Shown: one piece after another, positions 1-51,303 of the stretch
Position numbering within the stretch: position 1 is the first letter of the stretch
Layout: each line of letters begins with the position of its first letter
Assembly (NCBI GenBank): GCA_003194525.1
Contig: NBIV01000363.1
Span: 1-51,303 of the forward strand
Origin: Gracilariopsis chorda
Taxonomy: Eukaryota; Rhodophyta; Florideophyceae; Gracilariales; Gracilariaceae
DNA length: 51,303 nt
Reading direction: 5' to 3'
Notes under the pieces: generated by a model
Told to the model about the DNA's origin: nothing
Databases searched by the model: none
What the model saw: only the letters and a program-made list of their open reading frames with translations
Made by a program: the position numbers and the translations under genes

Positions 1-3000
1 TCCGTTCGTGCGTGTCCCCCATCTCTACCACGAAAATGTCGTGTTAACAGAGATGACCTTGAAGGGTCCATCCGCCACAGGCGAGAGTTTGTGACGCTTC
101 TCCCGTTCCGGGTTGTAGTATTCCTTCCTGATGAAGACGTAGTTATTTGCCCGAATCGGGGACGGTTTCCCTCACAAGCGAGCGTCGAAATCCCGCTTGT
201 AAGCGGCTTGGGCCCGTGCAATAGACTTCCGCGCAGCGGGGAACAGCTTGGAAAGCCATTGCTTCCATTGCTGCCAGTAGATACCCACAGATGGGAAATT
301 GTCCAAGGTAGCTTGGGGTTCCAGCGCCACAGGCGGGGGTGTTCTAGATAGAACCAACTCGAATGGCGAAACTCCGGTAGTCCGGTGTACCTGCGTATTG
401 TACGCGTAGGTTACCGCATCAGCGTAGAGATCCCAATTCGTTGGGTGGTCAGCGACGTAGGAACGTAACGCCGCGAGTAACGTCCGGTTAAACCGTTCAA
501 CTTGCCCATTACACTGGGGGTGGTAGGTAGTCGTGAACAAGTTCTTGACATCCAGGATGCGACAAACATCCTGGAAGAAACTTGCTCACGAACTGCTTCC
601 CGTTGTCAGAGAGCACCTCCACAGGGGAACCGTAGACAAAAATCCAGTGCGTCACCAGAGCCTGAGCCACCGTGAGAGCGGTTATCCTCCGAAGAAGGAC
701 AGTCCGTACCAGCTTAGAAAAGCGGTCGGTGATGACAAGTAGAAACTTGTTTTCCACGTTTTGTGGTGAGTAGTGGTCCGAGAAGATCAATTGCGATAAA
801 CTCGAGTGGCGCCCTTGCGGGGAATAGTTTCATCTTCTTCGCATTTTTGCGGAGTTTGACGCGATTCTTCGCGCATTGGCTACAAAACCGCACAGTTGCG
901 TAGCAATCCACCGCCATTGCGGGCCAATAGAAATCCCTTCGCAGGGTTAGGTAGAGTTTCCTCCCACCTGGGTGACCTCCTATGGGGGCGTAGTGTGATA
1001 GATGTAACACCCGCGATTGCAGGGAATGTGGTACCACAATCTGTGGGCGGGCATCGACCTTTCTTACGAGGTAGCCTTTGTCGTTTACCCCGAAAGGGAG
1101 ATCTTCACCACCGTTGATACGGGCACGAATTCTCGTACAGAATGGGTCGCCGAATTGTTCTCGGATCATTTCTTCCGGTGATACCGGTACAAAGTTTCCC
1201 GGTAACGGGTTCTCAGATTTATCTCGCGATGCGAGTAGTTCGTCAAAATCAGCATCCTCGTCCCAGTTTTCTGGCCTAGCCTCGATGGCATATTCCGGAT
1301 CATGCGGGTCTATAGCCATGAAACATGGGACTTCATCATCCTCCGTTGGGAGTGCTTCCCCACTTGTGGGTAACCGCGACAAAGCGTCGGCCTGGGTGTT
1401 CTGCGCGCCCTTTTTATAAATGACTTGAAAGTCATATTCCGCGAGGCGGAGTCTCCAGCGCATGAGGCGTCCCGACGGGTCGGAGATATTCATCAACCAC
1501 CTCAATGAGGAATGATCCGTGTACACGGTGAAATGAATTCCCATAAGGTAGGGGCGCAGAGTGGTCATCGCCCATACGACAGCGAGGCACTCTTTCTCCG
1601 ATACGGAGTAGTTCCGCTCATGAACATTGAGCAAGCGCGACCAATAACCAATTGGATGTCGTTCCCCCTCGGGGGTGGTTTGAAAAAGAGCATACCCGAC
1701 TTGGTAGTCGCTCGAGTCCGTATCTACGGAGTATGGCAACCCAAGTTTTGGGAGATGTAGGATTGGTGCTGATGTGACAGCCTCCTTTAAGGAGTTGAAG
1801 GCTTCCGATTGCTCGGGCGTAAATGTTCCCAGTTTTGGGGGTTCCCCTTTCGCAACAACGCGTTTAGGGGCGCTGCAGTATCCGAAAAGTTCGGGATAAA
1901 CCGTCGATAGACGTTGACCAGCCCAAAAAAAAGAGCGCAGTTCCGTTTGAGTACGGGGTTCTTCCGCCTCAACGAGGGATTTGACTCGAGCTTTCTCGAT
2001 CGCTAACCGTCCAGGACGGATAAAGTGACCCAGATAGTTCACAGTATCTGTGAAAAACTCGCATTTCCTCAACTTGAGTGTAGTTCCCGCATCGCGGAGT
2101 ACGGTCAGCCCGTCTTGGACGTGAGTGAGATGGTCGTCCAACGAGTTGGAGAAGATGATAATATCATCAAGGTAGACCAGACAGCTCCGCCACTTAAAGC
2201 GGTTGAGTAGAATATCTACTGCACGCTGAAAGGTGGCGGGGGCGTTGGTTAACCCAAACGGCATCCGCTTGAAGCGGTACGTCCCAGCATGGCAGGTGAA
2301 TGCGGTTTTATCGCGATCCTCCTGTCTGACAGGTACTTGCCAATATCCCCAATGAGCATCAAGGGCCGTGAACACGGTGGCATCTCCAAGGGAGTCAATG
2401 CACTCGTCCATACGAGGGATGGGGTACGTGTCCCTGACAGTCACGGCATTGAGCCGGCGGTAGTCGACACAGAACCTCCAGGTTCCGTCGGCCTTTAAAG
2501 CCAGTACAACTGGGGATGCCCAGGGTGATTGAGCGGGCTCAATCACACCTGCGCGGAGCATCTTGTCCACTTGGGACTGCTCCTCTTCCCGAGCTTTCGG
2601 AACTGCCCTGTAAGGGGGTTGTGCAACCGGTCGCGCACCGGGGATTAAATCGATCCGGTGTTCCGTTGCATTAATCTCGCCAAGCGAGCCATCCCACATT
2701 GTGGTGAATTCCCATAACATAGTACGGAGTTTGTCGCGGTGCGACTCTGGCACGTGGCTGAAGTCCAGCGCTTCAAGTGCTTTTTCCGGATCAATCCGGT
2801 CGTTGCTCGATGGAGCATTGTCCTGTGGAACAGGTGTGGTTCGCAATTCCGAGTTACTCGGTATGTTCGACGCTGAAATAGCGGTTTACTCCCCCTCCTT
2901 AGACTTGACGTCTTCGGACGGCGGGGCGAACTACTCGGAAGAGGTGGTAACTCCGAGTACATCGGCGGCTGTCATCTTTGTTGGCAGCATTCCCATAGGA

Positions 3001-3890
3001 TGGGGGGTTACACTCCCAATTACTTGGTGTTTTACCAGATACTGAGGGTGTTTGCCAAGGTTGGCAACCAATATCTGGAGAGGAACATCCGGGGAAATGG
3101 AGACAATTCCATTAGCCAGCGCCAGCTGGGATTTCTCGTACAACGAGGCGAGGGGTTGTATAACCCGAAGACCGTGTTGACGGGAATTTACCTGCACCCA
3201 GACTTGGGACTCAGCCGGTATAGAAACCGAGGCAGCGACGCGGAGCTTGGTGGACTCGCGGGACGCGGGCGGTGGTTCCTGCGCAGCAGGGAGCGGAACT
3301 TGTTTCCGAGAGGACCGCTTTAGCGGGCGGCGAACAATCGGAACCGACGATCCGTCGTCAAGTTCTACACCCCTGAGGCGGGGCCTGATTGCGTCGACAA
3401 ATCTGTCGCAGTAATCACATCCCAGTATCACTGGTGCTGCCAATGAACGGCAAACGATGAAGTCCAACTTCACCACAGAGGTACCAAGTCTCACGACGAG
3501 ATCCACTGTGCCCACCGTTTGTAACGGATTGTTGTTCGCATCCGAAATGTCGGGGACCGCGTCAGAGCGGATACGCGACCGCACAAGCGGGGGTAACAAT
3601 GATTCCACAACAAAGTTGGGGCCTGCACCTGTATCCAGGACGGTGAGAAACCTCACCATAAAATGGCGATCAAGGCCAAGGTCGGCATAGACCTTATAAT
3701 TGCGTTTGGCCAAGACCAAGACTCTACCAGGAATCCGGGGATTTTTACTCCGTATCCACGGGCGACGCAACACACCAAGGTGCGCAGAGTCCGCGTCAGC
3801 GGTGTCTTTCCTCGAGAGGACTTTCACCGGGGAGCGAGGCGAGGACGCCTCGGGTGCCAACAGCCTCGTTCTTGAGGACGCCTCTCCCAA
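1..3890 (-). pseudogene. pol: pol of A1: protease, RT, RNase H, integrase (broken)
   Basis: Begins at ATG 3890 and stays in one frame to about 714, apart from two nonsense codons between 2931 and 2849 at positions where A3 has Glu. Protease has LDTGAGPN; reverse transcriptase has FCVDYRRLNAV and the YLDD active site; RNase H has TDSSDYQVG, SEKECLAVVWA and TDHSSLRWL; the integrase zinc domain and first Asp (FIAIDLLGP) follow. A pair of compensating frameshifts scrambles a short stretch of the connection region near 1850-1960. Further frameshifts after about 750 put the rest of the integrase core (540-172, with GQVERFNRTLL carrying the catalytic Glu) in other frames. The C-terminal chromodomain expected from A3 lies beyond the left edge. 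Confidence 0.92.
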
Positions 3891-3907
3891 AGGGGAGACT
3901 CCCTCAG

Positions 3908-6082
3908 TTAGTTTTCCGCCTTCGGCGGTGGGTTGGTTTCCTCGACAACGAGTGCTTCATCCCGTTGACGGGGGTTTCTATCCGCATAAGCGGGGGTTGC
4001 AACGGATGGTTGCGTGATCTCCCGAATCGGGGTGTATGAAGCTTGCCGCGCACTCGGGGTCTGTGGTAGGGCGTGAGAAAAGTCCGTTTTAGCACGGAGG
4101 TAGGAAGCCGTCGGGACGGAACGTTTCTCCTCTCGAGTGAGGGCCTCATAATTTGCCACCACCTTGGCCATATCCTTCAGTGAACAAATACACTGAGGAG
4201 AGGTATGGCCATGGGCATAACACAGGTGGCAAATGAGAGCCAGCACCGCGACACGCGAATTATTATTCCGAGTATCGGAGAAGCGAACCGCAGGGCGGGT
4301 GTCAGTCCATCCAGGCCGTTGATAACGAGATTGACCGTTTGAAAACGGGAGTCGTTGGGGTTGAACCCGACTGTCACCACCGTATAGAACGGGATCTTCT
4401 GTTCCCGTATCATGGGTCATCTCCGTCGTTGACGGTAAGTCACTGGTGGGTATTGACACACCATCCTCCTGCACCAAATGCACGGTATCAAATCCCTGTC
4501 CAGGGTTCCCATCCGCGGTGAGCGGGAGAGAGGAAGCTTCGCTTTCCAGCAACAACGCCTTGGCGGATTTAGACCGATTGTTCGGAGTTCTTGCACGAAG
4601 TGCATCCCCTTCCACTCGAGCGTGTTGAACCAGCTCAAGATAGGTGATTCTCCGCTTGTCCTACCGATAACGGGTAACTAAACTCCGGATTGCCGGGTCA
4701 AGACCATCAATGAACATGGTACTGCGCTCCCCAGCGGGGTATACGTTACCACATCTGTGGAAAGCCTTGTTAAGGCGCACCGAGTAATCGGTCTCGGTCT
4801 CTCCAGCACGCTGGCGTGTATCTCGCAAAGCGAGGATAGCCTGCTGAATAGCGGTGTTGGTGGCGTAGGAGCGCAGAAGATACTGCACAGCCTCCGGCCA
4901 GCAAGTAACTCCTCCCTCGGAGGCGCGAGAAGATCCTCTGACAGAGGTGTATTGGTCCTCCGCCACTCCCCGTAAGAAATACGGTAAAGCCAAATAGGCT
5001 TGTCTCTCATTCATACCGAGGATATCGGCCTCCGCTACAAAGCGGGATAGGAAATCCAGTACTAGGACTGGGTCCTCTCCAGTAAAATACTGGTTGCGGA
5101 GCGAGAGCTGCATTCGCTTAATGCATTCTCGCACCTTTCCCGTACCACGGGGCGTACGTCCAAGTGACGAGTCTTCGAGCCGGTAGTACCGGTATTATAA
5201 AAGCTTCCGGTAATCCGGGTTTGTCGGTTTCAATTCCCGGAGACCGGGGTGTCTTCTCCCCTTCCGGCAGGTTCGGACCACACCTTCCGTGGCCGATGAC
5301 CGCCTCGAGCGGGAGGAGTAGCCTCGCTTCTCGTCCTCCGAGTCGGATTCCGAGGAGCTCGAGCTAACCGAATGGTTTCGGGATGAGTCCGACGATGTCG
5401 AAGAACCGGAGTCCGAATACTTTCGGTGGTGTTTCCGTCGATGACGGCGTTTCTTTTTCCCAGCAAGCTGGTCGTTGTGCGATGCCTCGTTTACCGGATC
5501 ATCCGGGGATGGTTTGTCCATGGGGACGAACTGCTCCAGCGTCTCCAGGCGGGCACCAATCCGATCAAATCGGGCTTCAACTACTTCGATGAAGGTGGCG
5601 GGTTGTCCCAAACTCTCCAACACGGAGTTGACGTCAGACCGTAAAATACGGAGTTCCTCGGCGACGTCCTTTACGGGGGTTGCCGAGACCACCTCTTGGA
5701 GGGATTTTAGTTCCCCTACAAGGGTGTTATGGGCGGTCCACAGAGCGCGGACCTTGGATTCCAGGGAAGTCCCGTGGGGGGTGTTATCGCCCGTTCCACG
5801 GGGACTTGAAGCCACGACAGCGGGGGCAGGCCGGGGTGCCTGGGGCACTGCGGCAACAGCCGGAGTCGATGCTGCATTCCCCTGCGGGGGTGATAACGAG
5901 GGCAAAAGGAGGTTCCGGGGTTCCCGGTCGGGGGTATCATTCCGCGATGAGGCGGCGCCAGTACGGCTGGAACTTGTCCGTATAGGGATATGGGGTACGA
6001 ACCGAACTTCGGAAGTGTCCGCGTTGTCGCAGGAGCGACTACGCGTAACCACTGGCTCCGCGTCGGAGGGATTTCTCGACAT
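3908..6082 (-). pseudogene. gag: gag of A1 (two in-frame stops)
   Basis: Structural polyprotein of the retrotransposon particle. One reading frame runs from ATG 6082 to the stop at 3908 (about 724 codons), broken only by TAA at 5195-5197 and TAG at 4661-4663. The N-terminal ~290 residues are polar and probably disordered, with an RS/acidic stretch near residues 225-260. The 5134-4661 part is a capsid-like helical region. A canonical nucleocapsid zinc knuckle CX2CX4HX4C (CHLCYAHGHTSPQC) is encoded at about 4180-4228. The pol ATG follows 17 bp after the gag stop in another frame, an arrangement repeated in A3. Identification rests on position and the knuckle and is firm; the capsid boundaries are inferred. 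Confidence 0.85.
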
Positions 6083-6166
6083 GAGAAAATAACGTTACGA
6101 CGGGAAACGATCACGGAACTTCCGGTGAATGAAAACAAACCTCGTAAGAGGGAAAACAAAAACCGA

Positions 6167-6184
6167 TTCTAGGTCGGGAGACCA
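6167..6184 (-). other. Primer-binding site of A1
   Basis: Minus-strand TGGTCTCCCGACCTAGAA lies three bases inside the 5' LTR. The identical 18-mer lies two bases inside the family-B LTR at 24108-24125. It begins with TGG, the complement of a tRNA CCA end. Read as a tRNA 3' end it has C61, G72 and discriminator A73, the pattern expected of a tRNA with a C1-G72 pair such as eukaryotic tRNA-Tyr; that identity is an inference. Confidence 0.75.
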
Positions 6185-6187
6185 CTT

Positions 6188-6994
6188 TGTGGTGCAATGC
6201 CCCAAAGGCGAAAAACACCGAAAGACGTTCGGGATCTTCCTCTCACGAGGTGAACCCAGATGGGTAGAGCCCTCCCAGAGGTGTCACGGCGAAGCCAGTT
6301 TGTAAGACCAGGGACACCTGTCGCGACTCGCGCAGGCAGGTGAAGGCGAAGAATCGGTATCTGCGTGAGCGGGGTGTGATCCTCAGTAGAGGTATGTTTC
6401 CACGTAAGTGGGGAAGTGTGAGCGGATGCGCACACGAGGGCCGCGGATAGCGGGAGGTGCTACCCTAAAAAGGGGAAGAAGGAAGGACGAAGTGGGTCGC
6501 GAGAGCGACGAGCAGATACGGCAATGCCGGTGGACAAGACTCCCTATACAGGGCGAAACACCAATGCAATTGGAACAATTATACTCCCAGTGATGGGTCC
6601 CTTTAGATGTGCAAGGGGGTTAGATGTCCCGTGGTTCACGGCGTTTCCCTCCAAGGAGGAGTAGAGTACGCGCGCAAGCGGCAACAACTAGAGCCAATTC
6701 CCCAGGTTAGGGTCCCTTGTTGGGGAAGGTTTACTGGTGCGACGGCAGTGCGCCGTCGCACTAAGTACTAGCTTCCCAGAAATGGGTGTGAAAATAATAA
6801 ATAATATTAACTAAAATACTCCACATTTCGTGGCAACATCCACTACTGTGGCCAACCGCCAATTGACCCAAAACCGTGTCCCACGTGTCCATATCCACCA
6901 TAGTGGGGCGTAGTTCATATACACACTACACAACCGATAATATCGGGAAAGCGTTCAAGTACCAAGAATCCCTCCCTGAGGGCGTTGCACTTTA
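6188..6994 (-). repeat. LTR of copy A1 (5' LTR), 807 bp
   Basis: Begins TGTGGTGCAATGCC and ends GGGCGTTGCACTTTA on the plus strand, giving imperfect terminal inverted repeats. It has exactly the same length (807 bp) as the A3 LTR at 42122-42928, and two further relatives lie at 22954-23779 and in the split copy 22577-22748/33997-34631. The terminal CA seen in A3 (TTCA) is TTTA here, a single C-to-T change that would damage the integrase end. The LTR holds many short hairpins, including a 10-bp stem at 6737-6746/6752-6761. Confidence 0.9.
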
Positions 6995-7619
6995 TTTCCC
7001 AGGAAGGATGTTTGACTTGAAGTCTGCAACGACGATCGTTCCCAGCCGAAGGCCAAACGGTGTAAACTTTCACACAAATAGTATCATTGGACCTAAACTG
7101 ACGTATAATTACTCTACAACTGGAGTCCCGCACCACCATTTGAAACTGAAGTTGGGTGTTCCTGTTATGGTGATTCGAAATGTACTTCATCCGCACTTGC
7201 TGTATGGAAAGATGTTTATCGTTACCAGCAATTCTCGCAGAGTCATTTGAATTTTGGGCATTGATGAACATATTGAAACTCAGCAAAGCTTTTTACTGCA
7301 CCGCACTCACTTTTTTTTCGAGTTTGCAGATGTGAAAATCAGACTTCGACAGTTTCCCATCAGATTTGCATTTGCAGCAACTGTGCATAAAGTGCAAAAA
7401 CAGACGCTAAAGCAAATGATAATTGACTTTCGAACAAACTTTTTTTCGCCGGGTCAGTTCTATGTTGGACTTTTGCGTGTCAGGACATCTGATGATGTGT
7501 TACTGCTGCATAGTGAAGACGAGACGCCTCGAAATGCGCAGGATTTCCATCCAATGCAGGTGAGCATCAAAAACCCTGTTCTACAAGAAGTTATAGACTT
7601 TGTAGAGGGTCGTTATTAG
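6995..7619 (+). pseudogene. PIF1-like / Helitron-type helicase, C-terminal fragment
   Basis: One frame enters from the A1 LTR boundary and ends at 7619, broken by a single TGA at 7248-7250. Motifs match the C-terminal half of PIF1-family helicases: GVPHHHLKLKLGVPVMVIRN near 7120-7185, then FPIRFAFAATVHKVQKQTL (family pattern FPxRLAFAxTINKxQGQT) and FSPGQFYVGLLRVRT (family pattern FxHGQLYVALSRV). The usual Gln/Gly of the motif are Lys here and the Ser of LSRV is Leu, which fits decay. Walker A and B motifs are absent; they would lie on the far side of A1, outside the window. It may be the helicase end of a Helitron or a host PIF1 relative; there is no Rep domain in view to decide. Confidence 0.75.
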
Positions 7620-7993
7620 TTTGACATAGTTTAGTTTATGCATAAACCAATATTTGTGCAGATATCTTATGCAAAGTTGTGGCCGCGGCGCGAAGCGCCG
7701 CCTGCGGCCGAAGGCTGCTTTTTCTTGTTTCATCTAAGAATTCTTCAAATATTTTTGTTGACTTTTCCGCCTTCTCGAAGGCCTTTCCACGTGATCTTCG
7801 AAAGTTGGAGTGTTTCCTCTCTGCATTCGTGAACGATTTGGAGGAGAAGCGTTGAGTGTGGGTGTGCTGCAATTTATGAGTGTATGCAAAACATTATTGA
7901 TTGCTACTTGAATTTGTTTCAGTAAACAAATTCTAAATCCTTTATGGTGAGTTGCAACATACTGGATGAACATGAAGGCTGCGAAAGTGGTAG
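7620..7993. other. Non-coding gap with a GC-rich hairpin
   Basis: No recognisable gene. At 7681-7709 a GC-rich stem-loop has an inner stem GGCGC/GCGCC around GAA and an outer stem GGCCGC/GCGGCC with a four-base bulge. It follows the helicase stop by about 60 bp, where a Helitron 3' hairpin would lie, but no convincing CTRR end follows. Confidence 0.4.
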
Positions 7994-8321
7994 TTATGCA
8001 TTGAGGAAATCTAGTGCTTTTTCTTCTCGAACTACTTCATTCCTTGCGATGAAGTGTAGTACGTCATTGTACTCGTCGTCCATTTGGTCCCCTGCATTAC
8101 TTCCAAATTCGACACCGCCATTATTTGTAATAATATCAAGTAGTTGGGCTGCTGCTTCTCCTTCAATTTCATCTTGGTAGTTGTACACGTTCGTCATTGT
8201 TTCACCCCCAGCATCTTCGATGGTCTGCATTTGTTCATCTTGCAATACGTGTACGATATCGTAAAATTGTGTCGCGGTTACTTTGGTTTCGAATTTGTCA
8301 GAGTGGCATGAGCATCCCAAG
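7994..8321 (-). other. Acidic ORF fragment beyond the X1 hairpins
   Basis: An open stretch of about 109 codons (part of the frame 8398-7994, whose first 25 codons are hairpin sequence). It has a Cys/His cluster (CLGCSCH) and then an acidic, Asn/Gln-rich run ending DFLNA. I do not recognise it and saw no clear counterpart in X2. It may be a remnant of the X1 3' region. Confidence 0.25.
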
Positions 8322-8412
8322 CATTTCTCTCCATGTTTCAGAAAAGAACATGGAGAGAAATGAGCTAGTTGCGAAATGCGCTTGTAGTACAAGTGCATTT
8401 TGCAACTAGCTC
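8322..8412. repeat. Tandem hairpins just downstream of the X1 nuclease region
   Basis: Hairpin 1 has perfect 16-bp arms, 8322-8337 and 8347-8362, with a 9-nt loop. Hairpin 2 has 25-bp arms, 8362-8386 and 8388-8412, with two mismatches and a one-base centre. They abut at base 8362. They begin about 28 bp past the stop of the nuclease-like fragment. X2 has a perfect hairpin in the corresponding place. Confidence 0.85.
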
Positions 8413-8439
8413 CGACATTTTTTTGGCTAATGACGTCAT

Positions 8440-10106
8440 CTATTCCTCTGTTTTGAATAGTACGTAACCATTCTTATGGAAACCATTACTTTCGTCACAG
8501 CCTTTCACACTGTCTGCGGAAAGATTCTCACTGTGAGCCTTTGACCAGTACTGAAACCCCACGAATATTACTCTCTTTGCCTGCAAGAAAACATGTTGAG
8601 CAGGAGGCACTAGCTCTATGGCAGACTTAGCAATGCCAGCAATAAACCGCCTGGCATCTAACTTCCCTTCCATCGGTCCAGGGTTATGATCGCTGGTAAA
8701 CATTGACGATAGCCGCCTCTTTACCTCGTTTGCTTCGACTTGGTTTTCATTCCAACTACAATGAAAATATTTCTTCTGATTGGAGGCTACCAGCCTCCGC
8801 ACTCCGTGCTTTTCCAGATATGCTAGTAGAGTCATGACTTCAAATACCGCTGGTAGAAAATTTCTGTTGATGCTTCCAAGAATGTTTTAGTGTCTGATCC
8901 CTGCCTTAAGAAAATGTTCATGGGGTACTTAAAATGTTCCCGTAGCAAAATCACAGCCGGCTAGAACATATGCACACGTTAACATGTTCGAGTATATGGA
9001 ATATTGAGCGCGATTAGAAACCAGATTATCCATTTCGACTACGTGATTTCCAAGCAAATGTACGACCTTTTGTCTGCGCATACAAACCGCTAAGGCCAGA
9101 ATCATTGTGACGTCTGTATTCTTAGAAATGACCACAGAGCTACAATGCCTTGATCTCTGTCCTTTTCTGAAACCATCCCCCCGATTCCAACCAATGCTTT
9201 CTAGCATTGGGACAACAAGCTCTTTCAGTTATGCGATAAATCTTCGCTCAGACTCTCGGTGTATCAAAGTTACACTTCAAAGTTCCAACCCACACCGTAG
9301 AGAGAACTTGAACACACGGGTTCTTGGGATGCGCAACTGCCTGTCACTTTCAAGATTTCCGATGTTTCTGCTTTCCGTTTCACGCAAAATATCATCAACT
9401 TTCATCACACGCAATTCATCTGCTTTCAATGCTGGCATTTCGCTACCTCCCACATCTCTCAAGCAGTTTTCGCACCTACTGCTCGATCCAATTTTCGGCT
9501 TCACAGTTTTCTCTAGCATGTGCTGTTTTGTTTCAAAGTTCTTGGCAATCATGAAATCACCATCCCGTGGGTTTCCAAAGTTATCTCTCTTAATTGCCAG
9601 TTCTGGCACAAAATTATGTGGCATCTCTCCCATGCAATTAGCTGGTATGCAGAAACAGCCACCATAAAGATATATGTCAACATTCAAATCAATGTCTTTT
9701 GATACCTCTTGTGCAGCCACAACACCGCAAAACAAGTTCAGAGACCATATTGCCTCCCTGCTGCTCCTCGAGCTAATCAACGTAGACCATGGGGCAGTTA
9801 TCGGGTTCAGAAATCCAAGTCTATACAACTCTTCGTCGCCGGTAAATATGGTTCTACTGTCACCGTTGCGCGCAACATCACGCAGAGATTGCTGCCCGTG
9901 CTTCTGCGGGAGCACATGGGAGGGATAGTCAATATGTAATGCAACTGCTTCAGATGTCTACTTCTTTGCCCAGTGAACCAGGGGCGGAGAATGCGCTTCC
10001 TTTTAAAAACCGTGACATGAAACAGTGAATTTTTGCGACGACCATCTGTACCTCTTGTATAAATATGGTTCATGAGATCTACCACGAGCGAAAAGTATGG
10101 AGGCAT
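8440..10106 (-). pseudogene. X1 PIN/XPG-like nuclease region (broken)
   Basis: Fragments 10106-9807, 9915-9277, 9207-8929 and 8835-8440. The pattern KNTDVTMILALAVC, then about 40 residues, then LTCAYVLAGCDFATGTF matches the (D)TDV..L.L...ALTGCD(T/F)(T)xxF pattern of FEN1/XPG-like PIN domains found in many eukaryotic transposon proteins. The Asp of TDV and of GCD are the expected metal ligands. VVAAQEV...YLYGGCFC matches X2 AVAACEL...FLHGGCFV, and RRFIAGIAKSAIELV matches X2 RHFIADVTSTANELL. The end (QYWSKAH...GCDESNGFHKNGYV) matches X2 RYWARAC...GYDGDGGVV. At least three frameshifts separate the fragments. Nuclease assignment is by motif pattern only. Confidence 0.55.
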
Positions 10107-10550
10107 ACTGTATTCATAGTTAAAGGATACACTTCGAGAACAATTGTCTTCTATTCCAGTAGGGCATTATATATTTAGTTCTGAATCTCGTTACCCTTCC
10201 AAATATAGAGCCAGAAGTATTCTACTCTTCACTGCATGTCTTATGCCGCTGTCTGAGATTCAATATGCATCAGCAAGAGGTGGCATTAGGTATCTAGAAG
10301 CTCGCAGAACCGCACATCTCCTCCTCGCATGTTTCGCACCTTCCTTATCATTACTGGTCATCGCTGCATGCTCTGCCACGGTAAGAAACGCCATCAGTTT
10401 TGTGACGATGTTGTAGCAATCTTTAAACACCTTCTTGGGGTATTTGCTCGTCTACACTCTTGAATGAGTGCTAAACGCCTGTTGTGCATCCATTACAAAA
10501 CCTGCAGTTGGCACCCTCCACATCTTCGTCCACAACACCCTGAACCTTTT

Positions 10551-13500
10551 TCAATTGAAATGCTCAGTAATATAAGAATCTGAAAATGGCCCCAGTATTT
10601 CCGGAAACATTAATAAGGCGTGCAGCTCTGCACTTTTCTCTCCATAGCTCTGTATATCTATGATGAGCTTTTGAACCTTTTCATCATTCAACTCCTCGAT
10701 ACGTTCTCCTAGCATGTTCTGATGGTTTTCAGAGCTTCGCTGTTCTGTAGAAAGAAACCTTTTTCTGGGCATCAATTGCAGCATCGCATTGACTGTTCTA
10801 CACTGAACAGCGTTTTTGTCGTAGTATGATAGGGATGTAAAATCCTGTACAGTTCCTTCCGGGTGCCTTGCCAGATGATATGACCTGGAAGCTCCAGTTA
10901 CACTTCGTATGAGCATTCTAGCAGTCGAAACCACTAAAAGCCACGCACCTGCAGTTTCTTGATATTGTAGCATTGAAACATTCAGGCCCTTCAACAACCG
11001 GACAATGAGCATCTCTAAGACGTCATCGAGATGAACACAGTTCCATCCTCGTTTGTCGTACAGATTCCGTAGACCAGATGTGAATGCTGGAACTCGGGCT
11101 ACCATTGCTCTTGGTTTGGTGGTGAAGAAGTCCTCGAATACCACTGACGGGATGATGCTTTTAAGGAATCCATAGAATAAGTAAACCTCCTGGTACTTTA
11201 AATGCCCTGAAGTGTGCAATATGCTGCTTAGGCGCCACCAAAAGCTGTCTGTGATATCACTATGCCCCGTTCTGGACAGAAAATGAAATCCAACAGTTGG
11301 TGTCAAACACGAGAGAAGAGAAGTGCTGACAATATGCTTGCCGTTTGGGCTGCTGTCGAAAAAGGTGGACAAGCGCTTGCGAAGGGTTTTACCAATTTCC
11401 ATAATAACGCCAGACACAGACTCACTTGTGCACGACAAAAGCTTTGACTCAGCCTGTGGACATGATTCAACAGCTTCCAAATTACTTCTTCCGGTACGTG
11501 AAGCACGTTGTATCTCCTCTACAGCCTCTTTAACGTCTGGACACTCAGGTTTTATAATGTCAGATGTATGAATGACAATTGCAGCACAAATGCTGAACAA
11601 TATTGCCCGGTTATTTCTGGCATGAAAGAGTACCAGTATATTTTCAATCTGGTTCGGCTACAAAGCTGCGCAAGTGGACAACTCCTTCAGACCGAGTCCA
11701 TGAAGCATATCCTTGTATAGTGGGTACAGATTCTCCTTCCCGACATGAAAGAATCAGGGGAGCGGTATCAACCATTCATGAACTCGGAGGTCCTCGCACA
11801 AGCTTTCTACTGGGTTATATCGTTTTGATTCGAGATACGAGCTCCTCCAAATTGTAGCTATCATCTTATATGTAGGTTGATCTCCGCTGACAATAACGTG
11901 TGCAGGTCTACCGCGTTCTCCTGGCCTCATATCTGCTTTATGTAACCCAACTTCTGACGAGCTGTTAAAATATCTGCAGCACTCATGCTGGATATATGAA
12001 CGAGAATGACTTCCTGATCATAAAGATCAGGATGAGAGCTTTCAAGCGCACCATGCTGCTTGAAACAAGATAAATGCAATGCCCGAAAATTAATTCCCTT
12101 CTGTTTGTGCGAGCTTCTTTCTCCCCTGGGTACTAGATTATGCTCATTGTTCGTGCTACTGAGTAACATATCTCTGCGCTCGTGCACGGTACCATACAAC
12201 AAGTCTATGAAATCTTCTAGAATGCATTAATCCTGTTCCGTGTTGAAAGAGGAAACAGATTCCGCACGAGACACGAGTACAACAGTTGGGTCTTTCCACA
12301 TTGTTTTGTTGTTATTGTGCTGTACACTCATACTGACTTTGTGATTTGATGAACAACGTCTGCGTTTCGTCGTTTGGACAATACTCTGCGTCGCTGTGCC
12401 ACTAATCATGGGAAGCCTTTTACCCACAGCCTTGACGCTATGCAACAGAAGTATGCCAAAGTTATCAATTTGAACAGTCACCACGCGGTCAGGCAGTGAA
12501 ACGTCCTTAAAAGCCCCATCACTAGCTGATTCCCGTTCAGCTACAAGAAGGTTTCGAAAAAAGTTTGCCCAATCATAAGACGTGACGATACCGAGAGCGT
12601 GAAGTACAGAGGTTCATGATGGGCTGGTCTCTATAATACCAGCTATTGGAAGGGTCGTCTTCATTGGGCCAATAGAACCCCTTGAGTAGGAATGAACAAC
12701 CCGCTCAATGACCTTAATCGCATGTAAACACAGTAAGAAGTCAACTCTCCGCAAACCAGTCTCACCTTCCTCTTTCTGGCAGCATAAATGAGGGGCGTTA
12801 TTCAATTATTTGCAAAGCAATAGATCGAAGGTGTTGTTCACAGTAAAATGATCCATGATTTTGCTCTCCTGTGCCACTGCAGCGGCTTTCCATGTGGTCA
12901 GTTGCCAGTTTGAAGCCCTGTCCAGGATATAAGAAGCCCAAAGACGGGCAGGGATTGCACCTATCTCATCAGAAAGATTCCATGTACCATTGCGGTAATC
13001 ATTCATTTTCGCCGCAAATGTTTTCTCTACCTCCGCAAGCATATTCTTTCTTTGCTTCGACTTCAATGGCAACCCTTCTCCTAATGATAAAGAGATAACG
13101 CTCTGAACGTTTTCGGACAGCGCAGTACTAATAGCGTAGCACAGATATTTTCCAGACAAGGTGTACAGATAAACCATTCTGTCGGCAAGAACTGGACCAA
13201 TTCGAGACTCAACAGTTTTGTTGCACACAAGTTGTGACGAATTGCCAGTGTGAAGACGAAGATCATGTCTTGCAGACAAAACAGCTTGAACTGGCAGAAA
13301 GCGGGATGTTGGAATTTCTGGAAAGTGTGCAACCCTTTCTTGGACTTCAGCTTAGGAGCAAAAGCCAAGACAACTTCATTTCCATGCATAAATAAAGACC
13401 TCTCTGCAGGTATTTCTAGGGCAAAATGAATTATTTGAGCCAAAAAACGATCTACGGCGTTCCTTAGACACTCTGTGTCTAAATTCGGCTTCACACCTTG

Positions 13501-13989
13501 CATAACTTTAGTAACAGTGTACAGGCAAATGGAGCAGGCCTATTTTTCATCAACATCAAGTATATGAAGTCCACCAGCTGAGTGACTTTGAACTGAGTCC
13601 TCAAAATCATAATAGTTCTTTTCATCTTCCAATGTATCCCTGGAATAACACGGAAGTGCACGAAGAGTATTGCTGGAACAAGAACAACCATTGCCCTTAA
13701 ATATGCAACAACCGTGCTCATTCTCTCTTGATTGCGGGTCTGCCAAGAATGCAGCGTTTAAAGAGTGCCTTGTCTGATGATGGTAGAATGAACAAAATCT
13801 CGCTTTAGTTATCTGATGATTAAGAAATCCTGCATCTTTGTCAAACAATCCACAACGCAAACAAAGTTCTGAGTAGGATACCTCACCTACGTCTTGACAG
13901 TACATTGGACGACTCCTACAAATCAAAGCGCGCTGCACGCAAATACCAAAATGCGGGAAAGGTTCCATTCTGCGTATCTGACCTGCCAC
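10551..13989 (-). pseudogene. X1 transposase-like region (broken)
   Basis: Fragments in order: 13989-13540 (Cys-rich, LCLRCGLFDKD), 13503-13081 overlapping 13279-12806, 12805-12614, 12484-12227, 12202-11927, then an unmarked stretch, and 11600-10551 (349 codons). Blocks shared with X2 include WNLSDEIGAIPARLW (X2 WSLSEVISLIPRPLW), VQIDNFGILLLHSV (X2 PQFDNWDIKPFHSI), a VSGDQPTYKM block near 11890 (X2 VDDDQPSHKM), LSRTGHSDITDSFWW (X2 LSRTGHTDFTDAFWF) and FPEILGPFSD (X2 FPDVFGPLSD). The invariant Asp residues in DN[FW][GD]I and DQP are candidates for metal binding, by inference. Multiple frameshifts and stops show the copy is dead. The stop at 10551 falls where X2 reads straight on, so transposase and nuclease were probably one polyprotein. 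Confidence 0.6.
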
Positions 13990-14206
13990 TGAAATTCCAG
14001 AGCAAACTGAGCGATCAGAGTCTGACGATCCTGCCCATCTTCCCTATTGCGAAATGGACACCACAACTTTTCTACTGCTTACATTACTAACTCGGCATCA
14101 GCGACACTCAATACGCTTCAGGGATAGGCATACAACTATTGTGAGACGACGCAAAGACAGGCGCATTAGCAGACAGGCGCTTCTCAATCCTGCAGACTCA
14201 TAATTT

Positions 14207-15217
14207 GTGTTCTTGTTTCGTTCCATGTGCGACAGCTCACTAATAATGCTAACAGAAATCGATCACAGTACTTTCACGCATGTCTTAAACCAGTTTCAGC
14301 ACATATACAACGAATATACCCCATACAGAGCAAGCGGTTTCCTGCAAAGACGTAGGTGTAGACGTGGAAGATCGCAATCTATGGATGCAACGAACTGTTT
14401 GGGACTTGTCCTGTGCTGGCATCGAACAAGAGGAGCCCTCTGGAACCTCTGTCTTCTCTATGGCATCACAAGTTCTGTGTGCTCAATTTTTTTACGTTTC
14501 GGTAGGAGCATATTGCCTCGGGTTCTGGCGCATGATGTTAACGCGGAGGTGAGGATGCCGACCGAAACAGAGGTTCAGGCTTTCAAAGATGCTTTCAAAC
14601 AAAAGTATCACACATTGGAAGAGTTTTATTCAGTTGCAGATGGTTTGAAACTGCTGCTAGAGCAATCCCAGGACTTTGTGGTGCAGATTATGTTTTACAA
14701 TGAATGGACCCATGATCATTACGTTTCCAATGTTCTTGTATTTGCTCCAAATGGTACAGTTATTGCTTGCGCAATCAACGCGCCTGGTAGTATGCATGAT
14801 TCGGTTGTGTCGGAGTGGGGCCATATATATATTAAGTTGGGTCTGGAACATGAGAAACATGGCGGTATATGCGTTGTAGACTCTGCATTCTGTCGCAATT
14901 CGTATACCTTTTTAATCAATTCGTCTCAAGATGAGACAAGGGCCAAAGATGCCAGAGAAGTTCTTCAAATCCGACAGGCAACATCCGCTCGACAACCATC
15001 CGAATGGGGTATGAGGTCGTTTCAGGGTATGTTTCCGCGATTGAAGGACAGGTTCATGTACGAGGAAAACGGAGAAAGACGAGTTATGTTGCTTTGTAGC
15101 ATACATCTGTTTAATTTGCGCACGCGAATGGTTGGGATCAACCAAATATTAAGCACCTACATGCCTCATCTTAGTGTGGATGCTAATGATTTTCTCCAGA
15201 GCAGCTTAAACATTTAG
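14207..15217 (+). CDS. PIF/Harbinger DDE transposase, intact
   Basis: A 336-codon ORF of the DDE_Tnp_4 / plant-transposon type. N-terminal part has NCLGLVLCWHRTRGALW and LRFGRSILPRVL, then VADGLKL (first Asp), FYNEWTHDHYVSNVLVFAP, AINAPGSMHDS, VVDSAF (second Asp) and EWGMRSFQGMFPRLKDRF (Glu), followed by the family's closing INLR-type segment (LFNLRTRMVGINQI). This is the full motif set in order and the length is usual. The start could be ATG 14207 or, 14 codons later, the Met before LTEIDHSTF; the homology-like region begins just after the second. The stop TAG (15215-15217) interlocks with the TAA of the opposite gene. In this family the protein cuts and joins transposon ends, guided by the Myb-like partner. 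Confidence 0.85.
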   Translation: MFLFRSMCDSSLIMLTEIDHSTFTHVLNQFQHIYNEYTPYRASGFLQRRRCRRGRSQSMDATNCLGLVLCWHRTRGALWNLCLLYGITSSVCSIFLRFGRSILPRVLAHDVNAEVRMPTETEVQAFKDAFKQKYHTLEEFYSVADGLKLLLEQSQDFVVQIMFYNEWTHDHYVSNVLVFAPNGTVIACAINAPGSMHDSVVSEWGHIYIKLGLEHEKHGGICVVDSAFCRNSYTFLINSSQDETRAKDAREVLQIRQATSARQPSEWGMRSFQGMFPRLKDRFMYEENGERRVMLLCSIHLFNLRTRMVGINQILSTYMPHLSVDANDFLQSSLNI

Positions 15218-16011
15218 TTGTTGGTCGAAGCAGACTTGGCAATCAACAACAACATCATTTCCATAAGCTTCTCATGGTGGCGGCTCTCATCTAAGCGCTG
15301 CGAACGACTCTCCTCGCGCTCCTCTCTACTTCGCTCAAGCTCTTCCTCACGCCGCTTTTGGTCGTTCAGTAGAGATATTTTAAATAGAGACATGAGGCTG
15401 TTTTCATCACTTTTCAATGTAGACATGCGGCGTGTGCGCACTAACAGACGTGGCTGGTTGGCAACGACAGGTTCTGGTTTCAAAACGTCCTTTTGCTGTT
15501 CTGTAGAAACAATAACGTCGTCTAAATCAGTGGAGACCAAGTCTTCCTGAAGAATGCTGGACCCAACAGTCTCTACGACATCATCACCATCATCCATATC
15601 TGCTCGCTCAGTTATAGTTTCACGAATATGTTTCGCTCTCTTTACGTCATCACGTATAAAGGGATCCCCAGTAGGGATGCGCCGGCGGTGTAAAGTGGAA
15701 AACTTTCTGCGAAGACTCTCTACAGTCCTCTGTTGCTGCGGAAAAGCGGATGTATGGTCCTTCAAGAGTACATCCCATTTTTCGCGACAGAGTGGTAGGT
15801 ACTTTTCCATCAAATCTAACAGATGGGTGGTCTCGATTTGAGTGAACCCAGAGCCACGAGTGGGGGTCTGTCCTTTCTTCTTTGCGAATAGCGGCGGTTT
15901 CTGATTTGATAGCTTCACTTTTTGTGACCATTGCGGCGTAGTCAGTTTCTCTGTGTTCGAATGTTGTGGATTAGACCGTTTGTAAGTTTCATTTTCTTGC
16001 ACCTGTGACAT
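15214..16011 (-). CDS. Myb/SANT-like (DUF6818-type) Harbinger partner protein, intact
   Basis: A 265-codon ORF. Residues about 55-135 form a Myb-like trihelical domain of the DUF6818 type: TQIETTHLLDLMEKYLP, a Trp in EKWDVL, RTVESLRRKFSTLH, PTGDPFIRDDVKRAKHI. An acidic stretch follows, then a highly charged coiled coil near residues 215-250 (QKRREEELERSREEREESR) and a hydrophobic C-terminus (MEMMLLLIAKSAS). Such proteins bind the terminal repeats and bring the transposase into the nucleus in characterised Harbinger elements. It converges on the transposase, sharing its stop region. About 70 bp upstream of its ATG lies a strong G-quadruplex-type tract. Confidence 0.75.
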   Translation of the reverse strand: MSQVQENETYKRSNPQHSNTEKLTTPQWSQKVKLSNQKPPLFAKKKGQTPTRGSGFTQIETTHLLDLMEKYLPLCREKWDVLLKDHTSAFPQQQRTVESLRRKFSTLHRRRIPTGDPFIRDDVKRAKHIRETITERADMDDGDDVVETVGSSILQEDLVSTDLDDVIVSTEQQKDVLKPEPVVANQPRLLVRTRRMSTLKSDENSLMSLFKISLLNDQKRREEELERSREEREESRSQRLDESRHHEKLMEMMLLLIAKSASTNN

Positions 16012-16084
16012 CTTGCAACAGGATTTTGTTGCTTGTGTGTGACAAGTTTCAACCGCGGGAGGGCGGAAGGGAGGAGGGGTAAAA

Positions 16085-16111
16085 GGGCGGGTGGGAGGTG
16101 GGGTGGGTGGG
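16085..16111 (+). other. G-rich tract with G-quadruplex potential
   Basis: At least five GGG runs separated by 1-4 bases lie within 27 bp on the plus strand, immediately upstream of the Myb-like gene, so the C-rich strand is its sense strand. The pattern meets the usual G3+N1-7 definition. Confidence 0.7.
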
Positions 16112-16131
16112 TTGCCAGAAGCTAGGCAACT

Positions 16132-16518
16132 TTGGCGCAGAGCGGGGACGTTCTGCCTTCTGGGAACATCATGTACGGTGATTGTGGCTCTGGTATATTG
16201 GATAAGCGATGTTTTGTGTTTGGGAATGCAGGTGGTTTGGTTCAGAGGTTCCCGTCAAATTTGTTACCTTCAGTTGGAGAGCAACTGCTACGACGAGGGC
16301 GAGCCTTAACCACTTTTCGCTTTTTGAGTGTACTCAAATCCTCTGAATTGAAGAATTTGTGTGTACGCTATTTGCGAAAAGGATTTTTAGGAGTCGTACA
16401 TTGTCGTATAGTGGGGTTTTGTACCAAAGTGATGGGCAAAATACCAGATCGGTGTGCTACGTGGGTGATTGGACCAGGGCGATATGTCTTTACATTTAAC
16501 TTTAATTTTTTGAAATAG
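16132..16518 (+). CDS. Unrecognised 128-codon ORF
   Basis: Starts 121 bp from the Myb-like gene and runs divergently from it. The product would be Gly/Val/Leu-rich with several Cys and a basic C-terminal half (RYLRKGF, CTKVMGK). No domain, signal peptide or repeat is evident. It may be a chance ORF in the flank of the Harbinger element or a small host gene. Confidence 0.2.
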   Translation: MAQSGDVLPSGNIMYGDCGSGILDKRCFVFGNAGGLVQRFPSNLLPSVGEQLLRRGRALTTFRFLSVLKSSELKNLCVRYLRKGFLGVVHCRIVGFCTKVMGKIPDRCATWVIGPGRYVFTFNFNFLK

Positions 16519-17284
16519 TTCTAACTGTCAACTACAGTACTGAAGTGCACCAATATGGTGTATCTCAAACGTGGCACACGTAGCGTGCCATGTTTACGGG
16601 GAGTCGAGCTCGCGAACCCTTAAGGTAAGCTTCAGGCTCCTCCCTTTTCAAAGTAAACGGTAGGCACCTCTAAGATAATTGTGATACCCACTGGTTTTTA
16701 CGGTCAACCATTTTGGTTATCCAAGATCTTATACAGTATGAATAGTCCGCCAGTCACGATACCTAGCGACTACCACGCTGGTACGTAAAACTAGCCGACT
16801 TTATTGCACCTGTAGTGGTTGGTGGGGCAACAGAACCTACCAATAGCCCTATTTTCTGCTTTTTGGTCGAGCGCACCTGGGGCTCCCAACAGCCGTGGTC
16901 CACACGAACTACCCATTTGGTCATTGACTGTGTTCGGTTATACCACATACATTTGGAGATGGTAGAGCTGAAGATTCAGAGTTGGCTTTCGTTTTTGGTC
17001 TTCTAGATTCGGTATCCAGTTCAGTTTGTTAGAATTGTTCAAATAATCGCAAATATAACAACACCCGTTTGATGTACAAGCTAGAGTTATACGGGTTTTC
17101 CAAGCCCTAAGAGCAGCTTCAGCTTTTGATCTCTCTTAATGTTTAGAATCTACGATGACTGACCGCGTAATCTTTTCAGACCTGCAGTTAGTGCTTAAAA
17201 AAATTAAGCCTGCAATCTTGCCAGTAAATGGATTGAAATAGGGAGATTTATCGATTGCAGCAAGTTTTTCTATTTGCTGAGAGT
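16519..17284. other. Gap without recognisable gene
   Basis: AT-richer sequence of unknown origin between the Harbinger and X2 elements. It contains an inverted pair GGCAC/GTGCC near 16574-16592, and nothing else I could support. Confidence 0.5.
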
Positions 17285-19610
17285 TCAGAAATACAATTGC
17301 GGATGGTCCCTTTCCATCATTTTTATTGCAGCCTTGGCAGGTATCATATTTGATGTCATTCCATGGATCGTTTGTAACTTTGTTTGCCGAGAACTACATT
17401 GCCACAAATATCTTTGACAGCTGCAGCTCTTGAAAGTTGGTGATAAGGCAGAAAAGCGGAATAGTATCACTTCCAGCTCTGCGCAGATGCAGAAGAACAG
17501 GTGAGTCCTGAGATAGATACAACTGAGTGCTGCTGAGGCAATACAAAAGAAGATAACTTCTCCTATCTTCTTTTGTATTGCCTTCAAATCATTTAGACGA
17601 TCGACTACAACACCCCCGTCCCCATCATAGCCATGCTCCTCACCAAATCCTTTTATCACTTTGACGGACAGGTCCTTTTCACACGCTCGCGCCCAGTATC
17701 GCATCGTCACAATGATGCTCTACTCCAGTGTATTTCCACATGAAGTATATCCTGCAAGAGTTCGTTTGCTGTACTTGTCACATCCGCAATAAAATGTCGG
17801 ACGTCGGCTCGCCACTCGACGCTTCCCAGAGGTTTCTTCGACGCGAAGATTGGTTTCCTTAGCGTCGCCACCTCCCGCTCAGTCATGATACTTCCGTCCT
17901 CCGCACCCATCATCAGCTGCTTTCGTTCCGCTTCATTGCAATACTTCGTCATCCCTTGTGCTACCAGATATAAACCGCAGGCAAGGGTGACAACTTGTTC
18001 GCATCCCGCACGCAGTGTTATTGTCAGCGTGCCTCCCCACGTCGTTGCAAAGTGTTCCAGGAATACAAGGTACGCCCTTCATAGCAAATTGTGTGACATG
18101 CCACAAAATGAGGGGGAGAAATCCCATACCGCCATACAGTATATTAAGGATATGGTAGTGTGACAGGTTTCTGCCTCTCAGGCCCTCGCCACGGCAGCAT
18201 CTACGTCGTGCATGGAGTCGTTAACAACGTGCATGAATACCTTGTGATGCATCTCAGGATTGCATAGAAAGATGAGAAACACGTCTGTGTCATCAGAGAC
18301 AATCAGTGAGTGGCTGCACTCGTTGATTCTTCTCGGGATTCTCTCCGCCGCACACGCTGTCTGTACGAACGGAGTAATCTACTCCTTTATAACGGCCACG
18401 AAGCGATTCTCGGATTCCCCATGGGGAATATCCGTGGATCCAAGTTGTGCTGTTCCATCGTCGTTAAAGATAATACAAAGAGATCTCGGGACTGCAAACA
18501 TGCATTCTTTCTCCCTGTTTCCAAAGGTTTGGTCGAGGACAACGAGTCCTTTGAAAATGTCTTCTGCTCTGGTCACAAAACTCCGTCTGGGCATGAGATC
18601 GCATGGCCGAGAGGCTGTAAACGATGACGGTGCTACAAAGCATCCACCGTGCAGAAACACTGCACATTGTCTGCTTGTTTCCTGCCAAAGTTCGCAAGCA
18701 GCCACTGCGCCACAAACCAAATGCAACGAAGCGAGCTCCTTCTTTTACCCCCTGTCTCCAAGAAAATTTGACCAGCGTACGTTCAGTTCATCATTGGATC
18801 CGATGCTTTTAGCACCATCAGACAATCCTTCCTCATCACCGCCAACGCTTCTTGCTCTCACAGCATCCCTCTTTGCTTGCTTCGCCGTCTTATGCTTCAG
18901 CACGAAATTGGGGTCGTCAATGTGAAGATGAATTTGCCTTACATGAGCTCCTTATGGCCCTATAATCCAATGCGTGAGAACGGACTTCATCTTGCTGGTA
19001 ATGACATCCCGCAGGGACGTTACTCTGTCGCCTGTGTTGCATCTATAATGGAGTGCGTTCATAACGTGGAATTGGACAGTGAGATATGATCTGATGCTAC
19101 TGTCAAGGATATTGGCGGACTCCATCGACGTATTCGCATTACCTCTTCCCACTGCCGACCATGTCATACCGTTCATGGGGTAGATTATGTCCCAGTTGTC
19201 CCTGACTGCATATTTGAGAAACTCCGACTTTGCTCCGTTGTTTAATTTTCCCTCATGGTCCAGGAAGCAATCCGCGAACGGGGAGATAAGATATCGGCTT
19301 GCATACAGCACATCCCTTCCTGTCATTACTTCCATGAGATAATTCATGTTGCCCGCGTTCACCGCTGTACTTTGTTCGTCATAGAATACACACTTCATCT
19401 TAGTGATGCGCCTTCCTCTATCCTGAACTATCTTCGTGAATTCGTTTTTGCTGCGCGGCCTCTTTTTGGCAATGGAAAGATCTTCAACGACGACGCCTGC
19501 GGAATGAACTTTCCCATCGCCCTCCTCCACGACAGACCCCCCCTCCTTCCGCATTGACTGACCAGGCCTTACAACTGCTCGGCATTTGGTACATTTCCTA
19601 AACTTTTTAT
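17285..19610 (-). pseudogene. X2 PIN/XPG-like nuclease region (broken)
   Basis: The ORF 19782-18952 carries the transposase end straight into a CTKC zinc-type pair and the first nuclease blocks (LYASRYLISPFADCFLDHEG, GMTWSAVGRGNA), supporting one fused polyprotein. Then 18726-18379 (VCGAVAACEL, FLHGGCFVAP), a frameshifted stretch around 18163-17933 ending in the equivalent of the X1 GCDF motif (GVPCIPGTL), 17952-17707 (RADVRHFIADVTSTANELL) and 17710-17285 (RYWARACEKDL, GYDGDGGVV). The GCD aspartate is not readable in frame. X1 shows the nuclease signature better; this copy is assigned through its similarity to X1. Confidence 0.5.
17536..17583. repeat. Perfect hairpin at the end of the X2 nuclease region
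   Basis: Arms 17536-17555 and 17564-17583 are perfect 20-bp inverted repeats around an 8-nt loop. It starts a few codons after the last block shared with X1 (GGVVVDRLND), the same relative place as the X1 hairpins, although the sequences are unrelated. Confidence 0.9.
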
Positions 19611-22534
19611 CGTTGAATTGTATCTTCCTGTCTTCATCGCTCAAGGGCCCAAAGACGTCGGGGAACAGAACGGAGGCATGGGGCTGAGCAGTGATCTCGC
19701 CCTTGGTAGATAAGGATAGCAGGCTATCTTGATCGTTTTTCACAGTCATCCGCCTTGTAGGATTGGAAAACACGTCCTTCAACCACTGCGAGCCTCAATG
19801 TGCCACATTTGGACACCCGGCCTCCCCCATTACGTGAAACATCCTGGAAACGGTACGCCACTGACAGGCATTTCTGTCATACTGACGTGAGACTGCTGAA
19901 AGCTCACCGGCGTCACTATCTTGCCTCGTTCTGTGCAGCACACGAGATGCCCCAGTCATGAACCGAATTAACCACCTGAACATGGAGACCTCCATCAACC
20001 AAGATGCGAAGTTCTCCAGATGAGCCAAGAAGTTCACATTTAAGCTCTTTAGATGTCGCACAAGAAGCAGTTCCAGCGCCTCGCCACAGTGTATATAAGC
20101 ATTTCCCCTTCCATCAGATCCCTGACTGCTGCGTCCAGTAAAGATGAGCAATCGAACCACAGCCCGACCTGGCTTCGCAGTAAATAAGTCCTGCTCCTCG
20201 AAAGACGGTATAATACCGTGGAAAAACATGTAGAGGAGAGACAATTACCGATATTTCAGATGCGTGTATGAATGTGGAACAGAGTTGTGTTTGAACCAGA
20301 ACGCGTCCGTGAAGTCAGTATGACCTGTGCGTGATAGTACGTGAAAGCCTAACGTAGGTAGTAGGCAAGAGAATAAAACTGTCTGCACGAAATGCTTCCC
20401 ATTTGCACCCTCCGAGAACAACCGTGAAATACTATTCCGGAGCATCTCCCCTACCCGGATTACGTCTTCGGAATTCGATATGCTCATCTGCTCATACAGA
20501 GAGCCAAACGGGAGATCTTTCCTGCTGTTACGCTCCGGCCCGTGCATCAAATGAAAAGTTTTGCCAGCGTCCATATCCCCTGCCGTCAGCCTCTTTCTGT
20601 CCTGGGCCGCGTGAAGCCTTTTTACGCCCTCACTCATTGTAGCGTCCTCTAGCAAAAAGGTGTATATGAGATGAATTATCATTAAAGAGGCCTGGTTAAA
20701 CAATACAGCCCTATTGTTACGCGCATGGGAATGTGTAATGATGTTCGCCACATGGGCATCAGAGAGCCCAGCACACCCCACCAACTCGTCAAGGCCAAGA
20801 CCTTCGAGCATCTCTTTGCACAAAGAATACATGGCCTGCTTTTCCGCACGAAAGAAACCGGAAAACGGCACCATCCACTCGTGCAAGAGAAGTGTAGCAG
20901 TCGACAAACTACGGGTTTCACGACGCCATGACTGCAACCACAGTTCCACGAACATCTTATGTGATGGTTGGTCATCATCCACAATGATGTAACGCGGCCG
21001 TCCTCGCCTACCGGGACGCAATTGCTCTTGCACCATGTTCAAAAAAACGTCTCACAGTGAGAATGCCCGCAGCACTTTCGCGGCTTATCTCAACAGAAAT
21101 GACATGCTGGTTTGTACGCGTATCATCTGTAGCTTCAGCCCCACCATAAGGTTTAAATGCGGAGATTAGCAACGTCCTGAAGTTAACAGGATGGCCTTTA
21201 TCAACCCCGAAGCCAAACTCTTTCCTCGTAGCGGCATTGTACTCCCCATTCTGAGCCTCCTTACCCCCTACGAGCTGACCTCGAAAAAGCGCGACCAGAC
21301 CAAATACGATATTGTTGAACTGGTCAATGGTCGCAGCGTTCTCGGGCGTCGTGAAACGCTGCAAAAATTATTCCCTGCTACCGAGACATGCACCGCTTTT
21401 CCAGGAGTCGATCCTGGAAATCTTCTTCTGCCTGTCGTCAAATTTCTCGCTCGCTGCTTGCCTATTCCCCTTGCGCGTACCCGGCAAGTGCTCTTGAAAG
21501 AGAGAACCGTTGACTTTCAGCATTGCTTTCCCGTCTGTTATAATAGAATGAAATGGCTTAATATCCCAATTGTCAAATTGCGGGACGGGTATCGAAGCCT
21601 CATCGATATTGTTGAAGTCCCAGGGGCCTGTGCGCTCTCTCTCAGCTATTAGCTTCCCACGAAATCTGTCGGTCACTTGGTATGATAGAAACAGACCCAT
21701 GGCCTTAAGTACACCGAAGAACGACGGAGATACCTCGCAAATACCGCTTACAGAAACGGCAACGGTGAGAGGACCAGCAACTCCATCGGTCTCCAACAGA
21801 ACTGTGTTCTCGATCACTTTTAGCACGCAGACACAAATCAACAGAGCAGCCCTAGAGTAAGAACCAGCATTGCAGAGCTGTTCCTCTATTGAAGGGGAAG
21901 GGAGGGATTCCCTTACGCTAGACAATGGGAAATTGTCCTCTAGCAGCATTCCGGTAGCTCGACTTGCCGCTTTCCAAATTCGCAATCTGTTTCCAGATGC
22001 CATAAGTAGGACGTATTCTGTCCATAAAGGGCGCGGGATTAGCGATATAACTTCGGACAGTGACCACTGAATCCTCCAAAACTCGAGTTTGCGCTCACGA
22101 AAAATATCAGGCACCACATGAAGGTGGCCATGCATTTCATTGATTGGGGGTCAACATAACGTGCACACATTTGTATTCGATAGACGAGAGAGCAGTCTGT
22201 CAATCTGATCTACGACCACAAAGCAGCGCAGTCCGTACCCTAGATTCTTCAAAACAACACCCGTCGATGCCATAACGCCGGCAAGCCGCCTATAAATACT
22301 TCGCAGATCAATACAGGTTGCCAAAATATCACTTTTGACGTTACTGTCGAACAGTGTAACCCTAACTCTAACAGCCTCATGAAACGGCAACATACGCAGT
22401 TCATCACCAGATTCAGACTGTGGACAAATGCAGCTGTCTCGCAATTTCTTCGCAATAGCACAAAAAGTGTTAGGTAGCCCACAATTGAATGGGTTTTGCG
22501 TAGTGTACTCTTTTTCAGGATCTAAAGCGAACAA
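19610..22534 (-). pseudogene. X2 transposase-like region (broken)
   Basis: Fragments 22534-22151, 22135-21368 (255 codons), 21364-21008, 21042-20245 (265 codons), 20244-19795 and the start of 19782-18952. Conserved blocks in order: WSLSEVISLIPRPLW, IENTV...VSGICEVSPSFFG, PQFDNWDIKPFHSI, GHPVNFRTLLISAFKPYG, ISRESAAGILTVRRF, RPRYIIVDDDQPSHKM, WMVPFSGFFRAEKQAM, HARNNRAVLFN, LGFHVLSRTGHTDFTDAFWF, RFMTGASRVLHRTR, QYDRNACQWRTVSRMFHVM and FPDVFGPLSDED. All have recognisable equivalents in X1. Four or more frameshifts are needed to join them. Function is inferred from the mobile context and from DN and DQP motifs like those of RNase-H-fold transposases; an exact family was not established. Confidence 0.6.
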
Positions 22535-22576
22535 TATACACCGTACCAGACATCGGTCGACAACCGAAGTTAAAGT

Positions 22577-22748
22577 TGTAATGCAATGACCGGAAGCGGG
22601 CGTGCACCGAAAGACGATCGGGATCTTTCCTCGTTAGAGGTGAGCACAGTTGGGTTGAGCCCTTCCAAGAGTGGCACGACTATGTCGGGTTGTAAGGCCG
22701 AGGCCACTCGTCGTGGCTTGTGCAAAGAGGTTGAGGCAAGAATCTGGT
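22577..22748 (-). repeat. Solo LTR A4, left part (split by element B)
   Basis: Diverged family-A LTR, aligned from its TGTAATGCAATG start to the insertion point of element B. Shared blocks with A1 include CACCGAAAGACG, the CCTC-loop-GAGG hairpin (22629-22640) and CAGTTGGGTTGAGCCC. Left flank AAAGT may pair with ATTGT after the right part as a decayed target-site duplication. No internal family-A sequence adjoins it, so it is a solo LTR. Confidence 0.8.
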
Positions 22749-24105
22749 TGTAGCAGAATGACCATTGGGCAGGTGCAGTGGTGAAAAAACCATGGACCTG
22801 GGCTGGCAGAGGTCAGAACATTGCTGGCCGGAATATTCCACGTGGCCAAGCTGGGTGCCTATGCAGGAGATACGAGGGGACAGTGCGAGTGCCAAGGCAC
22901 TGTGGCCATAGGTTTTATTATGTAGCTAATTTTATTTAATTTGTTAGGATAGTTGTAGTGCCACGCCCTCAGGGAGGGATTCTTGGAATTTGCATGCTTT
23001 CCCAATATTATCGGTTGTGTAGTGTGTATATGAACTACGCCCTACAGTGGTGGATATGGACACGTGGGACCCGGTCTTGGGTCAATTGGCGGTTGGCCAC
23101 AGTAGTGGATGTTGCCACGAAGTGTGGAGTATTTTAGTTGATTTTATTTATTATTTTCACACCCATTTCTGGGAAACTAGTACTTAGTGCGACGGCGCAC
23201 TGCCGTCACACCAGTAAACCTTCCCCAACAAGGGACCCCAACGTGGGGAATTGGCTCTAGTTGTTACCGCTTGCGCGCGTGCTCCACTACTCCTTGGAGG
23301 GAAACGCCGTGAACCACGGGACATCTAACCCCCTTGCACATCTAAAGGGATCCATCACTAGGAGTCATATTATTCCAATCGCATTGGTGTTTCGCCCTGT
23401 ATAGGGATATTCTTACCGGCATCGCCGTTCGCCCCCGTCGCTATCGCGACTCACTTCGTCCTCTCTTCCCCCTCTTCGCCCTTCCTTTTCCCCCTTTCTA
23501 GGGTAGCACCTCCCGCTATCCACAGCCCTCGTGTGTGCATCCGCTCACACACCCCGACTTACGTGGAAACCTACCTCTGGCGAGGACGCATTCCCGCTCT
23601 CGCGGATACCGATTCTTGTCCTAAACCCTCTTGCGCTAGTCGCGAAGGGTGGCCTCGGTCTTACAAACCGGCTCCGCCGTGCCAACCCTAGAGGGGCTCT
23701 ACCCAACTGGTTTCACCACCACGGAGGAAAGATCCCGAACGTCTTTCGGTGTTTCTCCCCTTAGGGGCGTTGCACCACAATAGTGTCCGGAGGTCAGAGC
23801 GCCTCGCCAGACATATAGGTTGGCTGGAGTGCCGCCGATCTCTGAAGTGTAAAGACAAGCACCGTCACCGTCTTCTTGCTGCCATATGCAGCCAGTAGGA
23901 CTCCAAAGGCCTCCAAGCCATCGCTACCATTCTACTGACCTGTAGGGACTTGAGATAGCGCCTGCCTATTGCACCTCGCTGCTAGTTGGTGCCCGCGTCA
24001 CTAGTAGACCCAGTGGATTGTCACCCCAGTGTCTGGCTCTCTGCTGCTACTACCCCCCAGTAGACTACTACCCCAGTTGGCCAAAGGACGTAGTATTCTA
24101 CTACA
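22749..24105 (+). repeat. 5' LTR of element B, interrupted by solo LTR A2
   Basis: The first 205 bp (to 22953) and the rest (from 23780, after removing one copy of the 5-bp duplication) rejoin to exactly 526 bp, the length of the uninterrupted 3' LTR. The interruption is the 826-bp LTR A2 plus its duplicated ATAGT. Confidence 0.92.
22954..23779 (+). repeat. Solo family-A LTR A2 inserted in the LTR of B
   Basis: An 826-bp LTR starting TGTAGTGCCACGCCC and ending GGGCGTTGCACCACA, the reverse complement of the A1/A3 LTRs over its full length. It is flanked by a perfect target-site duplication ATAGT (22949-22953 and 23780-23784). The empty site (GGATAGTGTCC) is preserved in the 3' LTR of B near 33669-33679. 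No internal region remains, so LTR-LTR recombination removed it. Confidence 0.95.
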
Positions 24106-24107
24106 AC

Positions 24108-24125
24108 TGGTCTCCCGACCTAGAA
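24108..24125 (+). other. Primer-binding site of element B
   Basis: TGGTCTCCCGACCTAGAA two bases inside the LTR end, identical over 18 nt to the A1 site. Confidence 0.8.
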
Positions 24126-24231
24126 GCCTACAGGAACAGCCGTTTGGACCTTCAGGAAAGATTTTTACGCATAGGACTTCTACCATTAGACTATTAGTCG
24201 ACGCAACTGGCTCGAAAGCAACACCGACCGT

Positions 24232-26415
24232 ATGGATAACCAACAACCCAACCCAAGGAACGAAGACCAACAAGGAACCCCGGGTGCAGCCGCACCTCTC
24301 GCAGTCGCCGTAACCCCATTGGCTGCCCAAGCGGACAATAATAGTGACCGTATGAGTACCCGCAGCCGCTCCAGTGGACGTGTTATAGACCCTGTGGACA
24401 ATTTTGAAAGGATAACCAGAGATTCGCCATTGGTCGCTCGCCTCCGCGAGAGGATCGATCAGCTTAATCTTCCGCAAGGCCCATGGAATGACGCAGAACA
24501 GTCTCAGGACTTAGCAGCTACCGTAACCACCCCCCGTATGGTGGACGACGTCGCCGCTCTCCTATGGCCACAACTCTGCTCTTTCGTGCGAAAAACAAGT
24601 GGAGCAGTTCCTTAGGAACCAACTGGATAGAGTATTACGGGAGCGCCTCTCCTCTCTGGCAGACCAACTCATTCCTCAGGTTTTGCAATCAGATGTCCTC
24701 GTGGAGTCCATTGCCACGACCATCCAAGGGGAAATCACCCGCCAGGCAGGCACCTTTCACAGCCCTCGAGCTGTTTCTCAAAGTTTACCATTGGATGTCT
24801 ATCGGTCGACACACACCGGACCTCAGGAAGCAGCTATAGAAGTACACCCTCGCCTGGGTACAGCACAGGAAGGCCCATTGGGTTATATACCGTCTGGAGA
24901 AGAGAGACTCCAGAGGCAAAGAGGCCGTGCGGGAGATAAGACCAATGGAAAACACGGCGATCGGTACGCCGACGAGTACCTCGAGGACGATGAAGAGCTC
25001 GCCCAAAAGGACCTCGTAGATACTGAGACCCATAGGAAGAAGAGACGCAGCCGAAGGCGTAAGTCGAGGACGAACCATCGGAAGAGGCACCACTCGGACT
25101 CGAGCGATGCCATTCGGACTCGTCGGACTCTTCCGATACCAATACGGATGAGGCGGATGTTCGGCGCCTCAAACCATTAGTCACGACTAATTAGCTCTTC
25201 CAGAAAGTCTTAGACGTGAACACGTACCGTTTGATGGATCGGTCCACGCGGTACACCCCTTCGGTCGCCAGGAAGATTGCCAGGTGGGCGAAGAGAATGC
25301 AACTGACCGTCCAGGACAAGTTTTCTGGGAAGGATCCTATTACAGTCCTTAGGTTCTTGAGATCGTTCCAGGTGGCCTGTGACCAGAATAGTGTCCATGA
25401 AGGAGCGGCGCTTTATTGATTCCAGTTTTTCCTAAGTGGAGAAGCGAAGGACCAAGTGGTTGCCAAGATCTCCCCCTCGGCCAACCCCATTGATGCCCGA
25501 GATTGGGAGCTCCTAACGACCTATCCAGAGGTTGTTCATTACCTGTTGGAAACGTATGCGACTGATGACCACATAATAGACGCCTATCAGGACGTAATTG
25601 GATACTACCAGAGTTCCAGCATGTCCGAAACGGACTACGCCGACCAACTTTGGACTAGGGACCGCAGGTGCGGGAATTTGTTCTCCGAGGGTCGGCTGGA
25701 GCGACATTTTATCGCGGGATTGCTCCCTGCGATACGGACTCATGTCCGAAACCACCACACTTCCCATCCAGACTGGACGCTGCGTCAACTGGTGACATAT
25801 GCCGAAGGATATGGCAAGACCTATAGGACTTCCCGTCGAACGGGTGACGCGGATACTAGGGGTCGCGCAAGACCTCTGACCAGAAAAGTGAAGGCCCACA
25901 TGGTAGAGTCTCCGTCGGAGTCGCACTCGCCCTTTGGACATTCAGACACCGCAGATGCTCTTGCGGTGAGCTTCTCCTCAGCTCCGTCAGGAGCACCATC
26001 GGCCTTTTCGTCAGGAACGACCACCCCATCGGCCCCGGCGACACCCCGTTATTCTCCGATTGCCCCAAGGAAGGACATCATTACGAAGTCCAATCAGGCC
26101 TGTTATATTTGTCTCTCCACGGCACGGCCGTGTGACTGCATAAATTATATGCCTGAGGACATCCGCAAGGGAACTATGGCGCGAAGGGAGGAGAACTATC
26201 AGGTGCGCCTAGCCGAGGGTTACTTCCGTAGGACCTTCCCTCCAAGGACCATTGGAGCGCCAGGGAGCTCAAGGTATGTGACTCCCCTTACCACACCGGT
26301 GAAGCAACGTGAGGTCAACATGGTTGAAGACCGAAGGGATAGCGTCGAATACCTGGACGGACAAGGCGATCTTGCGGTGCCCACGCCGCAGGAAAACGAC
26401 CAGAGGGACGCATAG
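24232..26415 (+). pseudogene. gag: gag of element B (broken)
   Basis: Starts ATG 24232 (MDNQQPNPRNED) and continues through a frameshift near 24600 to 25180, then in the first frame from 25216 to 26415, with a stop region at 25181-25215 and a TGA at 25417-25419. The N-terminal half is polar, with a basic RRKSRTNHRKRHH run and a Ser/Asp/Arg-rich tail much like family A. The capsid-like half (PEVVHYLLETYATDDHIIDAY) parallels A1 gag (PEAVQYLLRSYATNTAIQQAI), showing common descent. In place of a canonical zinc knuckle it has CYICLSTARPCDC, with two CxxC-like pairs but no His. Role: particle formation and RNA binding. Confidence 0.82.
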
Positions 26416-26606
26416 AGGCGTATCGTCTCTCTTATAACTGCCGCCTCAAACCATCGGACTCGCAGACCACAGGAGCTGAGAAGAGAAAGAAACCAGAGGA
26501 CGAAATGACAGGGATCTCGAGTCGGGTGTATGCTGTGGACCAATAGGAAGACCTGGAGGACGCTGTTTGTGTCCTGAGGAAGGATAACTACAAGGTACAG
26601 GGAACC

Positions 26607-29600
26607 TTGGGAGCACAGGCCAATACCACAAGAACGTTTACGGCCGTATTGGATACTGGAGCAGGCCCCAATCTGGTAAATCCGAAGGTCTTACTATTGG
26701 GCTGGGAAAGGATGTTACAGGAAAACAAGACAGAGAAGGTAACGGACGCATCACGTCGGCCGATGGACATTCGCGGAATACTTCCGCTTTACGTCCAATT
26801 GGGTCACCTGAAGGTTAAGACTTGGTTTCTTGTATGTCCGAACCTGGGGGCAGAAGGGATCCTAGGGACGAGCTTTATTGATAAATGTGTAAAGGCAATC
26901 TATCCTGGCCAAAAGAGGGTCGCTTTCCATCGAGGACCACCACTGGCGATTGTCGGCTCGAGCCCTGGACCCGAGGCTGCCCCAGCTAAGGTCAAGTTTC
27001 CCACGAGGTCCGTGTCCAACAAGGTCAGATTGGCAAAAGCGATAGTCATACCGCCTATGAACCAGGTAGCGGCTGCAGCAGTATCCGAGTCCTCAGGTCT
27101 GGTTTTGTTGCAAAACCATCCCAAGTTGGTAACGAAACACCTTTCCCTCATGGCCAATGGAGTAATTAATGTGGTACCCAACCGGCCCTTTGCAGTCACG
27201 ATGAGCAACTTCCGTGACAAGCCTACAAGGCTACCCAAGGGTGCAGTGGTGGGGGTATCTATGCCTGCTCCATTGGCCATTATAGAGTTTGGTGCAGAGA
27301 AGTTGCTTCATGGGGTGAACCACCGGCCAATTGGGAAATCGACGTCAACCTTGGCGATGACATCGAACCATATAGGAAACAAGTCATTGATCTCCTCAAG
27401 GACTTTGCTAGCATGTGGAGTGGAAAGCTGGGCGAGATCGATGCCACAAGGCATCGAATTGACCTTAAGGACCGGGCCATGCCCCAATATCAGCACCCAT
27501 ATCGGACTGGCCTAAAAGGATGAGAGGTGGTAGCCAAGGAGGTGGAGAAAATGAAGTCCGCTGGGTTCATTGAGCGTGCACCACCCACTGAGGCCGAATA
27601 GGCTAGCCCTTTTGTTCTAGTGGCCAAGAAGGACGGGACCGTACGGTTTTGTATTGATTACCGCAAACTAAATGCGGTGACCAAGAGGGATACTTATCCT
27701 ATCCCCGGATGGACGACTGCTTGGATTCCCTTGGGGACGCGCAAATTGTCACCACGTTGGATGCCAATTGTGGGTATTGGCAGGTTCCCATGGACGACAA
27801 GGCGAAGTTGCTGACTACCTTCACGACCCACGAGGGATTATTCCGATTTACACGGATGCTCTTTGGTATTATGAATGCGCCAGCTACTTTTCAGCGGGCC
27901 ATGGACATCATTTTGTGCAGGGTCAAATGGAAGTTCGCCTTGCTCTACCTGGATGATGTGATCACCTTTTCCAGGTCCATTAGGGAACACTTTGCACATG
28001 TGAAGGGAGTCCTTAGGTTACTCCAGCAGGCTGCTGTCACACTGAAATTGAAGAAGTGCTTCTTCTTCCAGCACTCTGTGGACTACCTTGGCCATGTGGT
28101 CCTGCCGGGTAAAGTCCAAGTGGCCCAAGTTACAACAAAGGCCATACGGGAAGCACGACCCCCTCGGACCCATATGGAATTGCGCTCCTTCCTTGGCCTT
28201 TGTAATGTTTACCGTAGGTTTGTCCCAGAGTTCGCGAAAATTGCAGCACCTCTCAATGAGATGCTGAAGAAAGGGACCCCTTCGGAATTTGACGATCTCA
28301 CCGACGAGCAGTATGAGGCCTACCAGAACCTCAAGGACCATTTGGTGAATCCGCCGGTCTTGGCGCTACCCAAGGCCAATCAACCGTATATACTAGATAC
28401 GTACGCATCTGCTACCCAAGTGGGCTGTGACATTCTACAAGAGCAGTAGTTCCCTAAGGATTATCGCCCAATTGGCTACTGGAGTAGGTCCCTGACTAAG
28501 ACCGAAAGGAACTATAGCACCACGGAAAAGGTTTGGCCATCGTGTGGTCAGTGCTCCATCTTGGGCCTTATTTGGAACGAACTCGCTTTACCATTACGAC
28601 AGATCAACACTCCCTCCGCTAGTTACTGAACATGACGGACGCATCCTCCGTTCTGGCCCGATGAAGATTGCGCCTGGCCGAATTCGATTAAGAAGTGACC
28701 TATAGGCCAGGGCTGAAACATCAGGCCGCAGATGCGCTGTCACGCATCCCGACCGATGGTACGGACCAAACTCCCCTGGACAATGAGATTCCCACCATCT
28801 GGGACGGACCACAGTACACTGATGACGAGGGAGAGGAACCACGTGTGGCTGAGGTGGGAATGGCCGAATGGACGGACGGACACGGCGCAGCGATCTTATG
28901 CGCTGTGGACTGGGAAGATCCACCGTTGGATATCCATACGGCCCAGTCGGAAAGCGCAGATCTTACGCCAATACCCCTCGAGGAATTTCTTCAGGCCCAG
29001 AAAACGGACGAATACTGCGCCCAGATAGGAGAGAAAGTAGGGACCCTTGGGTGGCTGTTTGATTATGACCGCCGAGGCATATTATGTCGCAGGTCACCAT
29101 TGGACGGGGCGATACAGCGGGTAGTGCCTAAGGCCTTACGGGCACGCGTTCTTTACCTCGCGCACTATCCGAGGTTGTCTGGCCATCCTGGAGGGACTAA
29201 GATGTATCAGACGCTGAGGAGATACTTTTACTGGCCCCTGATGGCCAATGACATAATGGAGACCGCGAGGACTTGTGCAGCATGCGCAAAGATCCGAGTG
29301 ACAAGAGCGGTACATCAAGGGAAACTGAAGTTATTCCCAGCGGCCGGGCCTTTGGAGTTCATTGCTATGGATATCATAGGGCCATTTCCGAAGTTGACCC
29401 ACGGCAACCGATTTATATTGGTGATTACCGATCGGTTTACCAAGTTGACGCGAGCAATTCCGCTCAAATCAACAACCGCCACGGACGTCGCCATGGCTTT
29501 CCTTGTCCATTGGATTTATCACTCTGGACTACCGCTCTATCTCCTTACGGACAATGGCTCTCAGTTTATCTCCAAATTCTTTGAGCATGTGTGCTCGGCC

Positions 29601-30753
29601 TTAGGTCTAAAACATCTCTTCACCACCGCGTACTGTCCTCAGACCAATGGACAAGCCCAAAGTTTTAACCGAACCCTGGCAAAGAGACTAATTCACTACG
29701 TTTCCGAGCACCAATTGGACTGGGATGACTATGCACAGCCACTGGTCTATTCATACAATAATCAAGTGCATAAGTCCACTGGTACAACTACTTTTGACCT
29801 CACCCTCGTACGTGCCCCTGCGCCTTACATGGTTGACCTACAAGACTTAGGACCACCTCAGGACATAACGGAGGAAATGACTCCCGCCCAGGCCAAACGG
29901 TATTCGCGGAGGCGAATTGATTCTATCTTGAAGGCCGCACAGACCACGTTAGACAAAGTTCAAGCGCGCTATAAGGCCTATTTCGATCGGTCCGTTAGGT
30001 TTACACCGCAAGTGGCCGTGGGAGATTATGTCCACTTGGACAGACCACCGAAGGAAAAGCGCGAGGACGACGACGTCACAAAGAAGCTGTTGCCAAAGTC
30101 CACTGGGCCCTTCAAGGTACTTTAGTCCCTTTGGCACACGGTTACTATCGACCGAGATGGGTTCCAGGACACAGTCACAATGGACCGAGTATCTCTGGCG
30201 GCACGCCCACCTTCAACTGAACCATTGAACTCGCACGCTTTCCCTTCGTCCCAACCCCGACCCTCCATCCCTACGTAACCACTGGGCAAAAAACCCTACG
30301 GTCCCTCAGGAATCGCAGGTCTCTGCGGATCCAAAATGCCCTTCCCCAGATTGCTACGGTCCCCTGGACGAAATGGTACTTCCTGAAGAAGTATCCGACC
30401 CTATGGACATCGCTACGCGGACCCCCGTCGCTGTTCCTTCGGACGCTGATGGATACGGCCCTTTGGACCAAATAGACGTGCCGGAGGACGCCGAAGTCGA
30501 CGACCAACGAGAATATGTTCTTGACCATATCGTCTCCGCTGGGCTCACCGACGATGGCGAAGTGCGCTATAAAGTCCGTTGGTATGGCTATGAGCCCAAG
30601 GACGATACTTGGCTTCCGAGGTCAGACATCCCGGATAATTTTGTGGCCCGCTATTGGTCAAAAACAGGCCACACGGAGCGTGACCTTAAGGAGGGGGGTA
30701 TCCCTGGCCACAAATTTGCGCCAGCACGGGCCCAATCCGCTTCCATCCGATAG
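26607..30753 (+). pseudogene. pol: pol of element B with C-terminal chromodomain (broken)
   Basis: In order: protease LDTGAGPNLV (26650-26680); reverse transcriptase [11 protein letters not shown] and YLDDVITFS (27640-27980); RNase H with NYSTTEK and HQAADALSRI (28380-28750); integrase zinc domain HYPRLSGHPGG plus CAACAK, and DDE core FIAMDIIGPF, LLTDNGSQF, NGQAQSFNRTL (28695-30125); chromodomain EYVLDHIV...YKVRWYGYEPKDDTWLP (30482-30690). The catalytic Glu of the integrase is replaced: the family's GQxER is GQAQS here. At least four frame changes and several stops (for example TAG 28447) separate the parts. A chromodomain after the integrase places it in the chromovirus branch; in that group the domain steers insertion towards marked chromatin. 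Confidence 0.9.
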
Positions 30754-31089
30754 GAACACTGCTTTTGGCCACGGCGCCCACGGAACTGCCTCCCACGCCG
30801 CCCCACTCGCTGGCCGCGCGCAAGTTCTTCGGAAGGTTCACGGCGACGATGAACAACTTGGACGCCACATAACTCCGAAGTCCCTGGGACATCAAGGCCA
30901 AAAACCTCAGGAATGAAACACCGACGGCTTACCTATAAGGCGAGGGCACCAAAATCCCAGGGACTTGTTTCAAAACTGACCGAGTGGTATTCAAGGGTTG
31001 AGATGAAGACCAATGGAACGCGACAGGGAAGAAGCACACCTTGACGCTAGAAGGGCCAAAAAGGGAACCATAGTGTTTACTGAGGACTA
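30754..31089. other. Spacer between pol and the antisense gene of B
   Basis: About 336 bp with no recognisable coding signal. The corresponding spacer in A3 (44774-44966) is 193 bp. It is where two convergent transcripts would need to end. Confidence 0.5.
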
Positions 31090-33362
31090 TTAGCCATAAG
31101 AACGACCACTAGGACGATGCAACCGGTTGAGAAGGAGATCCCGTGGGGCGCGCTTGCGAGCCGGACTCCGGGCGGAAGAGGATGAGGCACCACCAGCGGA
31201 CTCCGTGTCCGAAAGGTTAAGACCAAAGCGGTTATCAAGGTCTGTCGCGAAACGCTCGGAAAAAACCTTAGAGTTCTCCTCCAGAATGGTCACTAAGGCG
31301 TCTTTGACCTCTTGGTTACGCTGAACCAGCGAGTGGTACCGCGAAGCCCGGCGAGCCCAGGATTGGGCGGAACGAAGAGCCTCTACGATACCAGTGGGTT
31401 CAAGAATACCAACGGACGTGCATACCTTATTCAGATCATCGAAGGCCATTGTAATAACCTCTGGCATGACCGGCACGGGAGGCGAAGGAGGGACCACAGG
31501 GGCGGAAACCGTCATGGACGTAGGAGGTGGGGAAGCCAAGGGACTGACGGACGCCTCTGGGGGCTCTACCACGGCAACCTCATGCGCCGGCACGAAAAAC
31601 GGCCCTACCCATGGGGCCGGTACAGGTACTAGCACCTGCTCCCGTACTGGAGGACGAAAACAATCTTCGTGAAACCCAATGGCCTGAGGGTAGTAATCTG
31701 GCACGGACTGACGTGGCTCGTTCACGGGGACAGCCAACAATGGTTTGGCCTGGTAGACGTTCCCGTCATCATTGCCTCAAGGATGTCGCGGGATCGGGAA
31801 GAAGGTGTCGGTGTCATAATCGTACCAAAGGAGCCCGGGGGTCTGCGCCCAGTCGACCTGAAGGACATAATCCAATAGGGCCTCGGCCTCTTCACTCTCG
31901 TACTCCGTACCCCGGACTATGTTTTGCACTCCTAACTCACGGATGAGCCGGATCAAGGGCCGAGGAAGAGGCACGAGTCAGCCTTCAGTACTGGGAAGAA
32001 CCCGCTCGTTCCAGATACGGCAGTCGGCCTGCCGGACGTTAGCTTGGACCCCATAACGGGCGGTATCCAGAAAGACCACCAAACAGAACACGGCCTATTC
32101 GGCAAAAAGAACCTGCCAGGTCAGCCAGGGGAGACGTTTAGTGAAGCCCCCATGGATCTGATAGGTGTGGTAGGCCACCACGGACGGAGTAGGGAGCATA
32201 AGGAAACTGGAAATGTGCCAGATGGCAGCCTTAGGTCCGGCGCTAAGTGACGGTAGCATGAGATATAGGGAAGGCCTGCGGGACGGAGGCATATCGTGAA
32301 ATTCCGCTTGGTGCCAACAGAAGAATTACTTGAGGTTGGTTCGAATACGACCATCGGGTTCGATCATATCATTCCAGTAGGTCCGGTTCGATAACCAGTA
32401 CAAGCGGTCGTATGGAGGTCTGAAGCAGACTAACCCCAGGAGGCTAAGACCACGGGGAGGAAAGGGGGCCTTAGGGTCACCATGCATCGAATACAAGTCC
32501 TCCAGGAGCTTATTTACTCTCCATTGGTGATCCGACTTCTCGCGGCAGCGGACGAAGGGCATATCCGGTGGGACCAGAGCGCGGCAACGCGTGACCGAGC
32601 GGGCATCAGCAGGAAGGTGGAGCCAACGGTTGTACCAGGAGTCCTCTTGGGAGTTCTTCTTCGCACGGGCATGGTTGGGGATCCAGCGAACCGCCGGGCG
32701 TCCAAGTATTTGTCAGCATACCGCACGAACTCGGCGACAGAACTGGGTAGATGGGTACTCCTCACGGCCATAGGATTCCGACCCAAAGTGTGGTCGTACT
32801 TGTCCCCGGGATGGAAATATGCGCTGCTGGGGACCAGAGCCATGTTGTTGTAGTCTATAGTTATTGCCACCCGAGGGATACGCTTAAAGCCGTCATAGTC
32901 CAATAGGTAGCCATGAGAGACCTTATAGGCCCCCGAAGACATGGCGTAGACGCGATCGACAAGCCGGCACAGCGGACACGGTGCCAGAGGAGACCAACGG
33001 TCAGGAATCTGAAAGGCCAAGGGAATGCACCACGATCTACCGAATGGGCAGGTATGGTGGATGCACCAAGGCGGTATGAGAAGAAAAGAGCGACCAGAAG
33101 GACGAGGTAATCTAGAGGGAAGTATGGGCGTACTCGCCAGGGGTCGGTGAAATGCAGGAGCACGAGGAGCGCCCCGCAATTGAGACTCACTAGTTAATGA
33201 GGCCCCCTCATAGGTGACCAATGGCATGGTAGCGGCCACGTGCCACTTGCCGAAAAAAGCAACCAAATAAACACAAACCGGTACTGTCGCCGTACCTGCT
33301 GTGGAGGGGCCGGCCAGCCATGTCAACCAGGAGGCGAGAGACCTAATCGGGGGAGAGGACAC
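31090..33362 (-). pseudogene. Antisense gene (aORF) of element B, decayed
   Basis: Lies on the strand opposite gag-pol, between pol and the 3' LTR. An opening frame runs 33362-32514 (282 codons); after one frameshift near 32550 a second frame stays aligned to 31090, broken only by stops at 32326, 32095, 31978 and 31777. Blocks resemble the intact A3 product in order: PPYDRLYWLSNRTYWNDMIE (A3 PPHRLGRYVALPEWWRFHEA), LPSLSAGPKAAIWHIS (A3 LGSLLMQDPRSGLWSV), GVQANVRQADCRIWN (A3 FLQPRVRAAIRNLDL), EAEALLDYVLQVDW (A3 EALQLLGYIDSVSW) and YDYDTDTFFPI (A3 FIYFDPWEFREI). A Pro/Val/Ser-rich tail follows, with basic residues at the end. Function unknown. Being in one frame for 1.4 kb supports a former protein. 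Confidence 0.65.
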
Positions 33363-33454
33363 GAGAACAACAACCCCATTGGGTGGGAGGAAAGAACGCC
33401 AGCGGAAGAAAAGGATAGCTTACCGACGTGGAAGTGGCCGACGGGACGTCCGAT

Positions 33455-33470
33455 CTTAAGGGGGGAGGTC
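33455..33470 (+). other. Polypurine tract of element B
   Basis: CTTAAGGGGGGAGGTC directly precedes the TGTAGG start of the 3' LTR. Family A has CTTAAGGGGGGGGA in the same place (42931-42944). Confidence 0.8.
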
Positions 33471-33996
33471 TGTAGGAGAATGACCATTGGGCAGGTGCAG
33501 TGGTGAAGAAACCATGGGGCTGGGCTGGCAGAGGTGAGAACATTGCTGGCCGAAATATTCCACGTGGCAAAGCTGGGTGCCTATGCAGGAGATACGAGGG
33601 GACAGTGCGAGTGCCAAGGCAATGTGGCCATAGGTTTTATTATGTAGCTAATTTTATGTAATTTGTTAGGATAGTGTCCGGAGGTCAGAGCGCCTTGCCA
33701 GACATATAGGTTGGCTCGAGTGCCGCTGATCTCTGAAGTGTAAAGACAAGCACTGTCACCGTCTTCGTGCCGCCATATGCAGCCAGTAGGACTCCAAAGG
33801 CCTCCAAGCCATCGCTACCATTCTACCAACCTGTAGGGATTTGAGATAGCGCCCGCCCATTGCGCCTCGCTGCCAGTTGGTGCCCGCGTCACTAGTAGAC
33901 CCAGTGGATGGTCACCCCAGTGGCTGGCTCTCTGCTGCTACTACCCCCTAGTAGACTACTACCCCAGTTGGCCAAAGGACGTAGTATTCTAGTACA
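33471..33996 (+). repeat. 3' LTR of element B, 526 bp, uninterrupted
   Basis: Starts TGTAGGAGAATGACC and ends GTATTCTAGTACA. It retains the empty target site of solo LTR A2. An AT-rich stretch (TTTTATTATGTAGCTAATTT) near 33634-33653 could hold promoter or polyadenylation signals. Confidence 0.93.
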
Positions 33997-34631
33997 CGGG
34001 TATTTGTAGGAGCGGTGTATGGGGGAGGTCGTCCTCTACAGAGGTGAGGTTTCCACGTTAGTGACACGCGCGAACACGATCCGTAGGTAGCGAAAACGCC
34101 ACCCTGTAAAGGGAAAAATAATAAGGGGGAGCTGAGTCACGGTTTTCGTGACGAAGACTAACGGCAGTGCCGGTAAATAAACCTTATACAAGACGAACAC
34201 CAAGACAGTTGGAATAACAATCCGAATACTCTGGTCGTTTAGATAGGCAAGGGGGTTAGACTTCCCGTATGCGACGGTGCTTCCCTCCAAACAGGAGTAG
34301 AGAAAACGCGAAGGCGGTGAGGTCCAGAGCCAATTCCTGAGGTTGGGGTCCCTTGTTGGAGAAGTTTTACTGGTGCCATGGCAACTCGCTGGCGCACTAA
34401 GTACTAACCATCCCACTGTAATAACTAAATAAATAAGTAAGTAGAATTAACCAAATTACTCCACTTTGGTGGTTCATGCGCACTACTGTGGCCAACTGAC
34501 AATTGAATCTTCCGTGTCCCACTTGTCCAATCCACTATTAGTGGTCGTAGTTCATGCAATGCCTACATTACCGAAACATTCGCGAAATCAACCAAGTACC
34601 AAGAATCCCTCCCTGATGCCATTGCACTTCA
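33997..34631 (-). repeat. Solo LTR A4, right part
   Basis: Continues the LTR at exactly the point where the left part stops (A1 equivalent near 6355) and ends with ...GATGCCATTGCACTTCA. The two parts total 807 bp, or 802 after removing the 5-bp duplication made by element B, matching the 807-bp LTRs of A1 and A3. Several hairpins show compensatory changes relative to A1, for example 34136-34152. Confidence 0.82.
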
Positions 34632-35404
34632 ATTGTCGAAATGGATTTAGCCGGACGGTTGAACTTTTTCTCCTCCATGACCAGATAAAAGTAACTGCGA
34701 CAGCACCACTTCCCCATAACTTCCTGTTCATGAAGAGAAACATCAGAATGAGACGATACAGTTTTCTAAAGTTGATAAAATTCTTCCAAGGTATTAGCAT
34801 CACAAAACTCGATTTGCGGAACGACCTAAAACCTTGTGTTTCTATAATTCTCGGGCCTTAAGAAGCCATGGCTATTAAATACACTGGTGCTGGCTATGCC
34901 ATTCAAATCAATGACGACACTCGATGATGCCTTCTTTTGCGCACATAGACTGTTTTTTAGATGAATGTAACAAAAATACAGAGCGTGGGGATCCCCTAAA
35001 ATCGCACGAGCAATTTCGGGTTCACAACAGGAACGATTGTGATTATCTGAAACAAACAAGTTACGTGCTTCCTTTGACATTAATAAAAAATTGTACATGG
35101 TGCAGTTATTTGTGGATGAACAAAAACTGTTGTCATCGGGCATCATAACTCCAATTGAGCTGGAATTAGAGCGAAATGCTGAAAATATGAAGCAATGCCT
35201 TGTTGACGGTACGCTGTGTCTCCTAGAATGAGACAGACTGCGCCAATATTTCCATATTTGTAAGGCCGAATGAGTTAGGGGCGTTCCATGAGTTGACGAA
35301 ACTCTGAACTCGAAATCACAGGCGAACTTAACTGTCAGCTTCTTGAACAGTAATGCTCCTGGTCAACGACGCCTGTATATCAACCTGATGAGGTTGCAGA
35401 GAGC
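34632..35404. other. Gap: AT-rich sequence with short ORFs only
   Basis: Old, AT-rich DNA to the right of solo LTR A4. Short open frames (for example 35095-35226 on plus and 34826-35146 on minus) are not recognisable and do not resemble X1/X2. I see no RNA gene or repeat. Confidence 0.4.
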
Positions 35405-36810
35405 ATGCAACTCTGTTGGCTTCACGTCGTCACCACTTGCGGCGACTACAAACCTCAAACTCCCTTGGCCTTATCTACATTTTCCTTACCATACGGCTGC
35501 TTGCTTCCTCTACAGCAAATGCCGCGACCTATAACACTTTATCTGGATGTACTCCAGTCCCGCCAAACACTCTATGACACCATCAAGGGCCGTCGTAGAC
35601 GACGACAACATGAACATATCAAACGTTTTGTACTTTTGTATCTTTTAAACTTATGGGATGAGGAGTATTCCAGTTGGATTATCCGAACAGTCATTTGTCG
35701 TCCACCATTTTCCCCAATTCAACACATTGGAAGCATTTCCGACTTCGCTTCCAAGCGAATGTACCGCGTCTCAAAGTTTCAGTTCAGGTTACTTTCGTCG
35801 AGTTTGCGTCAGCAATTGCAAAGAAAGCAACGCAAAACTGTCATGTAGCTGCTGCAGTAAGCATCGAAGTGATGCTTTTCGTCACCCTACGAATCCTGGC
35901 CGAAGGAAGCTATTTCGAAATTGGATGGCCGTACGGCATAGGAACTACAACTCTTAATTCCTTATTTCAGGAATCACTCTTTGCTCTCAAGAACTGTCTA
36001 CCTCCAATACGCTTCCCACAATCCGAAAGAGAATGCAAAGTGAATGCTAACATGTTTTGCAAACTGCGAAATAGTCCTCTTTGTGGCGTTATTGCAGCGT
36101 TAGATGGAATTGCCATCGAAGTTCAGAAAACTCGTCTATGTGACGCTCCTGATCCACCCAAGTTCTACAATCGAAAAGGATTTTTTGCGTTATGCGTACA
36201 GGCCGCCGTACAAGGAGACTATTGGTTTTGCTTTGTTTCAGCCACGCATTCTGGAGGCACTCATGATGCGACAGCTTTTTCCGCAACGAAACTTTACCAA
36301 CTGCTGAAAGGTTGTACTCTGCCGGACTGGGCCGCAGTCGTCGCTGATGATGCGTACAGCAACGAAGGTAGAGTGCTTTCACCGTACGCTGGAAAGCGGT
36401 TGACGCAGAAGGAAGACACTTTTAACGCGTACCATTCCTCTTTTCGCACAATAGTGGAACAGGCTTTCGGTATGCTTGTCAGCAGATTCGGTATCTTTTG
36501 GTCTGCAATAAGGTATCCCTTGAGAAAAGTACCTCTGATCATCTTAGTGGCTTGCCAGCTGCATAATTTCATTATTGATAATGCGGATGATATACTGTTT
36601 GAATACATCCCAAGCCACGAAGAAAACCATGTACACGGGTCCCCGGCTGTCAATTTTCAAGACGCAGTTCACATAGAACGTGACAGCTTGAGGTCCCGAA
36701 ATCGGTCTCGTCAATCTTCAACGCTTCGCGAGAATGTCACTGAACAACTGCACAGAATGGGGTTCTTACGACGAAGAACCGGCGGGAGAGCAGCGTGCAG
36801 GGAGACATAG
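35405..36810 (+). pseudogene. PIF/Harbinger-type transposase (nuclease), frameshifted
   Basis: A second Harbinger-family DDE protein, unlike the one at 14207. Its N-terminal part (MYRVSKFQFRLLSSSLRQQL) is in the frame 35405-35848; near 35830-35850 the similarity moves to the frame 35674-36810. That frame has LFVTLRILAEGSYFEIGWPYGIG, then IAALDGIAIEV (first Asp), KFYNRKGFFALCVQAAV, ATHSGGTHDATAFSAT, AVVADDAYS (second Asp), HSSFRTIVEQAFGMLVSRFGIF (Glu) and CQLHNFIIDNA, the full DDE set of the HARBI1/PIF type in order. The C-terminus is Arg/Ser-rich and the ORF reads 16 bp into the peptidyl-tRNA hydrolase ORF. No Myb-like partner or TIRs were found near it. Confidence 0.82.
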
Positions 36811-37265
36811 CTCACTTCCATTTGCACGACAGAAGCGTGATGCTGCTCAAACCAAGCACGTTTATGAATGCCTCCGGTCGCGCAGTACGTGCCGCTCTTA
36901 AGTACATGGACGCTCTTGTCGCAGCTCTGCTGGTTGTGAGAGACGATATATCGCTTGATCTGGGAGAAATTAGACTACGAGCGAAAGGCAGCGCCGGTGG
37001 GCATAATAGGCTGAAGAGTACACAACAATGTGTTGGCGGTATGAACTACGCTAGGCTACGAATTGGCGTTGGCTCTCCGAGTGGTAAAGCAAAAGATTGG
37101 GCGGACTTCGTTCTTGGATCCGTTTCCCAAGTAGAGAAGCAGGTTTTGGAAAAAGTGGAATGGGATGTGATGGAAGCCGTTGACTACGGGGTAGACGAAG
37201 CAAGCATCGAAAAAGTTCAGACTCAGATTGCGTTGGCCAAGCAAGGGAGACGAAATCATTGCTGA
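36795..37265 (+). pseudogene. pth: Peptidyl-tRNA hydrolase (Pth), N-terminally truncated
   Basis: Encodes the C-terminal three quarters of a bacterial-type (organellar in eukaryotes) peptidyl-tRNA hydrolase, which frees tRNA from stalled peptidyl-tRNA. Visible: LLKPSTFMNASGRAV (with the substrate-binding Asn of TFMN), VVRDDISLDLGEIRLRAKGS (catalytic-network Asp), GSAGGHNRLKS (Asn of GGHN; the usual Gly after HN is Arg), and YARLRIGVGSPSG. The first ~50 residues, with the GLGNPG motif and the catalytic His, are missing; upstream sequence is the PIF transposase. The remaining 156 codons are open to TGA 37263-37265. Without the catalytic His it should be inactive unless an upstream exon exists outside the recognisable region. 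Confidence 0.8.
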
Positions 37266-37472
37266 CAACGAGTGGTTTTTGTCACTGCTTGAGTGGACAT
37301 GTGTTCTTATTCAACGTTACAAGTGAAGGAGGACGCTCTAAATCAATACTTGAAGCGTTAATGTGTCAGCGACATAAAATCTTCAGAGACAAGGATAAAA
37401 AAATGAAACGCGGGTTAAAGGAATTTTACCAGCGCTTCAAGAATTGTTCTTCTTGGGATGGTTGAAATGAAT

Positions 37473-38372
37473 TTACGAACAGTCGCGAAGTCGGGCTGCA
37501 GCTCGTTCCGCGGTAAGATCTCTCTGCGACTCGCCAAGCATCTCAAATCCAACCATGAAATTTCTAACGGTAGCGCTTCGAAGAAGTGGGCGATAAAAGT
37601 GCGTATGGAAATGCGCATATTCATTCTTACTTGGGTCTGTACCATTGTAGGTAGGTGCTTGATGAATACCCATTGAGTACGGGAACAAAGTGGTGAAAAG
37701 ATTATCATAGCGTGCGCACACGCGACCGTAGATGTTGGCCAAATCCAGTTGCATGGCGTCGGTAAAGTTGACGAGGCAGGGTACTCTCACTTTGCTTATA
37801 ACCATGACCTCGAAGGGCCAAGTAGCTCAGTATGAGACGACGGCGAGGAAAGTATCATTCTGACATACGATACGTTCCTTTGCTTCCATTGCGAGTTTGA
37901 CATAGTCCTCCAACATGTGGGTTCCCTTCTTAGTATGATAGGCTTTGAGATTAGCAAGTGCGATGCACGGCTCTTCTGGAACGAACTCAGATGCCTAGAT
38001 CTGACCGTGAGGATGAGGGTTGGAGCATCCCATCATCTGTCCATTGCTCTAGGATATCTGCACGTGCCCGATGTAATCGAGCTTGGAGAGGCTGTCATAC
38101 TCCTCAACCCAGGCATCAACAACAGCTTTGATCTCCTTGACGGTCATTTCAGCGACAGTTAGGTTGACCTTCGAGGAGAAGCAGACAACGCAACATTTTC
38201 TACGCACAGCTTTGGCTACGAGAGGATCGTTGTTCTCAACGCTGCCAACCTCACCGTATGGGGTGTCCGCCAATAAAGCCTGGAAATCATTGTCGAAGAC
38301 AAAGGTAGAGTCGTACTCGGGGTTCGCGCATTCAGTAGACTGCTGGGTGGACATCGAGAAAAAAGCCCTCAA
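37473..38372 (-). pseudogene. galT: Galactose-1-phosphate uridylyltransferase (GalT), decayed
   Basis: Leloir-pathway enzyme exchanging UMP between UDP-glucose and galactose-1-phosphate. A single frame of 300 codons keeps the family's colinear blocks: NPEYDSTFVFDNDFQALL, CCVVCFSSKVNLTVAEM, MMGCSNPHPHGQI (the active-site HPH), EEPCIALANLKAYH, ATWPFEVMVIS, FPYSMGIHQAP, HFHTHFYRPLLRSATVR and FMVGFEMLGESQRDLT. No indels are needed, but three stops interrupt it: TAG at 38051-38049, TAG at 37997-37995 and TGA at 37829-37827. The last two replace Trp codons of conserved motifs. The N-terminal ~100 residues, with the zinc-binding CxxC, are absent upstream. It converges on the pth fragment. Confidence 0.88.
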
Positions 38373-38886
38373 ATCTCACGCACAAAACGTACGAAAGAAA
38401 CAGCAAGAAGAACTCAGTGAAATGCGCTTGGGGAGAGTGATCTCGGGAAATGTAGAAAACCGAAACTGCATGCAAGAGATCAAGTGGTGACAGTGTTTAC
38501 GGCTTGAGCGCCATCACATCTTCACATGAGTAAATGTATGTGAAGCAGTTGATCCAGACTGAGAGAACCCCCCCCCCCCCGAAGACCCGAAGAAAATAGA
38601 CGATGGTTATACAGAAAACGAGAAATGTATTTGTTAGTGGGTATATTATTACGGCAAGAGAAACAAGATAACGCGACAGCCAGAGGTGTATAGTACTGGA
38701 GGCAGATGATGAAAGGATATAGATATGGAAGGTACAAAAGCCCACCATAACCATGCGAGCAATCGACATGGAGGCGGTAAGAACAGGCAAAATAGACAAA
38801 AGCTGAGACGTTGGTAAGAGGTAAATTAAACAATACGCTGGTAACTTCTGGTGCGAGTAAGAGTGGACTCCAAAACGTCCTTTAGA
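38373..38886. other. Intergenic gap with a 13-base C run
   Basis: No recognisable gene, and no GalT N-terminus on the minus strand. A homopolymer of 13 C lies at 38568-38580, a likely sequencing or replication weak point. Confidence 0.5.
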
Positions 38887-39297
38887 CTAACCAGAAATGC
38901 ACCGAGTTCGGTGACAATAATAACAGACTACTTGAGCCAGTTCGAAGCCGGTCGAAGATACGCAACCATGTTCGCTCTGGTGCAGGCAGTTGTTTCTCCC
39001 ACTATGTGTGGAACAAAGTTCTCTTGCTTCAGTTTCAGCGTGGACGTATCCATTCCAAGCATCACCGCCACGAGCGGAGACGCGAGCTTCAACAAGGCTC
39101 TTGAGTGCAAAATTAACCGGAAGACGTTCGAGCTGGGCCTTGATCATTTTGCGACACACGGGACGGGGGGGATGTCTCTCATGCTCGAATAGTGAGGCGA
39201 GACAGGAGGTGTACAACGTGTGCCCGCACGGTGCAACGCGGGGTATGATGAATTCGGTGAGATATACAGGACAATCCAAGGGTAAGGAGGGATTCAA
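38887..39297 (-). pseudogene. RING-finger (TRIM-like) protein with lost zinc ligands
   Basis: A 136-codon ORF opening with a RING-HC type domain of the E3 ubiquitin ligase class: LDCPVYLTEFIIPRVAPCGHTLYTSCL, then RPVCRK and LPVNFALKSLVEA, the typical linker after TRIM-type RINGs. Aligned to the C3HC4 pattern, three of eight ligands are replaced: second Cys by Tyr (PVY), the Cys after the His by Tyr (HTLY) and the seventh by Arg (RPVC). Two of these are Cys-to-Tyr changes, i.e. G-to-A on the coding strand. The C-terminal 70 residues have no recognised domain. Zinc folding should be lost; a decayed gene is the simplest reading. Confidence 0.65.
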
Positions 39298-39300
39298 TGC

Positions 39301-39645
39301 TTAGTGAGAGGTGGGTGGATATTGTGGTTTTAGGTCGCTGTTGCAAACGTTGACATTGCGACGAAGACGTCTTCTGGCGCGTCGGGCGCCGAGAGTTGCG
39401 CCCAATGCAAAGCAGCCGAGTGAAGCCAGGGCGGGCGCTACGGCCTTGCGCTTTCCCATGATGAAGTGCCAATGGACTTGGGGAAGAAACTCTAATGTCG
39501 ACAGGGCAGCAGCGGAAAGCTGCCTGCCGAAGCAAGGCGGCCGCGTCGAGGGCGCTGCACATGGTGGCTGCTTTTTGTCTGCATAGATGATATTACACAG
39601 CTCAAAACCCCAGCTTGTTCTGCTATTGCAGAGGTACTTGGTCAT
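39301..39645 (-). CDS. Unrecognised small ORF
   Basis: A 114-codon ORF. An internal start (MGKRKAVAPALASL) gives a short protein with one hydrophobic segment (APALASLGCFALGATLG) followed by an Arg-rich stretch (ARRARRRLRR), as in a small membrane-anchored protein. It lies between the RING gene (same strand) and the methyltransferase gene (divergent). No family recognised; it may be a chance ORF. Confidence 0.22.
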   Translation of the reverse strand: MTKYLCNSRTSWGFELCNIIYADKKQPPCAAPSTRPPCFGRQLSAAALSTLEFLPQVHWHFIMGKRKAVAPALASLGCFALGATLGARRARRRLRRNVNVCNSDLKPQYPPTSH

Positions 39646-39755
39646 GTTCTATTGGCCGAATCAGCATGACGCGTACACGTGTCCATAGCACGCTTACATA
39701 CCAATGAACTCGAAAGCCCTTCGTCGTCTTCTTCGTCTTCTTCTTCCGCCAGTCT

Positions 39756-41308
39756 TTGTTCGTTGGCCCGTCCGCAGTTGGAGATATGAAGCACTCTAGC
39801 ACAATACGTGCAGCTCTCAGCGTGCTTCTCTCCATCTGCGCATGGCTCCAGTACCGGATCATTCGCCTGCAGCTCCCTGCGTTACAGTCAGCCCCCCTCC
39901 CAGATGCAATATCGTTTCTAGCGCCTCCACTCGTCCTGGCACTCGGTGCCATTCTGCAACGCAGCCTGCCACCAATTTGTTTCATTCCGCTGGTCATTTA
40001 TCCCTCGCTCAGTGCATGTGTGCTTGCAGTTGCTCAACTGCTTTGCCTGTTCCTGCTAACTGCTCTTGTCATATGCTCCTCTAAAACCGACTTTATTTGT
40101 GCATGCATTACATCACTGTTCTTGTTAATACTGGATGCTGCTGTACACTCTCGTTTATCACATGTTTTGTTGTTTAAAGTTCTCAAAACTACGCTTCCCT
40201 CAATAACATTTGCGATTGCAATGACGCACTTTGCGATAAGATCTGTAGCTCTAAACACATTACGTCTTTCACGGGACAAGCGCACTTGTCGGAAAAAGAA
40301 ACCCCTCCTCATCATGTACAGTTTGGTCATGGCTTTCCTGGCATCAGTACTTGTAGGACAGCTCCCCCCATTCATGCCACCACCACCACTTCCTAAACAT
40401 TATACCCTCCTTGCACAGTCTCGTGGTCTGACAGGCTTGATCAGCGTTGTTGAGAAACGAGGGGAATATCGAATGCTACTTGAGGATCTGTCCGTCTTGG
40501 GTGGTTATTTCGATGCCAGCAAGTACTACCCGGATTCCATATTCTCCCAATTCTATGTTCAGGAGGCAGTACGGCTTGTCGGACAGCGCAAGGACAACGC
40601 AACTGCACTATGTATTGGTCTGGGTATTGGGGTTGCTGCGAACGCCCTTTCGAAACATGGCGTCAAAGTAACTACTGTTGATATCGACCGGATCGTCGCA
40701 CTTTACGCCCGCAAATACTTCGGGCTCCAGATCCCTGTTCAAGTGGAGGACGCCATGTCATATGTCACAAAACGTCCCATTCATTCTTTTGATTACGTGA
40801 TCCATGAAGTTTTCACGGGGGGCACAATGCCGTCCGCGCTGTTCTCAGTTCAGATGTTTGAACACGCCTTTTTAAACCAAAAGGCGTGTTGGCTGTCAAT
40901 TTTGTTGAGGCTACGGAGCTCCGACCAACACCTGCGTCACAAGTTTTGTCACTTGTTTCCCAAAGGATGACGAAGGTATTTGCAAAAGTGCGTGCGTTTT
41001 CAGATGGTTTAGATGCTCGAATGCACAACATTGTACTGTTCACATCAACAGGGGAAGGCGCTGTGGTGTTCAGGGAACCGGATGAACAGTAGTTCCTGAG
41101 CTCTTCGATGAGACGCACTGCGCTAACCAGCTTTCAAGAGCACGAACTAGGTGAGGAACAGCTAAAGGGGTGCAGTGATTTGTGGAGTGTGGCTTGGGTG
41201 ATGTACCGGGGATTACTCGATATAGCTGAGGCACACCAAAGCCTGATGTATAATATTCACCCCAAGCAATCATGGCCTGCTATATTGGCAGCTGAGAAGT
41301 GGAAGTAA
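39756..41308 (+). pseudogene. Membrane spermidine-synthase-like methyltransferase (one frameshift, one stop)
   Basis: The N-terminal ~210 residues hold about six hydrophobic segments (for example LSVLLSICAWL, FLAPPLVLALGAIL, ACVLAVAQLLCLFLLTALVI, LLIMYSLVMAFLASVLVG). A spermidine-synthase-like Rossmann domain follows: HYTLLAQSRGLTGLISVVE, LGGYFDASKYYPDSIFSQFY, ALCIGLGIGVAANALSKHG (SAM-binding loop), VTTVDIDRIVALYARKYFG (acidic residue binding the nucleoside) and FDYVIHEVFTGGTMP. After a frame change in a T run at 40869-40873 it continues (VLAVNFVE...) to a TAG at 41090-41092 and then, in the same frame, to 41308 with the family-like end HQSLMYNIHPKQSWPAI. Fused TM plus spermidine-synthase-like proteins occur in fungi, algae and plants; the substrate is not predictable. 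ATG 39786 is an alternative start. Confidence 0.75.
40861..40890. repeat. Perfect 12-bp hairpin inside the methyltransferase gene
   Basis: Arms 40861-40872 and 40879-40890 around a 6-nt loop. The frame change of the host gene falls in the T run that spans the left arm and loop. Confidence 0.85.
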
Positions 41309-42121
41309 AGTACACATATCAGACGCAGGTCGCTGCACATTAAGACTCCGGCAAAGCTTAGAAGAGGAGGATAAAGTTGTATCCATTGTTAGGAGTCTCG
41401 TATGAGTCGTGGGAACACGACGACGGAACATGTGCTCTAATCGCCGCCTGACAATGCAGGAGAATTTTTGTGAACAATGCTCTGCTCGGGTGTCTTGATT
41501 GAGCTTGGCGCGGCGGGCGTCGCGAATGCAAGAAATAGATGGTTGTGGCGACAGTGGCACTTCTGCAAGCAGGTCATCCTCCGGTGCAAAAAGGCGGGGC
41601 AGCCTGGTAGTAAGCGAGCGTGCAAGATGTTCCGGGGTGACGGAATCGTGCGTGGCATCCTCCGAACGGTGCGGTGGCGGTTCCTCAGAAGCAGCAGCAG
41701 CACACAGAGCGGACATAGACTTAATTCAATTTGAAACGCGTTCTACGACGGCGCAAGCGGAGTCTAGAGCGGCGACTTTGGTCTCCGGGTCCGGAGTGGA
41801 TGAGTCTATGATGTTTAGTAGAGCGTTGGCGTGGGCGTAGGCGTCGGCGATGTTGGCGTCGAGAAGCGTTCCATCGGGGTCCAGATTGACGTTGGCGGAG
41901 GAGTAGTGTGCTCCGGGGGAGCGTTTATCGGAGATTGTGGCGGAGATTGAGGCGATTGGTGCGTTGGGTACGACGTGTAACCATCCAGATTACGCATCAA
42001 ACGTTCTAAACTTCCATGCAACACCTTCTTCTCCTGTTCACATGAAATATTTGTTAGCATGTACTTAACTTTCAGAATAGCCTCCAACGTAGCCTTGGTG
42101 CTGCGAGCATGGGCTTCAACC
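41270..42121 (-). pseudogene. Unknown host gene fragment, cut by element A3
   Basis: Coding-like sequence starts abruptly at the A3 LTR boundary (VEAHARSTKATLEAILK), continues LHGSLERLMRNLD, then in a second frame NLDPDGTLLDANIADAYAH, ALLNIIDSSTPDPETKV and LDSACAVVERVSN, and after an in-frame TGA near 41723 SMSALCAAAASEEPPPH. The first part contains a 36-nt candidate GT-AG intron (42034-42069). The frame change between the first two parts could be a 71-nt GT-AG intron or an indel. The 5' part of the gene should lie beyond A3, outside the window. I do not recognise the family; the product looks helical. The region left of about 41450 may not belong to it. Confidence 0.4.
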
Positions 42122-42928
42122 TGTGGTGCAATGCCCCAAAGGGGAAAAACACCGAAAGACGTCCGGGATCTTCCTCTCACGAGTTGAACCCAGTTGGGTA
42201 GAGCCCTCCCAGAGGTGTCACGGCGAAGCCGGTTTGTAAGACCAGGGACACCTGTCGCGACTCGCGCAGGGAGGTGAAGGCGAAGAATCGGTATCCGCGT
42301 GAGCGGGGTGTGATCCTCAGTAGAGGTATGTTTCCACGTAAGTGGGGGTGTGTGAGCGGATGCGCACACGAGGGCCGCGGATAGCGGGAGGGGCTACCCT
42401 AAAAAGGGGAAAGAGGAAGGACGAGTGGGTCGCGAGAGCGACGAGTAGATACGGCAATGCCGGTGGACAGGACTCCCTATACAGGGCGAAACACCAATAT
42501 GATTGGAACAATTAGTACTCCCAATGATGGGTCTCCTTTAGATGTGCAAGGGGGGTGAACTTCCGTACGCTACGGTGCTTCCCTCCAAGGAGGAGTTGAG
42601 AACACGCGGAGGCGGTAAAGCTCAGAGCCAATTCCCCAGGTTGGGGTCCCTTGTTGGGGAAGGTTTACTGGTGCGACGGCAGTGCGCCGTCGCACTAAGT
42701 ACTAGCTTCCCAGAAATGGGTGTGAAAATAATAAATAAAATTAACTAAAATACTCCACATTCCGTGGCAACATCCACTACTGTGGCCAACCGCCAATTGA
42801 CCCAAAACCGTGTCCCACGTGTCCATACCCACCATTGTGGGGCGTAGTTCATATACACACTACACAACCGATAATATCGGGAAAGCGTTCAAGTACCCAG
42901 AATCCCTCCCTGAGGGCGTTGCACTTCA
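42122..42928 (-). repeat. 3' LTR of A3, 807 bp
   Basis: Starts TGTGGTGCAATGCC and ends GGGCGTTGCACTTCA on the plus strand, so the element-sense LTR is TGAAGTGCAACGCCC...GGCATTGCACCACA with proper TG...CA ends. Equal in length to the A1 LTR. It lies just upstream of the antisense ORF, which would therefore be transcribed from within or across this LTR. Confidence 0.93.
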
Positions 42929-42930
42929 TA

Positions 42931-42944
42931 TCCCCCCCCTTAAG
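42931..42944 (-). other. Polypurine tract of A3
   Basis: Minus-strand CTTAAGGGGGGGGA, two bases from the LTR start, as needed to prime plus-strand DNA. It shares CTTAAGGGGGG with element B. Confidence 0.8.
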
Positions 42945-42985
42945 ACTGGAAAACGACCGCGGGCGCGGAGAATTCCCAGACGAAA

Positions 42986-44773
42986 ATGGGTGATAAAAGC
43001 GCGTGCTTTGTCTCCGGTTCTCGGGTAAATCCCTCTGCACCAGAGTCATCAAGCACACAAACGAAAACAACAGCCACCCTCCAAAAGGGACAAATGAACG
43101 ACGACAACCATATCAACAGCCACAGCCAACCGCCGAGACTTCTCGGGCGGTACACCACCGGTTTCCGGTCAGTTCCCCTGCCTCAGGGCGATCGAAATCC
43201 GGTACAACCGGGGAATATGGCTGCTGCAGCCGACCATCCCTTCGCACTACCACCTTCGGTGGTGTCCTCCGGAACCACTCCGGTGTCCAACTGGCCAACC
43301 TACAACACCCTGGTGGGGCTCAACCCGATGAATCGGAATCACGCGTCGCGCCTGCGCCTTGCCCCGTGGTTTCACCCGGTCGCTGTCCTCAATGAGGGGT
43401 TGGTCACCGCTTATGCGGATGGTTCAGACACCCTTCCGGGGGATCTGCCCAGAGCAGTCACCACATCGTGGGATTGGCGTCACCGGATTGCGATTCCGCG
43501 TCACCACCTCCGAAGAAACTCGGGCGAGACCGTCGCTGCGGCGCAGACCGCGCTGACGCGCATGGCGTACCAACGGCAGAGCCGGGCTCCGTTCGATGTA
43601 CCGGTCCCACCGGAGTTTGGCTTCGACATTAGCTACTTCCGCACTCGCGGGGAGATTAGGTACGGCGAGAACCTGTTCCGCCTCGAGACCCTCGCTTGGA
43701 GGAATTTCCCCGCAGCGCGGCAAGAGGCCCTTTGCTGGGAGCGACCGATTATTCGGGCGGAGTTCAGGTACCTTCCCCGGCAATACCGGTCCAACTTTCT
43801 CCAAAACTTCATCCGCTACGAGCGGCGTTGGCGATCCCGATTCGGGTACTTTATCCCGTATCAGAACGTGGAGATAGAGCGGATTGCGCCGCCTCACCGA
43901 CTAGGTCGGTATGTAGCACTCCCCGAGTGGTGGCGCTTCCATGAAGCCTGCCGGGGGTGCTACGTAGAACTTCCGCCGGTACTTACGTACCTCGGTTCGC
44001 TGCTCATGCAGGATCCCCGGTCGGGGTTGTGGTCCGTAGTGGTTACGGAGTGGGCGGCCCGCAATGCGGCTTATATCCTCAACGAGGCGTACGACCAGTA
44101 TCGTCTCTGGTTCCTTCAACCGCGCGTGCGGGCAGCGATCCGAAACCTGGATCTTCGCATCCCCCTTGGGGGCCAGGCCAACAATGAAGAGGCCCTCCAA
44201 TTACTTGGGTACATCGACAGCGTTAGCTGGAGTGAGGTCCCGCTGGAGCAAAGCGGTCGTCTGGATGGCGGCAGCGGTAACACCGGTGGCCCGCGACTGG
44301 GTAGAAACACCGCCCTTGCGGGTGATTTTATCTACTTCGACCCCTGGGAGTTCCGGGAAATTTCCTCCGAGGAGGCGCGCGAACTTCGCGATGCGCCCCG
44401 GCATGTGCCGGAAGACCACCCGGTGGGGTACGTCGATTCTGACGATTACTACCGCGCATACGGCGGGGATGACCCAATGGTCGATAAAGATCCGGAAGAG
44501 CCCGGGGAGATGGACGTAGAGGACACCGGCGCTAGCGCGGAAGCTTCCCCAGAGGGGGTACCTCCGGCCGAGCCCGCTGCTGACCCTTCGGCGGCGAGTG
44601 CCGGACCTTCTATCCCCAGCGGGGTAACGGCGAATGAAAACGAGATCATCGCGCGTTTTCTCCGGGGTGCCGGTCTTAGCGCTGCCGAGGTATCGGGGGA
44701 TGTCACCACCATGGCGGACGCGTTGGCCTACCGCCTTGCTGGGGGTTACGCCCCGGGCAACGGCGAAGAGTGA
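42986..44773 (+). CDS. Antisense gene (aORF) of A3, intact, function unknown
   Basis: A 595-codon ORF on the strand opposite gag-pol, starting 57 bp from the 3' LTR and converging on pol with 193 bp between stop codons. The N-terminal ~100 residues are polar. Residues ~100-400 form a Trp/Tyr/Arg-rich globular-looking region (RLRLAPWFHPV, SWDWRHRIAIPRH, RAEFRYLPRQYRSNFLQNFI, PPHRLGRYVALPEWWRFHEA, WAARNAAYILNEAYDQYRLWF). Residues ~445-545 are acidic and Pro/Ala/Glu-rich, and a short helical end (LSAAEVSGDVTTMADALAYRL) closes the protein. No signal peptide, zinc motif or enzyme motif is evident. A homologous decayed gene occupies the same place in element B. Antisense ORFs at this site are known in some plant Ty3/gypsy elements; I infer no function. 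Confidence 0.75.
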   Translation: MGDKSACFVSGSRVNPSAPESSSTQTKTTATLQKGQMNDDNHINSHSQPPRLLGRYTTGFRSVPLPQGDRNPVQPGNMAAAADHPFALPPSVVSSGTTPVSNWPTYNTLVGLNPMNRNHASRLRLAPWFHPVAVLNEGLVTAYADGSDTLPGDLPRAVTTSWDWRHRIAIPRHHLRRNSGETVAAAQTALTRMAYQRQSRAPFDVPVPPEFGFDISYFRTRGEIRYGENLFRLETLAWRNFPAARQEALCWERPIIRAEFRYLPRQYRSNFLQNFIRYERRWRSRFGYFIPYQNVEIERIAPPHRLGRYVALPEWWRFHEACRGCYVELPPVLTYLGSLLMQDPRSGLWSVVVTEWAARNAAYILNEAYDQYRLWFLQPRVRAAIRNLDLRIPLGGQANNEEALQLLGYIDSVSWSEVPLEQSGRLDGGSGNTGGPRLGRNTALAGDFIYFDPWEFREISSEEARELRDAPRHVPEDHPVGYVDSDDYYRAYGGDDPMVDKDPEEPGEMDVEDTGASAEASPEGVPPAEPAADPSAASAGPSIPSGVTANENEIIARFLRGAGLSAAEVSGDVTTMADALAYRLAGGYAPGNGEE

Positions 44774-44966
44774 GCTCCTTTTGTCCAGTTTTCCTGGTAT
44801 TCTTTCCCTGGCTATGCCAGTTAGTGTAGTGTAGTATCGTGAGGAGCTAGCTGCTCCCCTGAATAAACTTTCCCGTTTAGAACGGTGATTTCCAATTAGC
44901 ATTCCCCGTCTTAGACGGAATTTCCCTTGCTATCCTTTCTCATTGCCCTCCGCTCGCGCGGCAACG

Positions 44967-47900
44967 TTACCCAACTTGGGCATTAACCAGCGTGGCTGGG
45001 GCTGCAGTTCCCGTTTGACGGTGGTATCGCACGATCTGCGACCGTGGGAGGTGTTCAATTGGCTCCCACGTATCCCCACTGGGGTCGTACCCGTACCAGC
45101 GGACGCGGTATTGTAGAATACCATCCTGGTCCCAGGTGTGTCCGACAAGTCGGTCTACTACGAACTCTCGTTCGTAGACCTGCCGGCCGTGCCGGGTGGT
45201 GGTTGTACTCCCTTGCGAGGGTTGTCCGCGGTGCGGTATAATGTCCCTTAGCAGGGTGTTCGGCGATAACTCCGACGTTGCCGTGCGCTGTCCTAGTGGC
45301 CGCTGCTCATGCGGGAAAATATCCCTCAAGAGGGTATGTGGTGTCACGGTTTTCCCCGGCAAGTCATTCCCCATTGGGGTGTCGTTGTTCCCGTCTTCAC
45401 GGTAGGCCAGGCGAAACGCCAACCGGCGGGGGACTTGAACTCCGCATTCGCGGTTGAACTCACGAACCGCGAGTTTGCGGGAAGATGACCGCTCCTGCGG
45501 AATCGGCGTTTCCACGATCCCCTGGGGGGTCCCGTGCGGCACGGTGGTTGGATGGCAAACCGCCTCCCTGCCAGGCGCACGAGCGCTCTGCACCGTACGT
45601 TCCGGCGGCGCCGTGGTGTCCCCGGCTACTGGGGGGTTGCCTAAGGCTAACTCCGGTACACCGGTATTTTGGTCAAAATTCCCCTTTGGGGGGTGCCGGG
45701 CAGGTGCCGATGACACCCTTTTCAGGGGCCTGGCCGCTAAGTGCGGTGCACCGTCTCCATGAGGAGGAGCAGCGTCCGGTACGACCGGTTTCGAGCGTGC
45801 GATGGCGCGCGTTTTTCCCGAGTTCCTCGGTTCTTCGCCGCAGCGTTGCGGTAGTTGGCGCAAATTATTCCCCGGAACGGGGGCTTCGATTCCGTCTGCG
45901 ACGGGGAGCGTTTCCGAGCGCTGCGCGCCAGGGCCTGAAGCTTCGGATGCGGCTTGGCTACCCTTTTCCCCGATAGGGGTGTGGGTATTTCCCAGCGGCG
46001 CTGGTGTATCTGGGCGCCTCTTCTCCGCGGGGCGCGGGTCTGAGCGACCTGATTGAACCGCTCCCGCGGGGACTTCCGCCAATGGCGGCTTTGAGGCATC
46101 TCCCTGCTCAGGGGATTGAGGGCGATTGTCGCCGTACTCCCGTATCGGGGATCCTTCCCTGACAGGGGTGTGCGGTAGCTGCGTTTCAGCTTCCCGTGTA
46201 ACACGGTGTATTTGCCGCCTTTGCGGGACCTGTGCGTCTGGTTCCTGTTGCACAGCGCTGCCCGAGGACGGGGGATTAGTGTCGCGTGAGATACTCCGTG
46301 CTCCACGGTCAGTTGTCCGTATGGTACGGCGTGTTTCCCGTTGCGACGGCGATCTCATTCCTCGAAAACGAGTGTTCTCCTCCCCCTCCTGAGACGGAGC
46401 GGCGGGATAAGGGATAACATGCCCCGCCTGGCGGGTGTAGATTCGCGCCATAGGGGCGGGCACAGAGAGGCCCGAATTACCCGGCTGAGCCGGTGAGTCC
46501 GACAGGGTCGGTAGGTCTGAGAGTCCCCGGGAGGGGTGTGGTAGCACGGTAGGCCGTCTCACCACCGATGTATCGGATGCAGAGCCATATTCCAGCGTAG
46601 GGTCCAGCGTAGCTGGTGCAGCCTCAGTCGAGGGTGGCGGAGCTAGCACGATGCGATCGCGAGATAACCGCTCATGCGCGTCACCCATTTCCACAACCAC
46701 TGTGTCCGTCGTGACGGAGATAACCTTGAAAGGACCATCCGCCACAGGCGAGAGCTTATGGTGCTTCTCCTTTTCAGGGTTGTAGTACTCCTTGCGGACG
46801 AATACGAAGTCCCCGGAGTTGATCTGTTCCGGTTTGCCTCCTCGCAAGCGAGCATCGAAATTCCGTTTGTAGACGGCTTGGGCGTGGTCCATCGCCTCCC
46901 GCGCTGCGGGTACCAGCTTGGTCAGCCATGCTTTCCACTTCTGGCGGTAATCCTTCACAGAAGGGAACGCGTCCAACGTAGGTTGGGATTCCAACGCCAT
47001 TGGCGGGGGTGTCCGTGAAAGGACCAACTCGAAAGGGGATATTCCGGTAGTCCGGTGTACCTGCGTATTGTACGCAAAGGTCACGGCATCCGTGTAGATA
47101 TCCCAAGTCTTGGGGTGGTCAGCCGTGTAAGCACGGAGAGCTGCGAGCATTGTCCGGTTGAAACGCTCGACCTGCCCATTAGACTGGGGATGATACGTGG
47201 TCGTGAAGAGATTCTTCACGTCCAGTATCCGACAGACGTCCTGGAAAAATCGCGATGCGAACTGTTTCCCGTTGTCGGAAAGTAGCTCCAAAGGAGGTCC
47301 GTAGGCAAACACCCAATGCCGCACAAAGGCGTGAGCGACCGTGTAGGCGGTAATCCTCTTTAGAGGGACTGTCCGAACTAATTTCGAGAACCTGTCCGTA
47401 ATAACGAGTAGGAACTTGTTGCCTCTCCTGGTAGAGAGCAATGGTCCGAGAATGTCAATTGCGACAAACTCGAGCGGCGCCCTGGCGGGGAATAGCTTCA
47501 TCCGTTTGGAGTGCTTCCGGAGTTTGACCCGGTTCTTCGCGCATTGCGTGCAAAACCGCACCGTAGCGTAGCAATCAACCGCCATGGCGGGCCAGTAGAA
47601 ATCCCTGCGAAGGGTTAGATAAAGCTTCCTCCCACCGGAGTGTCCCCCGAGTTTCGGGTAATGCGAAAGGTGCAATATCCGCTTCTGTAGCGTGTGCGGT
47701 ACCACAACTTGTGGGGTAGCCTCGACGGTCCTCACGAGGTAACCAATGTCGTTCACCCCGAAGGGGAGGTTCTCTCCGCCGTTGAGGCGTGCACGTATCC
47801 TTGTACAGAAGGGGTCCCCGAATTGTTCTCGGATCATTTCCTCGGTCTCAACCGGTACATAATTTCCCGGTATGGGTTTCTCAGAATCGTCTCGCGATGC

Positions 47901-50555
47901 GAGTAGGTAGTCGAAGTCAGCATCTTCGTCCCAGTTTTCTGGCTCAGCCTCGACGGCACATTCCGGATCATCCGGGTCCATTGCCATGAAACATGGGACT
48001 TCATCATCCTCCGTTGGGAGTGCCTCCCCACTTGTGGGTAAACGCGACAGAGCGTCGGCTTGGGTGTTCTGCGCGCCCTTTTTATAAATGACTTGGAAGT
48101 CATATTCCGCGAGGCGGAGTCTCCAGCGCATGAGGCGTCCCGACGGGTCGGAGATATTCATTAACCACCTCAGTGAGGAATGATCCGTGTACACGGTGAA
48201 ATGGACTCCCATAAGGTAGGGGCGCAGAGTGGTCATCGCCCATACGACGGCGAGGCACTCTTTCTCCGATACGGAGTAGTTCCGCTCATGGACATTGAGC
48301 GAGCGCGACCAATAACCAATTGGGTGTCGTTCCCCCTCGGGGTGGTTTGAAAAAGAGCACACCCGACTTGGTAGTCGCTCGAGTCCGTATCTACGGAGTA
48401 TGGCAACCCAAGTTTTGGGAGATGTAGGATTGGTGCTGATGTGACAGCCTCCTTCAAGGAGTTAAAGGCTTCCGATTGCTCGGGCGTAAATGTTCCCAGT
48501 TTTGGGGGGTTCCCCTTTCGCAACAACGCGTTCAGGGGCGCTGCAGTATCCGAAAAGTTCGGGATAAACCGTCGATAGACGTTGACCAGCCCCAGAAAGG
48601 AGCGCAGTTCCGTTTGAGTACGGGGTTCTTTCGCCTCAACGAGGGATTTGACTCGAGCTTTCTCGATCGCTAACCGTCCAGGACGGATAATGTGACCCAG
48701 ATACTTCACAGTATCTGTGAAAAACTCGCATTTCCTCAACTTGAGGGTAATTCCCGCATCGCGGAGTACGGTCAGCACGTCTCGGACGTGAGTGAGATGG
48801 TCGTCCAACGAGTTGGAGAAGATGATAATATCATCAAGGTAGACCAGACAACTCCGCCATTTAAAGCGGTTGAGTAGAATATCTACTGCACGCTGAAAGG
48901 TGGCGGGGGCGTTGGTTAACCCAAATGGCATCCGCTTGAAGCGGTACGTTCCTGCATGGCAGGTGAATGCGGTTTTGTCGCGATCCTCCTGTCTGACAGG
49001 TACTTGCCAATATCCCCAATTGGCATCAAGGGCCGTGAACACGGTGGCGTCTCCAAGGGAGTCAATGCACTCGTCCATACGAGGGATGGGGTACGTGTCC
49101 CTAACAGTCACGGCATTGAGCCGGCGGTAGTCGACACAGAACCTCCAGGTTCCGTCAGCCTTTAAAGCCAGTACAACTGGGGATGCCCAGGGCGATTGAG
49201 CGGGCTCAATCACACCTGCGCGGAGCATCTTGTCCACCTGGGACTGCTCCTCTTCCCGAGCTTTCGGACCTGCCCTGTAAGGGGGTTGTGCAACCGGTCG
49301 CGCACCGGGGATTAAATCGATCCGGTGTTCCGTTGCATCAATCTCGCCAAGCGAGCCATCCCACATTGTGGTGAATTCCCGTAACATAGTACGGAGTTTG
49401 TTGCGGTGCGACTCTGGCACGTGGCTGAAGTCCAGCGCTTCAAGTGCTTTTTCCGGATCAATCCGGTCATTGCTCGATGGAGCATTGTCCTGTGGAACAG
49501 GTGTGGTTCGCAATTCCGAGTTACTCGGTATGTTCGACGCTGAAGTAGCGGTTTCCTCCCCCTCCTTAGACTTGACGTCTTCGGACGGCGGGGTGAACTC
49601 CTCAGAAGAGGTGGTAACTCCGAGTACATCGGCGGCTGTCATCTTCGTTGGCAGCATTCCCATAGGATGGGGGTTACACTCCCAATTACTTGGTGTTTGA
49701 CCAGATACTGGGGGTGTTTGCCAAGGTTGGCAACCAATATCCGGAAAGGAACATCCGGGGAAATGGAGACAATTCCATTAGCCAGCGCCAGCTGGGATTT
49801 CTCGTACAACGAGGCGAGGGGTTGTATAACCCGAAGACCGTGTTGACGGGAATTTACCTGTACCCAGACTTGGGACTCAGCCGGTATAGAAACCGAGGCA
49901 GCGACGCGGAGCTTGGTGGACTCGCGGGACGCGGGCGGTGGTTCCTGCGCAGCAGGGAGCGGAACTTGTTTCCGAGAGGACCGCTTTAGCGGGCGGCGAA
50001 CAATCGGAACCGACGATCCGTCGTCAAGTTCTACACGCCTGAGGCGGGGCCTGATTGCGTCGACAAATCTGTCGCAGTAATCACATCCCAGTATGACTGG
50101 TGCTGCCAGTGAACGGCAAACGATGAAGTCCAACTTCACCACAGATGTACCAAGTCTCACGACGAGGTCCACTGTGCCCACCGTTTTGTAACGGATTGTT
50201 GTTCGCATCCGAAATGTCGGGGACCGCGTCAGAGCGGATACGCGACCGCACAAGCGGGGGTAACAATGATTCCACGACAAAGTTGGGGCCTGCACCTGTA
50301 TCCAGGACGGGAGAAACCTCACCATAAACTGGGGTCAAGGCCAAGGTCGGCATAGACCTTATAATTGCGCTTGGCCAAGACCAAGACTCTACCGGGAATC
50401 CGGGGATTTTTACTCCGTATCCACGGGCGACGCAACACACCGAGGTGCGCAGAGTCCGCGTCAGCGGTGTCTTTCCTCGAGAGGACTTTCACCGGGGAGC
50501 GAGGCGAGGACGCCTCGGGCGCCAACAGCCTCGTTTTTGAGGACGCCTCTCCCAA
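44967..50555 (-). pseudogene. pol: pol of A3: PR, RT, RNase H, IN, long linker, chromodomain (frameshifted)
   Basis: ATG 50555 follows the gag stop by 17 bp. Fragments: 50555-50319, 50325-49639 (protease; the DTGAG motif lies at the frame break near 50310), 49663-48233 (reverse transcriptase with FCVDYRRLNAV and YLDD; RNase H TDSSDYQVG) and 48362-44967 (1131 codons). The last holds RNase H EKECLAVVW and QADALSRL, the integrase zinc domain (HYPKLGGHSGG, CTQCAK), a complete DDE set (FVAIDILGP, LSDNGKQFA, GQVERFNRTM), the GPF/Y-like module (DGPFKVISV), about 370 residues rich in Pro, Arg, Ser and Gln, and a chromodomain (FVVDRLVG...YRVRWYGYDPSGDTWEP) at about 45010-45190. One missing G near 48345 relative to A1 breaks the RNase H. 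Confidence 0.93.
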
Positions 50556-50571
50556 AGGGAGACTCCCTCAG

Positions 50572-51303
50572 TTAGTTTTCCGCCTTCGGCGGTGGGTTGG
50601 TTTCCTCGACAACGAGTGCTTCATCCCGTTGACGGGGGTTTCTATCCGCATAAGCGGGGGTTGCAACGGATGGTTGCGTGATCTCCCGAATCGGGGTGTA
50701 TGAAGCTTGCCGCGCACGCGGGGTCTGTGGTAGGGCGTGAGAAAAGTCCGTTTTAGCACGGAGGTAGGAAGCCGTCGGGACGGAACGTTTCTCCTCTGGA
50801 GTGAGGGCCTCATAATTTGCCACCACCTTGGCCATATCCTTCAGTGAACAAATACACTGAGGAGAGGTATGGCCATGGGCATAGCACAGGTGGCAAATGA
50901 GAGCCAGCACCGCGACACGCGGATTATTATTCCGAGTATCGAGAAGCGAACCGCAGGGCGGGTGTCAGTCCATCCAGGCCGTTGATAACGGGATTGACCG
51001 TTTGAAAACGGAGTCGTTGGGGTTGAACCCGACTGTTACCACCGTATAGAACGGGATCTTCTGTTCCCGTATCATGGGTCATCTCCGTCGTTGACGGTAA
51101 CTCACTGGTGGGTATCGACACACCATCCCCTGCGCTAAATGCACGGTATCAAATCCCTGTCCAGGGTTCCCATCCGCGGGTGAGCGGGAGAGAGGAAGCT
51201 TCGCTTTCCAGCAACAACGCCTTTGGCGGATTTAGACCGATTGTTCGGAGTTCTTGCACGAAGTGCATCCCCTTCCGCTCGAGCGTGTTGGACCAGCTCG
51301 AGG
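50572..51303 (-). pseudogene. gag: gag of A3, C-terminal part
   Basis: Continues past the right edge. The CCHC knuckle CHLCYAHGHTSPQC is encoded at about 50850-50895, followed by the same basic/Pro-rich tail and stop as in A1. Single-base losses near 50940 and 51015 relative to A1 shift the frame upstream of the knuckle, so this gag is also broken. Confidence 0.8.

Follow-up and report, generated by a model that had tools for sequence, protein, structure and literature searches.

A convergent antisense gene between pol and the 3' LTR in red-algal chromoviruses

A 51,303-nucleotide stretch of the genome of the red alga Gracilariopsis chorda (Florideophyceae, Gracilariales; contig NBIV01000363.1 of assembly GCA_003194525.1; the window) carries an LTR element, A3, with a long open reading frame running opposite to pol. 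This raises the question of whether such a frame is an inherited accessory gene of the element, as an earlier note on this DNA had claimed, or a chance ORF, and what its product could do. In a six-frame ORF reading, a single open frame of 595 codons was present just where that note had placed it, at 42986-44773 on the + strand, with pol on the - strand. On one side it is bordered by the 3' LTR of A3 (42122-42928, - strand, 807 bp, TG...CA), whose limits were taken from the repeat borders that it has in common with two further LTR copies of the window. Beside this LTR, eight consecutive C on the + strand mark the putative polypurine tract of the - strand (42929-42943, read by eye). On the other side lies the RNaseH-integrase-chromodomain end of A3 pol (44967-48362, -), and beyond it the ORF for the reverse transcriptase (RT), identified by Pfam (48233-49663, -), and a protease-region ORF (49639-50325, -). 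The latter had no Pfam match and was assigned from its place in the gene order and from 34% identity to the corresponding region of a second element of the window, B. RVT_1, RT_RNaseH, Integrase_H2C2, rve and Chromo (the chromodomain, PF00385, at 45021-45164, -) all scored over the Pfam cut-off in A3 pol, which identifies the element as a chromovirus (Ty3/gypsy). Its 5' LTR is outside view because the element extends past the right end of the window. With the antisense ATG 57 bp from the edge of the 3' LTR and the antisense stop 193 bp from the pol stop, the two genes converge.

Some further features of the window were recorded. Its A3 pol (44967-50325) is split over three overlapping ORFs, while the antisense gene is intact; elsewhere in the genome, at five or more sites, an A3-type chromodomain lies in an open frame of 1884-1885 codons. 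Between integrase and chromodomain, A3 pol has a segment of about 480 residues in which Pro, Arg and Ser are abundant and which varies among copies. At 35674-37265, an ORF for a DDE_Tnp_4 transposase and the beginning of an ORF resembling peptidyl-tRNA hydrolase overlap, which may reflect insertion beside or within a host gene. The ORF at 39756-40970 is probably a host gene; its similarity to a spermine/spermidine synthase domain falls slightly short of the Pfam cut-off.

Many further copies were found in the host genome (91.3 Mb in 1081 contigs), in divergent families. In a DNA search with the A3 ORF, the best 40 of 665 candidates were all 97-100% identical, 39 of them over the full 1788 bases. 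Thirty A3-family copies were fetched; 24 keep 595 codons, three have 613 codons and three are shortened or broken, but these were the most similar copies and hence biased to intact ones. A protein search returned seven relatives, two from G. chorda, one from Gracilaria domingensis and four without a named host. Residues 1-491 of the G. chorda protein P0003 (BWQ96_03215) are encoded in the genome at 100% identity. With P0006 as the query of a tblastn search, the best 68 of 1447 candidates were 36-44% identical, with a stop-free match in 52 of the 68 and open frames of up to 673 aa. A third family (L070) has 10 copies at 99-100% identity, nine of which are without a stop in 737 codons. All copy counts are lower bounds, since only the best candidates were scored. 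Two A3-type antisense genes on contig C701 (17 kb) lie inverted about 2.6 kb apart, an arrangement which may be a genuine palindrome or result from misassembly.

Pairwise identity of the core among eight representatives ranges from 20% to 79%. Core residues identical in all eight include, in A3 numbering, R197, E223, Y226, C250, P254, R283, W349, R373, G395 and W415; past the core, D452 and P453 are likewise identical in 8/8. In a small tree of the same representatives, L062 and L070, the B-type pair, group together with full support at the end of a long branch, and the position of this pair relative to the A-type sequences (A3, P0003, L049, L032, L033, P0006) has a low support of 0.59.

The window itself holds one of these distant relatives. 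In element B, the chromodomain at the end of pol (30505-30669, +) is 43.6% identical to that of A3 (E 1e-11), and the 3' LTR follows at 33467-33996 (+). Its integrase scored over the Pfam cut-off, and RT and chromodomain were assigned by similarity to A3; on this basis B is also taken as a chromovirus. The description of B as a different family holds: identity to A3 pol is 49-55% in the RT and 40% across RNaseH and integrase, the chromodomain is its own, and its LTR gave no match over 100 bp to the A LTR at E 1e-20. Between chromodomain and LTR, on the opposite strand to pol, lies the decayed antisense frame that had been reported there (31147-32700, -). It was traced by its 84% match to L062, within which there are two TGA, one TAG and one TAA. 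The remains also match the intact 737-aa ORF of the third family in two segments, 31663-32685 (-; 51%, E 2.3e-108) and 31147-31611 (-; 37%, E 1.3e-23). L062 is a B copy whose frame stays open for 652 codons from stop to stop; the longest frames of the other seven B copies fetched (eight out of 44 among the matches listed) are 296-541 codons.

Similar protein blocks in the A3 and B frames had been read by eye. Pairwise, this similarity is non-significant: BLASTP of the A3 product against the B frame 32514-33362 gave no match (best E 1.7). A profile of six A sequences did not match B at 31090-31740 (probability 1.7%), and against the window's six frames it found one B piece, 31977-31780, at E 0.002. 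The blocks were thus right, but their proof needed profiles. Comparison of an A-group with a B-group profile gave an E-value of 4.2e-7 and a score of 62.9; the reversed alignment scored 18.9, and 50 column shuffles reached no more than 27.6. When the third family was added, the values became 1.9e-10 and 89.4, with a maximum of 30.0 in 50 column shuffles. By its match to the intact 737-aa ORF and by these profiles, the decayed frame of B is the same gene as the A3 ORF.

Two further observations concern B. Its 5' LTR is in two parts, 22746-22953 and 23780-24105, with an A-family LTR in inverted orientation between them (about 22954-23784); the insertion of B thus preceded a move by an A-family element. 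Just past the 3' LTR, 34252-34406 is 78-82% identical to part of the A-family LTR.

Place and strand of the gene are fixed. Of the flanked loci, 60/60 (L001-L060, representing four or more protein clusters) matched the chromodomain end of A3 pol on the opposite strand, past the antisense stop. The same was seen in L069 and in B; the fetched piece of L070 had no chromodomain match. The LTR side of the gene is defined for A3 and B, and in both the gene lies antisense between pol and the 3' LTR. Relative to A3, the chromodomain is 53% identical in L059, 52% in L049, 49% in L033, 47% in L032, 46% in L069 (over 41 residues) and 43.6% in B. The antisense core is 57% identical to A3 in L049, 45% in L033 and L032, 28% in L070 and 26% in L062, and the two rankings are the same, which fits one gain followed by joint descent with the element.

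The coding frame is conserved and carries signs of purifying selection. Among seven pairs of copies, the antisense frame had a dN/dS of 0.29 for L001/L013, 0.21 for L049/L059 and 0.16 for L032/L033, the last with a dS of about 2, near saturation. Higher values were obtained for L033/L044 (0.56) and L032/L043 (0.70); L001/L049 was saturated and L069/L070 had no synonymous change. A dN/dS near 1, named in the earlier note as evidence that would count against a gene, is therefore not general (0.16-0.29 in three of seven pairs), although the case is weak at 0.56 and 0.70 and two of the seven pairs are uninformative. In the three pairs with low values, the +1, +2 and rc0 frames gave 1.1-2.1 and rc2 gave 1.9-2.1. 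The rc1 frame gave 0.27-0.35 and mirrors the antisense frame because the third codon positions of the two coincide. For L032/L043, frame specificity is absent, with 0.58 in rc2 (below the 0.70 of the antisense frame) and 0.76 in rc1.

The copies of the A3 family were also compared by how widely their variants are shared. Over 30 copies, singletons comprised 34 synonymous and 82 nonsynonymous or stop variants, and variants found in at least three copies comprised 27 synonymous and 24 nonsynonymous ones (Fisher p 0.005, not counting variants present in exactly two copies). Shared variants numbered one in the L033 group (15/15 copies used) and two in the L049 group (9/11 used, two copies having been dropped because they aligned over less than 85% of the ORF), so that the contrast is informative in the A3 family only. 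It is consistent with inserted copies being free to decay and constraint acting on the lineages that spread.

These results bear on two explanations in which the protein plays no part. The first is a chance ORF kept open by base composition or by overlapping sense-strand coding, for which the GC content of the region (60%) and the low dN/dS mirrored in rc1 could be cited. The longest ATG-initiated ORF in 500 dinucleotide shuffles of 42929-44966, read in six frames, had 307 codons (mean 132), against 595 observed, and the protein has homologs across families. The other five frames have 7-33 stops in each of nine ORFs tested, so that sense-strand coding does not account for the similarity, and rc1, with 19-33 stops in every one of the nine, is not a coding frame. 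The data thus do not fit a chance ORF, and we regard its probability as negligible. The second explanation is that the antisense RNA rather than the protein is what is kept, as an RNA control of the element. Precedent exists in the antisense RNAs of Ty1, which inhibit transposition according to work cited in part of PMC4007536, and a passage of the plant aORF review leaves an RNA role open (PMC7264820). Yet what is conserved is the amino-acid sequence, for the most part in a frame-specific way, with the dN/dS of 0.16-0.29 in three of seven pairs, and the nucleotide identity of A3 and L049 goes down to 53% with both frames still open. A function of the RNA alone was rejected on these grounds and seems very improbable. 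Place, strand, homology and dN/dS together support the proposal of an inherited accessory gene over that of a chance ORF, as far as sequence comparison can tell.

We slightly favour the reading that this is an accessory gene of a red-algal chromovirus lineage, expressed from an antisense mRNA of the 3' LTR, whose product regulates the element in trans. The gene would have been gained once, before families with about 50% identical RTs split, and then passed down with the element. Its mRNA would start in the 3' LTR, as only 57 bp separate LTR and ATG in A3. The A3 start site would have to lie within the LTR, in the adjacent 57 bp or in host DNA beyond; a CATATAC motif 136 bp before the antisense ATG, kept in both A3 subgroups, is a candidate only. 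In most families the mRNA would end at an AATAAA that precedes the chromodomain end of pol and would thus not have to extend through pol. This signal occurs 31-93 nt past the antisense stop in four of six families (A3, at 44862-44867 on the + strand, 89 nt past the stop; L033; L049; L069). Its dinucleotide-shuffle probability in 120-nt stretches is 0.0015-0.018 in each. It is absent from the L032/L043 family and from the 159 nt available in L062. The opposite-strand signal TTTATT was found in none of the six families within 120 nt past the antisense stop. Over the fetched loci (L001-L070), AATAAA is about sevenfold denser than TTTATT on the antisense-oriented strand, and A-rich runs of the LTR may account for part of the excess.

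The protein has no family that we could recognise, as had been noted at first sight. In Pfam, no family hit two or more of the 12 members, the best E being 0.05, and a sequence search of the PDB found no match to the antisense protein. A fold search with predicted models likewise found none, but the models were poor and this search is thus without meaning. Nor did the 12 members show a Pfam match to bZIP, the domain type of HBZ, the antisense protein of HTLV-1. P0003, P0004 and P0007 appear in gene catalogues as hypothetical proteins. Members share an architecture of a variable, often Pro-rich N-terminus, a conserved Arg/Trp-rich core, an acidic tail and a short conserved C-terminal segment. 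The tail is net negative in 12/12 members. The core is net positive in 9/12, zero in P0006, and -1 and -2 in the two B members. Short basic clusters are present in six of eight members examined, A3 and L059 having none. The charge of the A3 core is +10, against -12 to +23 (median 5) in equal stretches of A3 pol; as it falls within the pol range, nucleic-acid binding is weakly supported, and charge alone says little.

With such a product, the preferred regulatory reading would have the protein act in trans on the element's own expression or replication, probably through contact with nucleic acid or chromatin. Regulation of a nuclear or RNA-linked kind is favoured by analogy with proposals made for the plant elements Grande and Retand and, weakly, by the Arg-rich core of the A type. 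The chief rival is counter-defence, because convergent transcripts invite double-stranded RNA: the antisense protein would block RNA silencing and so shield the element. The convergent layout in 60/60 loci, the Arg-rich core of the A group and the many near-identical copies, which suggest recent spread, are all consistent with this. The B core, however, is not basic, the lack of any Pfam match better than E 0.05 in 12 members means no likeness to known suppressor families, and an AATAAA before the pol end limits transcript overlap without abolishing it. A silencing suppressor is on balance unlikely. A structural role, in which the product would be incorporated into the particle with Gag or perform an Env-like function, is more doubtful still. 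It would suit a protein of 595-737 aa with one conserved core and conservation across element families, but a separate antisense RNA would be needed to make it. No Gag or Env family was matched by the 12 members in Pfam, and B already has a gag-like sense ORF (25456-26415, by eye). The extra ORF is moreover antisense, whereas an Env-like gene would follow pol in sense orientation.

As far as our searches reach, the layout is of a known kind, whereas the protein family is undescribed, belongs to a distant phylum and was apparently inherited for a long time. No antisense gene of red-algal LTR elements was named in the titles or abstract starts listed by searches of open-licence literature. Since members are catalogued as hypothetical proteins, naming the family would correct annotation, and the young, near-identical copies offer a system for testing transcription and function.

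Antisense genes of LTR elements are known from flowering plants, one fungal element and retroviruses, as passages of PMC7264820 and PMC11963269 relate. The same texts describe, as plant aORF-3R (Grande gene23, RIRE2, Retand, PvRetro13), a large ORF located between pol and the 3' LTR on the strand opposite to gag-pol, which is retained in numerous copies and in several families and is of unknown function. They also report a promoter upstream of Grande gene23 and proposals of regulatory roles for the Grande and Retand antisense proteins. The parallel with Tat/Grande-type elements drawn in the earlier note stands for the layout described in these passages, and the red-algal gene likewise has many copies (by lower-bound counts) and distant families. 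It does not extend to TRP28 (PF04195), the sole testable domain, which was found in 0/12 members at E up to 1. According to the same sources, Retand belongs to a non-chromovirus lineage and its ORF contains TRP28, which is known from flowering plants only; with TRP28 absent and a pol of the chromodomain type, the red-algal proteins are not Retand/TRP28 proteins. From the plant elements as portrayed there, the red-algal ones differ in their chromodomain, their host phylum and the lack of a Pfam match, and Grande, RIRE2 and PvRetro13 are likened to them by layout, not by protein sequence. According to a section of PMC7264820, Boty of Botrytis and Sclerotinia, a fungal element, shows the same layout outside plants, its antisense ORF being flanked by pol and the 3' LTR; here, too, the likeness is one of layout. 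The nearest model for the supposed start site is HBZ of HTLV-1, an animal retrovirus, compared here through Pfam; its antisense gene has a promoter inside the 3' LTR, as stated in parts of PMC11963269 and PMC7264820. That a protein family with no known relative, with many open copies and a measurable signal of selection, occupies this position in chromodomain elements of a remote phylum would suggest that convergent antisense genes were gained repeatedly and independently. More tentatively, and with rather less than even confidence, we suggest that a whole clade of red-algal chromoviruses has this undescribed family as an ancient third core gene, in addition to gag and pol, driven by a bidirectional 3' LTR, with its own polyadenylation signal, and gained independently of the flowering-plant and retroviral cases because convergent antisense genes repeatedly help LTR elements survive host silencing.
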